From the NCBI RefSeq assembly GCF_013283835.1, contig NZ_CP054052.1, positions 2,232,001-2,296,000 on the forward strand: a stretch of 64,000 bases of DNA, read 5' to 3'. Made by a program: the position numbers and the translations under genes. Under the pieces are notes generated by a model, which saw nothing but the letters and a program-made list of their open reading frames with translations, was not told the origin of the DNA and made no database searches. Below, in pieces: positions 1-64,000 of this stretch (the stretch's first letter is position 1; each line of letters starts with the position of its first letter). Origin of the DNA: Poseidonibacter lekithochrous. GTDB taxonomy: Bacteria; Campylobacterota; Campylobacteria; Campylobacterales; Arcobacteraceae.

Positions 1-1
1 A

Positions 2-2119
2 AGAGAGCAATATGCTGCTGATATTACTTACGGTACGAATAATGAATTTGGTTTTGATTATCTAAGAGATAATATGACTTTAGACATAACTGAAAAAGTA
101 CAAAGAGAACATAACTTTGTAATCGTTGATGAAGTGGATTCAATTTTAATTGATGAAGCAAGAACTCCTTTAATTATTAGTGGACCAACAAATCACAAGA
201 ACTCTAACTATGTAAAAGCACATGAAATTGCTATGGGCTTAGAAAGAGGCGAAATTCTTGAATCAAAAGATCCTACAGAAAAAACACAAACTACTGGAGA
301 CTTCACAGTAGATGAAAAAAACAAATCTGTTTTATTAACAGAACAAGGTATTGAAAAAGCTGAGAAATTATTCGATGTTGATAATCTATACTCTTTAGAG
401 AATGCATTGCTTTCTCATAACTTAGACCAAGCACTTAAAGCAAACTACATTTTTGAAAATGATGTTGATTACGTTGTTAAAGACAATGAAGTAATTATCG
501 TTGATGAATTTACAGGTAGATTAAGTGAAGGTAGAAGATTTAGTGAGGGACTACACCAAGCACTTGAAGCAAAAGAAGGCGTTGCTATTCAAGATGAATC
601 TCAAACATTAGCAGATATTACATTCCAAAATTACTTTAGAATGTATGATAATCTTGCAGGTATGACTGGTACTGCTCAAACAGAAGCAACAGAATTTGCT
701 GAAATCTATAGTTTAGACGTTGTATCAATTCCTACAAATGTTCAAATTAAAAGAGATGACAAAAATGACCTTATTTACAAAAGTGAAAGAGAAAAATTTG
801 AAGCTGTATGTAACAGAATCAAAGAATTCCACGAAAAAGGTCAACCAGTATTAGTTGGAACTGCTTCAATTGAAAAATCAGAAGCATTACACAAAATCCT
901 AAAAGACAAAAAAATCCCTCATACAGTGTTAAATGCAAAACAACACGAAAAAGAAGGTAAGATTATTCAAGATGCAGGTCAAAAAGGTGCAGTAACAATT
1001 GCAACTAATATGGCTGGTCGTGGAGTTGATATTAAATTAACTCAAGAAATCTTAGACTTAGGTGGATTAGCTATTCTTGGTACTGAAAGACACGAATCAA
1101 GAAGAATTGATAATCAGTTAAGAGGTAGAGCAGGAAGACAAGGTGATGTTGGGGAATCTCAATTTTTCTTATCTTTAGAAGACAACTTATTAAGAATTTT
1201 CGGTTCTGATAAAATTGCTGGAATCATGGAAAGATTAGGTATTGAAGAAGGTGAACATATCGAATCTAAAATGGTTACAAGAGCTGTTGAAAATGCACAG
1301 AAAAAAGTGGAATCAATGCACTTTGAATCTAGAAAACACTTACTTGAATATGATGATGTTGCAAATCAACAAAGAAAAGTAATCTATAACTTTAGAAATG
1401 ACTTATTAAAACCTGATTACAATATTGAAGCAAAATTAGATGAGAATAGAGAAGAATATATTCTTGACTTATTATCTAATGCAGAAATTATTAATGGTAT
1501 GCCTGTTGAAGATTTCAACTACGATCACATCATTGCGAAATTCAAAGAAGAATTACATTTAGTAGTTACTCTAGAAGATATTACTTCTGAATCTTATGAA
1601 GAATTAGAAGAAAAATTAGTAAAAATTGTAAAAGAAGTATACGAGAAAAAAATGTCAGTTGCTGCTCCTGAGCAAAAATCTGAGATTGAAAGAATTCTTT
1701 ACTTACAAATTTTAGATAATGCATGGAGAGAACATTTATACTCTATGGATACACTAAAAACAGGTATTGGGCTTAGAGGTTATAACCAAAAAGATCCACT
1801 TGTTGAGTACAAAAAAGAATCATATAATATGTTCATTGAATTAATTTCAAACATCAAAACTGAAATTATCAAAGTATTATTTACAGTGCAACTACAAAGT
1901 AATGACGATACACAAAAAGAACAAGAAGCTTTAGAAAAAATGAAAGAAAAAATGGAAGAAGCTAACCAAGGTACTACTACAAATATAGAAGAACAAGAAA
2001 TTCTTGCAGGCGATAAAAAGATTGCTAGAAATGACCCTTGTCCTTGTGGTTCTGGAAAGAAATACAAACAATGTTGTGGAAAAAGCGGACCTAAAAGAGG
2101 TTTAGCAGCAGGGAACTAA
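2..2119 (+). CDS. secA: Protein translocase ATPase SecA (5' truncated by window edge)
   Basis: SecA is the cytoplasmic ATPase that pushes unfolded preproteins through SecYEG. The frame is open from the first bases ([23 protein letters not shown]), so the gene starts before the window. About 170 N-terminal residues, including Walker A, are missing compared with the usual ~870-900 aa. Visible parts are the DEVD Walker B box followed by [16 protein letters not shown], the second helicase half with [12 protein letters not shown] and [11 protein letters not shown], the helical scaffold region, and the C-terminal zinc tail [17 protein letters not shown]. That tail binds SecB or ribosomes in other species. 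The stop is followed after one base by the Lol-type permease gene, which suggests one transcript. The truncation is only the window edge. Confidence 0.97.
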
Positions 2120-2120
2120 T

Positions 2121-3326
2121 TTGAATAAAAAATTAGTTAATTTCATCGTAAAAAAATATTTACGATTTGATAAAAAAAACCCTTTTATATCTATAAGTGC
2201 CATCTTGGCATTTGTAGGTGTTTCTATTGGAGTTATGGTTTTAATCCTTTCAATGGCTATTATGAATGGAACAGCTAAAGAGTTTGAAAAGAAACTTTTT
2301 ACAATGAACTACCCTCTTACAATTTATTCTAAATTTAAAAACTCAATTGATGAATCTGTATTAACTACAATTCAAGAGAAATATCCACATTTACAATTCT
2401 CACCATATATTTCATCGCAAGCTATTATTCAAAGTGGTGATTCAATGAGTGGTGGTATGATCTTTGGTATTATTCCTCAAAAAGAAGCTGCTATAAACTC
2501 TATTTATAAAGAGTCTTTAGGAGATTTAAAATTAAGAAAATACGATATTATCACTGGTGCTGGAATATCTGATAAACTATATTTAAATGCTGGTACTAAA
2601 GCCACATTATACTTTACAGATTTAAATCCTACTGGGTTTTCTATGATTCCTAAGATGAAAAGATTTACATATAAGAACTCTTTTAAATCAGGACTTAATG
2701 CCTATGATAAAGCATATATGTATACATCTATTGAAGCTTTAAGAACACTTCTTAAAAGACCTGATAATAGTTATGATGGAATTCATGTGTATTCAGAAGA
2801 TGCCTTTGAAGATATCAAACAATTAAGAGAAGACCTAAAAGGTACAGGTGCTGGTGTTATTGGTTGGTGGCAACAAAATGGTAATTTCTTTGCGGCAATG
2901 AAAATGGAAAAAACAGCCCTTTTTATTGTTCTAATGCTTATTATCCTTGTAGCATCACTTAATATTATCTCTTCACTACTTATGACTGTAATGAGTAGAA
3001 GAAAAGAAATAGCCCTACTTCTATCAATGGGTGCAAGTGAAAAAGAGATTAAATCAATCTTCTTAAGACTTGGTACTATTATTGGATTCTCCGGAATATT
3101 CTGTGGAACAATTCTAGGATTTATTGGATATTGGATTTTAGATACATTTGATATTGTATCTTTGCCAGCAGATGTATATGGTACTGCTAAATTACCATTA
3201 GATTTATCAAGTACAGACTTTGTATCTATTATTATAGGTGCAGTTGTTATTGTGCTTTTATCTTCATTTTATCCAGCATCAAGAGCAACAAAAATTGATG
3301 TTATTGATGTACTTAGAAATGAATAA
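2121..3326 (+). CDS. LolC/LolE-type lipoprotein-releasing ABC permease
   Basis: This is an inner-membrane permease of the FtsX/MacB-like family that extracts outer-membrane lipoproteins for LolA, working with the ATPase LolD. The 401-aa length fits LolC/E/F. One transmembrane helix lies near residues 22-45 (AILAFVGVSIGVMVLILSMA), followed by a large periplasmic domain, then three C-terminal helices (about 265-290, 315-340 and 370-392) with the FtsX signature MSRRKEIALLLSMGAS. The start is TTG one base after the secA stop, and no better start is near. No LolD lies next to it. With only one permease visible I cannot say whether it acts as a LolC/LolE pair or as a LolF homodimer. It converges with the kinase fusion over a shared hairpin. 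Confidence 0.88.
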   Translation: MNKKLVNFIVKKYLRFDKKNPFISISAILAFVGVSIGVMVLILSMAIMNGTAKEFEKKLFTMNYPLTIYSKFKNSIDESVLTTIQEKYPHLQFSPYISSQAIIQSGDSMSGGMIFGIIPQKEAAINSIYKESLGDLKLRKYDIITGAGISDKLYLNAGTKATLYFTDLNPTGFSMIPKMKRFTYKNSFKSGLNAYDKAYMYTSIEALRTLLKRPDNSYDGIHVYSEDAFEDIKQLREDLKGTGAGVIGWWQQNGNFFAAMKMEKTALFIVLMLIILVASLNIISSLLMTVMSRRKEIALLLSMGASEKEIKSIFLRLGTIIGFSGIFCGTILGFIGYWILDTFDIVSLPADVYGTAKLPLDLSSTDFVSIIIGAVVIVLLSSFYPASRATKIDVIDVLRNE

Positions 3327-3350
3327 GTCTTAATCGACTTATTTATTTTT
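3322..3350. terminator. Bidirectional hairpin terminator
   Basis: A perfect 8-bp stem AATAAGTC / GACTTATT with a 6-nt loop is followed by a T-rich tract. It overlaps the end of the permease gene and lies before the stop of the convergent kinase gene, so it can serve both. Confidence 0.65.
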
Positions 3351-6287
3351 ATTTGGTAATTCTATTTTAAATACTGTTCCTTCATTCTCGACACTTTCAC
3401 AAACAATACTACCTTCAAGCTTAGTAGTTATTAGATTATAAATAATACTTAATCCTAATCCACTTCCCCCATCTTCTCGACATGTTGTAAAGAATGGATT
3501 AAATATCTTAGTCATATTCTCAAGTGGTACACCTTTTCCATAGTCTTTGAAAGTTAAATAAATTATTTCATTCTCTTCATAAATATCTATATCTATACTA
3601 TTTTCTTCATCTTTATCATAAGCATGTTTTAGACAATTGATAATTAGATTTGTTAATATCTGAGATATAGCTCCGGGGTAAGAATTCAAAATTATATTAT
3701 CTGGACAAGATACATTAACTTTTATTTTTGTTTTTTTAGTCACATTATTTAAACTAACTAAGATTTCATTTATATATTCTAATAAATTAAATTCTCTTTG
3801 TTCATCACTAGATTGGTCAACTGCTACTTGTTTAAAACTTCGTACTAGTTGTGCTGTTTTTTGTAAGTTTACATTTATACTAGCTGATAATTCTTTTGAA
3901 GTATGAATAAAATCTTCAAACTCTTCTTCACTTAATTCATCTTTTTCATAATGTTTTGATAACTCTTCAGCCATTGTCATAAAATGTGTAATACCAGTAA
4001 GTGAAAGTCCAACAGGAGTATTAATCTCATGGGCAACACCAGCTACTAATTCACCTAATCCAGCCATTTTTTCTGATTCTATTAAGTTATCTTGGGCTTG
4101 TTTTAATTCAATCATTGATTTTTGTAAATCTTTATTAGATTGTTTTAACTGTTTAGTTCTATTATCAACTTTTACTTCTAAGGTCTCATTTAATGAACGT
4201 ATTTCATCTTCTGCTTTTATTCTAGCTTCTAGTTCTTTATCACGCTCAACTATCTTTTCTTCAAGTTGTTCTGAGTGTTCATTTAGTAGTTTTTCTTTCT
4301 CTTTAAAGTAGTTTATTTTTTTGCTAAACTCTTCAGGAGATATTCTCATGTTTTTTAAAATATCTGTATATACTTCTGATAAACTATTAGACTCGTCTTC
4401 TGAGAACACACTGCTTTTTTTAAGTACATTATGTGCACCAGCAGTTCCTAGAGTACCTGCAAGGGCACGTTCTATTGAAGTATATAGTTTTGATAACTCT
4501 AAGATAGTAATCTTATCATTATCTTCTAAAGAGAATTTTTTCTTTAATTTTTCTACAGTTCTATATGTTTTGTTTTTTGGTAAATATTGATTTAAAATAT
4601 TTGTAAATAAATTCATTTTTTCTTTTAGATCAATACTTTTTTCTAAATCTCCATTATAACTTTCAATATTCTTTTTATCTAAGATACTTATAAAATCTCT
4701 TGCTACTTTATTTTCCACATCACTTGATTTACTTATTAGTGAGACAATAATAAAGGCACTAATATTAAAAATCATCGTCCAAAAAACTGCATGAGGAATA
4801 GAGCTAAAGCCTACCATTCCAAAAAGCTCTGTAGGTTTTAGTAACGCAATATTAAATAATCCATTTTCAATAATAAAAGAAGAAATCCATTCACTCTTTT
4901 CAAATTGTGGAATAATCAATGTATAAAACCAAATCGTAAAACCAGATAATAAAGCAGCTATAGCTCCAAATCTATTGGCTTTCTCCCAAAATAAACCACC
5001 TAAGATTACAGGTACAAATTGTAAAACAGCAGTAAAAGAGATTAACCCAATATTTACAATAAGATTGCTTTTTGATACATATAAATAAAAAATATAACTT
5101 AGATAAATAAGTATTGTTACAATAAGCCATCTAATTTGTAATAATCTTTTTTTCAAAAAGTTTAATGAAGAAAAACTTTCAATTAGAGGTAAAACAAAGT
5201 AGTTACTAACCATAATAGACATAGCCATTGCTGTAATCATAATCATACTAGTAGAGGCTGAAAAACCACCAATAAAAGCTATTAAAGATAAAGCATGTTG
5301 ATTCCGCTCCATTGGAATAGTAAGTACATAAAAATCTCTTAAACTTTCAGTATGAGATAATATCTCCCCACCCATTGCAATAGGAATAGTAAAAAATGTA
5401 ATTAGTAATAAGTATAAAGGAAATACCCACATAGCAGTTTTGATATGTTTCATATCTGAGTTTTCAACTACACTTACATGGAATTGTCTAGGTAAAAACA
5501 TCACTGCAAACATAGATAATATTAAGACACTAAGCCAAGTAGAATAATCTACACTGTCACTACCTTGTCCTACTACTTTGAATAGTTCTTGTTTTGATGC
5601 TTCATTTAAAATAGTACTTATATCTGGATATACAAAATATGATATAAAAACACCAATTATTAGTAAAGCTAGTAGTTTTACAATTGATTCAATTGCTACA
5701 ATAAATACCATTCCAAAGTGTCTCTCAGAGGGGTCAAGTTTTCTTAGTCCAAATATAATAGTAAAAAACGACATTAACACTACAATTAACGTACCTACAA
5801 TACTATCTAGTTCTGAACTACTTTGAATATAAGAAGCTTCATCTTTTGCAATAAGAATATTAATAGATTGAATAATTGCTTTTAACTGAATAGAAATATA
5901 GGGAATAATACCAACTAAAGCACCAAAACTTACAATTGCACCTATTAACATTGATTTGTTATATCGTACTGATATTAAATCCGCTAAGCTCGTAACTTTG
6001 TATAGTTCTTTAATTCGTATTAATCTTTTGAGTAATAAAGGCCATAAAAAGATAGCAAGGGTTGGTCCTAAATATACAGCTAAAAAAATCAAACCACTAT
6101 TGGCAACTTTTCCAACACTACCATAATAGGTCCATGCAGTACAAAATATAGCTAAAGAAAGGGAATAAATATATGGGGCATAAGAAGATTTAAAAGTATA
6201 GTTTTTTTTCTCAATATAATATGCTATTACAAATAAGAAAAGCATATATAATAAAAATATAGCAACTATTGTATGTAGTTCAAACAT
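3339..6287 (-). CDS. Sodium:solute symporter-histidine kinase fusion (CbrA-like)
   Basis: This 982-aa protein joins a sodium:solute symporter (SSF) module to a histidine kinase. Residues 1 to about 510 hold some 12-13 hydrophobic helices, including a conserved-looking GGFSASTSMIMITAMAMSIM stretch. A linker and coiled coil (about 640-720, rich in E and K) follow. Then come HisKA with GLGELVAGVAHEINTP (phosphoacceptor His about 753) and HATPase with DYGKGVP and GGSGLGLSI. In this family (for example CbrA) the transporter domain senses or carries a nutrient and tunes the kinase. The ligand cannot be told here. No receiver domain is fused. The response-regulator gene diverges from the same upstream region, and a 65-aa membrane protein precedes this gene with a 1-nt gap. 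Confidence 0.9.
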   Translation of the reverse strand: MFELHTIVAIFLLYMLFLFVIAYYIEKKNYTFKSSYAPYIYSLSLAIFCTAWTYYGSVGKVANSGLIFLAVYLGPTLAIFLWPLLLKRLIRIKELYKVTSLADLISVRYNKSMLIGAIVSFGALVGIIPYISIQLKAIIQSINILIAKDEASYIQSSSELDSIVGTLIVVLMSFFTIIFGLRKLDPSERHFGMVFIVAIESIVKLLALLIIGVFISYFVYPDISTILNEASKQELFKVVGQGSDSVDYSTWLSVLILSMFAVMFLPRQFHVSVVENSDMKHIKTAMWVFPLYLLLITFFTIPIAMGGEILSHTESLRDFYVLTIPMERNQHALSLIAFIGGFSASTSMIMITAMAMSIMVSNYFVLPLIESFSSLNFLKKRLLQIRWLIVTILIYLSYIFYLYVSKSNLIVNIGLISFTAVLQFVPVILGGLFWEKANRFGAIAALLSGFTIWFYTLIIPQFEKSEWISSFIIENGLFNIALLKPTELFGMVGFSSIPHAVFWTMIFNISAFIIVSLISKSSDVENKVARDFISILDKKNIESYNGDLEKSIDLKEKMNLFTNILNQYLPKNKTYRTVEKLKKKFSLEDNDKITILELSKLYTSIERALAGTLGTAGAHNVLKKSSVFSEDESNSLSEVYTDILKNMRISPEEFSKKINYFKEKEKLLNEHSEQLEEKIVERDKELEARIKAEDEIRSLNETLEVKVDNRTKQLKQSNKDLQKSMIELKQAQDNLIESEKMAGLGELVAGVAHEINTPVGLSLTGITHFMTMAEELSKHYEKDELSEEEFEDFIHTSKELSASINVNLQKTAQLVRSFKQVAVDQSSDEQREFNLLEYINEILVSLNNVTKKTKIKVNVSCPDNIILNSYPGAISQILTNLIINCLKHAYDKDEENSIDIDIYEENEIIYLTFKDYGKGVPLENMTKIFNPFFTTCREDGGSGLGLSIIYNLITTKLEGSIVCESVENEGTVFKIELPNKNK

Positions 6288-6288
6288 G

Positions 6289-6486
6289 TTAATACTCTTC
6301 TATTTTAATAAAACCTGAAATGATTTTCAATAATATAATAACTGAAATCCAAAATAAATAAATCATTGTAAAACTATCAAATAATTTTGTGACATCTACT
6401 TTAAATATTAAATATACGTTGATTACAATAAAAAGTAATATAAATATATAAATATGAAATAAGTAGGAATTAAATAACTTTTTCAT
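6289..6486 (-). CDS. Small two-helix membrane protein upstream of the SSF-kinase
   Basis: This 65-aa protein is almost wholly hydrophobic, with helices at about 9-28 (FHIYIFILLFIVINVYLIF) and 39-58 (FTMIYLFWISVIILLKIISG), and it ends in the charged tail KIEEY. Its stop lies one base before the ATG of the SSF-kinase fusion, so the two are surely co-translated. Several SSF transporters are known to need a small two-helix partner encoded just upstream (DUF997/YhdT with PanF; DUF4212 with acetate-type symporters). By position and shape this is a candidate for that role. I do not recognise its sequence family. Confidence 0.7.
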   Translation of the reverse strand: MKKLFNSYLFHIYIFILLFIVINVYLIFKVDVTKLFDSFTMIYLFWISVIILLKIISGFIKIEEY

Positions 6487-6577
6487 ATTAACTCCTAAAT
6501 CTGTATAAACATAAGATTATTATAGCACAGTATTAAAAGAAATAATGTTAAAGTATATGTATTAAGAAAGGTTCATT

Positions 6578-8092
6578 ATGGCTAAATTACAATTTGCAAA
6601 AAAACAAAATGATAATAATACTTTAAGCACGCAAACATGGAAGGTACTCATTTGTGATGATGAAAAAGAAGTTCATATTATTACAAAAGCAGTATTAAGT
6701 GATTTTGTTTTTAAAAATAAAAAAATAGAATTTTTAAGTGCCTATAGTGCAGAAGAAGCTATTCCTATATTAAAAGAAAATAACGATATTGCAATGATTT
6801 TACTTGATGTTGTAATGGAAAATGATATGGCAGGACTTAATCTTGTCAAAATAATAAGAGATGAACTAAAAAATAAAATGATTAGAATTGTACTTCGAAC
6901 TGGGCAACCTGGATATGCACCAGAAAAAGAAGTAATACAAAAATATGATATAAATGATTATAAAGAAAAAACTGAATTAACAGATATTAAATTATATACA
7001 ACAGTTATAAGTGCCTTACGTTCATACAAAGATTTAAGAGCAATTGAAAGAAGTAAAAAAGGCTTAGAACAAGTAATCAAATCTACAAGAAATATTTATG
7101 AGAAGAATTCATTAAAACTATTTGCAAGTGGAGTTTTAACACAAATTGTTTCTATTCTAAAACTTAATGGTCATTCTTTTTTATTAACAGCAGATGGATT
7201 TTCTATCGAAAAAGATAATAATGGATTAAAACTTTTAGCAACTACAGGAAAATACGAAACAAAAAAACTAGAAGAAATTCTAACACAAGAAGTTAAAGAC
7301 AATGTTTCAAGTGTTATTGATAAAAAAGAATCTATGTATTTAAATGATACTTATATTGGATATATTCCATCTGATACTAATAAACAAAATATCATATATA
7401 TTAATGGCTGTAATAAGCTAAATGAATTAGATAAAAATCTAATTAGTATCTTCTCAACAAATGTTTCATCTGCATTTAATAAACTCTACTTAAATAAAGA
7501 AATAATTGAAACACAAAAAGAGTTAATTGAAACCTTGGGTGAAACTGTTGAGAGACGTTCAAAAGAAGCATCACAACATGTAAAAAGAGTTGCAAATATT
7601 TCTTATGAATTAGCTATTAGAATTGGTTTATCAAAAAAAGAAGCTACTCTAATAAGAAATGCTTCCCCTATGCATGATGTTGGTAAAATTGGAATTCCTG
7701 ATGCAATTTTATTAAAAGAGAGTTCATTAAACAAAGAAGAGTATGAACATATGAAAAAACATGCCCAAATAGGTAGAGATATTTTAGCTCACTCACAAAG
7801 AAAAGTTCTAAAAGCTGCTTCAATTATTGCTTATGAACATCATGAAAAATGGGATGGCTCAGGATATCCAAACTCTTTAAAAGAAGAAGAAATTCATATA
7901 TATGGAAGAATTACTGCCATTGCGGATGTATTTGATGCACTACTTCATAAAAGGTGTTACAAAGAAGCTTGGCATATTGATGATGTTATTAACTACCTAA
8001 AAGATGAAAGAGCAAAACACTTTGATCCACAATTAGTAGATATTATTATTGAAAATATTGAAGTTTTTAAAGAAATAGAGAATATAGAGTAA
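6578..8092 (+). CDS. Response regulator with DUF3369 and HD-GYP domains (c-di-GMP phosphodiesterase)
   Basis: The 504-aa protein has a receiver domain at about 20-150 (acidic pair D27-D28, phospho-acceptor D77 in MILLDVVMEND), a middle region of DUF3369 type (about 170-310), and a C-terminal HD-GYP domain. The catalytic signature is intact: MHDVGKIGIPD (H366, D367) and, downstream, HHEKWDGSGYP. HD-GYP proteins hydrolyse cyclic di-GMP to pGG or GMP. The gene diverges from the SSF-kinase gene pair, so the kinase is the obvious candidate phosphodonor. That would couple nutrient sensing to c-di-GMP turnover, but the link is inferred from position only. The start ATG follows an AGAAAGG Shine-Dalgarno sequence. 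Confidence 0.92.
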   Translation: MAKLQFAKKQNDNNTLSTQTWKVLICDDEKEVHIITKAVLSDFVFKNKKIEFLSAYSAEEAIPILKENNDIAMILLDVVMENDMAGLNLVKIIRDELKNKMIRIVLRTGQPGYAPEKEVIQKYDINDYKEKTELTDIKLYTTVISALRSYKDLRAIERSKKGLEQVIKSTRNIYEKNSLKLFASGVLTQIVSILKLNGHSFLLTADGFSIEKDNNGLKLLATTGKYETKKLEEILTQEVKDNVSSVIDKKESMYLNDTYIGYIPSDTNKQNIIYINGCNKLNELDKNLISIFSTNVSSAFNKLYLNKEIIETQKELIETLGETVERRSKEASQHVKRVANISYELAIRIGLSKKEATLIRNASPMHDVGKIGIPDAILLKESSLNKEEYEHMKKHAQIGRDILAHSQRKVLKAASIIAYEHHEKWDGSGYPNSLKEEEIHIYGRITAIADVFDALLHKRCYKEAWHIDDVINYLKDERAKHFDPQLVDIIIENIEVFKEIENIE

Positions 8093-8112
8093 GTTTAAAA
8101 CTTACTCTTTTT
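8086..8112. terminator. Bidirectional hairpin terminator
   Basis: AGAGTAAG pairs with CTTACTCT (8 bp, up to 11 in the extended stem) across a TTTAAAA loop, followed by TTTTTT. It sits at the meeting point of the convergent HD-GYP and AsmA-like genes and overlaps the coding ends. Confidence 0.75.
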
Positions 8113-10993
8113 TATTCTTAATAAAATCAAATAACTCTATAGGTGAGTTAAGAATTCTTTTCCCTATATTTAAAGGAACAGAGAAAGCATCTTTAGTAAG
8201 GTTTGTAGATATCTTTGGATTGTTTAACGGTCCAAAAACTTTCACTTGAGTAGATACTCTTTTATTTTTCCCTAACAGCACATAATTTACTACAGGAATA
8301 GCTCCCACTAATTTTGAGTAGTTTTTAAAGAATACTAATTTAATATTAGAATCAATTGTCAAAGTATTTATATCAACACTTCCCGTTCCATCAAAATCAA
8401 TACCATTTCCAACAGTTACAAGTTTTGTAATGTCTAGTCTGTTTTTTACCTTATCTAATGTAAATTCTAATACCCCATCACTTATTTCATAACCTGTTAA
8501 TGTAAAACCTTTATTTGAGGCCATTCCAACAACAGAAGGTACTGCTAATAATGGATTAATTAAAGCAGGTGAACTATGTATAAATAAAAGTAAATTATTT
8601 AAAATTGCTAAGTCATCAACTTTTACATTTGTTAATATTAATTTACCTTTCAAATCATCTTTTTTCCCATTGGCTAAAAGCATTAAAGTTCCGCCTTTTA
8701 CAATATTCTTATCAAATATTGTATTTACAAAAACATCACTAAAGTTATTAGCATAAATATCAATTTGACCATTAACATCTTCTTTGTATGTAATGTCAGC
8801 TTTTAAATGATTTAAGTGTAAGAACTTACTATCTTTTCTAATTCTAATTTCATAACTATCAGCAGGAAACTTATACTTCTCATTCATAACAATATTTGAT
8901 TTTATTGCTTTTACATCTAAATTTTCTATTCCACTATCAATACTTTCCGTATTATAAACAAAATCATAACCATCAATATAAGCATCTAATTTATTTTCTC
9001 CAATAAATTTAAATACTAATTTTTCATCTTTAGTTTGAATTACAATATTATCATTATCAACTTCACCAAGTAAATCTAAACTTGTTACAACTTTATCGTT
9101 TTTCATAATAGGAATATCAAGATTATAAGCTAAAGCTTCAAAAGTAATTTTTCCTTTATTGAAATTAGCTTTTACAGTTTTTGCATAATATTTTTCATCA
9201 TCAATTTTTAACGAAAGGTTTTCACCTGATATATCCATATCAGTTAATTTTGTATTATCTTCACTTTTTGTATCAATATAAATATCTAAGTCTTTTAAAT
9301 ATATATTTAAATCATCATTTTTTACATTTACTTTTATTCTATTATCATCAGATTTAACTTTTGTAAATCCATTTTTTATAGAACCTTTAATATCTAAAGT
9401 TTTGATTTGTTTTTCATTCTTAAACAATGGAAAACTCAATTTACGCAATTCACCTCTAAACTTAATATCATTTTCATCTTTAATAGCCAAATGTAAACTA
9501 CCGCCTTTTATGCCAATAGTTTTTAATAGTTCAGACTGATTATATATTTTGCCTAAAGAAGCAATATCCACATAAATTAGATCAGAAATATTAATATTTG
9601 TATTTAAATTTTTTAAGTAAATATTTGTATTTTTATTAAAGTCCAAACTTAAAGCTGTTTTTTTGTCTTTTATATTTATTACTTTAGTTTTACCATCTTC
9701 AATATCAAAAGATTTGATTAAAGCATCACCTTTAGCTATTAAAGTACTAGTATCAATATCTAAAGTAACCATTGAATCAAGCATTTTTTTATGTTTGAAA
9801 TGAGAATTTTTCACTCGTACTATTGAACCGTCTAATATTACATCTGCATTTTTTGTAAAAAATTCAAATTCATTTAACATAAAAGTAGAATTTTTACTTT
9901 TAAATTCTCCAGAAGTAGACATCTCTTTACTTATTAAATAAGGAATTTTTAGATTAACATGAGCATCTGTAAGTCCAGTTTTTTGTAATAATGGAAGTTG
10001 TATCTCATAAGCTTCCAAAATTTCTAAAACTCTTTTATCTAAAAAAGATTTGGCTTTTATATCAACTACAACTTCACCATTTTTTTCACTTGCAATATTG
10101 TTTATAACAACAAAACTACCATCTAATTTAATATCATCATACTTTGGTTTTACTAAATCAAAATATAGATTTCCTTTATCAAATTTTAGATTTATTTTTT
10201 CAGTATCTACTGTTCTTAAATCTTTATGGAAACGTATTTTAGCTTTATCAATAATCCCTGTACCATTTAGAGATTTTTCAACTATTCCTAAATTTACTAA
10301 ATCAAATAATCCATGAAATTCATTTAATTTAATATCCCCAGTCACATTATCATACATCCACTCTTCAGCAACAGAGTCTAATCTAAAGAATTTTTTTAGA
10401 AATTTCAAACTTTTGAATTTTTCAGAATCCAAGTAAAACTTAGCTATCTTTTTTGTCATTTCTAGTTTAATATTTCCACTTAAATCTTTATAAAAATATT
10501 TACCTTCATGGCTTAATATATCATTGAAATAATCAATTCTAACATCACCATCTAACATCAGTTTTATGTCTTTTAAATATAAAGAATATAGTTTAAAAGC
10601 CACTTCATTGTCCGAGAATTCAAGCCTAGAAGATAAATTGACAAATTTATTATCTAAATATAAAGCTTTATCATTTATATCAATAGTAAATTCATTACCA
10701 TCAATTTTTAATCTCTCTACATGAATTGAATTAAAAAATTTTAATACTTTTGGAAGAAGTTCAACATTCTTTTTTAAGTCATCATAAGAATTTTTTACTT
10801 CCGATTTTTTTGAGCTAATCTCAATATTTTCAATATCTACAATAAGTTTTTTATCCAATTTTATATAAAATTGCGAAACATTAACATTTCCAAAAGAAAA
10901 AGAGTCTATTTTAATGCCAGATAATAACACCGAAGCAAACAAGATTATTGTAAATAAAAGAAAACCTAATAAGAGTTTAGTAATCTTTAACAT
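8102..10993 (-). CDS. AsmA/YhdP-like large envelope protein
   Basis: A protein of about 963 aa has one N-terminal transmembrane anchor (KITKLLLGFLLFTIILFASV) followed by about 900 residues of beta-rich, repetitive periplasmic sequence (many I/D/N/K alternations, repeats such as NINISDL, DNRIKVNVKN, LDIYIDTKS). The C-terminal block (LTLTGYEISDGVLEF, DFDGTGSVDINTLTID, KVFGPLNNPKISTNL) resembles the AsmA-like C-terminal domain of YhdP. AsmA/YhdP/TamB proteins are thought to form grooves that carry phospholipids to the outer membrane. I chose the ATG at 10993, preceded by AAGGA 11 nt upstream; a longer frame to 11020 lacks a ribosome site. The 5' end overlaps divergent mltG. Confidence 0.75.
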   Translation of the reverse strand: MLKITKLLLGFLLFTIILFASVLLSGIKIDSFSFGNVNVSQFYIKLDKKLIVDIENIEISSKKSEVKNSYDDLKKNVELLPKVLKFFNSIHVERLKIDGNEFTIDINDKALYLDNKFVNLSSRLEFSDNEVAFKLYSLYLKDIKLMLDGDVRIDYFNDILSHEGKYFYKDLSGNIKLEMTKKIAKFYLDSEKFKSLKFLKKFFRLDSVAEEWMYDNVTGDIKLNEFHGLFDLVNLGIVEKSLNGTGIIDKAKIRFHKDLRTVDTEKINLKFDKGNLYFDLVKPKYDDIKLDGSFVVINNIASEKNGEVVVDIKAKSFLDKRVLEILEAYEIQLPLLQKTGLTDAHVNLKIPYLISKEMSTSGEFKSKNSTFMLNEFEFFTKNADVILDGSIVRVKNSHFKHKKMLDSMVTLDIDTSTLIAKGDALIKSFDIEDGKTKVINIKDKKTALSLDFNKNTNIYLKNLNTNINISDLIYVDIASLGKIYNQSELLKTIGIKGGSLHLAIKDENDIKFRGELRKLSFPLFKNEKQIKTLDIKGSIKNGFTKVKSDDNRIKVNVKNDDLNIYLKDLDIYIDTKSEDNTKLTDMDISGENLSLKIDDEKYYAKTVKANFNKGKITFEALAYNLDIPIMKNDKVVTSLDLLGEVDNDNIVIQTKDEKLVFKFIGENKLDAYIDGYDFVYNTESIDSGIENLDVKAIKSNIVMNEKYKFPADSYEIRIRKDSKFLHLNHLKADITYKEDVNGQIDIYANNFSDVFVNTIFDKNIVKGGTLMLLANGKKDDLKGKLILTNVKVDDLAILNNLLLFIHSSPALINPLLAVPSVVGMASNKGFTLTGYEISDGVLEFTLDKVKNRLDITKLVTVGNGIDFDGTGSVDINTLTIDSNIKLVFFKNYSKLVGAIPVVNYVLLGKNKRVSTQVKVFGPLNNPKISTNLTKDAFSVPLNIGKRILNSPIELFDFIKNKKE

Positions 10994-12035
10994 TATTGAA
11001 TTTATCCTTATAACGTGCATAGTTGTTTTGTTTTATATAACTATTCCTCTAACATCAACAAAAGTATTGTTCATTCCTAAAGGTAGTACTAGTAATATTA
11101 TATCATATTTAGATAAAAGTGGATTTGAGTTGAATATCGTAGACAAGGTAGTTTTACGTAGTTTAGGTTTTATTCAAAGTGGATGGATTAACATTGATAA
11201 AAACCATCTTACAAAAATGGACTTTTTATACAAACTAACAACATCAAAAGCCGCACTTAAAAATGTAACTTTAATTCCAGGGGAAACTTCATATATATTT
11301 TTAAAGCAATTAGCTAATAAACTTGATTTATCAGAAGATAAATTAGTAAAAACATATAAAAAATATGCCTATAAAGCTGATGGAAATATAATTGCAGATA
11401 CATATTCATTGCCTTATGGTATGAAAGAAGAACATCTTGTTTTATATTTATTAACACAAACAAATAAGAAATATGAATCTTTTTCAAAAAAAATATTTGG
11501 ATTATATGATAAGAAAAAATGGTATTACTATATAAGCTTAGCATCAGTAATTCAAAAAGAAGCAGCAAGTAAAGATGAAATGCCTATAGTTTCAAGTGTA
11601 GTACATAATAGATTAAGACGTGGAATGAAACTACAAATGGATGGAACACTAAATTATGGTAAATATTCTCATATAAAAGTTACTGCAAAAAGAATTAAAG
11701 AAGATAATAGTTCATATAACACATATAAAAACAGAGGTCTTCCAAAAAATCCAGTTTCTGCTGTAAGTTTAGATGCAATTAAAGCTGCAATATTTCCTGT
11801 AAAAAGTAAATATTTATATTTTGTAAAAGATAATAAAACTGGCTTACATAAATTCTCAAAGTCATATAAAGAACACATAAATAACATCAAAGCAAACAGA
11901 GGTGTTAAAAAAAGTTACACTAAAATCAAAGCAGTTGAAAGTAAAATAGATAAAGAAGCAAAAAGCATCATGAAGACCGATGTAAGCAAGCAAAAGCCCA
12001 CTTCAATCAAGTCACTTTGGAATAACGTAAAATAA
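10914..12035 (+). CDS. mltG: Endolytic murein transglycosylase MltG
   Basis: MltG (YceG) is an inner-membrane lytic transglycosylase that cuts nascent glycan strands and sets their length. The 373-aa protein has a cytoplasmic N-terminus rich in K and N, one helix (about 23-45, LVIFNIIEFILITCIVVLFY), a LysM-like region, and the catalytic block SVIQKEAASKDEMPIVSSV with Glu about 216, then VVHNRLRRGMKLQMDGTLNY. A Lys-rich tail of about 45 residues (VKKSYTKIKAVESKIDKEAK) extends past the usual end. No in-frame ATG, GTG or TTG lies between 10914 and the membrane helix, so the start must lie inside the opposite-strand AsmA-like gene. The overlap is about 80 nt. Confidence 0.92.
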   Translation: MPDNNTEANKIIVNKRKPNKSLVIFNIIEFILITCIVVLFYITIPLTSTKVLFIPKGSTSNIISYLDKSGFELNIVDKVVLRSLGFIQSGWINIDKNHLTKMDFLYKLTTSKAALKNVTLIPGETSYIFLKQLANKLDLSEDKLVKTYKKYAYKADGNIIADTYSLPYGMKEEHLVLYLLTQTNKKYESFSKKIFGLYDKKKWYYYISLASVIQKEAASKDEMPIVSSVVHNRLRRGMKLQMDGTLNYGKYSHIKVTAKRIKEDNSSYNTYKNRGLPKNPVSAVSLDAIKAAIFPVKSKYLYFVKDNKTGLHKFSKSYKEHINNIKANRGVKKSYTKIKAVESKIDKEAKSIMKTDVSKQKPTSIKSLWNNVK

Positions 12036-12040
12036 TTATT

Positions 12041-12100
12041 GTGCAAAATTGAAACACCAATATTTTTGATATAAAAATAAGAGTCGTTTTCAATTAGCAC
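12041..12100. promoter_or_regulatory. Long imperfect palindrome between mltG and icd
   Basis: GTGC plus AATTGAAA-C on the left (from 12041) pairs with GTTTTCAATT plus GCAC on the right (to 12100) with small bulges. Inside lies a second stem, TATTTTT / AAAAATA. It may act as the mltG terminator or as an operator for icd, whose start lies 58 nt downstream. The right arm contains TCGTTTTCAATTA, a 13-mer also found in front of dppB. Confidence 0.45.
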
Positions 12101-12142
12101 AAACTCAAATACTGCTATCATATCATCAACATTAAAAATTAA

Positions 12143-14350
<2,208 letters not shown>

Positions 14351-14363
14351 TCTTATCCAAATT

Positions 14364-14392
14364 AAAAAGAGAAGAGTTTTTCTTCTCTTTTT
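14364..14392 (+). terminator. Intrinsic terminator of icd
   Basis: AAAAAGAGAAGA pairs perfectly with TCTTCTCTTTTT (12 bp) around a GTTTT loop. The 3' arm ends in its own T run. It lies 14 nt after the icd stop. Confidence 0.85.
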
Positions 14393-14453
14393 ACTCTTCT
14401 TCTAATCTAAATCATTTTTTATACTAAATTCTAATTAATCCTAAGAGCGAAAG

Positions 14454-14462
14454 TGCTATAAT
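14454..14462 (+). promoter_or_regulatory. Extended -10 promoter element of mdh
   Basis: TGCTATAAT is a perfect -10 hexamer with the TGn extension, placed 35 nt upstream of the GTG start. It means mdh has its own promoter after the icd terminator. The -35 region is not recognisable, as is usual in Campylobacterota. Confidence 0.7.
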
Positions 14463-14496
14463 ACCGCAAAAATTATTTTGTATTAAAGGTACTACT

Positions 14497-15438
14497 GTGA
14501 GCACAAAAAGAGTTGGAATCGTTGGAGTTGGTAATGTTGGAGCTACATTAGCTTTTACAATAGCAGAGAAAAATATATGTTCTTCTGTATTATTAAAAGA
14601 TATTAGAGAAAATATTGTACAAGCAATGGCTTTGGATATTTCACAAGCTGCAAATGCTGCAAAATCAAATACAATTGTAAAAGCTTGTCTAAGTGATGAA
14701 GAATTCAAAGATTGTGATGTAGTTGTTATAACAGCAGGAATCGCAAGAAAACCTGGCATGAGTAGAGATGACTTATTACTAACAAATGCAAAAATCATGA
14801 GCCAAGTAATTAATAGTGTAACTACATTTAATCCAAATGCAATAATAATCATTGTTTCAAACCCTTTAGATGCCATGGTATATACAGCCCTTAAAGCATC
14901 AAATTATCCAAGAAATAAAATTATAGGAATGGCAGGTATTTTAGATAGTGCAAGAATGTCTCACTTTATTTTAGAAAAACTTGGATATGGTGCAGGACAA
15001 ATAGAAGCCTCTGTAATGGGTGGACATGGTGATGATATGGTTCCACTACCAAACTTCTCAACAGTTGCAGGTGTGCCTTTAAATGAAGTACTAAAAGATG
15101 AAGATATAGAAGATATTGTAAATAAAACAAAAAATGGCGGCGCTCAGATTGTAAAACTTCTTGAGACTGGTTCTGCTTATTATGCTCCAGCTTTCGCAAC
15201 AACTCAAATGGTAGAAGCAATTATTAATGATAAAAAAGAAGTTTATCCTTGTGCTATTAGATTAGAGGGTGAATATGGCTATGAAGATATTGTATCAGGA
15301 GTTCCAGTTATGCTTGGAAAAAATGGTATTGAAAAAGTGATTGAATTAACTTTAAATGATAATCAAAAAGAAGAGTTTTCAAAATCAGTGGCATCAGTAC
15401 AAGAACTTGTAGATACATTAGAAAATAAGTTTTTCTAA
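14497..15438 (+). CDS. mdh: Malate dehydrogenase (LDH-like type)
   Basis: It interconverts malate and oxaloacetate with NAD(H). The 313-aa protein begins with the Rossmann motif VGIVGVGNVGATLA, then TAGIARKPGMSRDDLL. The Arg in the GMSRDDLL loop points to malate; lactate dehydrogenases carry Gln there. The catalytic His lies in VMGGHGDDMVPL, and VSNPLDAMVY is present. The start is GTG after AAAGGT; no ATG is near, and the Rossmann strand begins only 5 residues in. It has its own promoter but shares function with icd upstream. An MDH rather than LDH assignment is likely, not proven. Confidence 0.92.
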   Translation: MSTKRVGIVGVGNVGATLAFTIAEKNICSSVLLKDIRENIVQAMALDISQAANAAKSNTIVKACLSDEEFKDCDVVVITAGIARKPGMSRDDLLLTNAKIMSQVINSVTTFNPNAIIIIVSNPLDAMVYTALKASNYPRNKIIGMAGILDSARMSHFILEKLGYGAGQIEASVMGGHGDDMVPLPNFSTVAGVPLNEVLKDEDIEDIVNKTKNGGAQIVKLLETGSAYYAPAFATTQMVEAIINDKKEVYPCAIRLEGEYGYEDIVSGVPVMLGKNGIEKVIELTLNDNQKEEFSKSVASVQELVDTLENKFF

Positions 15439-15520
15439 TAATATTATTATAAGCTAATGAGAATATAATACACACAAACTCCATACAAAAAATGTATAAT
15501 AAAATAAAAAGGCAAAACAA

Positions 15521-15811
15521 ATGCAACAAATTTTTGAAGTTCACAATGTAAAATGTGGTGGATGTGCCAATACTTTAATTACAGCTCTTAAAGAAGAGTT
15601 TGGTGATGTTACTGTTGATTTAGAAGTAAACCCACGAAAAATCACACTTGATATTGAAGATAATAAAAAAGAAGATTTAAAATTAAAACTAAGAAGTTTA
15701 GGTTATCCATTAACTAGTGATGAATTATCTGGTTTTGATAAAGCAGCAACAACTGCAAAAAGTTTTGTATCTTGTGCTGTTGGTAAATTCAACGTGGCAA
15801 CAGGGAAGTAA
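15521..15811 (+). CDS. Heavy-metal-associated (HMA) domain protein
   Basis: This 96-aa protein starts with an HMA fold: FEVHNVKCGGCANTLI with the metal-binding pair C12 and C15, then the beta-alpha-beta pattern VTVDLEVNPRKITLDIED...LKLKLRSLGYP. Such domains carry Cu(I) or related soft metals as chaperones or as P-type ATPase modules. Here a tail of about 25 residues follows, with one extra cysteine (SFVSCAVGKFN), so it is somewhat longer than CopZ. An extended -10-like TATAAT sits just upstream, and AAAAAGG precedes the ATG. It lies upstream of a cation exporter and its likely regulator, but 156 nt separate them, so co-transcription is uncertain. Confidence 0.85.
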   Translation: MQQIFEVHNVKCGGCANTLITALKEEFGDVTVDLEVNPRKITLDIEDNKKEDLKLKLRSLGYPLTSDELSGFDKAATTAKSFVSCAVGKFNVATGK

Positions 15812-15824
15812 ATTATTATAATTT

Positions 15825-15841
15825 GAGGATATCAAATCCTC
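15825..15841 (+). terminator. Weak hairpin after the HMA gene
   Basis: GAGGAT / ATCCTC is a 6-bp stem with an ATCAA loop, followed by TTCCCTTTC. It is short and has an imperfect T tract. It may terminate the HMA transcript. Confidence 0.4.
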
Positions 15842-15967
15842 TTCCCTTTCAAAATCCTATAATTAATTTTTTCTTGTAAATCTCTCTTCTTCCCTATTCT
15901 AGGTACTTCTTGCTAAATTCATATTTTTTTAATATACTATACCCCACTATATTATATAAGGTTAAAT

Positions 15968-16921
15968 ATGAGTAAAGAAAAAAAGATTTTATTAATTATA
16001 ATTGTAAATGTAATTATCATTGTTTCTGAAATAGTATTTGGGTTTATATCAAACTCCTTTGCACTAATAGCAGATGCATTACATAATACAGGTGATGTAT
16101 TAGCAGTTATTGTTACATATATTGCGCTTAGACTTGGAAGTAAAACAACTACCTTTAAACAAACATTTGGCTATGTAAGAGCTGAAATGATGGCAGCCTT
16201 TGTTAATACCCTATTTTTGTATATAACGATGTTATACATGATTTATGAGGCAATAAACAGGTTTTTTAACCCAGAGATAATAAATCCTATATATATGATT
16301 ATTGTAGGTATTATTGCAGTTATTGCAAATGGTATAAGTGCATATATCCTAAATACCTTAGGAGTTGCTTCTTGTGGACATGATCATTCCCACGGACATT
16401 CACACGATCATGATCATAGCAATTCTCATAGTCATGAAAAAGAAGAAGATGCAAATATTAAATCTGCTTATTTACATATGTTAAGTGATGCCTTAATTTC
16501 TGTTGCAGTTGTAATTGCAGGTATATTTATTTACTTCTTTAAAATTTATTATATTGATTCAATTTTAACAGTTTTCTTTTCTGTATATATTTTGTATCAC
16601 TCTTATCCTTTATTAAAAAAATCATTTTTGTCATTAATGGATATAAATATTACAGCAATTAGTGAAGAAAAATTAGATGAGATTGTTAAGTCAAATAAAA
16701 ATGTACTTTCATATCAAGATTTACATATTCATAAACCGAGTTCAAAACATAATTTTATATCACTACAAATAGTTTTAAAAAATGAAGTTTTAAATTTATT
16801 AGAAATTGAAGAGATTACTAATGATATAAAATCAAAACTAAATAAAGAAAATTTCAATCATGTTCAAATTCAAGTTGCTTCTTTAAAAAATAAACAAGAG
16901 CATATAAATTGTTCTATGTAA
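15968..16921 (+). CDS. Cation diffusion facilitator (zinc/cobalt/nickel exporter)
   Basis: A CDF-family inner-membrane antiporter of 317 aa that exports divalent metal in exchange for protons. Six helices are visible. Metal-site motifs are DALHNTGD in helix 2 and HMLSDAL in helix 5 (HxxxD type, as in zinc-handling CzcD/ZitB). Between helices 4 and 5 is a His-rich loop, CGHDHSHGHSHDHDH and onward, with about 11 His in 25 residues. A cytoplasmic ferredoxin-like C-terminal domain (about 215-305) follows. The gene downstream, 9 nt away, encodes an RcnR/CsoR-type repressor, making a self-regulated export pair. The repressor type leaves Ni/Co possible beside Zn. Confidence 0.92.
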   Translation: MSKEKKILLIIIVNVIIIVSEIVFGFISNSFALIADALHNTGDVLAVIVTYIALRLGSKTTTFKQTFGYVRAEMMAAFVNTLFLYITMLYMIYEAINRFFNPEIINPIYMIIVGIIAVIANGISAYILNTLGVASCGHDHSHGHSHDHDHSNSHSHEKEEDANIKSAYLHMLSDALISVAVVIAGIFIYFFKIYYIDSILTVFFSVYILYHSYPLLKKSFLSLMDINITAISEEKLDEIVKSNKNVLSYQDLHIHKPSSKHNFISLQIVLKNEVLNLLEIEEITNDIKSKLNKENFNHVQIQVASLKNKQEHINCSM

Positions 16922-16930
16922 AGGAAAATA

Positions 16931-17236
16931 ATGTATCAATGTAAAATAGAAAATAAAAAGCTAATAAATAGAATCAATAGAATTCAAGGGCAAGTTAACT
17001 CTGTTAAAAATAAATTAGAAAGTGATATGGACTGTCATGAAGAACACACTGATCCATACGAAGTAATTAGACAGTTAACAGCAATAAAAGGTGCCGTAAA
17101 CGGAATGATTAACTCTTATGTTGAACATTTTGCAAAAGGTCATTTAGTAAAAGAAATAAGAGAATCTAAAGATGAAGCTACAGCAATGGCTGCAATGGAT
17201 GAGTTAGTAAATATTATGAAAAGCTATAGTAAATAA
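16931..17236 (+). CDS. RcnR/CsoR-family (DUF156) metal-sensing repressor with His insertion
   Basis: This 101-aa all-helical repressor is of the CsoR/RcnR/FrmR family. It shows RINRIQGQVNSVKNKLE (helix 1), Cys35 in SDMDCHEEHTDPYEV, QLTAIKGAVNGMI (helix 2), and SYVEHFAKGHL with H66 and H71. RcnR uses C35, H60 and H64, so the site looks Ni/Co/Zn-like, not the Cys-His-Cys copper site of CsoR. The segment between Cys35 and the VIRQL helix is about 7 residues longer than in RcnR, and the extra residues are His/acidic (HEEHTD). The neighbouring CDF gene is its probable target. The C-terminal codons form half of the downstream terminator. Confidence 0.86.
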   Translation: MYQCKIENKKLINRINRIQGQVNSVKNKLESDMDCHEEHTDPYEVIRQLTAIKGAVNGMINSYVEHFAKGHLVKEIRESKDEATAMAAMDELVNIMKSYSK

Positions 17237-17259
17237 ACAAGTAAAATTACTTGTTTATT
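17232..17259. terminator. Bidirectional terminator, 13-bp perfect stem
   Basis: AATAAACAAGTAA and TTACTTGTTTATT are perfect complements separated by two bases. The hairpin overlaps the stop codons of both convergent genes. On each strand it ends in an A/T-rich tract. Confidence 0.65.
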
Positions 17260-17831
17260 ATCTTAGCAATAGAGTTAAGAGAAGAGTTAAGTTCATCTTC
17301 ATTTAAACCTTTTTGTAAAGCATCTAGTTTTACATCACCTTTAGCAATTTCTTTTATTGCTCCATCAACTGCTATTTTATAAATAAAATATCTTGTTTGA
17401 GTAATATCGTCTAAACCTAAAGATTTTACAACCGTACCAGAAGTATCATTGATTATTCTAATTGTAGAGTCTTTAAATAATTCTTCAAGTTTTCCATCAA
17501 CTGCAAGTTTTTTCATAAGCCATGGAGTATTTGAAATATTGGCTACTAATACAATATCTTTTTGTGTAACTTTGTATAAACTGTTTAGAACTACTAATGA
17601 GTCATGGTTTCCAACAATTAGAAAAGACTCTTTTCCTTTTTTGAATAAATCTTCTTTTTTTGAATAAGCACGATTTCCAACTAATTCATAATATTCTGGT
17701 AATAATGAAATATTTAGATCTTCAATTGAAACTTTATTTTCTGGATTTATTTTATTCTCTGGTGCAGTTAAATATACAAGCCCCGCAAAACCTATTATTC
17801 CTAAAAAAACTATCTTTAAAATATTTGCCAT
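17247..17831 (-). CDS. Membrane-anchored periplasmic protein, thioredoxin-like fold possible
   Basis: A 194-aa protein with an N-terminal helix (ILKIVFLGIIGFAGLVYL) and a periplasmic body. I do not recognise a family. The order of secondary-structure-like segments (SFLIVGNHDSLVVLNSLYK, KDIVLVANISNTPWLMKKL, TIRIINDTSGTVVKSLGL, RYFIYKIAVDGAIKEIAKG) recalls thioredoxin-like proteins, but no CxxC is present. It starts 8 nt after the FAD-oxidoreductase stop, so it is probably the third gene of the rhodanese/FAD operon. The N-terminal helix could be a signal anchor or an uncleaved signal. Function is unknown. Confidence 0.7.
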   Translation of the reverse strand: MANILKIVFLGIIGFAGLVYLTAPENKINPENKVSIEDLNISLLPEYYELVGNRAYSKKEDLFKKGKESFLIVGNHDSLVVLNSLYKVTQKDIVLVANISNTPWLMKKLAVDGKLEELFKDSTIRIINDTSGTVVKSLGLDDITQTRYFIYKIAVDGAIKEIAKGDVKLDALQKGLNEDELNSSLNSIAKIINK

Positions 17832-17839
17832 TTATTATC

Positions 17840-19024
17840 CTATTTTTTCTTATTTTTTAATCTTTTCGCCCATCTTTTAAATAAACGATATGTTGTAATA
17901 TTACTATCTAATTCTTTTTCATTAATTATATTATCAACTAAACTTTTTGCTAAATAAGGTGAAAGAACAAAACCTCTTCCCCCTACTCCATTAATTACAT
18001 GAAGATTTTCTATCATTTTTAGATTCTCTTCTTTAATAAATGAACCATTTAAAATATGAGGATAAGCTTCAATACTTTTTGCTGAATCAACTAGTTTTCC
18101 AACCATTGGGAAATAATCTAAACTAGAAGCACGTGCACCTATTTTTACATCTAAAACATTAACGTTATCAATAGGAATAATATCATTAGCTAAAGATATT
18201 AATTTTAAAGAATCAGCATCAACCATATCAGATTTATAACATCTAGAACAACTATTTATATTTGCAACTTCCACACAGTAATTACATATATCTTTATCAC
18301 AATCAAAACGATGATGTGTTGCGCCTAAGGAAACTTTGTATAAATCATCTTTATAAGGAATTGCCTTTGAAATTGAACACTCTTTATGATAGTTTATATT
18401 AGGTTTTGAAGTACTAGAGACATCAATCTTTTGTCCCCATACAGCTCGAATATTAAAGTACTTCTCTTTAATTAATCGAGTGTCAGCACCAGTTGTTAGA
18501 ATAATATCTTTAGCTTTAATTTCATTATTGATAATCCAAGAATTATCATCTTCATTTTGTTTTAAATCATTTATTTCATAATTTAATTTTGTATTAATAT
18601 CTTTTGTTAGATATTCACAAATATCACTAGGATTAACTTGAGAGCCAATAGGGAAAAAGTACCCATCACCCATTTCTTCATACTCAAAATCCATAGAAGT
18701 TTTATATGATTCAAATTTATCTCTATCTTCTTGATTTTTAGGAATTCTACAAACTCCACAATTTGTAAGTAAATCATTTTTTAGACTTTTATAAAACTGC
18801 GTTGAGAATTTCAAAGATTTAGTTATCAAAGATTTAAAAGCATTATCTTTACCCAATAATGGAGATAAAAAAGCCCCAGCGGCACCACTAGCCCCAAATG
18901 TAACTTTTTCATTTTTATCCACTAATAAGACAGAATCTGAATGCTCTGATAAAAAATAAGATGTAGCACATCCAGCAATTCCAGCCCCAACTACAACATA
19001 GTCATATTCTAAATATTTAGGCAT
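17840..19024 (-). CDS. FAD-dependent oxidoreductase (DAO family, MnmC-C-like) with Cys cluster
   Basis: This 394-aa protein has the Rossmann FAD motif YVVVGAGIAGCATSYFL at 9-25 and GASGAAGAFLSPLLG, as in the FAD domain of the tRNA-modifying enzyme MnmC. It also has the C-terminal closing motif INGVGGRGFVLSPYLAKSL. The best guess is a stand-alone MnmC-C-like or glycine-oxidase-like enzyme that oxidises an amine. The odd feature is an insert around residues 240-265 with five cysteines (CDKDICNYCVEVANINSC then SRC), which could bind zinc or an Fe-S cluster. I do not know this insert from MnmC. The 5' end overlaps the rhodanese gene by 8 nt. Substrate unknown. Confidence 0.75.
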   Translation of the reverse strand: MPKYLEYDYVVVGAGIAGCATSYFLSEHSDSVLLVDKNEKVTFGASGAAGAFLSPLLGKDNAFKSLITKSLKFSTQFYKSLKNDLLTNCGVCRIPKNQEDRDKFESYKTSMDFEYEEMGDGYFFPIGSQVNPSDICEYLTKDINTKLNYEINDLKQNEDDNSWIINNEIKAKDIILTTGADTRLIKEKYFNIRAVWGQKIDVSSTSKPNINYHKECSISKAIPYKDDLYKVSLGATHHRFDCDKDICNYCVEVANINSCSRCYKSDMVDADSLKLISLANDIIPIDNVNVLDVKIGARASSLDYFPMVGKLVDSAKSIEAYPHILNGSFIKEENLKMIENLHVINGVGGRGFVLSPYLAKSLVDNIINEKELDSNITTYRLFKRWAKRLKNKKK

Positions 19025-19343
19025 TCTTCTCTATCTCTTCAAGTAGTTGATAATTTGGTCGCCAGTACCCTCTACCACCTCTTAAACTAACACATCTATA
19101 TTTTGGGAATTTCTTTTTATAGTAGTTAAGTCGCTCTTTTGTAGTTTTTCCAGAATCACAATAAAAAACAAAAATTGTACCTTCTGGCATTGTTTCCATT
19201 TCATAAGGATTATATGTGATTGTTTCTATATTTCTAAGTGGTTTTAAAATAGTATCAATTAATACTACTTTTATACCCTCTTCTTCTAATAGTTTTGTAT
19301 TTTTATATAGCTCTTGTTGAGTCCACTCATCAGTGTAAAACAT
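19017..19343 (-). CDS. Small rhodanese-like protein
   Basis: A 108-aa protein whose second half fits a single-domain rhodanese: IFVFYCDSGKTTKERLNYY places Cys62 in a CxxGKTT active loop, followed by CVSLRGGRGYWRPNYQLL, which matches the usual SLRGGI-x-W end. The N-terminal half (WTQQELYKNTKLLEEEGIK) differs from typical rhodaneses, where a D-R-x-x-x-E-x-x-x-G-H-I segment is expected. It is therefore a divergent member. Rhodaneses carry persulfide sulfur for thiolation or sulfur relay. It overlaps the downstream FAD oxidoreductase, so the two are translationally coupled. The start ATG is preceded by a GGA about 9 nt upstream. Confidence 0.7.
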   Translation of the reverse strand: MFYTDEWTQQELYKNTKLLEEEGIKVVLIDTILKPLRNIETITYNPYEMETMPEGTIFVFYCDSGKTTKERLNYYKKKFPKYRCVSLRGGRGYWRPNYQLLEEIEKNA

Positions 19344-19436
19344 AAATTATTCCATAATATTTTTTTAATAGCCTATTGTAAATAAGCTCAAAATAATAGC
19401 ATAATCTTTGTTAATAGTGCTAATCTATAAGCAAAC

Positions 19437-19457
19437 CTTGATTGACTATGACTCAAG
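19437..19457. promoter_or_regulatory. HAIR operator (HspR-binding inverted repeat)
   Basis: CTTGATT-N7-ACTCAAG differs by one base from the HAIR consensus CTTGAGT-N7-ACTCAAG bound by HspR. It lies 55 nt upstream of cbpA, in the operon that encodes HspR, as expected for autoregulation. It overlaps the -35 box. Confidence 0.85.
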
Positions 19458-19470
19458 TTTGTGTTATAAT
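19442..19470 (+). promoter_or_regulatory. Near-consensus housekeeping promoter of cbpA-hspR
   Basis: TTGACT at 19442-19447 and TATAAT at 19465-19470 are 17 bp apart, one mismatch from the full sigma-70 consensus. A good -35 is unusual in Campylobacterota. HspR bound at the HAIR site would cover the -35 and block polymerase. Confidence 0.8.
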
Positions 19471-19511
19471 AGATATAAATTATATACACTAATATTATTA
19501 TAGGGAACAAA

Positions 19512-20387
19512 ATGGCAAAAAGTTTATATGAAACACTTGAAGTAAATGAAAATGCTTCAGCTGATGAAATTAAAAAAGCTTATAGAAAATTAGCAAGAAA
19601 ATATCACCCTGACGTGAATAAAGACCCAGAAGCAGAAGAAAAATTCAAAGAGATTAATGCAGCTTATGAAGTACTAAGTGATGCTGAGAAAAAACAACAA
19701 TATGACCAATATGGTGATTCAATGTTTGGTGGACAAAACTTCCATGACTTCGCAAGAGGTCAAGGTTCAAACAGTAACTTAGATGATATCTTAAGACAAA
19801 TGTTTGGTCAAGGTGGCGGTGCTGGCTTTGGTCAAGGAGGATTTGGTCAAGGCGGATTCGGTGGAGGATTTGGTGGTTTTGATGAACCAGATTTAGATAC
19901 ATCTGCTCAAATCACTATTCCATTTGATATTTCTGTTCTTGGTGGAAAACAACACATTTCATTAAATAATGATTCTTTTGATATTAAAATTCCAGAAGGA
20001 ATTAAAGATGGTCAAAAAATTAGAGCAAAAGGTAAAGGAAAATCTTACCATGGACAACAAGGTGATTTAATTCTTAAGATTAATGTAGCTGCTTCTCCTG
20101 AATATGAAAGAGATGAAGATACACTTATTAAAACATTTGATTTACCTCTTAAAACTGCCCTATTTGGTGGTAAAATTGAAATTAAAACAATACATAAAGA
20201 CATTACACTAAAAGTACCACAAAACACTAAACAAAACCAGAAGTTTAGAGTTAAAGGACTTGGAGTTCTAGATAGAAAAGCAGGAGAGAAAGGTAATCTA
20301 CATCTTAAAGCAAATATCATCTTACCTAAAGTTGATGATTTAGATGAAGATTTAATCAATATGCTACAAGAGAAGCTTCCAGAATAA
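19512..20387 (+). CDS. cbpA: DnaJ-class co-chaperone CbpA
   Basis: A 291-aa J-domain co-chaperone that stimulates DnaK. The J domain spans residues 4-70 with the HPD tripeptide at 32-34 ([16 protein letters not shown]). A G/F-rich linker (about 90-125, repeats of GQGGFG and FGGG) follows, then the two beta-barrel substrate-binding domains ([38 protein letters not shown]-like). There is no CxxCxGxG zinc finger, which makes it CbpA rather than DnaJ. It is first in a two-gene operon with hspR, 14 nt apart, under a HAIR-controlled promoter. Confidence 0.95.
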
Positions 20388-20401
20388 AAAGGTAAATAGC
20401 T

Positions 20402-20791
20402 ATGGAAAAGAATAGTTACGTAGAACCTGTATTTTTAATCTCAGCAGTTGCTGAGATTCTAAATATCCATCCTCAAACATTGAGACAATATGAAAGAGAA
20501 GGTCTAATTAAACCATCAAGAACTAATGGGAAAATTAGATTATATTCACAAAAAGATATTGACCATATCAAATATGTTTTAACACTTACAAGAGAGTTAG
20601 GAGTTAATTTAGCAGGGGTTGATATTATCTTACAACTAAATAAAAAAATAGAAAATTTAGAGAGTGAAATTCACACTTATAAAACAAGAATAAAAAATAT
20701 AAATAATTTAGCAGTAGTTCCCGATACAAAAGCTCTAGTAGTTCAAAAGACTTCTTTTGATATTGTTATTGTAGAATCAAAAGAGGAATAA
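20402..20791 (+). CDS. hspR: Heat-shock repressor HspR (MerR family)
   Basis: The 129-aa regulator has the MerR winged helix at the N-terminus: PVFLISAVAEILNIHPQTLRQYEREGLIKPSR, then GKIRLYSQKDIDHIKYVLTLTRELGVNLAGVDIIL. HspR usually needs DnaK or CbpA as co-repressor partner and represses chaperone operons at HAIR sites. A short coiled coil (KKIENLESEIHTYKTRIKNI) follows. The matching operator is visible upstream of cbpA, which supports autoregulation. A hairpin terminator follows the stop. Confidence 0.95.
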   Translation: MEKNSYVEPVFLISAVAEILNIHPQTLRQYEREGLIKPSRTNGKIRLYSQKDIDHIKYVLTLTRELGVNLAGVDIILQLNKKIENLESEIHTYKTRIKNINNLAVVPDTKALVVQKTSFDIVIVESKEE

Positions 20792-20800
20792 TCCTCTTTT
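20779..20800. terminator. Bidirectional terminator between hspR and ftsZ
   Basis: AAAAGAGGA / TCCTCTTTT is a 9-bp perfect stem with an ATAA loop. The arms give A/T runs on both sides, so it can end both convergent operons. Confidence 0.8.
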
Positions 20801-20802
20801 AA

Positions 20803-21933
20803 TTAAATTTGATGTTGAACGATATAATCTCTCATAAGAGGTGGAATATCTAAATAATTATCATCATCTACAGATAAATTAGATTTATTCTCTTCCTCAT
20901 TATTATCATTACTTTCTAAATCTGTATCATTCTTAGATTCAAATCCAGTTGCAACAATAGTAATTTTTACTTCATCAGTTTCTAATGTTCTATCAGAAGT
21001 AGTACCAAAAATAATTTCAGCATTGTGATCCATTCTATCATTAATAGAACCCATTACATCATTAATAGCAAATAATGAAACTTGAGGATGTATATTAAAG
21101 TGAATTAAAATACCTTTAGCACCATTTAAAGACATTTTATCTAATAATGGAGACTCAATAGCATCTTCTAAAGCTCTTTGTGCCGCATTCTCACCTTTTG
21201 CTTTACCAATACCCATTAAGGCCATACCTCTATGCTGCATAATTGTTTTAACATCAGCAAAGTCAGTATTAATATCAGAATTACCTGGGTTTAGAATAAC
21301 CTCAGACATTCCATTAACAGCTTGGTAAAGAATATTATCAATAATTTTAAAGGCATCTTTCATCCCTACATTTTCATCAATAATTTCTAATAATCTATCA
21401 TTAGGTACTACAATAATTGAATCACTTACTTTCTTAAGCTCTTCAAGTCCAAGATTTGCAAGACCTGCTCTTTTTTTACCTTCCCAAGTAAATGGTTTAG
21501 TAATAACAGATACAGTTAAAGCACCGATTTCTTTGGCAGCTTTTGCAACAATAGCAGCAGCACCAGTTCCAGTACCTCCACCAAGTCCAGCAGCAATAAA
21601 TACAATATCAGCACCTTTAAGAGCTGTTTTAATCTCTTCGTAACTCTCAACTGCAGAATCTCTACCAATTTCTGGTTTCATTCCTGCACCAAGACCCTTA
21701 GTAAGTTTAATTCCTAATTGAATTTTCTTTGGAGCTTGAGAAATATGTAATACTTGTAAGTCAGTATTTGCAGCTATTAAATCAACTTTTTGAGAACCTT
21801 CTTTGATCATGTGGTTAATCATATTACAACCACCACCACCGATTCCAATAACAGAAATTTTAGCTACGTTATCAGATAGTACCTTATTAGGCATTTGTTC
21901 TTTTATATCATCTACTTTAAATAAATTATCCAT
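20803..21933 (-). CDS. ftsZ: Cell-division tubulin FtsZ
   Basis: FtsZ is the GTP-dependent Z-ring polymer. At 376 aa it has KISVIGIGGGGCNMINHM near residue 25, the tubulin signature AAGLGGGTGTGAAAIVAK, and the T7 region NINTDFADVKTIMQHRG with catalytic Asp residues. An acidic linker and the C-terminal conserved peptide LDIPPLMRDYIVQHQI, which binds FtsA, follow. I chose the ATG at 21933, preceded by GGAG 8 nt upstream; an in-frame GTG at 21942 overlaps that ribosome site and is unlikely. The ATG shares one base with the ftsA stop (TAATG), showing tight coupling. Confidence 0.97.
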   Translation of the reverse strand: MDNLFKVDDIKEQMPNKVLSDNVAKISVIGIGGGGCNMINHMIKEGSQKVDLIAANTDLQVLHISQAPKKIQLGIKLTKGLGAGMKPEIGRDSAVESYEEIKTALKGADIVFIAAGLGGGTGTGAAAIVAKAAKEIGALTVSVITKPFTWEGKKRAGLANLGLEELKKVSDSIIVVPNDRLLEIIDENVGMKDAFKIIDNILYQAVNGMSEVILNPGNSDINTDFADVKTIMQHRGMALMGIGKAKGENAAQRALEDAIESPLLDKMSLNGAKGILIHFNIHPQVSLFAINDVMGSINDRMDHNAEIIFGTTSDRTLETDEVKITIVATGFESKNDTDLESNDNNEEENKSNLSVDDDNYLDIPPLMRDYIVQHQI

Positions 21934-23360
21934 TAAAACCACTCCGATATTTTGCTCCAGAATTTTGAAACACCTTTTTTCTTTTCTTTTGAAAGAGGCG
22001 TTAAAACCGTAGGATCGTCTTTTCTTATTTCTTGAGACTTATTATGTACTTCTTCTCTTGGTTGAGTATTCTGATTATAATTAATCTGTTCATTAAACTC
22101 ATTATTGTTATTCATTTGAGGGTTTTGAATTGTTTTATTTTCAATTCTTGCCTCTTTTCTAATAGGTTTAACTAAATGCTTAGAAGAATCTAACTCATAG
22201 TTTCTATTTAATCCTAATTTGTATTCTAATAAACCAACAATTGTTGACATACCAGGTTCATCAAAGTTTAAATATCCATTTTTGATATTTTTTGGATTTG
22301 ATAAAGAAATAGGAGTTCCATCAAAAATTTTATCAGCTAATTCTCTAATACCTTCTAAGTTTGCCATACCACCAGTGATAACAATTCCAGAAGTTACATT
22401 ATCTAAAATACCACTTTTTTTAAGTTGGTTTCGAACTAATACAAGTACTTCTTCAACTCTAGCATGGATAATTGTTTGAATATAATCTAAAGCAACTTCA
22501 GAATGAGTATCTTCATCACCTATTCTTGGAATTTTTACTTTAGTTACCCCTAATTCATTATTAGGAGTATAATCTTTAGTTAAAGATCCATATTCAGTTT
22601 TTATTCTCTCAGCAGCTAATGGCGGAGTATGTAACATAACTGATAAGTCATTAGTAATATGATTTGATCCAACAGGTATAAATCCATTATGAATTAAAGA
22701 ATTACCTTTATAACAAACGTATTCAGTTGTAGTTGAACCCATATTAATAACTGTAGTACCAAATTTTCTTTGTTGATTATCAAGTACAGAAATAGCAGAA
22801 GCATAACCATCTAAAATAAATCTTGATTCTTCAATTCCAGAAACTTTAAGTGCTGATTTAATATTAGTTAATGCTGTTCTTTTTGCTGTTACAATATATA
22901 CACCAACTTCTAATCTAGAACCATTCATGTTAAGAGGATTGTTAACATCAACAGAATCATCTACTTTGAAGAAAATAGGTACTACATGAACAACTTCATA
23001 TTCTGGTACGATAGTGGCATTATAAAGTGCCATTTGCATTACTTGGTTAATTTCAGTTTCAGTAATTAATCCATTAGGTACATTTACTGACCCTGAACTT
23101 CTAATACTTTTTGTGTAATTACCAGATATTGAGACAACAGATTCATCAATAGTTTCTGTTGTATTTCTTTTGGCTAAAGTTACAGCATTTTTTATTGCCT
23201 TAGAAGCCTCTTCAATATTAATAATTAACCCTTTATTTATACCTTCACTATTCTGAATGCCAGTCCCTAGAATATTTATATTATATTCTAGGTCATGTTT
23301 AGCAATCACTGCTGTGATAGTTGAAGATCCAATATCAATTGCTAAAAGAGTATTATTCAA
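21933..23360 (-). CDS. ftsA: Cell-division actin-like protein FtsA
   Basis: FtsA tethers FtsZ to the membrane and recruits the divisome. The 475-aa protein has the actin-fold phosphate loops LLAIDIGSSTITAVIAKHD (N-terminus), GTTVINMGSTTTEYVCYKG and TSGIVITGGMANLEGIREL. A long Asn/Gln-rich linker (about 400-450) precedes the C-terminal amphipathic membrane-targeting helix GVSKFWSKISEWF. It is about 50 residues longer than E. coli FtsA, mostly because of that linker. It is translationally coupled to ftsZ and starts 3 nt after the upstream ppiD stop. Confidence 0.95.
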   Translation of the reverse strand: MNNTLLAIDIGSSTITAVIAKHDLEYNINILGTGIQNSEGINKGLIINIEEASKAIKNAVTLAKRNTTETIDESVVSISGNYTKSIRSSGSVNVPNGLITETEINQVMQMALYNATIVPEYEVVHVVPIFFKVDDSVDVNNPLNMNGSRLEVGVYIVTAKRTALTNIKSALKVSGIEESRFILDGYASAISVLDNQQRKFGTTVINMGSTTTEYVCYKGNSLIHNGFIPVGSNHITNDLSVMLHTPPLAAERIKTEYGSLTKDYTPNNELGVTKVKIPRIGDEDTHSEVALDYIQTIIHARVEEVLVLVRNQLKKSGILDNVTSGIVITGGMANLEGIRELADKIFDGTPISLSNPKNIKNGYLNFDEPGMSTIVGLLEYKLGLNRNYELDSSKHLVKPIRKEARIENKTIQNPQMNNNNEFNEQINYNQNTQPREEVHNKSQEIRKDDPTVLTPLSKEKKKGVSKFWSKISEWF

Positions 23361-23363
23361 TTA

Positions 23364-24827
23364 TTATTCCTTTGTATCTATAGAAGATTGAATTTCGTAA
23401 GTATTTTCTAATCTCTTAATTAAATTAGCCATTAACTCTTGGTCTTGTAACTGAGTTAATGTTGATTTAACTGTTTCATTTCTAGATTCTGAATATTCAC
23501 CTAATTCAGAAGCGTTTACTCTAAATAATACAATTTTATTATCTAAGTTAACTAAACCTTCTTTATTAGTTGCAGAGAATAGTTCATTTAAGAATTTTGC
23601 TGCTTCTTGTGGATTTAAAGCTGTGATTTTATCTACAGATTCTCTTGTAACTTTTTTGATGTTAGTTCCCTTGAAAGTACTAACTTCTTTTTTTGCTAAC
23701 TCATTTAATTTTTCATTTTTTGCAACACCATCGTATACAGCAGAAACTCTAGCTTTTGCAGCTTCAAATGATAATGGTTTAGAATCAATTTTTTTAACTA
23801 ATTGAGTAATTACATAAGTATTGTCATGTAAAAATGGTTTGATTAAAGTTCCAACTTTAGCAGAAACAATTTTCATATTATTTTCAGAATCAAATGGTAA
23901 AGAATTTTGAGCATAAGATGCACTATCTTCTAAAGTAGCTTTACCTTTTTTAACTTGAATGTATTTTTTTAAAGCTTCTTTTTTAGAGTACTTTCTATCT
24001 AAATCTTTTAAGATATCAGACTTTGCTTCTTCTAAAGATTTAATTTTCCCATTCTCTTTTTTATAATCAGTTTTGAATTTAGTATAGTGACTTTTAATAT
24101 CTTCATCACTAGCATTAGATGCAACAACTGCTATTTTACTTGTTTTCACTTCATATTGTACTTCAGACATATAAGATAATTTGTTCTTTTCCCAATAAGC
24201 TTTTACTTCATCTTCACTAGGATTAACAACAATATCAGATGCTTTTAATACTTTAATATTAATATCATCTTCAACAAATAATAATTTGTTTAAGTTTTCA
24301 ATCTCTACTTTATTTGGGTTAACTACAAATAAACTTTGAATTTTTTGTAATAAGATTCCTCTTTTTAAAGACTCTTCAAAAATTACCGGTTTAGTTCTGT
24401 TTTGAGCAAGAACTTTTACGTAAGTAGGTTTATCAAATTTTCCATTTTTTAAAAAAGCTTGATATTTTACTAATTCTTTAGCAACATCTTCATTTGTTAC
24501 ATCAAGACCTAATGAATCAGCATAAGATAAAATAAGATTTTTTTGTAAAACTTGTTTATATGCAACATCTTTTAGATTTAATTGGTCTGCCATCTCTTTA
24601 TTAAAAGATTCACCAAAAATTCTTGAATATTGATCATAAAGGTTTGAATACTCTTGTTGGTACTCTTCTACCGATACTTCTCTATCACCTACAACTGCTA
24701 CAACTCCACCTTGCTTGCCATATTCATATGAGCCCCAACCAACAAAGCCAGCTCCAACAAAAGCTATTGTACTTATCCAGATAGTAACTACTAGCCACTT
24801 TTTGTGCTTTTGCATCCACGTAATCAT
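23364..24827 (-). CDS. ppiD: Periplasmic peptidyl-prolyl isomerase/chaperone PpiD (SurA_N family)
   Basis: A membrane-anchored chaperone that helps fold exported proteins. In its 487 aa, a cytoplasmic stub (MITWMQKHKKW) and one helix (LVVTIWISTIAFVGAGFVGW) are followed by the SurA-like N-domain (VAVVGDREVSVEEYQQEYSNL, LKDVAYKQVLQKNLILSYADSLGL) and a parvulin-related middle region that looks degenerate. The ATG has AGAGGA 8 nt upstream. The order ppiD-ftsA-ftsZ matches Campylobacter. The isomerase activity itself is doubtful; chaperone activity is the safer call. Confidence 0.88.
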   Translation of the reverse strand: MITWMQKHKKWLVVTIWISTIAFVGAGFVGWGSYEYGKQGGVVAVVGDREVSVEEYQQEYSNLYDQYSRIFGESFNKEMADQLNLKDVAYKQVLQKNLILSYADSLGLDVTNEDVAKELVKYQAFLKNGKFDKPTYVKVLAQNRTKPVIFEESLKRGILLQKIQSLFVVNPNKVEIENLNKLLFVEDDINIKVLKASDIVVNPSEDEVKAYWEKNKLSYMSEVQYEVKTSKIAVVASNASDEDIKSHYTKFKTDYKKENGKIKSLEEAKSDILKDLDRKYSKKEALKKYIQVKKGKATLEDSASYAQNSLPFDSENNMKIVSAKVGTLIKPFLHDNTYVITQLVKKIDSKPLSFEAAKARVSAVYDGVAKNEKLNELAKKEVSTFKGTNIKKVTRESVDKITALNPQEAAKFLNELFSATNKEGLVNLDNKIVLFRVNASELGEYSESRNETVKSTLTQLQDQELMANLIKRLENTYEIQSSIDTKE

Positions 24828-24912
24828 AAAACATAATCCTCTTAAAATTTTTAAATATATTACAACAAAATTTCTTTTAAATTAGTTAAATATTATTTAT
24901 CGTAAGAAGAAA

Positions 24913-27240
24913 TTATAATTCCTCTAATAGTTCTCTTTGTGGTACCTTTGCTTTACTTAGCATATCGTTTATGACAGATTCTCGAATAGTTATTTCTAGT
25001 TTTTTACATGCGCTTTTGAAGGCTTCTTCTTCTCCAACTATAAAACACATTTTTTTAGCTCTAGTAATTGCGGTATAAAGTAGTTTTGTATTATGCATAA
25101 TATAATGAGAAAAACTCATAGGAATTAAAGCATTTTCATACTCCATACCTTGTGTTTTATGAATAGTTAAACAATAAGCTAAAGATAATAAAGATGAGAT
25201 ATTTTCAAAAGCATAAAATACGACCATATCATCATTTGGGTATAAAACTATACATTTTTCTTCTTCAAAATCAAGCTTGATAATAAGACCTAGTTGTCCA
25301 TTAAATACTCTTTTTTCTAAGAAGTCCGTAGAGCCACTTTTATACATACTCATTGTTTGTGAACGCATATTTTCATTTTTAATATGAATTACTTTGTCAG
25401 TGATCTTATACTCATAAAGTTTTGTTTGATATGCCATACCTTTTGTATGATTAAATAACTTTTGCAATTGCATATTTAAGTTCTCAACCCCTAGTAAACC
25501 ACCCTTCATAGGCGTAATTACTTGAAATAGTGTTAGAGCTTTGTTAATCTCTTTTGCTTTAATTAAATCATAATATTTTTGAATATATGAAGATGAAATA
25601 TTTAAGATATTATTTAAAATCAAAGTTGAGTTTTCACCTCTAATATCAGCAAAATCATTAGAAGAAGCAGAGTTTTTTTGAGCATAATAATTTGATATTG
25701 AAACATTATAAAATTTAAAGTCTTCATAATCTTCATTATATTTAGGAACTTCCCCTTTTCTAATATCATTTGCAATAACTGCAATTGCTTGATTTTCATT
25801 TTGTCTATAAATCTTTGTTAATTTACAAATTGGAGCTAATTCATATTTAATTGCATCAGCAAGAATATTACCCGCACCAATAGCAGGTAACTGTCCATCA
25901 TCACCTACGATTATAAAAATAGTATCATCATCAATTTTTGAAATTATTTGATAGAAAGTAACAGAGTTAACCATTGAGGCTTCATCTAGAAGTATTACTT
26001 TATAAGGAAAAAAATCTTTCTCTTTATGTTTCATAAGCATTGATTGAATTGTAGAAGAGTTATATCCTGTAGTATCAGAGATTCTCTGAGAAGCAATACC
26101 ACTTAAAGCTATAGTCATAACATCATCATAAGATACTATCTCTTCAAGTAGCTCTAATATAGCCCTACTTGATGTAGATTTACCAGTTCCTGCATAACCT
26201 ATTAGGAAAAGTGTTTTATGTCCATCATTAATTAATTCAACTGCTTTTTTCTGTTCTTCACTTAAATCAAAACCTAGTGTTTTTTGTTTCTTTTCTAAGT
26301 AAGTATCAAAGGCTGCAATGATTTTTTTATTTTGTTCATTTTCTCTTCTTTGGAAAAACTCTAAAATTCTTTTCTCAGCATGATACAACATAGATAAAGC
26401 ATATCTATTCTCTTTAGTCACAAAAATTTCTTCTTCTACAAGCATTTTTGATACTGCTTCTTCATATAAAACTTCTTCATTATTAAATCTTAATGATTCA
26501 TCTAAAAGTTTATATAAATGAAATTTATCAATAGATGAATTTCCATTGTTATCACAATACTCTTTTAAAGTATAATTCAAACAAGCCATAATTCGAAATT
26601 CGCTTCGAGGGTCAAGTCCTAAGGCTTTTGCAATTTCATCTGCTCTTTTAAATCCAATACCTTTTATATTAATAAGCATATATGGATTCTTTTTTATTTT
26701 CTCAATTAGGTTATCTATTTCACCTAAACTAGAATAAATTTTTGTAATTAAATTTGATGTTACGCCATACTGGGCAAGGAAAGATCCTAATTCACGTAAA
26801 TGTTTGAATTTTTGCCATGATGAGACAATAGTTTTTAGTTTTTTTTCTTTAATACCTTTGAATTGTAGTAACTCCTCAGGTTTTTCGTTTAGTATTTTTA
26901 CAAGTTCTTCTTCATCATATTTTTCTAATAATTCATGGGCAAATTTTTTGCCTATTCCTTTTACAATTTTTGTAAGGAAAAAGAAAATTTCTGCTTCTTT
27001 TAATTCTAACGTATCAAATTCAAATTGAACCCCATATTTTTTATGTGTTGTCCAATTACCAATTAATAGAATTTCTTCACCAACAATTTTTTCAATGTCA
27101 GTATCAAAGTAAGCTCCACAAATTTTTTGATTGTTTTCTAAAACAGCAATAATATATTTTGTTTCATCATTTTGGTATAGTACTTTTTTAAGGACTCCTG
27201 AGAGTTTAAAAGTTTTATATTCTTGCTGATTATCTGCCAT
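24913..27240 (-). CDS. recD2: RecD2-type helicase (SF1B, ATP-dependent 5'-3')
   Basis: A 775-aa stand-alone RecD-like helicase. The N-terminal OB and helix-hairpin-helix region has FFLTKIVKGIGKKFAHELL, LLQFKGIKEKKLKTIV and LINIKGIGFKRADEIAKALGL. The helicase core has Walker A LFLIGYAGTGKST, motif II KVILLDEASMVN, GDDGQLPAIGAGN (motif III), IYRQNE, and the C-terminal LTIHKTQGMEYENALIPM and LLYTAITRAKK. RecD2 proteins occur where RecBCD is absent or different and act in mismatch repair and fork maintenance. It shares one base with the upstream 119-aa gene. Confidence 0.93.
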   Translation of the reverse strand: MADNQQEYKTFKLSGVLKKVLYQNDETKYIIAVLENNQKICGAYFDTDIEKIVGEEILLIGNWTTHKKYGVQFEFDTLELKEAEIFFFLTKIVKGIGKKFAHELLEKYDEEELVKILNEKPEELLQFKGIKEKKLKTIVSSWQKFKHLRELGSFLAQYGVTSNLITKIYSSLGEIDNLIEKIKKNPYMLINIKGIGFKRADEIAKALGLDPRSEFRIMACLNYTLKEYCDNNGNSSIDKFHLYKLLDESLRFNNEEVLYEEAVSKMLVEEEIFVTKENRYALSMLYHAEKRILEFFQRRENEQNKKIIAAFDTYLEKKQKTLGFDLSEEQKKAVELINDGHKTLFLIGYAGTGKSTSSRAILELLEEIVSYDDVMTIALSGIASQRISDTTGYNSSTIQSMLMKHKEKDFFPYKVILLDEASMVNSVTFYQIISKIDDDTIFIIVGDDGQLPAIGAGNILADAIKYELAPICKLTKIYRQNENQAIAVIANDIRKGEVPKYNEDYEDFKFYNVSISNYYAQKNSASSNDFADIRGENSTLILNNILNISSSYIQKYYDLIKAKEINKALTLFQVITPMKGGLLGVENLNMQLQKLFNHTKGMAYQTKLYEYKITDKVIHIKNENMRSQTMSMYKSGSTDFLEKRVFNGQLGLIIKLDFEEEKCIVLYPNDDMVVFYAFENISSLLSLAYCLTIHKTQGMEYENALIPMSFSHYIMHNTKLLYTAITRAKKMCFIVGEEEAFKSACKKLEITIRESVINDMLSKAKVPQRELLEEL

Positions 27241-27599
27241 TAATATCCGTCATTAAATTTGTGTTTTTTATGTTTATCTTTACTATAAGAGTTTTTATTT
27301 TTTTCTTTTTGGATTGTATTTGCATCTTTTAAAAGAGTAGATCTTTCATCTTCAAAATCTTTAGAATGTGCTTCTAAATATTGTAAAGTTTTATTCAAAA
27401 AGTTTGTAAGAGATGTTAAATAAGGGGAATGTAAAGGCACTGCATCCACTCTTTTTAAATCTTTGTAGTTTTTTCTAGTTCTTTCTTTAAATAAGTCAAC
27501 ATCAAAGTTTTCAAGTTTTAGTAAAGAGACAGTTCTTGTAAAGAACTTCTCTAAAACTCTAATATATCTTATTCTAATTTGTTTTTCATGTACTTGCAT
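27240..27599 (-). CDS. Small Lys-rich protein of unknown function
   Basis: A 119-aa, strongly basic, mostly helical protein (RIRYIRVLEKFFTRTVSLLKLENF) with a Lys/His/Asn-rich tail (KNSYSKDKHKKHKFNDGY). I recognise no family. It is wedged between arsC and recD2 with one-base overlaps on each side, so all three are one translationally coupled unit. The basic tail could bind nucleic acid, which would suit a RecD2 partner, but this is only a guess from charge and position. Confidence 0.6.
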   Translation of the reverse strand: MQVHEKQIRIRYIRVLEKFFTRTVSLLKLENFDVDLFKERTRKNYKDLKRVDAVPLHSPYLTSLTNFLNKTLQYLEAHSKDFEDERSTLLKDANTIQKEKNKNSYSKDKHKKHKFNDGY

Positions 27600-27949
27600 T
27601 ATTTTAATAACTCTTCTAAGTTTTCAATTGGTCTTGCAATTACAGCTTTATTTCCTCTAATAATAATTGGTCTTTCAATTAAAATTGGATTTTGAGCCAT
27701 TGTTTCAATAAGTTTAGCTTCATCATTTACCTCATCAAGACCTAAGTCTTTGTAAACTGTTTCACCTTTTCTCATTAACTCTTTTGCACTCATTCCAAGT
27801 AAAGCTAATACATTTTTAATCTCTTCAGCACTTGGAGTTGATTCTAAATATTTTACTACATCTGCATTAATATTTTTTTCTTCTAATAAGTTTATTGCAT
27901 TTCTTGATTTTGAACATTTTGCATTATGCCAAATAGTAATATCTTGCAT
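27599..27949 (-). CDS. arsC: ArsC-family arsenate reductase (glutaredoxin-coupled type)
   Basis: A 116-aa protein that reduces arsenate to arsenite through a Cys12-arsenate adduct resolved by glutaredoxin and glutathione in E. coli. Here IWHNAKCSKSRNA places Cys12, R60 lies in LMRKGE, R93 in IERPII and R106 in ARPIE, so all four catalytic positions of E. coli ArsC (C12, R60, R94, R107) are matched. No ars transporter or ArsR is adjacent. In this context a role outside arsenic (Spx/YffB-like thiol enzyme) cannot be excluded. Confidence 0.88.
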   Translation of the reverse strand: MQDITIWHNAKCSKSRNAINLLEEKNINADVVKYLESTPSAEEIKNVLALLGMSAKELMRKGETVYKDLGLDEVNDEAKLIETMAQNPILIERPIIIRGNKAVIARPIENLEELLK

Positions 27950-28050
27950 TCTATAACCTCTTTATTTATATATATTCGTGATTATATCCAAAACTCATTA
28001 ATAGTACAAAAATTATTACACTTTGTAATATTTTGACATAAAAAACTACT

Positions 28051-29712
28051 CTAAACTATCTTAGTAAAATTCTCATTTATATAATCAGCCACCCTAAAAG
28101 AGTTAGCATAAATAGTAAAAGTATATGGAACACTACCCCCTGTTGGCATAAAACTTCCATCTGTTACAAATAGATTATTTACCTCATGTGATTGACAATA
28201 TTTATTTAGAACTGATGTTTTAGAATCATTACCAAATCTACAACCACCTGCTTGTAAATTTTGAGAAGGCAGCGCACTTACATTACTAGAGATAGAAGAA
28301 GCTTTCATCTCTTTTAATAAAGCTCTTCCTTTTTTTTCTAAAAACTCTGATACTTCTAAATCTTGTTTATGAGCCCCTATTCTGATATTTGCAACAGGTA
28401 TTCCATATTTATCTTTATATTTAGAATCAACTGAAACAAAAGAATTATCATTTGGTGTCCAATCAGCAAATATTTCTAAATTTAGTGTTTTCTTTTTTGT
28501 AAAAGTATTATATATCTTATCTTGTAAGGCTTTTCCAAATACTAAGTTATCACTATTTTCATCATCCCATTTAAGAAAACTAGCTCTTCTTATTGGATTT
28601 GCATGATCAAATACTAACTCTAACATTCCACCTTTAAAGTCTTTTGTAAAATAAAAATCTTTTATTGCTCTATTTACAAAAAGCCCAGGAGTTAATAAAT
28701 CATCTAAAGGCATAGCACTTGAATCAAACTCTCCACTTACTATTCCACCACTTGAAGATAAAAAGTTTTTTCCCACATTTCCACTATTATTAGAAACACC
28801 ATTTGGAAAATTTTCATTTTTTGAGTTTAATAATAATCTTGATGTCTCACTAGCTTGTGCTGCAACTACAAATAATTTAGCTTTTACTTCTTTTTTTTCA
28901 CCACTTTTTGAAAGGTATGTAGCTGATGTTATTTTTTTGTTTTTATTAGTATTTAATTTTATTACAAATGCATTAGCAATAATTGTTACATTGTTTGTAT
29001 TTAAAGCAGGAATAATTAAAGCTTCCCTTGCACTACCTTTTGCCCCACTAGAACATCCATATGAACCACAATAGTTCGAATAATAACAGGCACTTCTATG
29101 CTCACTATCTTCACTAATAATTGCTCTTGGAGTTTTAACAATGCTAAAAGAAAGTTTCTCTAAACTCTCATCTATAAGTTTTGTTATTGGATGTTCATCT
29201 AAAGCTTTATAAGGAAAGTTTTTACTACTTCTAGGTTCTGCATGTTTATAGTCACTATGCTCCCCTGAAACTCCGACAACTTTTTCTACTTTGTCATAGT
29301 ATTTTTCCATATCATCATAAGAAATTGGCCAATCTACAATATTGGAACCCTCAAGTTTTCCATATACACTAGCAAGCCTAAAATCATCAGGTTTTAATCT
29401 ATAAAAAAATCCACTCATAAAATTAGATGAACCACCTAATAAACTACCATTCCAAAAGTTCCAACCACTATCATAAGTTGGAAATTTAGTCCATTCCTTA
29501 TCGACATACTCTTCAATTGTATGATATTCATCTTCAAGTTTTGGAGTATAAATATCTCTTCTTGCTGTTGCCATTTCATCTTTTGAAAAATCTGCTCGTT
29601 TAAAAGCTTCACCTTTTTCTAAAACACAAACCTTCAAACCTTTTTTGGATAACTCATAAATTATGGGACCAGCACCCGCTCCACTTCCTACTACACAAAC
29701 ATCATACATCAT
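28051..29712 (-). CDS. GMC-family FAD dehydrogenase (gluconate 2-dehydrogenase-like large subunit)
   Basis: A 553-aa glucose-methanol-choline oxidoreductase. The FAD-binding start is DVCVVGSGAGAGPIIYELSKKG, with GWNFWNGSLLGGSSNFMSGF (GMC signature 1 region) and the C-terminal catalytic segment LFVTDGSFMPTGGSVPYTFT. Cys pairs in ACYYSNYCGSYGCSSGAKGS stand out. The gene overlaps the upstream small-subunit gene by ATGA. In gluconate and related membrane dehydrogenases a third subunit, a c-type cytochrome, passes electrons to quinone; none is encoded here. The substrate (sugar acid, sugar or alcohol) cannot be told. No signal peptide is present, which fits hitch-hiker export with the small subunit. 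Confidence 0.85.
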   Translation of the reverse strand: MMYDVCVVGSGAGAGPIIYELSKKGLKVCVLEKGEAFKRADFSKDEMATARRDIYTPKLEDEYHTIEEYVDKEWTKFPTYDSGWNFWNGSLLGGSSNFMSGFFYRLKPDDFRLASVYGKLEGSNIVDWPISYDDMEKYYDKVEKVVGVSGEHSDYKHAEPRSSKNFPYKALDEHPITKLIDESLEKLSFSIVKTPRAIISEDSEHRSACYYSNYCGSYGCSSGAKGSAREALIIPALNTNNVTIIANAFVIKLNTNKNKKITSATYLSKSGEKKEVKAKLFVVAAQASETSRLLLNSKNENFPNGVSNNSGNVGKNFLSSSGGIVSGEFDSSAMPLDDLLTPGLFVNRAIKDFYFTKDFKGGMLELVFDHANPIRRASFLKWDDENSDNLVFGKALQDKIYNTFTKKKTLNLEIFADWTPNDNSFVSVDSKYKDKYGIPVANIRIGAHKQDLEVSEFLEKKGRALLKEMKASSISSNVSALPSQNLQAGGCRFGNDSKTSVLNKYCQSHEVNNLFVTDGSFMPTGGSVPYTFTIYANSFRVADYINENFTKIV

Positions 29713-30203
29713 ATTTTTTGTCCATAAGTTAATTTTGGTCTTGGATAGCCGATCTTATGATTAACACTTTTCCATCCCAATTGTTTTTTGTTTCCACCAT
29801 ATAAAGGATCTGATAATAAAGCCTCTAAAGCATAATAAATTAACTTTGAAAGCCACGATTGAGCATAATCATTAGAGTTGATTATATCTTCTATGATTTG
29901 TTTTTTTTCTTTGTTTTTTAAACTTAGGAAGTTTGGGAAAGTTGAGTGGAAATCTTTTGTTCCATCAAGAACTAGATTTTTATCATAATCATCAAAACTC
30001 TTATGACTAATATTTTTTACCAAAAACTCTAAAGCGCCAAACTCTTTTGAGCTTGGCATAGTATTAGTTTTTGGAAACAGAATTTCATATACTTCATCTA
30101 ATACAGCTAGGGTATCTTTATTAATACTTTTAGCAATAACAATATTAGATGAAAACAACAAAGTGCTAACACTTGCAAATTTTATAAATACTCTTCTTTT
30201 CAT
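29709..30203 (-). CDS. Gluconate 2-dehydrogenase subunit 3-like protein with Tat-like signal
   Basis: A 164-aa small subunit of a GMC-type membrane dehydrogenase. The N-terminus MKRRVFIKFASVSTLLFSSNIVIA has twin arginines before a hydrophobic stretch and a likely cleavage after VIA, consistent with export of the folded FAD complex by Tat, although the motif is not the full SRRxFLK. The body (TLAVLDEVYEILFPKTNTMPSSKEFGALEFL and YYALEALLSDPLYGGN...GWK) matches the subunit-3 family. I start at ATG 30203; an in-frame TTG two codons earlier has no better ribosome site. It couples to the large subunit by ATGA. Confidence 0.8.
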   Translation of the reverse strand: MKRRVFIKFASVSTLLFSSNIVIAKSINKDTLAVLDEVYEILFPKTNTMPSSKEFGALEFLVKNISHKSFDDYDKNLVLDGTKDFHSTFPNFLSLKNKEKKQIIEDIINSNDYAQSWLSKLIYYALEALLSDPLYGGNKKQLGWKSVNHKIGYPRPKLTYGQKI

Positions 30204-30256
30204 GGGCAAAACTTTATCGAAAAATTGTTTACTATTTATTAATAACTTTTTTTGCC

Positions 30257-31015
30257 TTAAATACTTTGCATTTTTGTTATTACTTTTTGTAAATCTTTAA
30301 TTCTTTCATCATAACTTAAATGAGTTTTTGTATGAGTTTTACCTTTATGTTTATTAACGGTTTTCATATTTTCCCAAAAAGCAATACTTTGTTTTAAATC
30401 ATAACCTGCTTTTTTCATCAAGTTTAAACCAATTTCATCTGCTTCTTTTTCTTCAAGTCTATTATGAGGTGTTGTAACTAACTTCTCAGTTGTAGCTTGA
30501 TATAAACCAATATAAGGGATAATTAAAAGTGGATTAAGTACAGCTATTGCTAGTCCTCCACCAATACCAGCTCCATTGACTACTTTGTTACGGCTAATTC
30601 TTGCACCTCCATGTCTTGCTAAGGCATGAGACATTTCATGGGCAAGGATAGTTGCTAATTGATCATCATTTTTTGCAACTTTAAAAACACCACTATTAAT
30701 AAAAACCTTTCCATTAGGTAAACAAGCAGCATTAATACTGTCTTTTTCAACTAATATAAATTCCCATTTTTTAATATGAGAGTTCTTTACTACACTTATT
30801 AGTTTTTTCCCAACTCTATCAATAGCTTTCTTTTTCTCAGTATCTTTACATAGTGTTGTACAACTTAATAAACGTTTGTACTCTTTGTCTCCAATACTCA
30901 TTTCATCTGCTTTAGATAAAAGCATCATTTGATCTCGTTTTGTAATAGGTGTTTGATGCTTCGAACACCCTGTGATAATCATTCCAAGTATAATACAATA
31001 TGCTGTACCTTTCAT
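30257..31015 (-). CDS. M48-family zinc metalloprotease lipoprotein (LoiP/YcaL-like)
   Basis: A 252-aa protein with a lipobox signal (CIILGMIITGC, lipidated Cys17) and a periplasmic M48 peptidase domain: ATILAHEMSHALARHGG (HEMSH zinc site) and LEEKEADEIGLNLMKKAGYD (third ligand Glu). Such lipoproteins (LoiP, BepA-like) trim misassembled outer-membrane proteins. The catalytic motif is intact. A strong AAAGGAG-type ribosome site precedes the ATG, and an extended -10 lies upstream. It is downstream of nothing obvious and appears monocistronic, 47 nt upstream of the GMC pair on the same strand. Confidence 0.88.
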   Translation of the reverse strand: MKGTAYCIILGMIITGCSKHQTPITKRDQMMLLSKADEMSIGDKEYKRLLSCTTLCKDTEKKKAIDRVGKKLISVVKNSHIKKWEFILVEKDSINAACLPNGKVFINSGVFKVAKNDDQLATILAHEMSHALARHGGARISRNKVVNGAGIGGGLAIAVLNPLLIIPYIGLYQATTEKLVTTPHNRLEEKEADEIGLNLMKKAGYDLKQSIAFWENMKTVNKHKGKTHTKTHLSYDERIKDLQKVITKMQSI

Positions 31016-31048
31016 ATTATCTCCTTTATCATTAATTAGTACTATGTT

Positions 31049-31057
31049 AGTATAGCA
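31049..31057 (-). promoter_or_regulatory. Extended -10 promoter of the M48 lipoprotein gene
   Basis: On the minus strand TGCTATACT is an extended -10, about 34 nt upstream of the ATG. The same TATACTAA word serves the fliK-like gene on the plus strand at 31488. Confidence 0.6.
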
Positions 31058-31146
31058 TATTTTGTATATATATAACTACCTATAAGTTTATAACAAACTA
31101 AATGATTCCTACACAATTTATACACAAACAGTAAACACTAAGGCGT

Positions 31147-31152
31147 TACAAT
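31147..31152 (+). promoter_or_regulatory. -10 box of the 43-aa lipoprotein gene
   Basis: TACAAT lies 74 nt upstream of the lipoprotein ATG and before the left arm of the inverted repeat, so the repeat would fall in the 5' leader. No -35 is visible. Confidence 0.45.
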
Positions 31153-31174
31153 ACCTTTAGAAATAAAAAGTTCT

Positions 31175-31190
31175 TTAACATTTCATTTAT
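31175..31190 (+). repeat. Left arm of a 16-bp perfect inverted repeat bracketing the small lipoprotein gene
   Basis: TTAACATTTCATTTAT is the exact reverse complement of 31409-31424. The arms lie in the probable leader and trailer of the 43-aa lipoprotein mRNA. They could pair to close the transcript into a loop, or mark the ends of a small cassette. Confidence 0.7.
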
Positions 31191-31226
31191 AAAGAGTTAA
31201 TTCAAACTAAATATAAAGGATCTATT

Positions 31227-31358
31227 ATGAAAACTTTAAAATATATAATTGCAAGTTTAGCAATAGCAGTAGCAATAGCTGGGTGTGCAGGCGGATCAGG
31301 TACAACAAATTTAGATTCAACACACTTTAATGATACATTCTATGAAAGAGATATTTAA
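31227..31358 (+). CDS. 43-aa small lipoprotein
   Basis: A short gene with every mark of a real one: SD AAAGGA 6 nt before the ATG, a charged N-terminus (MKTLKY), a hydrophobic core (IIASLAIAVAIAGC) with lipobox AIAGC and lipidated Cys20, and only 23 mature residues (CAGGSGTTNLDSTHFNDTFY and a short tail ERDI). A -10-like box lies upstream and a G-rich hairpin terminator downstream, so it is a monocistronic transcript of about 310 nt. I do not know a family. It may be an outer- or inner-membrane lipopeptide. A 16-bp inverted repeat brackets it. Confidence 0.75.
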   Translation: MKTLKYIIASLAIAVAIAGCAGGSGTTNLDSTHFNDTFYERDI

Positions 31359-31408
31359 TATATCTGCTTAATAGAAATGATGATAATAAAAACTTTTCAA
31401 AATAAAGA

Positions 31409-31424
31409 ATAAATGAAATGTTAA
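31409..31424 (+). repeat. Right arm of the 16-bp inverted repeat
   Basis: ATAAATGAAATGTTAA is the exact reverse complement of the left arm at 31175-31190. It lies 50 nt after the lipoprotein stop and just before the terminator hairpin. Confidence 0.7.
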
Positions 31425-31436
31425 GCAAAATTTTTT

Positions 31437-31470
31437 AAAAGGGGAAAGAATAGAATCTTCCCTTTTTTGT
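31437..31470 (+). terminator. Intrinsic terminator of the small lipoprotein gene
   Basis: AAAAGGGGAAAGA pairs imperfectly with TCTTCCCTTTTTT, leaving a short loop and a six-T tail. It separates the lipoprotein gene from the fliK-like gene. Confidence 0.75.
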
Positions 31471-31484
31471 TAATCTTATTATTA

Positions 31485-31508
31485 TGTTATACTAATACAT
31501 GTTAGTAT
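31485..31508 (+). promoter_or_regulatory. Extended -10 and palindrome at the fliK-like start codon
   Basis: TGTTATACT (31485-31493) is an extended -10 that ends 5 nt before the ATG at 31499, so transcription should begin at or near the start codon. ATACTAA / TTAGTAT (31489-31495 and 31502-31508) form an inverted repeat across the ATG. No Shine-Dalgarno sequence is present. Confidence 0.5.
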
Positions 31509-33544
31509 CAAACAATAACTTATTAAATATCCTATTACCAAATGATAATAAAGTTCTTAAAGAGGCACTTAAAGACGCCGATTCAAAGACTCTTCAAGAC
31601 ATGGTAAAAAATAAATCAACATCTGTAAATGATATATTAAAAAACTTATTTAATGATATAAAAAATGGTACAAAATCAAACTCAAATATTGAAAATATTC
31701 TAAAAAACCCTAATCTATTCAAAGACTTAGGCTCTTTTTCTAAATCCTTAGTTACAGTACTAAATCAATTAGATTCCCAAAGTAATTTGCAAAAGTTTAA
31801 ACCAGCATTAGAGAGTTTTTTTAAAGATATTAAAAATTTGGATGAAAAAACACTAAAAGAACAATTAGGAAAATCAGGTGTCTTTCTAGAATCAAAAATA
31901 GCAAATGCAAATATTAAAGAAGGAAATATTCCTAAGAATATTGAAAAACTATTAAATCAAATACAAAATATAATTAAAAATATTGATACACCTGCTGCAA
32001 AACAAATTAATGAATTAATTAATAAAATAGTTGAAGATAAAAGTTCTCAGACAAATACAAACAACAATAAAAGCACTGAAAATATGAAAAGTTTAGTTTC
32101 ATTACTTCAAAATGTATCAAAAAATCTAGAGAACCCTGAGACAAAAAATCTTTCTAATTTAACAAATCAATTAAAATCCATGGCAAGCCAAGGCTCACTA
32201 GTTGAATCTAAATTAGAAAATTCCAATATAAAACAAAATACTAATCCTCAGATAAATACAGCAAAAGAACAAATAAATACTCAAACTAAAGAGTTATTAA
32301 CTCAAATTAAAAATGAAGTAATTACAAATAAAGACTCATCTCCTGCAAAAAATATATTAAATCAAATTGATAATTTACTAAAGTCTAATGATTTATTTAC
32401 AAAAAATGAGAAACTTATTGAACCGAAAAATTTATTAAACAATTTATTAAACTCAAATGAGATAAAACAAGCTTCTACACAAAGTCAAAACATCTCTAAT
32501 TTAGTATTAAATCTAAAAAACATAAGTGAAAGCATAAGTAATTTAGAGAGTAAGACACAAAACTTTGTAAATATAACAAATGGAAAAAACACTGTAACAA
32601 CACAACTAAAAGAGAATCTTGCCAATTTAAAAAGTGAATTACAAAACTTAACAAAAATTGATTCTAAAAGTTCTTTACAAATTATTTCAAAACTAGAAAA
32701 TATTCAAAATATTTTTACAAAAATTGAAGCACCTATTACCACTCAATCCCAAAATATGCCAAATACAAATCTTTCTAATAATTTCTCAAACAATTTTGCT
32801 AATAATTTAAATACTTTAATACTAAGTCTTAAAGAGAATATTACAAATCTTAGCACGACAGCTAGTAGCCCAAATAGTGGAAATAATGCAAGTATTCAAA
32901 ATCAAATAATGAATATTGTTGACAAAATTGAAACAAGTGTTAAAGAAGCAATACAAACATATACAAATAATCAAGGTTTAAATCCACAAGCAAATAAAAA
33001 TGAAGCAAATCCTTTATCAAATGATATGAAAACTGTATTACTTCAAATGCAAGAAGAACTAGCTAATAAAACAGATGTAAAATCCCAAGAGATGTTTAAA
33101 CAAGTTGATAAAATGTTAATGCAAATTGATTATCATCAGCTATTATCTCTTACTTCAAATTCAAATTATGTGTATGTGCCATTTTTTTGGGATATGTTAG
33201 AAGATGGTTCAATTGAAATGAAAAAAACTGATGAAGATAAGTTTTATTGCCAAATAAATCTAAATCTAAAAGATTATGGGAAAGTTGATTTGATGTTATC
33301 ACTATATGATACAAATAAACTAGACTTGACAATTCACGCCCAAAGAGAACATTTCAAATTAGACCTTAGTAAAAATATTCAAAAATTAAAACAAGCATTA
33401 AACAATGTAGATTTAATACCAATAAATATTAAAATATTAGATTTAAAAGAGGAAGAAGAGAAGACACTTGAAGAAAAAAAAGTTCAAACATATACAAATC
33501 CCTATGATAATAATTCTGGGACAAATGTAGATATTAGGGTTTAA
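31499..33544 (+). CDS. fliK: Probable flagellar hook-length control protein (FliK-like)
   Basis: A 681-aa, Asn/Lys/Gln-rich protein with a long low-complexity, coiled N-terminal part (to about 500) and a compact C-terminal domain: YVYVPFFWDMLEDGSIEMKK, then FYCQINLNLKDYGKVDLMLSL, LDLTIHAQREHFKLDL and VDLIPINIKILDL. This resembles the FliK C-terminal (Flg_hook) domain that switches the flagellar export gate by touching FlhB. The next gene, 1 nt downstream, encodes an FlhB-C-like protein, which supports the call. The start codon has no ribosome site and the -10 box abuts it, so translation may be leaderless. The assignment is by pattern and context, not strong identity. Confidence 0.65.
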   Translation: MLVSNNNLLNILLPNDNKVLKEALKDADSKTLQDMVKNKSTSVNDILKNLFNDIKNGTKSNSNIENILKNPNLFKDLGSFSKSLVTVLNQLDSQSNLQKFKPALESFFKDIKNLDEKTLKEQLGKSGVFLESKIANANIKEGNIPKNIEKLLNQIQNIIKNIDTPAAKQINELINKIVEDKSSQTNTNNNKSTENMKSLVSLLQNVSKNLENPETKNLSNLTNQLKSMASQGSLVESKLENSNIKQNTNPQINTAKEQINTQTKELLTQIKNEVITNKDSSPAKNILNQIDNLLKSNDLFTKNEKLIEPKNLLNNLLNSNEIKQASTQSQNISNLVLNLKNISESISNLESKTQNFVNITNGKNTVTTQLKENLANLKSELQNLTKIDSKSSLQIISKLENIQNIFTKIEAPITTQSQNMPNTNLSNNFSNNFANNLNTLILSLKENITNLSTTASSPNSGNNASIQNQIMNIVDKIETSVKEAIQTYTNNQGLNPQANKNEANPLSNDMKTVLLQMQEELANKTDVKSQEMFKQVDKMLMQIDYHQLLSLTSNSNYVYVPFFWDMLEDGSIEMKKTDEDKFYCQINLNLKDYGKVDLMLSLYDTNKLDLTIHAQREHFKLDLSKNIQKLKQALNNVDLIPINIKILDLKEEEEKTLEEKKVQTYTNPYDNNSGTNVDIRV

Positions 33545-33545
33545 A

Positions 33546-33860
33546 ATGGAAAAAGATGATTTCATACAAAAAGCTGCGGCACTAAAATATGATATAAAAT
33601 CTGATGGTGCTCCTAAAATTGTTGCTAAAGGAAAAGGTAATACAGCTGGAAATATAATAAAAATTGCAAAAGACAATAAAATTCCTATTAAAAAAGATGA
33701 AGATTTAGTTGAGTTATTATCTCAATTAGATTTAGATAAAGAGATCCCAGCAAGTATGTATAAAGCAGTTGCAGAAATATTTTCGTTTATATATGATATG
33801 GCTGAAAAAGGCAAAGAAATTGATGAAAGACTAGAAGAAGAAAAAGAGAATAGAATTTGA
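33546..33860 (+). CDS. flhX: FlhB C-terminal-domain-like protein (FlhX)
   Basis: The 104-aa protein corresponds to the part of the export switch FlhB that lies after the NPTH autocleavage site: AAALKYDIKSDGAPKIVAKGKG, then IIKIAKDNKIPIKKDEDLVELLSQLDLDKEIP and MYKAVAEIFSFIYDMA. The membrane domain and the NPTH motif itself are absent, so it resembles the FlhB-CC fragment made as a separate protein. Such paralogues (FlhX in Helicobacter) can partly replace FlhB-CC. It is coupled to the fliK-like gene. An acidic tail (ERLEEEKENRI) follows. Confidence 0.82.
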   Translation: MEKDDFIQKAAALKYDIKSDGAPKIVAKGKGNTAGNIIKIAKDNKIPIKKDEDLVELLSQLDLDKEIPASMYKAVAEIFSFIYDMAEKGKEIDERLEEEKENRI

Positions 33861-33917
33861 TAGTTATATAAGATTTTTTATAATATAATCCCCATAAATA
33901 TAATCCAAAAGTATCCC

Positions 33918-34361
33918 ATGACTGAACGTAATAACTTAGAAAACCCACTTTTTTTATTTACTTTTTTATTAATTGCAATTATTCTAAATACAATTGCATC
34001 AATACATTTTTTATTAATTATGTTAAGTGGTATTTTATTCATAGCTTTTTATATTTGTTTGAAAAAGAAATATTTATATTCACTTTTTTTTGTAATATTA
34101 ACTTTTCTATTTATAGAAGTTAATTCTGGATTCAAACCATTATCACTTAGTTTATTATCACTATTCTTATACATATTTGTTCTACCTAAAATAAGTAGAA
34201 CTGTATCTTTTAGCTCACTTAACAATTATTTATATATCATAATATTTTATATTGGAGTTACTATAATATGGTCTCTTAGTACAGATATAAATGAAACAGT
34301 AGCAAAAGCAATAGTTCTAAATATACTAATTGATTTAATATTCTTAGGAACTTTACTGTGA
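33918..34361 (+). CDS. MreD-like small membrane protein upstream of PBP2
   Basis: A 147-aa integral membrane protein with about five helices and few charges (FLFTFLLIAIILNTIASIHF, LLIMLSGILFIAFYICL, YLYSLFFVILTFLFIEVNSG, LSLSLLSLFLYIFVL, YIIIFYIGVTIIWSL). Its position directly before PBP2 and its size and topology fit MreD, the rod-complex membrane protein, but sequence identity to MreD is not evident to me. The stop overlaps the PBP2 start by four bases (GTGA), so the two are coupled. TATAATATAAT about 40 nt upstream may be its promoter. Confidence 0.65.
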   Translation: MTERNNLENPLFLFTFLLIAIILNTIASIHFLLIMLSGILFIAFYICLKKKYLYSLFFVILTFLFIEVNSGFKPLSLSLLSLFLYIFVLPKISRTVSFSSLNNYLYIIIFYIGVTIIWSLSTDINETVAKAIVLNILIDLIFLGTLL

Positions 34362-36136
34362 AAATACGATTAAATTTCATATTTATTTTTATATTAGTTA
34401 TTATGGTTACTCTACTTGCTAGAGTATATTTTTTGAGTATAAAATCAAATACTTATTATGAAGAATTATCAAAACAAAATTATATTAGTAGAATCAATAA
34501 AATGCCAATTCGGGGTATTATTGAAGATAGAAAAGGAAGAAAACTTGCTGTAAATGAAATGGGATTTTCTATTTTAATAAAACCACATTTACGTTCATAC
34601 AAAAGAAAACAACAATTAATAGATGCAACAGATTTTATTAATAAACATTTTCCAAAATTAAAACAAAAAAAACTAATAAAAAACTATAGAAAAAAAGATT
34701 CTCCATATAATCATGATTTTGTAAAAGTAGTTGATTATATTCCATATGATGAATTCTTCTCAAAATATACACTTTTTGCATCACAAGATAATATTAAAGT
34801 AGAATCAGCAGTTAAACGATTTTATCCTTATAATAAAACTGCATCACATATTATTGGATATGTTGGAAAAGCTTCGAAATTAGATATTTTAAAAAATAAA
34901 CTATCATCATACAATGGAATCATTGGTAAAAATGGTTTAGAGAAGTATTATAATCAAAAACTTCAAGGGGAAATGGGTTACAAAGATGTAAAAGTTAATG
35001 CCCTAAATAAAGAGATTGAAGTTTTAAATGTAAAAGAACCATCTTCAAATAATGATATTAAAATCTCTCTAGATATCGAACTTCAAAAATTTATTCAAGA
35101 GAATTTTAAAGAAAAAGGTGGAGCAGTTATTGTAATGAATGCAAAAACTGGGGAGTTATTATCAGCAGCTTCTTTCCCTGAATTTGATAATAATATCTTT
35201 GCTCGTGGTATTTCTGTAAAAGAATGGGATATTATGAGAAATGATTTTAATCATCCTTTTACAAATAAATTAATTAATGGTTTATATCCTCCTGGATCAA
35301 TTATTAAAATGGGTGTTGGTTTATCATTTTTAGAAAATGGAATTGAAGAAAACTATACAGTTAATGATTCTGGATTTATTAAAATTGGAAATAGAAACTT
35401 TAGATGTTGGAAACATGGTGGACATGGGATAGTTGGTTTTAGAAAAGCCATTAGAGAAAGTTGTGATGACTTTTTCTATAAAGGAAGTCTTAGAATTGGA
35501 ATTAATAAAATTTCAACTACTTTAGACCAATTTGGCTTTGGACAATTAACAGGAATTGATCAAGTTAATGAATTTGTTGGGGTTAATCCTAATAAACAAT
35601 GGAAACAAAGAAGATATAAACAACCATGGTATGTAGGTGAAACTGTAATTACATCAATTGGACAAGGTAATATGCTTGTAACTCCTATGCAAATGGCTAG
35701 GTATACAGCTTATTTAGCTACAGGAAAAATTCCTAAACCATATTTTAATGAAGAAAATTATGAAGAACCAAAAGAACTAAATTTTCCAAAAAAGCACTTA
35801 GATATTATGAGAAAAGGAATGTATGACGTTACTCATCATAAAAAAGGTACAGCAACACACTATATCAAATCAAAAGTTGAAATAGCAGGAAAAACAGGAA
35901 CTGCGCAGGTTGTTTCTATTCCACAGACTGAAAAAGTAAGAATGAAAGAGAGTGAACTTAAATACTATCAAAGATCACACGCTTGGCTTACTACTTATGG
36001 TCCTTATAAAAATCCACAATATGTTGTAACTGCCTTAGTTGAACATGGAGGGCATGGAGGAAGTGCTGCTGGTGGAATGGTTAGTAAGATTTATGATAAG
36101 TTATATGAATTAGGTTATATAAAAGACCCTAAATAA
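34358..36136 (+). CDS. mrdA: Penicillin-binding protein 2 (elongasome transpeptidase)
   Basis: PBP2 cross-links peptidoglycan during cell elongation with RodA. The 592-aa protein has a single anchor helix (FIFIFILVIMVTLLARVYFL), a PBP dimerisation domain (RINKMPIRGIIEDRKGRKLAVNE) and the transpeptidase domain. The active serine S314 and K317 lie in PPGSIIKMG, the second motif S368-C-D in RESCDDFF, and K512-T-G in IAGKTGTAQV. The start is GTG overlapping the stop of the MreD-like gene. RodA is not in the window. Its convergent neighbour on the other strand encodes an AraC regulator. Confidence 0.95.
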   Translation: MKIRLNFIFIFILVIMVTLLARVYFLSIKSNTYYEELSKQNYISRINKMPIRGIIEDRKGRKLAVNEMGFSILIKPHLRSYKRKQQLIDATDFINKHFPKLKQKKLIKNYRKKDSPYNHDFVKVVDYIPYDEFFSKYTLFASQDNIKVESAVKRFYPYNKTASHIIGYVGKASKLDILKNKLSSYNGIIGKNGLEKYYNQKLQGEMGYKDVKVNALNKEIEVLNVKEPSSNNDIKISLDIELQKFIQENFKEKGGAVIVMNAKTGELLSAASFPEFDNNIFARGISVKEWDIMRNDFNHPFTNKLINGLYPPGSIIKMGVGLSFLENGIEENYTVNDSGFIKIGNRNFRCWKHGGHGIVGFRKAIRESCDDFFYKGSLRIGINKISTTLDQFGFGQLTGIDQVNEFVGVNPNKQWKQRRYKQPWYVGETVITSIGQGNMLVTPMQMARYTAYLATGKIPKPYFNEENYEEPKELNFPKKHLDIMRKGMYDVTHHKKGTATHYIKSKVEIAGKTGTAQVVSIPQTEKVRMKESELKYYQRSHAWLTTYGPYKNPQYVVTALVEHGGHGGSAAGGMVSKIYDKLYELGYIKDPK

Positions 36137-36144
36137 GATAAGTT

Positions 36145-36939
36145 TTATTTCTCATTTTTATAATTATTTGGAGTTTTTGCAAAAACTCTTTTAAAGACTT
36201 TACTAAAATGACTTTGATCATAAAACCCTACATCACAGGATAACTGTGATAAATTAATATCCCTATTTTGAGTTAATTCTTGTCGTGCTTTTTCAATTCT
36301 TTTATTGATTAAAAAAGCATGGGGTGTTAATCCAAATTTCTTCTTAAATACTCTAATAATATAAAATTCATTATAACCTATAGCTTTTGATATATCTGAT
36401 AGTGTAATAGCATTACAAAGATTATTTTGAATATATTTTTCAACTTCTTTAAAAATAATATGTTCATCTTCACTTTCATTACTCTTATTATCAAAACACA
36501 TATACTCTTTTAATATTTTTTCTAAAATAGTTTTTAATCTATTTATATTAACTTTTGAATCTGTATTAATTATTGATTTGAATATTTTTAGAAGTTCCTT
36601 GTATATAATTTCATCTTCAATTAAATTTTGAAGATATATAAAATTCTCTTCATTCTGAATACTTTTACACCACTTTACATCTAAGTGCAAGGTAAAATAG
36701 TCTACATTTTCTTTCTTTCTACTTTTTGTTCTATGCACTTCATTTGGGTTAAATATTACTATTTTATTAGGAATTAACACTTGTGAATCTTTAGAATGAA
36801 ACTCTGCGTCTATTTCACCTGAACCTAGAATACTTAAAGCTAAAGTTTCATGAGAGTGTTTTGAGTAATCCAAAAAGTATTTTTTACCGTGATTTAACTC
36901 AGCAAAAATATCACCATTATTATCATATATTTTTTTCAT
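36145..36939 (-). CDS. AraC-family transcriptional regulator
   Basis: A 264-aa regulator. The N-terminal half (HGKKYFLDYSKHSHETLALSILGSGEIDAEF, IFNPNEVHRTKSRKKENVDYFTLHL) looks like the cupin-type AraC ligand domain. The C-terminal about 100 residues hold the two helix-turn-helix motifs: ITLSDISKAIGYNEFYIIRVFKKKFGL and NLSQLSCDVGFYDQSHFSKVFKRVFAKTP. It diverges from a gate-domain membrane protein gene 116 nt away, the natural target. The ligand is unknown. Confidence 0.9.
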   Translation of the reverse strand: MKKIYDNNGDIFAELNHGKKYFLDYSKHSHETLALSILGSGEIDAEFHSKDSQVLIPNKIVIFNPNEVHRTKSRKKENVDYFTLHLDVKWCKSIQNEENFIYLQNLIEDEIIYKELLKIFKSIINTDSKVNINRLKTILEKILKEYMCFDNKSNESEDEHIIFKEVEKYIQNNLCNAITLSDISKAIGYNEFYIIRVFKKKFGLTPHAFLINKRIEKARQELTQNRDINLSQLSCDVGFYDQSHFSKVFKRVFAKTPNNYKNEK

Positions 36940-37055
36940 TTTCTTCTTTCTGTTGCAAAAGTATAACAGAAAAAATCAAATATATAAAAGTCAGTTTTTT
37001 ACTATACTCACAAAATATAATTTGATATTATTCTAAAAAATCATAAGGTTTTTAT

Positions 37056-37949
37056 ATGAATTATAAACAAACAATTCAAACATCTCTAAAAAGCATTTGG
37101 ATAATACTAAAACTAGTAATAGCTATTTATATCCTTGCTGATGTATTATTTTATTACAATGTGTTATCGAACTTCTCTTTTTTAGTTGAACCATTAACAA
37201 CGCTAATGGGATTGCCAGCTGAAGCATCACTTGCAATTATTAGTGGTATCTTTCTAAATTTATATGCAGCAATTGCATTTGCTGCACCACTTGATTTATC
37301 TATTCATCAATGGAGTATTCTTGCAGTATTTCTTGGAGTTTGTCATTCCCTAGTAGTAGAAAGTGTGATAATGAAAAAAATTGGTTTATCAAATCTATAT
37401 TCCTACTCTTTAAGAATTATTGCAGGATTTGTACTAGGAGTTATAACATTTTTAATGCCAAGTTCATGGTTTAGCTCAAGCATAACAAAGTCTAATTACT
37501 CAAATGATGTTTATTCATCAATTAGTGAACTTTTATATAATTCTTTATTTAATTCAATAATATTAAGTTTAAAAATTATCATCTTAATAACGCTTCTAAT
37601 TTTTATTATGGACTTTATTAAAACAAGAAATTTTATAAAAGAATCAAAGAAAAATGTAAGTAAAGGTTTTTCTTTAACTGTTGGTATTTTTTTAGGAATC
37701 ACTTATGGAGCAGGAATTTTAATAAGTGAAGTACAAAGTGGAAGAATAAAAGAAAATGATGTTTTTTATATTGGTACATTTTTAATGATTTGTCATGCAA
37801 TTATTGAAGATACTTTACTTTTTGTAATATTTGGAGCGGATTTCACTATGGTTATACTAATAAGAACACTTGCTGCAATAGTAATTTCTTATTTATTACT
37901 GTTTATATATAAAAGAAGTAAAAATAATTTACTAAGTACTAGTAGTTAA
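37056..37949 (+). CDS. Nucleoside-recognition (Gate) domain membrane protein
   Basis: A 297-aa inner-membrane protein with about eight helices arranged as two related halves. Stretches such as FLVEPLTTLMGLPAEASLAIISGIFLNLYAAI and VFLGVCHSLVVESVIMKKIGL, repeated in weaker form as GAGILISEVQSGRI and MICHAIIEDTLLFVIFGADF, are typical of the nucleoside-recognition or gate family also seen in FeoB and spore maturation proteins. Substrate unknown. A divergent AraC regulator shares its upstream region. The TTTTT-rich start region has AAGG before the ATG. Confidence 0.75.
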   Translation: MNYKQTIQTSLKSIWIILKLVIAIYILADVLFYYNVLSNFSFLVEPLTTLMGLPAEASLAIISGIFLNLYAAIAFAAPLDLSIHQWSILAVFLGVCHSLVVESVIMKKIGLSNLYSYSLRIIAGFVLGVITFLMPSSWFSSSITKSNYSNDVYSSISELLYNSLFNSIILSLKIIILITLLIFIMDFIKTRNFIKESKKNVSKGFSLTVGIFLGITYGAGILISEVQSGRIKENDVFYIGTFLMICHAIIEDTLLFVIFGADFTMVILIRTLAAIVISYLLLFIYKRSKNNLLSTSS

Positions 37950-38031
37950 GCATAAAGTCTTAAAGTTTAGTTTATATATCTTTTAATCAATCTTTAGATA
38001 TTATAATTTTCAATTTTCCATAGGACGGCCT

Positions 38032-38763
38032 TTGAAACTACTACTTAGTTTATTAATTTTTTCGATCTCATTATTTGCGGCTGAAGGTGACTTGCCAATA
38101 GTTAATTTATCTGTTGCAGCACTTGAAGAACCAGCACAATTTGTTAAAACAATTAATATTGCTATTATTCTTGCATTACTTGTACTTGCACCATCATTAT
38201 TATTGATGGTTACGTCATTTACAAGAATCATTATTGTATTTTCACTTTTAAGACAGGCTATGGGTTTACAACAAACTCCACCTACTCAGATTGTTATTTC
38301 ACTTGGTTTAATTTTGACAATATTCATTATGGAACCTTATGCAAAGAAATCATGGGAAGAAGGTGTTAAACCCTATATGGATGAGCAGATAGGATATGAG
38401 GAAGCCTTTGAAAAAGGTGCCGCTCCTTTCAAAAACTTTATGATAAAAAATACAAGAGAATCTGATCTTGCACTATTTTATCGTATTAAAAAAGAACCAA
38501 ATCCAAAAAATGTTGAAGATGTAGCACTTACACTTCTTATGCCAGCTTTTATTGTAAGTGAGCTAAGAACAGCATTTGAAATTGGATTCTTAATCTTTTT
38601 ACCCTTCTTGGTAATTGATATTATTGTTGCGTCCATTCTGATGTCCCTAGGGATGATGATGTTACCTCCTGTTATGATATCCTTACCTATTAAAATCATA
38701 TTCTTTATTGTAATTGATGGTTGGCAGTTAATTATTGGTAACCTAGCACAATCTTTTAAGTGA
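38032..38763 (+). CDS. fliP: Flagellar type III export gate protein FliP
   Basis: FliP forms the core of the flagellar export gate with FliQ and FliR. The 243-aa protein has a cleavable signal (KLLLSLLIFSISLFAAEG), then SFTRIIIVFSLLRQAMGLQQTPPTQIVISLGLILT, the conserved cytoplasmic/periplasmic middle domain, and the C-terminal helices FEIGFLIFLPFLVIDIIVASILMSLGMMMLPP. The start is TTG, with AGGA 6 nt upstream; no ATG or GTG gives an intact signal peptide. It stands apart from other flagellar genes and is followed after 51 nt by the SlyD-like gene. Confidence 0.95.
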   Translation: MKLLLSLLIFSISLFAAEGDLPIVNLSVAALEEPAQFVKTINIAIILALLVLAPSLLLMVTSFTRIIIVFSLLRQAMGLQQTPPTQIVISLGLILTIFIMEPYAKKSWEEGVKPYMDEQIGYEEAFEKGAAPFKNFMIKNTRESDLALFYRIKKEPNPKNVEDVALTLLMPAFIVSELRTAFEIGFLIFLPFLVIDIIVASILMSLGMMMLPPVMISLPIKIIFFIVIDGWQLIIGNLAQSFK

Positions 38764-38814
38764 TGATTTTAAAACAAAAAAATACAAAATATTATATAAA
38801 ATAAAGGAGCCTTT

Positions 38815-39237
38815 ATGGCTATTGAAATAAATCAAACTGTAAAAATATTATTCGAAGTAAAAATTGACGGCGTTGTTGTTGATGGGAGTAGAAGTAAAAA
38901 ACCTTTTGAGTTTAACTATGGAGTAGGACAGCTTATTCCAGGCTTAGAGAAAAGAATTGTAAATATGAAAGCAGGAGAAGCTGCTGAGATTTTAGTTCCT
39001 GCTGCTGAGGCATATGGAGAATATGATGAAAATGCTGTACAAACTTTACCATTAGCACAATTTGATGATATTGCAGATTTAAAAATTGGAATGCAAGTTC
39101 AAGGTGAAGATGAAGATGGACAACCTATTCAATTTACAGTAAAAGAAATTACTGCTACTACTGTTACTATTGATTTAAACCATCCATTAGCTGGAAAAGA
39201 TATCGAATACAAAATCAAAATTGATTCATTAATATAA
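38815..39237 (+). CDS. SlyD-like FKBP peptidyl-prolyl isomerase
   Basis: A 140-aa FKBP-type isomerase of the SlyD group, with the FKBP fold start VKILFEVKIDGVVVDGSRSKKPFEFNYGVGQLIPGLEKRIVNM, an inserted-flap (IF) domain (ILVPAAEAYGEYDENAVQTLPLAQFDDI), and the closing DLNHPLAGKDIEYKIKIDSL. The His/Cys-rich metal tail of E. coli SlyD is missing, so nickel storage is not expected. SD AAAGGAG precedes the ATG. A hairpin follows the gene. Confidence 0.88.
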   Translation: MAIEINQTVKILFEVKIDGVVVDGSRSKKPFEFNYGVGQLIPGLEKRIVNMKAGEAAEILVPAAEAYGEYDENAVQTLPLAQFDDIADLKIGMQVQGEDEDGQPIQFTVKEITATTVTIDLNHPLAGKDIEYKIKIDSLI

Positions 39238-39248
39238 TCAATTCCCTT

Positions 39249-39275
39249 ATGAATTGCTATAATTTAGCAATTCAT
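39249..39275 (+). terminator. Hairpin after the SlyD-like gene
   Basis: ATGAATTGCTA / TAGCAATTCAT is an 11-bp perfect stem with a TAATT loop. The following tract is A/T-rich, without a clean T run, so it may be a terminator or an RNA-stabilising stem. Confidence 0.5.
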
Positions 39276-39426
39276 AATGCTAAATATTTCTTTTAAATAA
39301 CTACTAATTATTATTTTTATAAGCACAGGATATATAACTTTTTTTTATAATAAATACCACTAATTTTTAAACAAAATTCAATATTTTTAAGTATAATCCA
39401 CCATAATGTAATGGATGGAGAAATTT

Positions 39427-40788
39427 ATGTATAAAATTTTCTTATCTTTATTATTGTTTACTGCACTTTATTCACAAACTGTAAACTTCGCAGAAGTATT
39501 AGATTTAACAATAAACAATAACAAAGAATTAAAAAATCAAAAACTAAATATAGAAATATCAAAATTAAATATAAAAGAAATCAGTGCTATTAACTATGGT
39601 AAATTAACTTTTACAGAAGAAATGAGTAGAACAAACCATGCAGGGCATGTTTTTAATTCTAAACTATCTTCAAGAGAAGCATCATTCAATGACTTTGGGG
39701 CAGGAGATTTTAAAGGAAGTTCTAGTTTAAAAGTTGAACCAAATAATCTTAATTATCCAGAAGATAGAAATAATTTTAATACTAAATTAGCTTATAATTT
39801 GCCTATATTTACAGGCTTTAAAATCTCAAATCAAAAAGAGATATTAAAACTACAACAAAAAGCTACAGAAGTAAAATATACTCTAAATAAAAAACAACTC
39901 TCATATGAAGTTCTAAAAGCTTACAATGCAGCAGTAGTTTCAAAAGAGTTTATTAAAGCTGTTAAAAAAGCAAAAGAAGCAATATCTTATGTAGTTAAAT
40001 CAGCCAATGCTTTTCATAAAGAAGGACTTGTAACAAAAATCGATGTTAAACAAGCAAAAGTTTATGAGCTTAATACAAATACAAAACTTATTGATGCACA
40101 AAATAGATTTGATCTAGCAATTGCATATCTTAAATTCTTAACTTCAAAAGATGATATTAAAGATGTAAGTGAATTAAAATATATTTATTGTGATATTTCT
40201 AATTTAGATAATGTTTATGAAAGAGCTTACAAAAATAGAGATGAATTAAAAATGCAAAAGTTTAATAAAAAAGCTATAGAAAAAAATATTAACATCAGTA
40301 ATAGTGAATATTATCCAAGTGTTTATTCTCATCTTGAATATGGTTTTAATGATGATAGATTAACTCTAGAGGATGACAAAGACTACTATATGGCAATGAT
40401 TGGATTAAACTATACACTTTTTGATAATACAAGAAGTATTAAAAAGCAAAAAAGTAAAATTCAATTTCAAAAAGCTATTTTAAATTATGAACATTTAAAA
40501 GATGCTATCAAACTTGACTTAGATAAAGCACTACTAGATTTAAAATCTAAAGAAAAAATCCTAAAAGAAAAAAAACTTGCAAAAGATTTAGCCCAAGAAG
40601 TTTTTGACCAATCTACACTTATGTACAAAAACCAACTAATAGCAATGACAAACTTATTAGAACAAGAAGCAAATCTTAGAAAAAATGAAGCAGAATTAAT
40701 TGTAGCAAAGTTTGAAAGCTCGCTTGCTCTTGCAAAAGTAGCAACAGTATTAGGTGTTGATTTCTCTAATACAATTTATAATAAATAA
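39427..40788 (+). CDS. TolC-family outer-membrane efflux protein
   Basis: The outer-membrane channel of an RND pump, with 453 aa from the chosen ATG. That ATG has GGATGGAG 6 nt upstream; the in-frame ATG at 39415 lies inside that site. A signal peptide (YKIFLSLLLFTALYSQ) leads into long alternating alpha-helical hairpins (NKELKNQKLNIEISKLNIKEI, ANAFHKEGLVTKIDVKQAKVYELNTNTKLIDAQ) and the second repeat (TNLLEQEANLRKNEAELIVAKFESSLALAK), as in TolC. It is first in an operon with the adaptor and the two pump halves. Confidence 0.9.
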   Translation: MYKIFLSLLLFTALYSQTVNFAEVLDLTINNNKELKNQKLNIEISKLNIKEISAINYGKLTFTEEMSRTNHAGHVFNSKLSSREASFNDFGAGDFKGSSSLKVEPNNLNYPEDRNNFNTKLAYNLPIFTGFKISNQKEILKLQQKATEVKYTLNKKQLSYEVLKAYNAAVVSKEFIKAVKKAKEAISYVVKSANAFHKEGLVTKIDVKQAKVYELNTNTKLIDAQNRFDLAIAYLKFLTSKDDIKDVSELKYIYCDISNLDNVYERAYKNRDELKMQKFNKKAIEKNINISNSEYYPSVYSHLEYGFNDDRLTLEDDKDYYMAMIGLNYTLFDNTRSIKKQKSKIQFQKAILNYEHLKDAIKLDLDKALLDLKSKEKILKEKKLAKDLAQEVFDQSTLMYKNQLIAMTNLLEQEANLRKNEAELIVAKFESSLALAKVATVLGVDFSNTIYNK

Positions 40789-40800
40789 AGGCAAAATAAA

Positions 40801-41565
40801 ATGATAAGAAAAATACTATTAATATTAACACTATTTTTATTCGCACAAGGTAATGAAATCGAATTATCAGGAACAGTAATTTCGGATAATGAAAAAGTAA
40901 TTACAAGTAGAAATATGGGGTTTATCAAAAACGTATATGTTGTTGAAGGTTCTTTTGTAAAAAAAGGTCAATTATTATATGAAATTGATTCATCAAGCAT
41001 AGATTCAAAAAAACAAGAAGCCCTATTAAATCTTGAGATTCAACAAAATAAACTAGATAATATTCAGACAAACTACAATAGATACAAAAGATTATATGCC
41101 CAAGATTTAGTACCAAAATATGATGTGGAACAACTAGAATTAAATTTGCTAAATGTAAAAAATATGATTTCAATTGCAAAAGCAAAACTAAAAGAAGTTA
41201 ACGCTTTATATGACTATTCAAAAATTAAAGCTCCAAATAATGGTCTAATTATCAAAAAATCAATAAAAGCCGGAGAAATGGCATTGCCAAGTGTACCTGC
41301 ACTTATTTTATCTGATTTAGGAAGCCTAAAAATCAAAACAGAAATATCAGAGAATAATCTAAATAGTGTAAAACTTGGTCAAGAAGTAAAAGTAAATATT
41401 CCATCTATTAAATTAAAAACTTTAGGTAAAGTATCAGCTATTATTCCTAATATCAACTCTATGACTCACTCATTTACTCTTAAAATCTCATTTAATGCAC
41501 AAGATAAAAAAGTATATCCAGGAATGTACTCAAAACTATACTTGTTATTAGAAGAAGAGAAATAA
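40801..41565 (+). CDS. RND periplasmic adaptor (MFP/HlyD family)
   Basis: A 254-aa adaptor that links the pump to TolC. It has a signal (LLILTLFLFAQG), a biotinyl-lipoyl half (GFIKNVYVVEGSFVKKGQLLYEIDSS), a helical hairpin (about 65-115, RYKRLYAQDLVPKYDVEQLELN), the second lipoyl half (YSKIKAPNNGLIIKKSIKAGEMALP) and a beta-barrel domain. At 254 aa it is short for the family (about 350-400) and lacks most of the membrane-proximal domain. It starts 12 nt after tolC and ends 1 nt before the pump gene. Confidence 0.88.
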   Translation: MIRKILLILTLFLFAQGNEIELSGTVISDNEKVITSRNMGFIKNVYVVEGSFVKKGQLLYEIDSSSIDSKKQEALLNLEIQQNKLDNIQTNYNRYKRLYAQDLVPKYDVEQLELNLLNVKNMISIAKAKLKEVNALYDYSKIKAPNNGLIIKKSIKAGEMALPSVPALILSDLGSLKIKTEISENNLNSVKLGQEVKVNIPSIKLKTLGKVSAIIPNINSMTHSFTLKISFNAQDKKVYPGMYSKLYLLLEEEK

Positions 41566-41566
41566 T

Positions 41567-43141
41567 ATGAATGAAAAAGAGTTCTCCCAAAATATAAACA
41601 AAGATTTAAATATTGCAGGTAGATTATCACTTGGTTTTATAAACCATCCTCTAACTGCAATTTCAATATTTTTTATTTTAGCCCTTGGATATATTTCTTT
41701 GATTTTAATGCCAAGAGAAGAAAATCCACAAATTAAAGTAAGTGGAGGAGCTGTGATCGTTGCAATGCCAGGAGCAAAACCTAGTGAAATACAAAAAGTA
41801 ATCATAGAACCACTGGAGAAAAAAATAAAAGAAATCAAAGGAGTTGAACATATATACTCTTTTGCCAAAGACTCTGTTGGTATTGTTCAAGCTCAATATT
41901 ACATTGGACAAGATAAAGAAGACTCAAATCTAAAGCTTTATGACCAAGTAATGAGAAATATGGATTTAATGCCAAAAGGTGCAATGCAACCTATTATTAA
42001 AACTATGGATATTGATACAGATATACCAGTAGCTACTATTGCTTTTTACGCTAAAAAAGATAAAAATGGAAATGTTATATCTCAAACCAAACTTTACAAA
42101 GAAGTAAACAAAATTACAAGAGAGATTAATAAAATAGATAATGTTGCTTTGATTGATTTAAAAGGTGAAAAGAAAGAGCAATATAATATCTTAGTAGATT
42201 CAAATAAAATCTCTGCATATAATCTATCTCTAGCACAAGTAATGACACAAGTAAAAGCCCTATCATATAAAACTCCAAATATTGAAGGTCAAACAAAAAG
42301 TGGTGAGATATTAGTATTTGGAGTAAAACACGCTATTCAATCAGCAAAAGATATTGAAAATATTATAGTTTCATATACAAGTGGAGTTGCTATATATCTA
42401 AAAGATATTGCAACAGTGCAGAGATCTTGGGATATTCAAAATAAAAAAGAAGCAATTTTATATCAAAAAAACACTGATGGAAAATATGAAGAAATAGAAC
42501 AAGTAACAATGATGGTATCTAAACTAAAAGGTGCTAACTCTGTTGTAATTAATGAACGAGTATTTGAATATATGGATTCCATAAAAGATGAATTATTAAA
42601 TAAACATATAGCTTATACTATCACTAGAGATGATGGATATACCGCTAATAATGCGGTAAACTCATTAGTTCAAAACTTACTTATTTCAATAGGAATTATT
42701 GCAATCTTATTAATTTTCACTTTAGGTTTTAAAGAAGCTATGATTGTATCTCTTACCGTTCCTATGATTTTATCATTGACTTTATTTACTGGATTTTTAA
42801 TAGATGAAACAATAAATCGAATAACGCTTTTTGCACTTCTTGTAAGTCTTGGAATGCTTGTTGATGCTGCTATTATTGTAATTGAGAATATTCATAGACA
42901 TAGAAAGTTCTCAAAACATTCAGATATTACAGTGATTTCTATTAATGCAACAAATGAGATAGGAAATGCCACTAATATTGCAACCATCGCTATTATCATG
43001 ACATTTATTCCTATGTTCTTTGTAGGTGGTATGATGGGGCAATTTATGCACCCTCTTCCTGTATTTGTACCAATATCATTAGTTATGTCTTTATTTGTGG
43101 CTTACGCCTTTACACCGTATTTAATTAGAAAATTTTTATAG
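41567..43141 (+). CDS. RND efflux pump, N-terminal half (split permease)
   Basis: This 524-aa protein equals the first half of an AcrB/CusA-type pump: TM1 (about 28-48, LTAISIFFILALGYISLIL), the first periplasmic porter domain (EKKIKEIKGVEHIYSFAKDSVGIVQAQ), and TM2-6, with the TM4 proton-relay motif LGMLVDAAIIVIENIHRH (one Asp, as in CusA-like pumps) and the end FVAYAFTPYLIRKFL. Normal RND pumps continue for another 500 residues. Here TAG ends the frame exactly at the TM6/TM7 junction. The second half restarts with its own ATG 13 nt on, in the same frame. Confidence 0.88.
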   Translation: MNEKEFSQNINKDLNIAGRLSLGFINHPLTAISIFFILALGYISLILMPREENPQIKVSGGAVIVAMPGAKPSEIQKVIIEPLEKKIKEIKGVEHIYSFAKDSVGIVQAQYYIGQDKEDSNLKLYDQVMRNMDLMPKGAMQPIIKTMDIDTDIPVATIAFYAKKDKNGNVISQTKLYKEVNKITREINKIDNVALIDLKGEKKEQYNILVDSNKISAYNLSLAQVMTQVKALSYKTPNIEGQTKSGEILVFGVKHAIQSAKDIENIIVSYTSGVAIYLKDIATVQRSWDIQNKKEAILYQKNTDGKYEEIEQVTMMVSKLKGANSVVINERVFEYMDSIKDELLNKHIAYTITRDDGYTANNAVNSLVQNLLISIGIIAILLIFTLGFKEAMIVSLTVPMILSLTLFTGFLIDETINRITLFALLVSLGMLVDAAIIVIENIHRHRKFSKHSDITVISINATNEIGNATNIATIAIIMTFIPMFFVGGMMGQFMHPLPVFVPISLVMSLFVAYAFTPYLIRKFL

Positions 43142-43153
43142 GATTATTGAATT

Positions 43154-44809
43154 ATGAAATTAGAACAATTTATTTATAACATACTAGAGTGTAAATCAAA
43201 ATCATTAATGGTTTATGCTATTACATTAATTTTATTTATTTTAAGTATTGCTACTTTTCCCACTAATATTGTTAAAGCAAAAATGCTTCCAGGAAAAGAT
43301 TCAGATACTTTCTCAATCTATGTAAAACTAAAAGATGGATATAGCATAAAACATACAAAAAAAGTAACAAGATGTATTTCAAATGAACTTCAAAAAAATG
43401 AAAATATCACAAATATATCTGTATTTTTAAGTGAAGGTCAACCCCTAGATTTTGCAGCACTTGTAAAACAAAGTGCTTTAAAAGACAAACAATGGCAAGC
43501 AGAGATGATGATAAACATCAAAAAAGCAGAAGATAGAGATATAACTAGTTATAACCTAGTTTCAACACTTCGAGCTCCTATTAAGTCACATTGTTCAATG
43601 TATGATGCAAATATCAAGTTTATTGAGCTTCCAGCTGGTCCTCCTGTATTAGCTTCTATTGTTGCTGAAATTTATGGAGGAAAGAACTTCCAAAATAGAA
43701 GAGATTTCTCATATAAAATTGCACAAGTTTTAAAAGAAAGAGCAACACTTGTAGATATTGATGTAATGGCTAGTAAGGATTATATTAAATACGAACTAGA
43801 ACTAGATAACAACAAAATCATCAAAAGTGGTGTTAGTTTGGAACAAATAAAAAATATTTTATATCTAGCATATGAAGGAATGGAAATTTCTGTTGTAAAT
43901 GAAAATCAAGCAGAAAATCAAATTCCAATATTTTTAAGACTTGATGATTCAAGATTATTAGAAACTAGTACAAAAGAATCATTACAAAACAAATTACAAA
44001 CATTAAAACTAATGAATAATAGAGGTTATATGGTAAGTTTATCAGCTTTTGTAAATATAAAAGAGGTAATCAAAGAACCCACAATAACATCTAAAAATTT
44101 AAATCAAATGATTAATGTAATTGCAGAAACAAATAAAGATAGCCAAATCTATCCATTACTTGATGCAAGAGCAGAAATGATAGAAAGATTTGCTAAAGAT
44201 TATGAGGTAATAAAAACAGATATGTTAAACCTATCATTTGTGAATAAAAAAACAAAGGAGAGATTTGATTTAATATTTGATGGAGAATTAAAAGTAACCC
44301 TAGATACATTTAGAGATTTAGGTGGGGCATTTATTATTGCATTAGTTTTAATATTCTTTTTAATGGTAATGTATTATAAAAGTTTTGCCCTATCAGGAGG
44401 TATTGTATTATCTAGTTTTGTATCTATTATTGGAGTTATATTTGCTCATGTTATTATGGATATATTTACTTATGATACTTTTTATTTAACAGCTACATCC
44501 TTGATTGGATTTATTGGTCTAATTGGTATTAATTCACGAAACTCAACACTTATTATTGATTTCTCAAAACAATTAGTACAAGAAGAAAAACTAAGTATCA
44601 ATGAAGCAATAGCAAAAGCTACAGCAACACGATCAAAACCAATTATTCTAACAGTTCTTACAATGGTATTCGCTTCATCATTACTAGCTACTGATGCAGT
44701 ATTTGGAGGACTAGGAGTTGCACTAATTGGTGGTACTCTAATCTCATATGTTGTATCAATGTTTTTTGTTCCAGTGATTATCAAAAACCATTTACGAAAG
44801 ATTATTTAA
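43154..44809 (+). CDS. RND efflux pump, C-terminal half (split permease)
   Basis: The 551-aa second half of the pump has TM7 (SLMVYAITLILFILSIATFPT), the second porter and docking domain (NITNISVFLSEGQPLDFAALV, KFIELPAGPPVLASIVAEIYGG), and TM8-12, with ITATSLIGFIGLIGINSRNSTLIIDF-like features and the typical TATRSKPIILTVLTMVFASSLL and GGLGVALIGGTLISYVVSMFFVPV. It has its own AGGA site 10 nt before the ATG. Both halves are full-length and well conserved, which suggests two subunits rather than a decaying gene. Its end overlaps the convergent response-regulator gene by 8 nt. Confidence 0.88.
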   Translation: MKLEQFIYNILECKSKSLMVYAITLILFILSIATFPTNIVKAKMLPGKDSDTFSIYVKLKDGYSIKHTKKVTRCISNELQKNENITNISVFLSEGQPLDFAALVKQSALKDKQWQAEMMINIKKAEDRDITSYNLVSTLRAPIKSHCSMYDANIKFIELPAGPPVLASIVAEIYGGKNFQNRRDFSYKIAQVLKERATLVDIDVMASKDYIKYELELDNNKIIKSGVSLEQIKNILYLAYEGMEISVVNENQAENQIPIFLRLDDSRLLETSTKESLQNKLQTLKLMNNRGYMVSLSAFVNIKEVIKEPTITSKNLNQMINVIAETNKDSQIYPLLDARAEMIERFAKDYEVIKTDMLNLSFVNKKTKERFDLIFDGELKVTLDTFRDLGGAFIIALVLIFFLMVMYYKSFALSGGIVLSSFVSIIGVIFAHVIMDIFTYDTFYLTATSLIGFIGLIGINSRNSTLIIDFSKQLVQEEKLSINEAIAKATATRSKPIILTVLTMVFASSLLATDAVFGGLGVALIGGTLISYVVSMFFVPVIIKNHLRKII

Positions 44810-45482
44810 GGCTATAGCCTTCTTGAGGGATATTAACAATAATATCTATCTCAAGTTTTTTTCGTAACTCTTTAATAAAAGTCTTTAAAGCACTTGTACT
44901 CATATGAGAATTTTCCCAAATTCGCTCTTCTATTTGATTATAAGTGGTAATACATTGATTTTTATTTTCAAATAATAGAGCTAAGAAATCACGTTCTCTT
45001 CTTCTAACTAAAACACTCTTTCCATCAAACTTCACTTCTCTTGTGGATAAATCGAGAAGTACTCCATCAGATATTTCAAGTAAGGAGCTAAATTTTTCTT
45101 TTATTATCTTATTTAATACTTCTTGTAGTTTCTTCGTATTTAAAGGTTTTACTATAAAATGATTGATATTAAAATTAATTAAACTAAATAAATACTCTTC
45201 TGTTGAGTGAGCAGTTAATACAACAATTTTTACATAACTATCTTCATTTCTAATTTTTTTAACAAGCTCAATACCATTACCGTTATTCATTTGAATATCA
45301 GTAAATATAATATCAGGATTAATATCTTTATAAATCTCATATGCTTCTTCCCCACTTGAGGCTTCATAGATATCATCAAAGTAATACTTTAGAGTATTAA
45401 TCACTCTTTTTCTAATACCTTTTTCATCTTCAACACATAAAATTGATAGTTTTTTTAATTCATCTAATAATTTATCTTCCAC
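44802..45482 (-). CDS. OmpR-type two-component response regulator
   Basis: A 226-aa regulator with a receiver domain (LSILCVEDEKGIRKRVINTLKYY, phospho-acceptor D62 in PDIIFTDIQMNNGNGIELV, switch VVLTAHSTEEYL, KPLNTKKL) and a winged-helix output domain (VLLDLSTREVKFDGKSVLVRRRERDFLALLFENKNQ and TSALKTFIKELRKKLEIDIIVNIPQEGYSL). It lies 7 nt downstream of its sensor kinase gene. The target is unknown; the convergent RND operon and the dpp operon beyond the kinase are the nearest candidates. Confidence 0.92.
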   Translation of the reverse strand: MEDKLLDELKKLSILCVEDEKGIRKRVINTLKYYFDDIYEASSGEEAYEIYKDINPDIIFTDIQMNNGNGIELVKKIRNEDSYVKIVVLTAHSTEEYLFSLINFNINHFIVKPLNTKKLQEVLNKIIKEKFSSLLEISDGVLLDLSTREVKFDGKSVLVRRRERDFLALLFENKNQCITTYNQIEERIWENSHMSTSALKTFIKELRKKLEIDIIVNIPQEGYSLK

Positions 45483-45489
45483 TTTATAC

Positions 45490-47274
45490 CTACATTATAA
45501 TTTTAAATTCTGCACCATTGTTTTTATTATGAACTTCTAGTTTACCATTCATATTATTTTCAATAATCATTTTTGACATATAAAGCCCCATTCCAGATGC
45601 TTTACTACTGTTTTTTGTAGAAAAATAAGGTTCAAATATAATATCAATATTTTCTAAATCAATACCACCTGCATTATCACTTATTATTACAACATTTTTA
45701 TCATTTTCTTTTTTTAACTCTAAAAAAACTTCTGGTTTATTAGTCTTTCTCTCTTCAAATATATCTTTAGCATTTATTAGTAAATTCAAAATAACTTGTG
45801 AAAACTCCCTTTGATAACCAAATACAATATAATCCTCATTAAGATTTTTTCTTAGAGTAATTCCCAAGGCTTCATAAGATGAACAAATTAAACCAATACT
45901 ATTATTACAAGCATCTTTTATTGAAAACTCTATTTTTTCTTTATCAGGTTTAAAAAAAGTTCTAAAATCATCAATTGTATCGGACATATAAGACAATAAT
46001 CTATCAGCATCATTAGTACAATCTAAAATAAGAGTTTTATCTACTTTATCAAATCTTGTTGCTGTTTCAAGCTCCATTATAATACTAGAGACCTCAGATA
46101 AAGGCTGTCGCCATTGGTGTGAAATCATAGATAACATTGTTCCAAGTCTAGCTAGTCTTGACTGGTGTAACATAGCTCGCTCTTTATATTGAATATCTTT
46201 TATTGCATTTTGAACTTTCAATTCTAAAGAATTATTTAGCTTCTTTAATTCATCTTTTTGATCTTCTTCATTTTTTTGATACTGTTTAAAAGTCTTAGAT
46301 ATTTTACTTGAAATCATAATAAATAAAATTGTAATTACAAACATAACACCTAATGAAATATATATAATTAAAGATATATACTCTTCAACTCTATTACTTA
46401 AATCAGCTTTTTTAGATCTAATAGATTTTTGAATTTCATCCACATTTAAACTAGCACCTATAACCCAATCCCATTTCTCAAAATATTTAGAAAACCCTAA
46501 TTTATCAATATCATTATGTTCATCTTTATAATCAATAAACATACCATCTTCAATATCTTTAATTTTATCAAGAAAGTTAAGGATTTCTTTTTCTTCTTTA
46601 GATTTATTAATTCCATCATATAACCATATAGAACCAGTATTATCGAACTTTAAAGAAGACATATATTTTTTTGAAACATCTTTTATAAATGAAATATCAT
46701 TTGAAATATCTTCAATATTCCCTATAATCCAATCTACTTTTGGTAAGTATTTTATAAATACAATTTTATTACTTTTATTAAAAGGTATTAATTTACCCTC
46801 TTCTGAAAAAAGATAATTCTCAAAAAACTTTTCATCATTTTTGAACTCTTTTTTAATATCTTTATTTAAAGGCTGAATGATTTGTTTATTTTTAATATCA
46901 TATGCAAAGAAATAGTTTGTATCAGATATTTTTGAATTTACAATATTTTTTAATATCTTTTCATCTTTGTTTAAATCTTGATACAACTGATTTAATCTAT
47001 AACTTAAAACATAAGTTCTTTTAATAACCTTTTCATTTGCATTATTAGTATAGATAGATTCTTGATGTTGTAAATAGTTATAAACTCTTGTAATTTCTTC
47101 TTTTAAAAGATTTTTCTTATCTTGAAAAAACTCTTTTTCTATTCTTTTTGTTTCATCTTCAAAGTAATTATATTGTGTAGTAACAAATAAATAACTTGTA
47201 AAAAAAGTAATCAAAAAGATAGCAATTATGGGGGATATAATAATAAGTTTTGGTATATTTTTTTGGTTAAACAT
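45490..47274 (-). CDS. Sensor histidine kinase with double-Cache-like periplasmic domain
   Basis: A 594-aa kinase with TM1 (KLIIISPIIAIFLITFFTSYLFVT), a periplasmic region of about 270 residues that looks like tandem Cache domains (FFAYDIKNKQIIQPLN; DNTGSIWLYDG; FSKYFEKWDWVIGASLN), and TM2 (LIIYISLGVMFVITILFIMI). A coiled coil, HisKA with LGTMLSMISHQWRQPLSEVS and HATPase (NLLINAKDIFEERK, ISDNAGGIDLENIDIIFEPYF, GMGLYMSKMIIE) follow. Cache domains bind small ligands such as amino acids or carboxylates. It diverges from dppA, so a peptide- or amino-acid-related cue is plausible but unproven. Confidence 0.9.
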   Translation of the reverse strand: MFNQKNIPKLIIISPIIAIFLITFFTSYLFVTTQYNYFEDETKRIEKEFFQDKKNLLKEEITRVYNYLQHQESIYTNNANEKVIKRTYVLSYRLNQLYQDLNKDEKILKNIVNSKISDTNYFFAYDIKNKQIIQPLNKDIKKEFKNDEKFFENYLFSEEGKLIPFNKSNKIVFIKYLPKVDWIIGNIEDISNDISFIKDVSKKYMSSLKFDNTGSIWLYDGINKSKEEKEILNFLDKIKDIEDGMFIDYKDEHNDIDKLGFSKYFEKWDWVIGASLNVDEIQKSIRSKKADLSNRVEEYISLIIYISLGVMFVITILFIMISSKISKTFKQYQKNEEDQKDELKKLNNSLELKVQNAIKDIQYKERAMLHQSRLARLGTMLSMISHQWRQPLSEVSSIIMELETATRFDKVDKTLILDCTNDADRLLSYMSDTIDDFRTFFKPDKEKIEFSIKDACNNSIGLICSSYEALGITLRKNLNEDYIVFGYQREFSQVILNLLINAKDIFEERKTNKPEVFLELKKENDKNVVIISDNAGGIDLENIDIIFEPYFSTKNSSKASGMGLYMSKMIIENNMNGKLEVHNKNNGAEFKIIM

Positions 47275-47313
47275 AAATTATTCTATCATTATATTTTTTA
47301 AATTCCAAATTAA

Positions 47314-47347
47314 AGGTGTGAAAAGTACCTACTTTTTGCTCACCCCT
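47314..47347. promoter_or_regulatory. Imperfect palindrome upstream of dppA
   Basis: AGGTGTGAAAAGTA and TACTTTTTGCTCACCCCT are imperfect complements separated by CC. The element ends 4 nt before the extended -10 of dppA, so it covers the -35 region, where an operator would act. It lies between divergent dppA and the sensor kinase. Confidence 0.45.
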
Positions 47348-47350
47348 GTA

Positions 47351-47359
47351 TGCTACAAT
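47351..47359 (+). promoter_or_regulatory. Extended -10 promoter of dppA
   Basis: TGCTACAAT is an extended -10 (TGn plus TACAAT) 32 nt upstream of the dppA ATG. No -35 is recognisable. Confidence 0.65.
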
Positions 47360-47390
47360 TTTGATGATTAAAATTTTAAGGAGAGAATTA

Positions 47391-48989
47391 ATGAAAAAAA
47401 TATTACTAGCAATGTTTGTTCTAGTATCTTCAGTACTATTCGCACAGACTCCACAAGTAGGTGGAACTTTAGTATTTGGTAGAAGTGGTGATTCAACTTC
47501 AATGGATCCAAGTCATGCAACAGATGGAGAGAGCTTTTATGCAGCCTCTGCTATTTATGACAATTTGGTACAATTTAAATACGGTTCTACACAAATTGAG
47601 CCAGCACTAGCAACTTCATGGGATATCTCAGAAGATGGTTTAACATATACATTTAACTTAAGAAAAGGTGTATATTTCTCAAAAACTAAATTCTTCAAAC
47701 AAAAGTCAGAATTTACATCAAAAGATGTTGTTTTCTCACTTAAAAGACAATTTGATAAAAACCATCCATACAATAAAGTTGGTGGGGCATTCAAATACTG
47801 GGCAGCAATGGATATGTCAAACATTGTAAAAGATGTAATTGCTGTAGACAAACACACTGTAAAAATTACATTAAAGAAAAAAGAAGCTCCTTTTATTGCT
47901 AATCTAGCAATGGAATTTTCAATGATCTTATCTGCTGATTATGCAGAAGCTCTTGCAAAAAAAGGTAAACAAAATGATTTAGGTAGAAAACCTGTTGGAA
48001 CTGGTCCATTTGTATTTAAAAAATGGGTTAAAGATGACAAAATCATTTATACTGCAAATAAAAATTACTGGAATGGAAGACCTTATTTAAATAAATTAAT
48101 CTTCAAAGTTATCACTAACAATGCTGTAAGAGCTGCTGAATTAAAAGCTGGTTCTATTCATGTAATGGATTTCCCAAATCCTGCTGAAGTACAAACATTA
48201 GATAATAACAAAGGTATTAAATTAGTTAAACAAGAAGGTTTAAATGTTGGGTTTTTAGCATTTAACCAAGAGAGAAAACCATTTGATAATAAACTTGTAA
48301 GACAAGCAATTTCACATGCAATTAATATGCAAGGTATTGTTGATTCTGTTTATGAAGGTTTAGGAAAAGTAGCAACTAATCCAATTCCTCCAACAATGTG
48401 GTCATACAACAAAAACCTAAAAGGTTATGAGTACAGTCCAGAAAAAGCAAAAGAGTTATTAAAACAAGCAGGACTTGAAAATGGATTCGAAACTAATATC
48501 TGGGCAATGCCAGTAGCTCGTCCATATAATCCAAATGGTAGAAAAGTAGCGGAAGCTATGCAAGCTGATTTAGCAAAAGTAGGAATCAAAGTAAAAATTG
48601 TATCTTATGACTGGGGAACTTACCTAAAAAAATCATCTAATGGTGAGCATGATATGGTTTTATTAGGATGGACTGGTGACAATGGTGATCCAGATAACTT
48701 CTTAAACGTATTATTAGGTAAACACGCTGCAATGAAAAAACCATCTCAAAACAGAGCTTTCTGGAAAAATGATGAATTCACAGCATTAATTGACCAAGCA
48801 AAAGAAATAACAGATGTATCTAAAAGAACTGCTATGTATGAAAAAGCACAAGCAATTTTTGAAGAAGAAGCAGCATGGAAACCAGTTGCACACTCAATTG
48901 TTGTTGTTCCAATGTTAAAGAAAGTAAACGGATTTAAAATTGACCCAGTAGGGAAAAGAAGATTTAAAGAAGTTTGGATTTCGAAATAA
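47391..48989 (+). CDS. dppA: Periplasmic dipeptide-binding protein DppA
   Basis: The solute receptor of a dipeptide ABC importer, 532 aa from the chosen ATG, which follows AAGGAGAG. A signal peptide (KKILLAMFVLVSSVLFAQ) is followed by the SBP-5 fold: TLVFGRSGDSTSMDPSHATDG, EPALATSWDISEDGLTYTFNLRKGV, GRKPVGTGPFVFKKWVKDD, RQAISHAINMQGIV and the DppA-like VLLGWTGDNGDPDNFL. It heads the dppABCDF-pepQ series. A strong hairpin just after the stop probably reduces read-through, giving more receptor than transporter. Oligopeptide or nickel uptake is less likely. Confidence 0.93.
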   Translation: MKKILLAMFVLVSSVLFAQTPQVGGTLVFGRSGDSTSMDPSHATDGESFYAASAIYDNLVQFKYGSTQIEPALATSWDISEDGLTYTFNLRKGVYFSKTKFFKQKSEFTSKDVVFSLKRQFDKNHPYNKVGGAFKYWAAMDMSNIVKDVIAVDKHTVKITLKKKEAPFIANLAMEFSMILSADYAEALAKKGKQNDLGRKPVGTGPFVFKKWVKDDKIIYTANKNYWNGRPYLNKLIFKVITNNAVRAAELKAGSIHVMDFPNPAEVQTLDNNKGIKLVKQEGLNVGFLAFNQERKPFDNKLVRQAISHAINMQGIVDSVYEGLGKVATNPIPPTMWSYNKNLKGYEYSPEKAKELLKQAGLENGFETNIWAMPVARPYNPNGRKVAEAMQADLAKVGIKVKIVSYDWGTYLKKSSNGEHDMVLLGWTGDNGDPDNFLNVLLGKHAAMKKPSQNRAFWKNDEFTALIDQAKEITDVSKRTAMYEKAQAIFEEEAAWKPVAHSIVVVPMLKKVNGFKIDPVGKRRFKEVWISK

Positions 48990-48996
48990 TTATATT

Positions 48997-49030
48997 AAAT
49001 AGGTAGGAGGAAACTTCTACCTATTTTTTT
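48997..49030 (+). terminator. Strong hairpin terminator/attenuator between dppA and dppB
   Basis: AAATAGGTAGGAG pairs with CTTCTACCTATTT (13 bp, one G-U) around a GAAA tetraloop, followed by seven T. It lies 7 nt after dppA, so it can set the receptor-to-transporter ratio by partial termination. Confidence 0.85.
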
Positions 49031-49039
49031 GTCTAAAAA

Positions 49040-49090
49040 GCACTTATAAAATAAAAATCGTTTTCAATTATATTTTTATTTTATAAGTGC
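49040..49090. promoter_or_regulatory. Perfect 19-bp inverted repeat in front of dppB
   Basis: GCACTTATAAAATAAAAAT (49040-49058) is the exact reverse complement of 49072-49090, with a 13-nt loop CGTTTTCAATTAT. It ends 6 nt before the Shine-Dalgarno AAGGAG of dppB. As RNA it would be a long hairpin next to the ribosome site; as DNA it may be an operator or a minus-strand terminator (TTTTT follows on that strand). Confidence 0.65.
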
Positions 49091-49107
49091 CTAAAAAAGG
49101 AGATTTA

Positions 49108-50112
49108 TTGTTAAGTTATATTATTAAAAGATTATTATGGGCAATTCCAACATTACTTGGAGTTTCACTATTAGTATTCTCAATGGTGCACATGGCACCA
49201 GGAGATCCTGCACTTGTTATGTTAGGTGAGCATGCAAGTAAAGAAAGTGTTGATGCACTAAGAGAACAAATGGGATTAAATAAGCCGTTAATTGAACAAT
49301 ACTTTATGTTTGTAACAAATGCTGTGCAAGGTGACTTTGGAATGTCAACAACTTCAGGGGAACCTGTACTTGATGAATTTATGGAAAGATTTCCTGCAAC
49401 TGTTGAATTAGCTTTATTTGCAATGTTCTTTGCAGTAATTGCAGGATTATTTGCTGGAATTATTTCTGCTGTAAAAAGATACTCTATCTTTGATTACGCA
49501 GCAATGTCAACTGCACTTGCTGGTGTTTCAATGCCAGTGTTTTGGTTAGGTTTGATGTTAATTTACTTCTTCTCAGTTGAGTTAGGTTGGCTTCCAGTTT
49601 CTGGTCGATTAGGATATGAATTTGATATTGATGAAGTAACTGGATTGTTTTTAATTGATTCTATTTTAATGGATGATTATGAAGCATTTTGGGATGCATT
49701 CAAACATCTAATTTTACCTGCTATTGCATTAGGAACTATCCCTATGGCAATTATTGCAAGAATGACAAGAGCATCTATGATTGAAGTTTTAAAAGAAGAG
49801 TATGTAAGAACAGCAAAAGCAAAAGGCTGTACAAAAACTCAAGTTATTATGGTTCATGCACTTAAAAATGCTCTACTTCCAGTATTAACAGTAATTGGGC
49901 TAATGGTAGGAACTTTATTTGCGGGAGCTATTTTGACTGAAACTACATTTTCATGGCCGGGAATTGGTAAATGGCTTGTAAATGCAGTAAATCAAAGAGA
50001 TTTCCCTATTATTCAATCTACTACATTAATTATTGCTTCTATGTTTGTAATCGTAAATTTAATTGTTGACGTATTATATGCTGTAGTAAATCCAAAAATA
50101 AGGCTTTCATAA
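49108..50112 (+). CDS. dppB: Dipeptide ABC permease DppB
   Basis: The first transmembrane permease of the importer, 334 aa. Six helices are visible, beginning with the signature LSYIIKRLLWAIPTLLGVSLLVFSMVHMAPGDPA, and the EAA loop is EYVRTAKAKGCTKTQVIMVHALKNALLP. I chose TTG at 49108, with AAGGAG 5 nt upstream; a GTG at 49087 would add a short hydrophilic stub and lies inside the upstream palindrome. The stop overlaps dppC (TAATG). Confidence 0.94.
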   Translation: MLSYIIKRLLWAIPTLLGVSLLVFSMVHMAPGDPALVMLGEHASKESVDALREQMGLNKPLIEQYFMFVTNAVQGDFGMSTTSGEPVLDEFMERFPATVELALFAMFFAVIAGLFAGIISAVKRYSIFDYAAMSTALAGVSMPVFWLGLMLIYFFSVELGWLPVSGRLGYEFDIDEVTGLFLIDSILMDDYEAFWDAFKHLILPAIALGTIPMAIIARMTRASMIEVLKEEYVRTAKAKGCTKTQVIMVHALKNALLPVLTVIGLMVGTLFAGAILTETTFSWPGIGKWLVNAVNQRDFPIIQSTTLIIASMFVIVNLIVDVLYAVVNPKIRLS

Positions 50113-50981
50113 TGACGAGTGAGAATAAAGTATTAGAATTTTATAAACAATTCAGAAAAAATAAATCTGCTTTAATTGGATTATATATTGTAGCTATCTT
50201 AATTTTGTGTGCACTTTTAGCACCAGTTTTAGCTCCTTATGATCCACTTATTCAAAATTTAGAAAATAGACTTATACCTCCATTTTGGGCTGAGGGTGGC
50301 AGTTTTGCACATATTTTAGGAACTGATGATTTTGGTAGAGATTTACTTTCAAGAATTATTTATGGAGCTAGAATCTCTCTTATGATTGGTGTTGTATCTG
50401 TTGGTATCTCACTATTCTTTGGTTTAATTATGGGTGCATGTGCTGGATACTTTGGAGGAAAAGTTGATATTATCATCATGAGAGTTGTTGATATTATGCT
50501 TTCTATTCCTGCTATTTTATTAGCAATTGTAATTGTATCTATTTTAGGACCTGATTTGATGAATGCCATGATTGCAATTGGTATTGTTGGCGTTCCAACA
50601 TTTGCAAGAATTGTAAGAGCATCCGTATTAGCTGAAAAAGAAAAAGAGTATGTAGTAGCAAGTAGAATCAATGGTTCTGGAAACTTTAGACTTATTTCAA
50701 AAGTAATTTTACCTAACTGTACTACTCCTATTATTGTTCAAGCAACAATGGGGTTTGCATCTGCTGTTTTAGAAGCTGCTGGTCTTTCATTCCTAGGACT
50801 TGGAGCTCAACCACCAACACCAGAATGGGGAGCAATGCTTGCTGATTCATTACAGTTTATTACAACTGCATCTTGGATGATTGTTTTCCCAGGAATTGCT
50901 ATTTTCTTAACTGTAATGGGATTCAACCTTGTAGGTGATGGATTAATGGATGTATTAGATCCAAAGATGAAGGATAGATAA
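50112..50981 (+). CDS. dppC: Dipeptide ABC permease DppC
   Basis: The second permease, 289 aa, with an N-terminal OppC-type segment (FYKQFRKNKSALIGLYIVAILILCALLAPVLAPYDPL), the LGTDDFGRDLLSRIIYGARISL signature, and the EAA loop EYVVASRINGSGNFRLISKVILPN. Six helices are visible. It starts in the dppB stop (TAATG) and ends in the dppD start in the same way, showing tight coupling. Confidence 0.95.
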   Translation: MTSENKVLEFYKQFRKNKSALIGLYIVAILILCALLAPVLAPYDPLIQNLENRLIPPFWAEGGSFAHILGTDDFGRDLLSRIIYGARISLMIGVVSVGISLFFGLIMGACAGYFGGKVDIIIMRVVDIMLSIPAILLAIVIVSILGPDLMNAMIAIGIVGVPTFARIVRASVLAEKEKEYVVASRINGSGNFRLISKVILPNCTTPIIVQATMGFASAVLEAAGLSFLGLGAQPPTPEWGAMLADSLQFITTASWMIVFPGIAIFLTVMGFNLVGDGLMDVLDPKMKDR

Positions 50982-51841
50982 TGTTATTAGAAGTTAAAAA
51001 ATTAAAAACACAATTCTTTTCAGATAAGGGAGTTAATACGGCTGTAAATGGTATTGATTTTCATATTGAAAAGGGAAAAACATTATGTATCGTAGGAGAG
51101 AGTGGTTCTGGAAAATCAATGACATCACTTTCTATTATGGGATTAGTAGAAGAACCTGGACGTGTAACTGAAGGTGAGATTATATTTGAAGGGGAAGATT
51201 TATTAAAACTAAATGAATCTACGATGAGAAATATTCGAGGAAAAGATATTGCTATGATTTTTCAAGAACCTATGACATCTCTAAACCCATCATATACAGT
51301 AGGATACCAAATTGACGAAGTACTTAGACTTCACCAAAAAGAACTAAATAAAACTCAAAGAAAACAAAGAGTTATTGAACTATTTGAAGAAGTTGGTATT
51401 CCCTTAGCTGCTGATAAATACAATGAATATCCATTTAAACTAAGTGGAGGTCAAAGACAAAGAGTTATGATTGCAATGGCAATGGCATGTGAACCAAAAC
51501 TTTTAATTGCTGATGAGCCAACAACTGCCCTTGATGTTACTATTCAAGCTCAAGTATTAGAGCTTATGAATGAACTTAAAGCAAAAAAGGGAACTTCTAT
51601 TTTATTTATAACACATGATTTAGGTGTAGTTGCTCAAATGGCAGATGAAGTAGTAGTTATGTACAAAGGAAATGTAGTTGAGCAAGCAAGCGTAAAAGAG
51701 TTGTTTGATAACCCAAGACATCCATATACAAAAGCATTATTAAACTCAATTCCAAGACCAGGAAAAGTAAAAAGAAAATCTAGATTAGATACAGTTGATG
51801 AAAATGTAAACTATCTAGACTTTCCAAAGGAAATCAGATGA
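50981..51841 (+). CDS. dppD: Dipeptide ABC ATPase DppD
   Basis: An ATPase subunit of 286 aa with Walker A CIVGESGSGKSMTSLSI, Q-loop IFQEPMTSLNPSYTVGYQI, signature LSGGQRQRVMIAMA, Walker B LLIADEPTTALDVTIQ and the H-loop ITHDLG. It is about 40 residues shorter than E. coli DppD and lacks the Cys-rich C-terminal extension of many oligopeptide ATPases. It overlaps dppF by ATGA. Confidence 0.95.
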   Translation: MLLEVKKLKTQFFSDKGVNTAVNGIDFHIEKGKTLCIVGESGSGKSMTSLSIMGLVEEPGRVTEGEIIFEGEDLLKLNESTMRNIRGKDIAMIFQEPMTSLNPSYTVGYQIDEVLRLHQKELNKTQRKQRVIELFEEVGIPLAADKYNEYPFKLSGGQRQRVMIAMAMACEPKLLIADEPTTALDVTIQAQVLELMNELKAKKGTSILFITHDLGVVAQMADEVVVMYKGNVVEQASVKELFDNPRHPYTKALLNSIPRPGKVKRKSRLDTVDENVNYLDFPKEIR

Positions 51842-52629
51842 GTACCCAAGAAACAGTATTTGAAATAAAAGACTTAGAAAAAACATATACAATTTCAAGA
51901 GGACTTTTCAAAGACCCTCAAGTTATAAAAGCAGTAAATAAAATCAACTTCCATGTAAATCATGGGGAGACATACTCAATTGTTGGTGAAAGTGGTTGTG
52001 GAAAATCTACAACTGCTAAAATGCTTTTAAATATTGAAGAACCTACATCTGGAAAAATCTTCTTTAGAGGAAAAGATATTTCTACTTTTAATGCTCAAGA
52101 GTGGAAAGAGTATAGAAAGAAAGTACAAATTATTTTCCAAGATCCCTACTCTTCTTTAAATCCTAGATGGACTGTTGGAAAAATTATTGCAGAACCATTG
52201 CTTTTAAATACTGATTTATCTAAAAAAGAGATTGAGACAAAAGTATATGAAATTATGAAAAGAGTTGGTTTAGAAAACGATTGGTATGATAGATACCCGC
52301 ATCAGTTTTCAGGAGGTCAGAGACAAAGAATCGGAATTGCTAGAGCATTAGTATTAAATCCTGAAGTTATTGTTTGTGATGAGCCAGTATCTGCTTTAGA
52401 TGTATCTATTCAAGCACAAGTACTTAATCTTCTTTTAGATTTACAAGAAGAATTTGACTTAACTTATGTATTTATCTCTCACGATTTAGGGGTAGTTGAA
52501 CATATCTCAGATAGAATAATGGTAATGTACTTTGGTGATGTAGTAGAACTTTCAACTGTAGATGAACTGTTTGAAAACCCAAAAGCTGATTATACAAAAA
52601 AACTATTAAGTGCAATTCCAACACTATAG
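51838..52629 (+). CDS. dppF: Dipeptide ABC ATPase DppF
   Basis: The second ATPase, 263 aa, with Walker A SIVGESGCGKSTTAKMLL, Q-loop IFQDPYSSLNPRWTVG, signature FSGGQRQRIGIARAL and Walker B VIVCDEPVSALDVSIQ. It ends at KKLLSAIPTL, about 60-70 residues short of E. coli DppF, so the C-terminal oligopeptide domain is absent, as with DppD. The pepQ start codon lies 7 nt after the dppF stop. Confidence 0.94.
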   Translation: MSTQETVFEIKDLEKTYTISRGLFKDPQVIKAVNKINFHVNHGETYSIVGESGCGKSTTAKMLLNIEEPTSGKIFFRGKDISTFNAQEWKEYRKKVQIIFQDPYSSLNPRWTVGKIIAEPLLLNTDLSKKEIETKVYEIMKRVGLENDWYDRYPHQFSGGQRQRIGIARALVLNPEVIVCDEPVSALDVSIQAQVLNLLLDLQEEFDLTYVFISHDLGVVEHISDRIMVMYFGDVVELSTVDELFENPKADYTKKLLSAIPTL

Positions 52630-52636
52630 GATTTCC

Positions 52637-53962
52637 ATGAAAGACTTATATAAAAAACATCTATCAAAGGTATTAAATACTTTTGATAGACTAATGAATA
52701 AATACCAATATGATGAAGTTGTTTTATATTCAGGTGAGATAAAAACTGTTCATTTAGATGACAATACGTATCCTTTTAAAGCCTATTTTAACTTCAAATA
52801 TTTTGCTCCTATTTTGGACTATCCAAACTCTTTGATTATTTATAAATCAGGTGAAAAACCAAAACTAGTTTTATTTAGACAAGAAGACTATTGGCATTCT
52901 CAGCCAAAAGATATAGAAGGGTTTTGGATTGAGTTTTTTGATATTACATACTATAAAGATATAAATAAGATATTTGATAACTTATCTACAAATTTAAGTA
53001 AAACTGCCTTTTTAGGTGAAGATACTAAGAGGTTTGAAAAACTTCACTTTAAATCTTTTAATGATAAAAAAGTATTAGACTTTATTCATTTTAACAGAAG
53101 TTATAAAAGTGAATATGAAGTATCATCTATTAGAAAAGCAAATGAATTAGCATCATATGCACATAAAGCAGCTCACCAATCTTTTTTAGATGGAAATAGT
53201 GAATTACAATCTCATCTTAAATATCTTGAAGCAATTGCTTTTAAAGAGAGTGAAGTTCCATATCCAAATATTGTAGCTTACGATGAGAATTCTGCAATTT
53301 TACATTATATGGATTATAGTACTAAAAAGATAGATTCAAAATCATTTTTATTAGATGCGGGAGCTTCTTGTAATGGTTATCATTCAGATATTACTAGAAC
53401 CTTTGTAAAAGATGGACATGATGAATTTAAAGCTTTAATTCAAGCAGTTGATAAATGTAATTTAAACATAATATCAAAGATTAAAATCGGTATGAATTAT
53501 GAAGAATTACAAGAGCAAATGCATAAAGATGTATCTCAAATACTAGTTGATTTTAAACTAATGAATATTTCTTATGATGAGATATACGAACAAGGTTATT
53601 CTAAAATATTCTCTCCAACTGGAGTAGGACATTATCTAGGACTTCAAGTTCATGATGTAGGGAATTTTATATCAGATGAAAATGGAAGTGTAATTGAGAG
53701 ATCAAAAGAGCATCCATATTTAAGACTAAGACGAGATATAGAAGTTTCAAATGTATTTACCATAGAACCAGGGGTTTATATAATAGAGCAACTTCTAAGA
53801 CCACATATGGGAAATAAAAAGTTTAATTGGGATAATATTAACGCATTAAAACCATATGGTGGTGTTAGAATAGAAGATAATATCTATGTAGGTGAAAACC
53901 AAATCATTAACCTAACAAGACCATACTTCAAGGAAATTGATGAAAGTAGCAATATTATCTGA
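52637..53962 (+). CDS. pepQ: Xaa-Pro dipeptidase (PepQ, M24B family)
   Basis: A cytosolic dinuclear-metal dipeptidase that cleaves Xaa-Pro dipeptides; 441 aa, close to E. coli PepQ (443). Metal-ligand motifs are intact: FLLDAGASCNGYHSDITRTF (two Asp), GVGHYLGLQVHDVG (His), FTIEPGVY (Glu) and GGVRIEDNI (Glu). The N-terminal creatinase-like domain is present (VVLYSGEIKTVHLDDNTYPFK). The ATG at 52637 follows AGGA 6 nt upstream; a TTG 27 nt earlier lies in dppF and is less likely. Placed after the dipeptide transporter, it would process imported Pro-dipeptides. Confidence 0.92.
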   Translation: MKDLYKKHLSKVLNTFDRLMNKYQYDEVVLYSGEIKTVHLDDNTYPFKAYFNFKYFAPILDYPNSLIIYKSGEKPKLVLFRQEDYWHSQPKDIEGFWIEFFDITYYKDINKIFDNLSTNLSKTAFLGEDTKRFEKLHFKSFNDKKVLDFIHFNRSYKSEYEVSSIRKANELASYAHKAAHQSFLDGNSELQSHLKYLEAIAFKESEVPYPNIVAYDENSAILHYMDYSTKKIDSKSFLLDAGASCNGYHSDITRTFVKDGHDEFKALIQAVDKCNLNIISKIKIGMNYEELQEQMHKDVSQILVDFKLMNISYDEIYEQGYSKIFSPTGVGHYLGLQVHDVGNFISDENGSVIERSKEHPYLRLRRDIEVSNVFTIEPGVYIIEQLLRPHMGNKKFNWDNINALKPYGGVRIEDNIYVGENQIINLTRPYFKEIDESSNII

Positions 53963-54680
53963 TATACATAGTAATGTATATGCTCTAAAAGCTGTCATAA
54001 AAGACGCAAAAAAAAGAGATATCAATAAGTTTATAAACTTAGGTGATACTCTTTATGGTCCTATACAACCCTATAAAACATACAAGCTACTTCTTAAACA
54101 TAAATTCATACATATTTGTGGAAATCAAGATAGACAAATATTTGATGCAAGTGAAGATGAAATTAAATCTAACCCTACTTTAGAGTTTATACTTGATGAT
54201 ATTAGCCAAAAAACACTAGAGTGGATGAAAACTCATCCAAAAACTCATACCTTAAAAAATGATATATTTTTATGTCATGGAACACCAAATGATGACTTGA
54301 CATATTTACTTGAAAAAATAGAGAATGAAACAAATATATTAAGAGATGAAAAAGAAATTCTTGAACTAATAAAAGATATAAAACAAAAAGTGATTTTATG
54401 TGGACATTCACATACTCCAAGAATGATTGAACTATCAAATGGACAAATCATAATAAATCCAGGTTCTGTTGGATTACAAGCTTATAGTGATGATATTCCA
54501 AAACATAAAATAGAAAATCACAACTCTTATGCTTCTTATGTAATATTAGAAAAAAAAGATGATGATATAAAAGTAGAATTTATAAGAGTTCCATATAAAA
54601 AAGAAAAAGCTATCAAACAAGCAAAAAAGAATAATAGAAAAGATTGGATGTATGCATTAGAGTTTGGAAAAGTTAATTAA
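53940..54680 (+). CDS. Metallophosphoesterase (YfcE/MJ0936-like)
   Basis: A 246-aa calcineurin-like phosphoesterase with the metal-site blocks AILSDIHSNVYALKAVI (D-x-H), FINLGDTLYGP (GD), HICGNQDRQIF (GNxx[HD]), FLCHGTP and VILCGHSHTPRMIEL, and GQIIINPGSVG. Such enzymes cut phosphodiesters of unknown identity in vivo. The ATG has AGGA 6 nt upstream and lies inside the end of pepQ in another frame, so the pair is coupled. The C-terminal KKEKAIKQAKKNNRKDWMY is basic. Its place in a peptide-uptake operon is unexplained. Confidence 0.86.
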   Translation: MKVAILSDIHSNVYALKAVIKDAKKRDINKFINLGDTLYGPIQPYKTYKLLLKHKFIHICGNQDRQIFDASEDEIKSNPTLEFILDDISQKTLEWMKTHPKTHTLKNDIFLCHGTPNDDLTYLLEKIENETNILRDEKEILELIKDIKQKVILCGHSHTPRMIELSNGQIIINPGSVGLQAYSDDIPKHKIENHNSYASYVILEKKDDDIKVEFIRVPYKKEKAIKQAKKNNRKDWMYALEFGKVN

Positions 54681-54748
54681 CAATCACTTTATATATTCTG
54701 GATAATATTAATAATATAAATACACTTATAAAAAACCTAAGGTAAGAA

Positions 54749-55240
54749 ATGAACCCCAAAGTAAAAAAATATGCAAAAGAAATAGCAAAAACTCTAATAA
54801 TATTAACAGTAATACTAAATATAGTTAGTTACTTCAAATCACAAGATTTAAACAAAGACAAACTAAACATACAAACTTTTAAACTACTAGATAATAGTAC
54901 ATATACTGTTCCAAATGATAAACCAATATTAGTACACTTCTGGGCAACATGGTGTCCAACATGTAAAATAGAAGGTGGAAATATAGAAAGAGTATCAAAA
55001 GACTATGAAGTAATCACAATAGCCTCTCAATCAGGTAGTAAAGAAGAGATACAAAAATACCTAGAGGAAAATAATCTAACATTCAAAGTAGTAAATGATC
55101 TAGATGGAGAGTTTGCAAGCCAATTCAACATCTCAGCATACCCTACTACATTTATTTATGACAAAGATAAAAACATGACTTTTAGCGAAGTTGGCTATAC
55201 GTCTACATTTGGGCTTTATTGGAGAATGTTTTTTAGTTAA
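54749..55240 (+). CDS. TlpA/ScsD-like membrane-anchored thioredoxin
   Basis: A 163-aa protein with an N-terminal helix (KEIAKTLIILTVILNIVSYF) and a periplasmic thioredoxin fold: PILVHFWATWCPTCKIEGGN (active-site CPTC), VITIASQSGSKEEIQKYLEENN, and FNISAYPTTFIYDKDKNM with the cis-Pro (SAYPT). It resembles TlpA/ScsD-type thiol-disulfide proteins that reduce or protect periplasmic cysteines. SD AAGGTAAG precedes the ATG. No obvious operon partner lies nearby. The following 187 nt contain a structured element. Confidence 0.88.
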   Translation: MNPKVKKYAKEIAKTLIILTVILNIVSYFKSQDLNKDKLNIQTFKLLDNSTYTVPNDKPILVHFWATWCPTCKIEGGNIERVSKDYEVITIASQSGSKEEIQKYLEENNLTFKVVNDLDGEFASQFNISAYPTTFIYDKDKNMTFSEVGYTSTFGLYWRMFFS

Positions 55241-55266
55241 ATAAGAAACAAATCAGCAAATTAAAA

Positions 55267-55284
55267 AACTATTACAAAATAGTT
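55267..55284 (-). terminator. Terminator of the argA operon (minus strand)
   Basis: On the minus strand AACTATT / AATAGTT with a TTGT loop is followed by TTTT. It lies about 145 nt past the argA stop, beyond the larger foldable element. Confidence 0.6.
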
Positions 55285-55304
55285 GAAAGTACCGCACAAC
55301 TAAA

Positions 55305-55424
55305 ATAAATTCATATTTTTGTAAAGTTCAAGGAAGAGTTAGATATTTGAGAGGAGCGTACACGAAGTACGTGGCTAACAAATCTCTAGCTCTAACGCAG
55401 AGATTTGTAAAAAGATGGATTTAT
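55305..55424. repeat. Foldable intergenic element, 120 nt, function unknown
   Basis: The ends 55305-55324 and 55405-55424 pair over 20 nt with 16 Watson-Crick pairs plus three G-U pairs in the RNA sense. Inside, GTTAGA / TCTAAC (338-343 with 391-396 after 55000), ATTTG / CAAAT and GTAC / GTAC stems nest around a small ACGAA loop. It fills the gap between the convergent tlpA-like and argA genes. It could be a mobile interspersed repeat (MITE/REP-like), a structured small RNA, or a large bidirectional terminator. Only one copy is in this window. Confidence 0.55.
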
Positions 55425-55427
55425 GAT

Positions 55428-55889
55428 TTATAAATCGTGTACCATTGCGATTTCATCACAAATTGGAAAGTGCTTACATCTTATACAATCTGCCCAAATC
55501 TTATGCTCAGGAATTTCTTCTTTTTCTATCATTCTAAAACCTGCTGTTTCAAAAAAACTTTTTGCGTAAGTTAGAGATAAAATTTGTTTTAATTTATATT
55601 CTCTTCCCTCGTCGATACAGGCTTGTACTAATTTTAGTCCTAGTTTTAATCCTCTAAACTTTTTAGATACTACAAGACTTCGAACTTCTGCTAATCTTGC
55701 AGAGTGAATATGTAAGGCTGTAAATCCAGCCATTACACCATCTACTTCTACTACTGTATATGATCTAATAGTATTAGCCATTTCATCTTCTGTTCGTAAA
55801 AGAATGTTTCCATTGTCAACTTCTTCTTTTACTAACTCTTGCATTAACGTAATATGAGATACATCTGGTTTAAGAAATGTGATTTCCAA
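55428..55889 (-). CDS. argA: Short ArgA-type N-acetyltransferase
   Basis: A 153-aa GNAT-family acetyltransferase of the short ArgA class that makes N-acetylglutamate for arginine synthesis, without the kinase-like domain of E. coli ArgA. The acetyl-CoA motif is VRSLVVSKKFRGLKLGLKLV (V-x-x-x-x-R-G-x-G-type, with G-L-K-L-G), and the catalytic C-terminal half has FFETAGFRMIEKEEIP. The tail CIRCKHFPICDE has three Cys (CxxC-x5-C) that may hold a metal. It starts within the end of engB and is the last gene of the operon. Confidence 0.78.
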   Translation of the reverse strand: MEITFLKPDVSHITLMQELVKEEVDNGNILLRTEDEMANTIRSYTVVEVDGVMAGFTALHIHSARLAEVRSLVVSKKFRGLKLGLKLVQACIDEGREYKLKQILSLTYAKSFFETAGFRMIEKEEIPEHKIWADCIRCKHFPICDEIAMVHDL

Positions 55890-56481
55890 ATAAATGTCCT
55901 GTTATAGCATCTTGAAGATCTTGCATACCTCTTTTTTTAAGGTTAGATACAAAAATCCCTTCAGGATATGCTCTTTTTAATTTTTGTAAATCATTTTGCT
56001 TTAATTTATCAATCTTTGTAAAAGCATTAATAATGATTTGATCCCCTCTTTTATGAGTTCTTAAAAACTCATCAACATTCTTATCAACAGCTAAATCAAT
56101 ATGCCTAGCATCAATTAAATGTACAAATACTTGTAAGTTTTGTCTTTGTTCTAAATATCCTGTAAGGTTTTTATTCCATGCAGCTTTTAAACTTTTTGAA
56201 ACTCTTGCATATCCAAATCCTGGTAAATCCACAAATCTAGCGAAAAGATAAGGTACTTCTTCACTCTCTGTCTTAAATTTAATTTCAAAATAATTAATAA
56301 GTTGAGTTTTACCAGGCGTAGAAGAAGATTTTGCTAATCCTTTTCTATTTGTAAGCGTATTTAACAGTGATGATTTACCAACATTACTTCTACCTAAGAA
56401 AGCAACTTCTGCTCTATCTGGAGTTGGTGAATCACTTATACTTTGCGCTGATGTTAAAAACTGTGCTTCTACTATTTTCAT
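55870..56481 (-). CDS. engB: Ribosome biogenesis GTPase EngB (YsxC/YihA)
   Basis: An essential-type small GTPase that helps assemble the 50S subunit, 203 aa. The G motifs are clear: VAFLGRSNVGKSSLLNTL (G1), the switch I GKTQLINYF, VDLPGFGYARV (G3), and FTKIDKLK (G4, TKxD). The substrate-binding N-tail AQFLTSAQSISDSPTP is typical. It directly follows lptA (1 nt) and overlaps argA by 20 nt. Confidence 0.96.
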   Translation of the reverse strand: MKIVEAQFLTSAQSISDSPTPDRAEVAFLGRSNVGKSSLLNTLTNRKGLAKSSSTPGKTQLINYFEIKFKTESEEVPYLFARFVDLPGFGYARVSKSLKAAWNKNLTGYLEQRQNLQVFVHLIDARHIDLAVDKNVDEFLRTHKRGDQIIINAFTKIDKLKQNDLQKLKRAYPEGIFVSNLKKRGMQDLQDAITGHLFGNHIS

Positions 56482-56973
56482 TTATTTTTTACCCTCTTGT
56501 CCCTGTTGTATATTAATAATAAATCTTACTGGTTTATCTTCACTACCACTAACTCTTGCTTCGCCAGTTAGTTGATTTACATAGATTTTATCACCATAGA
56601 TTTTTCTATTATCATTTTTTTCTTGTAAAAATCCGTTACCAATTACAGTATATTCTTGTTTAGATGGAGAATAAATGATTTTATTTCCTTTTCCAATATA
56701 ATGTTTTAGTTTTGTTACTAATTCAAAATCTACATTACCCGTAGCAATATATTTTGAAGGAGTTTTTACATTAGTTCCTTTTTGACTTACGAAATAAATA
56801 TCTACTTTATTTGCATTAAGTTTATCTTTTCCCATTTTGATTTTTACATTACCTGTAAAAGATGAAATCCCTTTGTTATCACTTGCCTCAAACTGTTCTG
56901 CATCAATTACAAGTTTTTGTGTTTGAGCAAACAGTAGTGTTGAACATACTAATAATCCAGCTAAAAATTTCAT
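56482..56973 (-). CDS. lptA: LPS transport periplasmic bridge protein LptA
   Basis: A 163-aa periplasmic protein that forms the Lpt bridge carrying lipopolysaccharide to the outer membrane. A signal (FLAGLLVCSTLLFAQ) is followed by the OstA/jelly-roll pattern QKLVIDAEQFEASDNKGISSFTGNVKIKMGKDKL and KYIATGNVDFELVT. I start at the ATG at 56973, with AAGGG 6 nt upstream, not at the TTG two codons before. LptA lies right after lptC in the same operon. Confidence 0.9.
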   Translation of the reverse strand: MKFLAGLLVCSTLLFAQTQKLVIDAEQFEASDNKGISSFTGNVKIKMGKDKLNANKVDIYFVSQKGTNVKTPSKYIATGNVDFELVTKLKHYIGKGNKIIYSPSKQEYTVIGNGFLQEKNDNRKIYGDKIYVNQLTGEARVSGSEDKPVRFIINIQQGQEGKK

Positions 56974-56982
56974 TATCAACCC

Positions 56983-57516
56983 TTATTTTTTATTTTTCAT
57001 ATCAATTTCAAAATGCACTTTTTTTGACTTAAAGTTATTCTTATTCATATCTAAATATAAATTTGTTCCCTTTATAGTGCTTCCATTATATTTACCATTA
57101 AAAGCGATATCATTGTATGCAACTTTTTGTTTAGTATTATAATAAAGTTTTTCAGTATTAAGAGTCATGAAATTATCTCTTCTATAAAAAACTTTTTCTT
57201 TTAAAGTAAGAATATCTCCATGACTTATAATCATTTTTGCATTTAATTTATCTAAATTGTATTTCTTATTTTTCTTTGTATTTTTGATGATAATATCAGC
57301 ATCAAACATTTCGTCTCTATTTTTGTATTTTATAGCTTTTGAAGCATCTACAACTTTAGTTACACTATCTTCTGTAAGTGTAAACATAAGTGGTTCTTCA
57401 AATACTACTAAAGGAATATCTTTATCAGTATTTTCACTTATTCTATTCTCAACTGGAATAAAGTAAGCAGCAATTCCTAATGCTAATAAAATATTTACAA
57501 AAAGTTTTATACCCAT
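56983..57516 (-). CDS. lptC: LPS export protein LptC
   Basis: A 177-aa single-pass protein that couples the LptBFG ABC transporter to LptA. It has one N-terminal helix (KLFVNILLALGIAAYFIPV) and a periplasmic jelly-roll domain (VVFEEPLMFTLTEDSVTKVVDASKAI, YNDIAFNGKYNGSTIKGTNLYL). Sequence similarity in the LptC family is low; the call rests on topology, size and placement between kdsC and lptA. It overlaps kdsC by 10 nt. Confidence 0.86.
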   Translation of the reverse strand: MGIKLFVNILLALGIAAYFIPVENRISENTDKDIPLVVFEEPLMFTLTEDSVTKVVDASKAIKYKNRDEMFDADIIIKNTKKNKKYNLDKLNAKMIISHGDILTLKEKVFYRRDNFMTLNTEKLYYNTKQKVAYNDIAFNGKYNGSTIKGTNLYLDMNKNNFKSKKVHFEIDMKNKK

Positions 57517-58004
57517 GCGTTAACAAAATCCTCTTCTAAACCATCTTCTTTGAAAATGTATTCCATCATTTCACGAACAGCACCTTCTCCACCTTTGTTT
57601 TCACAAACTACGTTTACAAAATCTTTAAGGTATGAAGTTCCATTGGCAGGAGTGAATGATAATCCAGCTTTTTTCAGCATTTTATAATCGTTTAAATCAT
57701 CTCCAATTGCTGCAACTTGATTCCACTCTAAACCTTCTTCTTTTAAGATGTTTTCTAATACTTCATCTTTATTATGAATACCTTGGTGTAAATGTGAAAT
57801 TCCTAACTCTTTTGCACGTCTTTCAACTAAGGCAGATTTTCTACCTGTAATAATTGCAGCTTTTTTAGCAAACTTTTTAGTCCATACAGCAATAGCTAAA
57901 CCATCGGCTACATCAAAAGACTTGATCTCATCACCATTACTTGTATACATGATTTTACCATCTGTCAATGTACCATCAACATCTAATACAATTAACTCAA
58001 TCAT
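57507..58004 (-). CDS. kdsC: KDO-8-phosphate phosphatase KdsC (HAD family)
   Basis: Dephosphorylates KDO-8-phosphate in KDO (LPS inner core) synthesis. The 165-aa C0-type HAD enzyme has ELIVLDVDGTLTDGKIMY (nucleophile Asp, DxDGT), IITGRKSALVERRAKELGI (motif II), KDEVLENILKEEGL, and VAAIGDDLNDYKMLKKAGLSFTPANG (motif IV). It overlaps the hisB stop by 4 nt and the lptC start by 10 nt, placing LPS sugar synthesis next to LPS transport. Confidence 0.94.
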   Translation of the reverse strand: MIELIVLDVDGTLTDGKIMYTSNGDEIKSFDVADGLAIAVWTKKFAKKAAIITGRKSALVERRAKELGISHLHQGIHNKDEVLENILKEEGLEWNQVAAIGDDLNDYKMLKKAGLSFTPANGTSYLKDFVNVVCENKGGEGAVREMMEYIFKEDGLEEDFVNAWV

Positions 58005-58573
58005 AGAACACCTTTTGTACTTGGAATTCCAAGTCTTTCATTTTTAACTAATGCACGTCTTAATGCAACAGCAAATGCCTTGAAAGATGCTTCTAAGATA
58101 TGGTGTTTATTTCTACCTCTATCTTGAATAATATGTACAGTTAATCCAGCATTTCCAGAAATTGCATGGAAGAATTCTTCAGCTAGTTCTACATCAAACT
58201 CACCTACTTTTCCTGATACATTTACTTCATATACTAAAAATGGTCTATTTGATAAATCTAATGCACATGTAGTTGCAGCTTCATCCATAACTACTGTTGC
58301 ATTACCATATCTCTCAACTGCTTCAATAGGAAAAATTTCTTCTTTAAGTGCTTTTCCTATTACGATACCACAGTCTTCTACAGTATGATGAGCATCAACA
58401 TGTAAATCACCATCACATGTAAGTTCTAAATCCATACCACTATGTTTAGATAAAGCCTCTAACATATGATCAAAAAAACCAACTCCAGTTTTAATAGTTG
58501 ATTTTCCACTACCATTGATATCTAATTTACATTTAATTTTCGTTTCTCTAGTTTCTCTATTTATCTCTGTCAT
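58001..58573 (-). CDS. hisB: Imidazoleglycerol-phosphate dehydratase HisB
   Basis: The sixth step of histidine synthesis, IGP to imidazole acetol phosphate. The 190-aa monofunctional enzyme has the Mn-binding motifs GFFDHMLEALSKHSGMDLELTCDGDLHVDAHHTVEDCGI and EEFFHAISGNAGLTVHI, plus RNKHHILEASFKAFAVALRRAL. The phosphatase domain of E. coli HisB is absent, as is normal outside enterics. No other his genes are in the window. It overlaps kdsC by 4 nt. Confidence 0.96.
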   Translation of the reverse strand: MTEINRETRETKIKCKLDINGSGKSTIKTGVGFFDHMLEALSKHSGMDLELTCDGDLHVDAHHTVEDCGIVIGKALKEEIFPIEAVERYGNATVVMDEAATTCALDLSNRPFLVYEVNVSGKVGEFDVELAEEFFHAISGNAGLTVHIIQDRGRNKHHILEASFKAFAVALRRALVKNERLGIPSTKGVL

Positions 58574-58584
58574 TGTTTACCCTA

Positions 58585-59502
58585 TTATTTCTCTACTATC
58601 ATACCGTTTAGACCATTTGAGTCTTTGAAAAGTTGCGCATGATTATATGAATCAAAACCTGTAATATAAACTTTATGTAAATATCTTTCACCTGAAAGTA
58701 TCTTCTTAACTTCTACATTATACTTCCCATTTGTTAATGATTCGTATTTAGCTTTTGTCTGAAGTGCACCTTCCATTCTACTAAAGGCACCAACTTGAAT
58801 ATCATAATTCCCAGCAGGCATAATTACTTTTTCTTCTATTTTCATAGGAGCTAGTGATTCTACTACTTCAGTATTGTTAACTTTAGTACCAAGAGCTGGT
58901 TTTGCTTTTGCAACATTTTGTGGTAATTCATTTAATGGTGCATTACCGTTTTCAATCTCACCGTTATATCCAATAACAGTAATTTTAACTTTTGCAGTTC
59001 CATTTCTAACCATATCAATTTTATGAGCAGCCTTATTTGATAAATCAATAATTCTTCCAGCTACAAAAGGACCTCTATCATTTACTCTTACAATTGCAGT
59101 TCTACCGTTTTCTAGGTTGTGAACTTTTACCATTGTATTCATAGGTAGAGTTTTATGCGCTGCTGTCATTGCATACATGTTGTAAGTTTCACCATTAGAA
59201 GTTTTCTTTGCATGAAAGTTAGGACCATACCAAGAAGCAATACCTCTGAAGTCATCGCCAACATTTACAACTTTTGGATAATACCTAACACCAAAAACAG
59301 TATAAGGTCTTAGTGTTGCTCTATGCATAGCTTTTGAATTTCTAATTAAAACATTAGTTGTATTAGGTTTATATACTTTGTTTATATCTGAACTTGGAAC
59401 TGAATAAGAAGGTTCTTTTTGAGAACATCCAGTAATTAATAGTGTACCAATTAGCAAGCTTGTAGTTACACTATACTTAATAGTTTTATTTAAAAACTTC
59501 AA
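58585..59502 (-). CDS. rlpA: RlpA-family septal lytic transglycosylase lipoprotein with SPOR domain
   Basis: A 305-aa lipoprotein (lipobox LLITGCSQ, Cys26) with a double-psi beta-barrel RlpA domain: RGIASWYGPNFHAKKTSNGETYNMYAMTAAHKTLPMNT and RVNDRGPFVAGRIIDLS, where the E and D residues needed for cutting denuded glycans are likely kept. A C-terminal SPOR domain (IQVGAFSRMEGALQTKAKYESLT) targets it to the septum. It starts with AGGAGAAA before the ATG. Hairpins upstream, after tatD, suggest it has its own promoter or reduced read-through. Confidence 0.92.
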   Translation of the reverse strand: MKFLNKTIKYSVTTSLLIGTLLITGCSQKEPSYSVPSSDINKVYKPNTTNVLIRNSKAMHRATLRPYTVFGVRYYPKVVNVGDDFRGIASWYGPNFHAKKTSNGETYNMYAMTAAHKTLPMNTMVKVHNLENGRTAIVRVNDRGPFVAGRIIDLSNKAAHKIDMVRNGTAKVKITVIGYNGEIENGNAPLNELPQNVAKAKPALGTKVNNTEVVESLAPMKIEEKVIMPAGNYDIQVGAFSRMEGALQTKAKYESLTNGKYNVEVKKILSGERYLHKVYITGFDSYNHAQLFKDSNGLNGMIVEK

Positions 59503-59586
59503 GTTTTTCTCCTATTATTTAAATAAATATATATTATGAAATCGAAATAGGACTCTTTTTTAAATTTTTATGTTTTAATTGAAAAT

Positions 59587-59642
59587 AAATAAGATTTTTG
59601 AAGGTCTTATTTAAAGAGTTACTATTATATAAAATAGTAACT
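59587..59642 (-). terminator. Tandem hairpins between tatD and rlpA
   Basis: AGTTACTATT / AATAGTAACT (10 bp perfect) and AAATAAGA / TCTTATTT (8 bp) follow the tatD stop on the minus strand, the second running into a T-rich tract. They probably end the tatD transcript. Confidence 0.6.
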
Positions 59643-59649
59643 ATTATAT

Positions 59650-60438
59650 CTAAGATATACTAGAAAACTCTTTAAATAATTTTTTTGCGTTTGTTGTAGT
59701 TAGTTCTTCTATCTCATCTCTTGAGATATTTAGAAGTTCTGCCATTTTATCAGCCACAAAAACTGTAAAATATGGTTCATTTCTCTCACCTCTATGGGGA
59801 TGTGGAGTAAGATATGGAGCATCAGTTTCGATGATTAATTTGTCTTTTGGTATTTTAGGTAAAACTGATACTAATTTCTTAGCATTCTTAAAAGTTAAAA
59901 CCCCACCAATTCCAAAATAAAATTCATGATCAGCTAAAGGAAGTAGATGTTCACTTGCATTGTAACAATGAAGAACTCCACCTACTTCTTTTGCATTATA
60001 ATCAATCAAGATTTGTCTTGAATCATCTGATGCTTCACGAATATGAACAATAAGAGGTTTTTTCACTTTTTTAGCAAACTCAATTTGAGATATAAATACC
60101 TCTTTTTGTTTTGCTACATTAGCTTTCTTTTCCTCTTCATCTTCTGGGAGTCTAAAATAATCTAGTCCACATTCTCCAACGGCAATACATTTTGGATGAT
60201 TTATATACTCTTCTAAAACTTTTTCATCATATGAATCTATATCATAAGGATGAATACCAACAGCAAAATAAACACTATCGTATTTTTCTGCTAATTTAAT
60301 AGATTGAGGTAAATCATTAAAATCCGCGCCAGGTATTAAAAACCCTTTTACACCGTGGTCTAAAGCATTTTGAATTACTTTATCAATGTCTTCATAATAT
60401 TTAGAATTATCTAAATGGCAATGTGTATCTATAATTAT
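59650..60438 (-). CDS. tatD: TatD-family metal-dependent hydrolase, start codon is ATA in this sequence
   Basis: A TatD-type Mg/Mn-dependent DNase or hydrolase with a normal length of 262 aa if read from 60438. The frame is open and complete: IIDTHCHLDNSKYY (HxH metal site), FAVGIHPYD, AVGEXCGLDY-type AVGECGLDYF (Glu), VHIRE, GVLHCYN and IETDAPYLTPHPHRG (Asp). The usual N-terminus M-I-I-D-T-H would need ATG at 60438-60436, but the sequence reads ATA. No ATG, GTG or TTG lies between the upstream in-frame stop and the HxH motif. The GTG at 60066 would delete the metal site and half of the domain. The upstream gene overlaps by ATAA. Confidence 0.85.
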   Translation of the reverse strand: MIIDTHCHLDNSKYYEDIDKVIQNALDHGVKGFLIPGADFNDLPQSIKLAEKYDSVYFAVGIHPYDIDSYDEKVLEEYINHPKCIAVGECGLDYFRLPEDEEEKKANVAKQKEVFISQIEFAKKVKKPLIVHIREASDDSRQILIDYNAKEVGGVLHCYNASEHLLPLADHEFYFGIGGVLTFKNAKKLVSVLPKIPKDKLIIETDAPYLTPHPHRGERNEPYFTVFVADKMAELLNISRDEIEELTTTNAKKLFKEFSSIS

Positions 60439-60740
60439 GACAATAACCTTTTTCCAACCAAATTAATTAAATTACCAATTTGAGAAATATCTTCTGCTTT
60501 AATCCAAGCATCAATACCAAAGTTCTTAAAAGCATCATAGTCACTCTCATCTTCAATTATTGCAATAGAAACAAATTTTTCAGCACAAGCTTTTGCTTTA
60601 TTTTCTTCGAATTCAAAAATTGTATTAATATCTAATACAACAATATCAGCATCACCTGCTACACCACTATGAAAATTTTCTACTGTATGGTCACTACCAA
60701 ATACTGAATCTTCTATTTCACAAAATGTTACGATTTTCAT
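60435..60740 (-). CDS. Small conserved-looking protein upstream of tatD
   Basis: A 101-aa acidic cytoplasmic protein (MKIVTFCEIEDSVFGSDHTV, DADIVVLDINTIFEFEENKAKACA, KFVSIAIIEDESDYDAFKNFGIDAWIKAEDIS). The alternation of strands and helices, with VVLDIN and an AWIKAEDI end, resembles a receiver-like alpha/beta fold, but I cannot place it in a family. SD GGGAG precedes the ATG. It is coupled to tatD by a 4-nt overlap and sits after hslU. Confidence 0.6.
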   Translation of the reverse strand: MKIVTFCEIEDSVFGSDHTVENFHSGVAGDADIVVLDINTIFEFEENKAKACAEKFVSIAIIEDESDYDAFKNFGIDAWIKAEDISQIGNLINLVGKRLLS

Positions 60741-60799
60741 TTTTTTCTCCCAAAAAATTGATATAAATTATTTTAGCTAAAAAATTATTAATTTTTATA

Positions 60800-62128
60800 C
60801 TATAAAATGTACCTTGCTAAATCTTCGTTATCAACAATGATATCAAGCTTTTCTTCAACAAGCTCTTTTGTTATAACAATAGTTTCGCCTTTTCTTTCAT
60901 CTGCTTCATACGATATATCTTCAATTACTTTTTCAATTACTGTATGTAATCTTCTAGCCCCAATATCTTCTGTTTTTTCATTTGCAGTTTCAGAATATTT
61001 AGCAAATGCTCGAATAGCTTCATCATCAAAATCTAAATGTACATCTTCAACTTCTAATAAAGCTTTGTATTGTCTAAGAAGTGAATTTTTAGTATTAGTA
61101 AGAATCTTATATAAAGCTTCTTCATCTAATGATTCTAATTCAACTCTTAAAGGAAATCTTCCTTGTAATTCTGGAAGTAAATCAGATGGCTTAGATACAT
61201 GGAATGCACCAGCAGCAATAAATAAAATATGATCTGTTTTAATCTGACCAAATTTAGTTTGAACAGAACTACCTTCAACAATTGGAAGTAAATCTCTTTG
61301 AACACCCTCTTTTGAAGGATCTTGATTTTGATTTTGTTTTCCAGAAGCAATCTTATCAATTTCATCTAAGAAGATAATTCCACCAGTTTCAGCTCTTTTT
61401 AGTGCTTCAATCTTAATAGCTTCTTGATCAAGTAAACTATCACTAGCTTCGTCTCTTAATAAAACTTTAGCATCTTTGATTGTTACTTCTTTTTTGATTT
61501 TCTCTTTATTCAATCCACCTAACATTTTATTTAGGCTTTCTTGCATTGAGCTCATATCCATTGGCATTGATGAATCTAAAATTTCAACGTGAGCTTTTTT
61601 AGGAACTTCAATTTCAATTTTTTTATCATCTAAATCACCGTTAAGTAATTTCTTTTCCATCATGTTATAAGTTTTGATAAAAGATTCTTTTGCACTTGCT
61701 GTTGCACCTTCTGGTAAAGGTGGTACAAGTTTTTCAATGATTTTTTTATTTACTTCTTCAGCAATTTTATCTTTGATTTTTTCTTGAAACTCTTTAGTTA
61801 CAATAGCAATTGATTCAAATACAAGATCTCTAATCATTGATTCAACATCACGACCTACAAATCCAACTTCTGTATATTTTGAAGCTTCTACTTTTACAAA
61901 AGGCAATCCCATCATTTTTGCAAGTCTTCTTGCAATTTCAGTTTTACCAACTCCTGTACTACCAATCATTAAAATATTTTTTGGCATTATTTCTTCTTGA
62001 AGATCAGCAGGAACTCTCATTCTTCTGAATCTATTTCTAAGAGCTAATGCAATAGTTTTTTTAGCATTGTCTTGCCCAATGATATAATCATCTAAGTATT
62101 CAACAATCTGCTTTGGTGTTAAATCCAT
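60800..62128 (-). CDS. hslU: HslU, ATPase subunit of the HslUV protease
   Basis: A 442-aa AAA+ unfoldase that feeds HslV. It starts DLTPKQIVEYLDDYIIGQDNAKKTIALALRNRFRR, with Walker A NILMIGSTGVGKTEIARRLA, the pore loop GFVGRDVESMIRDL (GYVG-like), the I domain (about 130-230), Walker B GIIFLDEIDKI, and the sensor region GAFHVSKPSDLLPELQGRFPLRVEL. The C-terminal LARYIL docks into HslV. It lies 6 nt downstream of hslV. Confidence 0.97.
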   Translation of the reverse strand: MDLTPKQIVEYLDDYIIGQDNAKKTIALALRNRFRRMRVPADLQEEIMPKNILMIGSTGVGKTEIARRLAKMMGLPFVKVEASKYTEVGFVGRDVESMIRDLVFESIAIVTKEFQEKIKDKIAEEVNKKIIEKLVPPLPEGATASAKESFIKTYNMMEKKLLNGDLDDKKIEIEVPKKAHVEILDSSMPMDMSSMQESLNKMLGGLNKEKIKKEVTIKDAKVLLRDEASDSLLDQEAIKIEALKRAETGGIIFLDEIDKIASGKQNQNQDPSKEGVQRDLLPIVEGSSVQTKFGQIKTDHILFIAAGAFHVSKPSDLLPELQGRFPLRVELESLDEEALYKILTNTKNSLLRQYKALLEVEDVHLDFDDEAIRAFAKYSETANEKTEDIGARRLHTVIEKVIEDISYEADERKGETIVITKELVEEKLDIIVDNEDLARYIL

Positions 62129-62134
62129 ATTTTA

Positions 62135-62671
62135 TTAATCCTCAATCTTTAATAATTTAATATTTTGATTTGTATAAATACAAAGTTCCCCTGCAATCAT
62201 CAGTGATTCTTTTACCACTGCTTCTTCATCTAAATCTGAATGTTTAGCAAGAGCCCTTGCAGCTGAAATAGCAAAGTTACCACCACTACCAATAGAAGCA
62301 ATAGCTCCATCTTCTGGTTCAACTACATCACCATTTCCACTTAAGATGAAAATATGATCTTTGTTTAATACAATCATCATAGCTTCTAATCTTCTTAAAA
62401 CTTTATCTTTTCTCCACTCTTTTGAAAAAGCAATAACAGCTTTTAATAAGTCACCTTTAGTGCTTTCTAAGTGATTTTCAAACATATCATAAAGATTAAA
62501 AGCATCAGCAGTACTTCCCGCAAAACCTGAAAGAATCTGATCTTTGTATAATTTTCTAATTTTAGTTGCATTACCTTTTAAAACTGAATTTCCGAAAGTA
62601 ACTTGACCGTCACCTCCAATTACAGCTTTATCTTTACCTTTGTATGCAAGTATCGTTGTTGCGTCAAACAT
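62135..62671 (-). CDS. hslV: HslV, peptidase subunit of the HslUV protease
   Basis: A 178-aa proteasome-like peptidase. The N-terminus [42 protein letters not shown] is typical of Campylobacterota: the catalytic Thr is at position 5, so four residues (MFDA) must be removed, unlike the single Met in enterics. Other landmarks are [17 protein letters not shown] and [15 protein letters not shown]. It is between rplI (3 nt) and hslU (6 nt). Confidence 0.97.
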
Positions 62672-62674
62672 TAA

Positions 62675-63121
62675 TTATTCTCCAATGATTACAACAGATA
62701 AAGTAGCGTGAATTCCATGACCTAATTTGCAATCAACTTCAAATGTTCCTTCTGCTTTAATTTTTTTCTCTAAAGAAAGGTGTTTTTTATCAAGTTCAAT
62801 TGAGAATTGAGAATTTAATGATTCACTAATCTCTTTACTTGTAACTGAACCAATTAAATGTCCATTTGCACCAATTTTATGTTTAATAGTTAATTTTGTA
62901 GCATTTAATTTTTCTGATAATTCTTTTGCCGCTGCAATTTCAGCTGCTTCAGTTTCTGCTAATTTTCTTTGTTCTGCTTTATATCTGTTTAATACTTCTG
63001 GTGTTGCATGCTTAGCTAAACCTTTTCCAACTAAAAAGTTTTTTCCGTAACCATCTTTTACTTCTTTTACTTCACCAGTTTTTCCTAAACCTTTAACGTC
63101 TTTAATTAATAAAACTTTCAT
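62675..63121 (-). CDS. rplI: 50S ribosomal protein L9
   Basis: L9 has two globular domains joined by a long helix, and 148 aa fits. It begins [40 protein letters not shown], then the linker helix ([29 protein letters not shown]) and the C-domain ([21 protein letters not shown]). I start at the ATG at 63121 with GGAG 5 nt upstream; an upstream in-frame ATG would add nine residues not found in L9. It heads the hslVU operon, as in Campylobacter. Confidence 0.97.
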
Positions 63122-63198
63122 ATTATCTCCATATAAATAAATAGCCAATATTTTACTATATTTTATATGAAGTGAATATAAATGTGAAAGAAATTATT

Positions 63199-64000
63199 TT
63201 ACTTATAAATTATTTTAAATGTATTATTAGAGTTTTCATAAGAATATTCAAAGATAAAGCCATGTAAATCTAAAACAGATTTAACAATATAAAGTCCTAA
63301 TCCCATCCCATGATTTTTATTGTTTGTTTCATTATGAAAGGGTTTAAAATATTCTTCAATAGGTTTTGAAAGTTTATCTCCCTTTGAGATAAATAATAAA
63401 GAGTTCTCTTCTTGTTTAATAATTATTTTTGAGTCACTTGAGTATTTAAGAGCATTATCAATTAGATTTTTAATTACCATTGCCATTAGTGATAAATCAG
63501 CATTAATTTTTGTATCTTCATTTATAGTCAAATCTATTTTTTCTGAATCTTTATTTATCATTAATAAAATAAAAGCATCATCAAAAATATCAAGCAGAGA
63601 GTGTTTGTGTTTTGTAAGTACATAATTATCACTTAGGACTTGTTCTACTTTTGAAAAATCATTAATCAAAAAATCAAGACGTTCAAAAATTGAAATCATT
63701 CTATCTTTTTGTTTTTCTTCATTTATTAACTCACTAACAATTCTTCCTTTTGCAATTGGCGTTTTTAATTCATGCATAATTGTTCTTAAGAATAATTGTC
63801 TTGAGTTTAAAAGTAAATCAATTTTTTTTACTGCATTATCAAATTCATTTGAGACTTCTGCAATTTCATCTTTTTTATCACTCTTACAATTTATTTGTAA
63901 ATTTCCTTTTGAAAACTCTGTAATATCATTTTTTAGTTTTTTGAGAGGTTGTAAACTTTTGATTAACCATATATAAATTAAAATTAATAAAATTAAAACA
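63199..64000 (-). CDS. ArsS-like sensor histidine kinase (5' end beyond the window)
   Basis: The frame is open to the right edge of the window. In order it shows part of a transmembrane helix (VLILLILIYIWLI), a HAMP-like region (PLKKLKNDITEFSKGN), HisKA with FLRTIMHELKTPIAKGRIVSEL (phosphoacceptor His in MHELKTP), and HATPase (KNLIDNALKYSS, MGLGLYIVKSVLDLHGF). This resembles the ArsS/HP0165 group of Campylobacterota kinases. The sensor domain and start lie outside. The last 266 residues are in the window. An OmpR-type partner gene may precede it. The gene ends 78 nt after the rplI start region. Confidence 0.85.
   Translation of the reverse strand, partial: VLILLILIYIWLIKSLQPLKKLKNDITEFSKGNLQINCKSDKKDEIAEVSNEFDNAVKKIDLLLNSRQLFLRTIMHELKTPIAKGRIVSELINEEKQKDRMISIFERLDFLINDFSKVEQVLSDNYVLTKHKHSLLDIFDDAFILLMINKDSEKIDLTINEDTKINADLSLMAMVIKNLIDNALKYSSDSKIIIKQEENSLLFISKGDKLSKPIEEYFKPFHNETNNKNHGMGLGLYIVKSVLDLHGFIFEYSYENSNNTFKIIYK

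Follow-up and report, generated by a model that had tools for sequence, protein, structure and literature searches.

What occupies the gap between a tlpA-like gene and argA, two convergent genes of Poseidonibacter lekithochrous? We addressed this in a stretch of 64,000 nucleotides (the window; contig NZ_CP054052.1, positions 2,232,001 to 2,296,000), for which an earlier note, made from the letters alone, had picked out 120 nt of this gap as one foldable unit and had weighed an RNA against an interspersed MITE/REP-like repeat. Folding bore out the unit. The + strand RNA forms a single end-to-end rod with a minimum free energy (MFE) of -40.0 kcal/mol, compared to a shuffle mean of -19.0 (z -6.88, equalled by 0 of 200 shuffles), while the - strand folds at only -23.1 kcal/mol. 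The 20-nt ends pair exactly as had been described, with 16 Watson-Crick and 3 G-U pairs, and the remaining position is an A.G mismatch. Two of the three nested stems named for the centre, ATTTG/CAAAT and GTAC/GTAC, occur in the MFE structure, but the third, GTTAGA/TCTAAC, does not: in its place that arm forms pairs between AGAGTTAGA and TCTAGCTCT. The open reading frames confirm the flanking genes as tlpA-like (+) and argA (-). The element starts about 65 nt past the tlpA-like stop, and the 3' arm of helix 1 (P1) ends 3 nt from the stop codon of argA, which lies on the - strand. The parts are collected in Table 1.

Table 1. Parts of the element and its neighbours, in window positions.
Feature	Position	Strand	Basis
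ERIC-like structured element, whole	55305..55424	+	fold z -6.88
P1 5' arm, partner 55400-55424; conserved UUUUU at 55316-55320 inside	55305..55329	+	MFE, covariation
Joint J1/2, 5' strand, AAGGA (family consensus AAGGC), ERIC-like	55330..55334	+	invariant or near-invariant alignment columns
P2 5' arm, variable and covarying	55335..55349	+	MFE; helices 2-3 of covariation analysis
Joint J2/3, 5' strand, AGAGGA; in most copies GA opposite GA	55350..55355	+	alignment columns
P3 apical hairpin GCGTAC-ACGAA-GTACGT, conserved G-U closing pair	55356..55372	+	covariation; matches ERIC core
Joint J2/3, 3' strand, GGCTAA in the window copy (family consensus GACTAA)	55373..55378	+	alignment columns
P2 3' arm	55379..55393	+	MFE; covariation analysis
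Joint J1/2, 3' strand, AACGCA, ERIC-like	55394..55399	+	near-invariant alignment columns
P1 3' arm; conserved AAAAAG at 55409-55414 inside	55400..55424	+	sequence, MFE, covariation
Thioredoxin/TlpA-like gene, co-directional with the element	54749..55240	+	ORF
AU-rich hairpin AACTATT..AATAGTT, T-run on the - strand	55267..55284	-	sequence
Anchor gene, ArgA-like N-acetyltransferase (GNAT ORF); stop codon abuts the 3' end of the element	55428..55889	-	ORF

A highly stable hairpin between convergent genes might be a bidirectional or large intrinsic terminator for tlpA and argA, and nothing more. However, the + strand carries no T-run (U-tract) after the hairpin at the window locus, so the element is not an ordinary terminator here, and a terminator scan of 54900-55700 called no intrinsic terminator. 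The simpler terminator that had been placed beside the element fared in part: an AU-rich hairpin does exist, but the scan did not call it either. As its T-run is on the - strand it would serve argA rather than tlpA, and it is possibly the argA terminator, lying beyond the element. Termination would also not need the conserved internal loops or the cross-phylum homology described below, and many copies of the element lie between tandem genes. We therefore consider a plain terminator very unlikely.

The element is not confined to this locus. The genome-wide BLASTN comparison that had been proposed found a second copy in the source genome, with 74% identity, beside guaB, and further copies in many relatives. 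A covariance model built from Arcobacteraceae copies alone (R1) matched the window copy with 116.6 bits (E 6.4e-20), spanning approximately 55297 to 55433, and found nine copies in the source genome. Of the Arcobacteraceae genomes, 83 of 104 had matches; across the order the fraction was 65 of 299, and in the Campylobacterota sample it was 102 of 397. Copy number spans 0 to at least 30 between genomes, with at least 20 copies in several Arcobacteraceae; scoring covered no more than 31 candidates in each genome, so the highest of these counts are minimum values. Species of one genus range from 0 to 9 copies, a spread that would suit a hunt for a mobilising or binding factor. Rfam gave no match to the window at the gathering score and nothing relevant at E up to 10, and in 20 related loci it returned rRNA, tRNA and one Bacillaceae-1 match away from the element. 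Neither the Arcobacteraceae element nor the E. coli ERIC consensus is covered by an Rfam family. The element would give Rfam a missing family, and a name to a feature that annotators now leave blank.

Across 59 copies that align, the loops are invariant and the stems variable, the two conserved internal loops being purine-rich, and the covariation that had been put forward as a check was found: both partners change in 32 of 39 pairs, and 87% of cells pair. With the structure read from this same alignment, the covariation score was 0.466; shuffling lowered it to 0.161, and sliding the partners gave no more than 0.19. P1 was 91% paired, with 15 of its 20 pairs changing on both sides, and P3 was 99% paired, with a basal G-U in 49 of the 59 copies. 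Among the alignment columns TCAA was invariant, and GG and CGCAGA were near-invariant; the family consensus of the P3 region is AGGAGCnTAC..GTAnGTGACT. A single copy with no covariation, which the earlier note had named beforehand as the outcome that would count against it, is thus contradicted on both copy number and pairing.

Is this pairing a property of RNA? G-U pairs numbered 230 against 41 A-C pairs in the 59 copies (121 against 13 within P1), where a strand-neutral palindrome is expected to have approximately equal numbers, although picking the structure on the folding strand inflates the ratio somewhat. As G-U is so far above A-C, one strand is selected to pair, in line with the RNA that had been suggested from the G-U pairs of the window copy. 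Strand preference alone does not separate RNA from single-stranded DNA, because DNA folding also prefers the + strand (-18.1 compared to -13.6 for the - strand). Nevertheless, the many G-U pairs favour RNA over single-stranded DNA. The two options of the earlier note, an interspersed repeat and RNA-type pairing, are on this evidence both right at once.

In sequence, the conserved loops (CAAGGC...AACGCAG and GGAGC...GTGACT) are the loops found in ERIC/IRU. What ERIC does and how it moves are both unsettled, although it was recognised around 1990. It has been described from Enterobacteriaceae and Vibrionaceae (PMC10969869; PMC2267715; PMC2759123). The Arcobacteraceae family resembles ERIC/IRU/RU-1 (127 bp) in its length class, its P1-J1/2-P2-J2/3-P3 fold and its folding strand, in the strings AGGAGC-TAC-loop-GTA-GTGACT, CAAGGCG (AAGGCG...) and CCAACGCAG, and in a profile match over the full model. 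The published E. coli ERIC consensus adopts this fold at -61.8 kcal/mol (z -9.1), with equal loop geometry at J1/2, and contains AACGCAG when read as its reverse complement. The central inverted repeat of ERIC, AGGAGCTTAC-loop-GTAAGTGACT, is present in the family consensus; the window copy has GGAGCGTAC-ACGAA-GTACGTGGCT at its centre, with one departure from GTGACT. The ERIC flanks CAAGGCG ... CCAACGCAG are present at conserved distances, as TCAAGGAAG and CTAACGCAG in the window copy. ERIC is about 127 bp long and forms one long stem-loop, and the family, at 120-139 nt, has an equal loop pattern. It also shares the multi-copy, intergenic habit of ERIC, its nine copies in the source genome lying at gene ends.

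Profile searches supported this kinship. R1 matched the ybhI-ybhJ ERIC of E. coli from end to end (31 bits, E 7.7e-5 in 5 kb). An independent set of 30 ERIC loci from Citrobacter, Klebsiella, Enterobacter and Pantoea was collected by BLAST with the E. coli consensus of PMC2759123 as the query; R1 recovered 25 of the 30 at E<0.06 and at full length (model positions 1-139; best 7.5e-9), and matched one more at E 0.84. The strand was as the consensus predicts wherever both were checked. A count of the 44-nt ERIC core in E. coli gave 24,213 places, spread over 5,373 of 5,426 genomes.

Two properties of ERIC are not shared. Its termini, TATACCC...GGGTATA, are replaced in the window copy by the inverted repeat ATAAATTC...GGATTTAT, which varies between copies, and its host range is exceeded, both by the 102 Campylobacterota genomes and by matches to core plus flank in other phyla. 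Compared to enterobacterial ERICs, the Arcobacteraceae copies belong to another phylum, have AT-rich stems, are strictly anchored at the stop of a convergent gene, and are old and vertically kept. Because core, joints, fold, length and multi-copy habit are shared while termini and host range are not, we class the element as ERIC-like, and not as ERIC itself. Its identity as a member of an ERIC-like family, the Campylobacterota branch of ERIC/IRU, is well supported by these comparisons, and an ERIC-like family outside Enterobacteriaceae and Vibrionaceae is a new result. A distant branch with such strong covariation shows where selection acts, namely on both joints, on the P3 hairpin and on a single strand.

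This identity also settles how the earlier label, MITE/REP-like, should be read. The MITE half fits, since ERIC counts among the MITEs (PMC10969869). REP-like does not fit, because the element is approximately 120-140 nt long and has internal-loop motifs, whereas a REP is a hairpin of 20-40 nt. A REP/BIME mobilised by a RAYT transposase would likewise be interspersed and palindromic, but with three helices, two conserved joints, no short REP unit and homology to ERIC in the element, we give this explanation almost no credence. Correia/NEMIS, RUP, SPRITE and other bacterial MITEs are small, palindromic, transcribed intergenic repeats (PMC2229807, PMC10969869); as far as their description in the literature allows comparison, Correia/NEMIS, RUP and SPRITE resemble the element in kind only. 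Two other candidates were rejected. The paired R boxes of an integron attC site were not seen, and a CsrA-type GGA sponge or Shine-Dalgarno mimic does not agree with J2/3, where GGA is not strictly conserved, only GA.

ERIC is used worldwide for typing. The 3' halves of the ERIC2 and ERIC1R primers do not match the aligned Arcobacteraceae copies, though ERIC-like sites exist. ERIC-PCR has been widely applied to type arcobacters (e.g. PMC12299246, PMC2755481).

Where do the copies lie? For 91 Arcobacteraceae copies, with genes called by longest ORF, the gene on the 3' side was convergent in 89 of 90 cases, and its stop codon fell -14 to +24 nt from the end of P1 in 86-87 of 90. Random placement in the same gaps gave 65% convergent and 24% within -14..+24 nt. 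The 5' side was mixed, with distances from overlapping to >1000 nt, and 58 of the 90 copies lay between tandem genes, without a co-directional gene upstream. The anchor genes, named from their sequences, are mostly housekeeping genes (in the source genome argA, guaB, hypD, fabI, lepA, grpE, an nrdB-like gene and others). One source-genome copy (locus L078, 1501-1639) lies inside the grpE-dnaK pair, antisense to it. In other Campylobacterota the placement holds partly: 19 of 23 copies have a convergent gene, and 13 lie close. Enterobacterial ERICs are not strictly anchored at the 3' end, with a convergent gene in 11 of 29 and few copies near the stop, although the ybhI ERIC of E. coli does follow it, at +7 nt. 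Strict placement at the stop codon of a convergent gene in Arcobacteraceae is new, and like the kinship with ERIC it was absent from the earlier note. It also provides a concrete, testable hypothesis.

The copies have also stayed in place. In 44 of the 59 aligned copies the nearest relative lies at the same gene, for 29 of these in another genus; copies at nrdB span nine genera and those at guaB seven. Copies that share a gene across genera had a mean identity of 0.743, higher than copies at different genes (0.67) or copies from a single genome (0.677). Recent jumping is therefore not seen, because paralogues within a genome are no closer than copies at different genes in different genera. The nrdB copies alone, from nine genera, still covary (0.359 compared to 0.149 when shuffled). 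As same-gene copies are the closest across genera and the nrdB copies still covary, we conclude that the copies are old and have kept their places next to particular genes, in up to nine genera. This persistence is a new result as well. The window copy is younger or often lost: eight genomes of the same genus have argA with no recognisable element, and several of them have a terminator-like hairpin directly after the stop. In these eight congeners the sequence past the stop is too diverged for an empty site to be aligned and read for the TA target-site duplication that accompanies ERIC insertion.

The chief rival to a retained function is that the element is purely selfish, a MITE that some recombinase or single-strand machinery inserts beside terminators in a fixed orientation, its fold serving mobility only. 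ERIC is itself classed as a MITE, the element has terminal inverted repeats, copy number varies greatly between genomes, the fixed orientation and position suggest targeted insertion, and the window copy is missing at argA in the eight congeners. However, the identities above are not those of copies that are on the move, and the structure still covaries at orthologous sites such as nrdB. Because covariation continues in place, selfishness alone is disfavoured, and we consider it unlikely, while the strict orientation does favour targeted insertion at some time.

We therefore prefer, with a probability of roughly two in three, that the element is an anciently mobile structured RNA that is now kept as a 3'-boundary element. 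From its copies, fold, one-strand pairing, homology to ERIC, placement and persistence, all read from sequence, we infer how it might act and move. It would have originated as a non-autonomous mobile element that entered gene 3' ends next to terminators in a fixed orientation. Its RNA would be made by transcription heading towards the 3' end of the anchor gene (here from tlpA), and the folded rod would mark or protect the 3' boundary. The rod could halt or process antisense transcription that runs on into the neighbour, and could set the 3' end of the upstream transcript; the joints would be a putative binding site for a conserved RNA-handling factor. An effect at the RNA level is plausible because ERICs in Yersinia transcripts alter mRNA stability in an orientation-dependent manner (De Gregorio 2005, as reviewed in PMC2229807).

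Several observations speak against a 3'-boundary element. Enterobacterial ERICs lack the strict anchoring, the termini are unlike those of ERIC, and a fixed mechanism of insertion could account for the anchoring with no function involved. The promoter signal is also weak (a -10 excess near -15, with 24 per 5-nt bin compared to about 12), and in the 58 copies between tandem genes no co-directional gene lies upstream. Copies of this last kind, together with the RNA-level fold, might instead suggest a family of free-standing small RNA genes, each with its own promoter and sharing a terminator with the convergent gene; in some copies TATAAT-like boxes occur and P1 is followed by a T-run. However, the -10 excess is slight, the promoter match at the window locus is 9/12, and several copies, such as those anchored at nrdB, have no T-run on the folding strand, which makes small RNA genes improbable.

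How far does the family extend? A core-pattern scan of species genomes found at least 118 stretches, in Enterobacterales, Campylobacterota, Bacteroidota, Bacillales, Clostridia, Verrucomicrobiota, several Gammaproteobacteria and a few others. As these stretches were picked by their core, the test rests on the sequence outside it. Among the matches listed, the 5' flank CAAGG/CGAGG/AAGGCG was correctly placed in 72% (7% for shuffled flanks), the 3' flank AACG[CA] in 58% (5%), and both together in 47% (0.25%); these percentages include Enterobacterales and Campylobacterota loci, and so do not measure the other phyla alone. Top R1 scores were 70 bits in Bacteroidota, 66 in Enterobacterales, 62 in Clostridia and 58 in Bacillales. 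For 72 non-Campylobacterota copies aligned to R1 the covariation score was 0.661, compared to 0.156 when shuffled, though fitting this alignment to the model biases it in the model's favour; the basal G-U of P3 was retained in 71 of the 72, in columns that lie inside the selected core. The matches in other phyla come partly from metagenome-assembled genomes (MAGs), and also from isolates (Sporosarcina, Shouchella, Lysinibacillus). A wider reading is that ERIC is one branch of a bacterium-wide structured-RNA family, in at least five phyla, at gene 3' ends and in rRNA spacers, whose two loops would bind a conserved factor and which in Campylobacterota became fixed antisense at housekeeping stop codons. 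We hold this tentatively, at somewhat less than an even chance. Relatives in several phyla would make a local repeat a general question of bacterial RNA.

The ERIC-like copies in rRNA spacers (Enterobacterales, Bacillales, Campylobacterota), which R1 or the core pattern picked up, have the core and joints in common with the Arcobacteraceae element, but differ in their site, 23S-5S or tRNA-Ala/tRNA-Ile, in being mostly rRNA-sense, and in scoring equally among the operons of one genome. Several Campylobacterota (L131-L136, L143, L144) have copies between the tRNA-Ala and tRNA-Ile genes of the spacer, sense in three genomes (G342, G314, G220) and opposite in a fourth (G079). Copies in the 23S-5S spacer were seen in Bacillales (e.g. 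L182) and in Enterobacterales (by a 5S-like flank), at loci that include L153 and L201. Such copies also account for a rejected candidate, a protein-bearing autonomous partner: the equal-scoring multiple copies proved to lie in rRNA operons (L131-L136) or to come from a contig that is duplicated in inverted form (L137), and no transposase gene was noticed. Locus L137 (G218:C18:11000-18500) is a mirror-image duplication of the contig centred near locus position 3700, probably an assembly artefact, and its two equal ERIC-like matches are one copy read twice.

The Lysinibacillus locus (L201) has two ERIC-like copies in tandem, and a Legionellales MAG (L163, 500-960) has three in tandem between two tRNA genes. 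In the Verrucomicrobia MAG GWC2_42_7 (L221, L226, L229, L253), short contigs bear many copies on either strand, suggestive of a recent spread there. In a second subtype, from Sulfurovum/Sulfurimonas-like genomes (L145-L148, L166, L190, L200, L218), P3 and J2/3 are kept and J1/2 differs, reading TGTAGATTTG ... CAAAGATGC; these copies overlap stop codons as well, namely those of guaA, rplS, and porC-like and petC-like genes.
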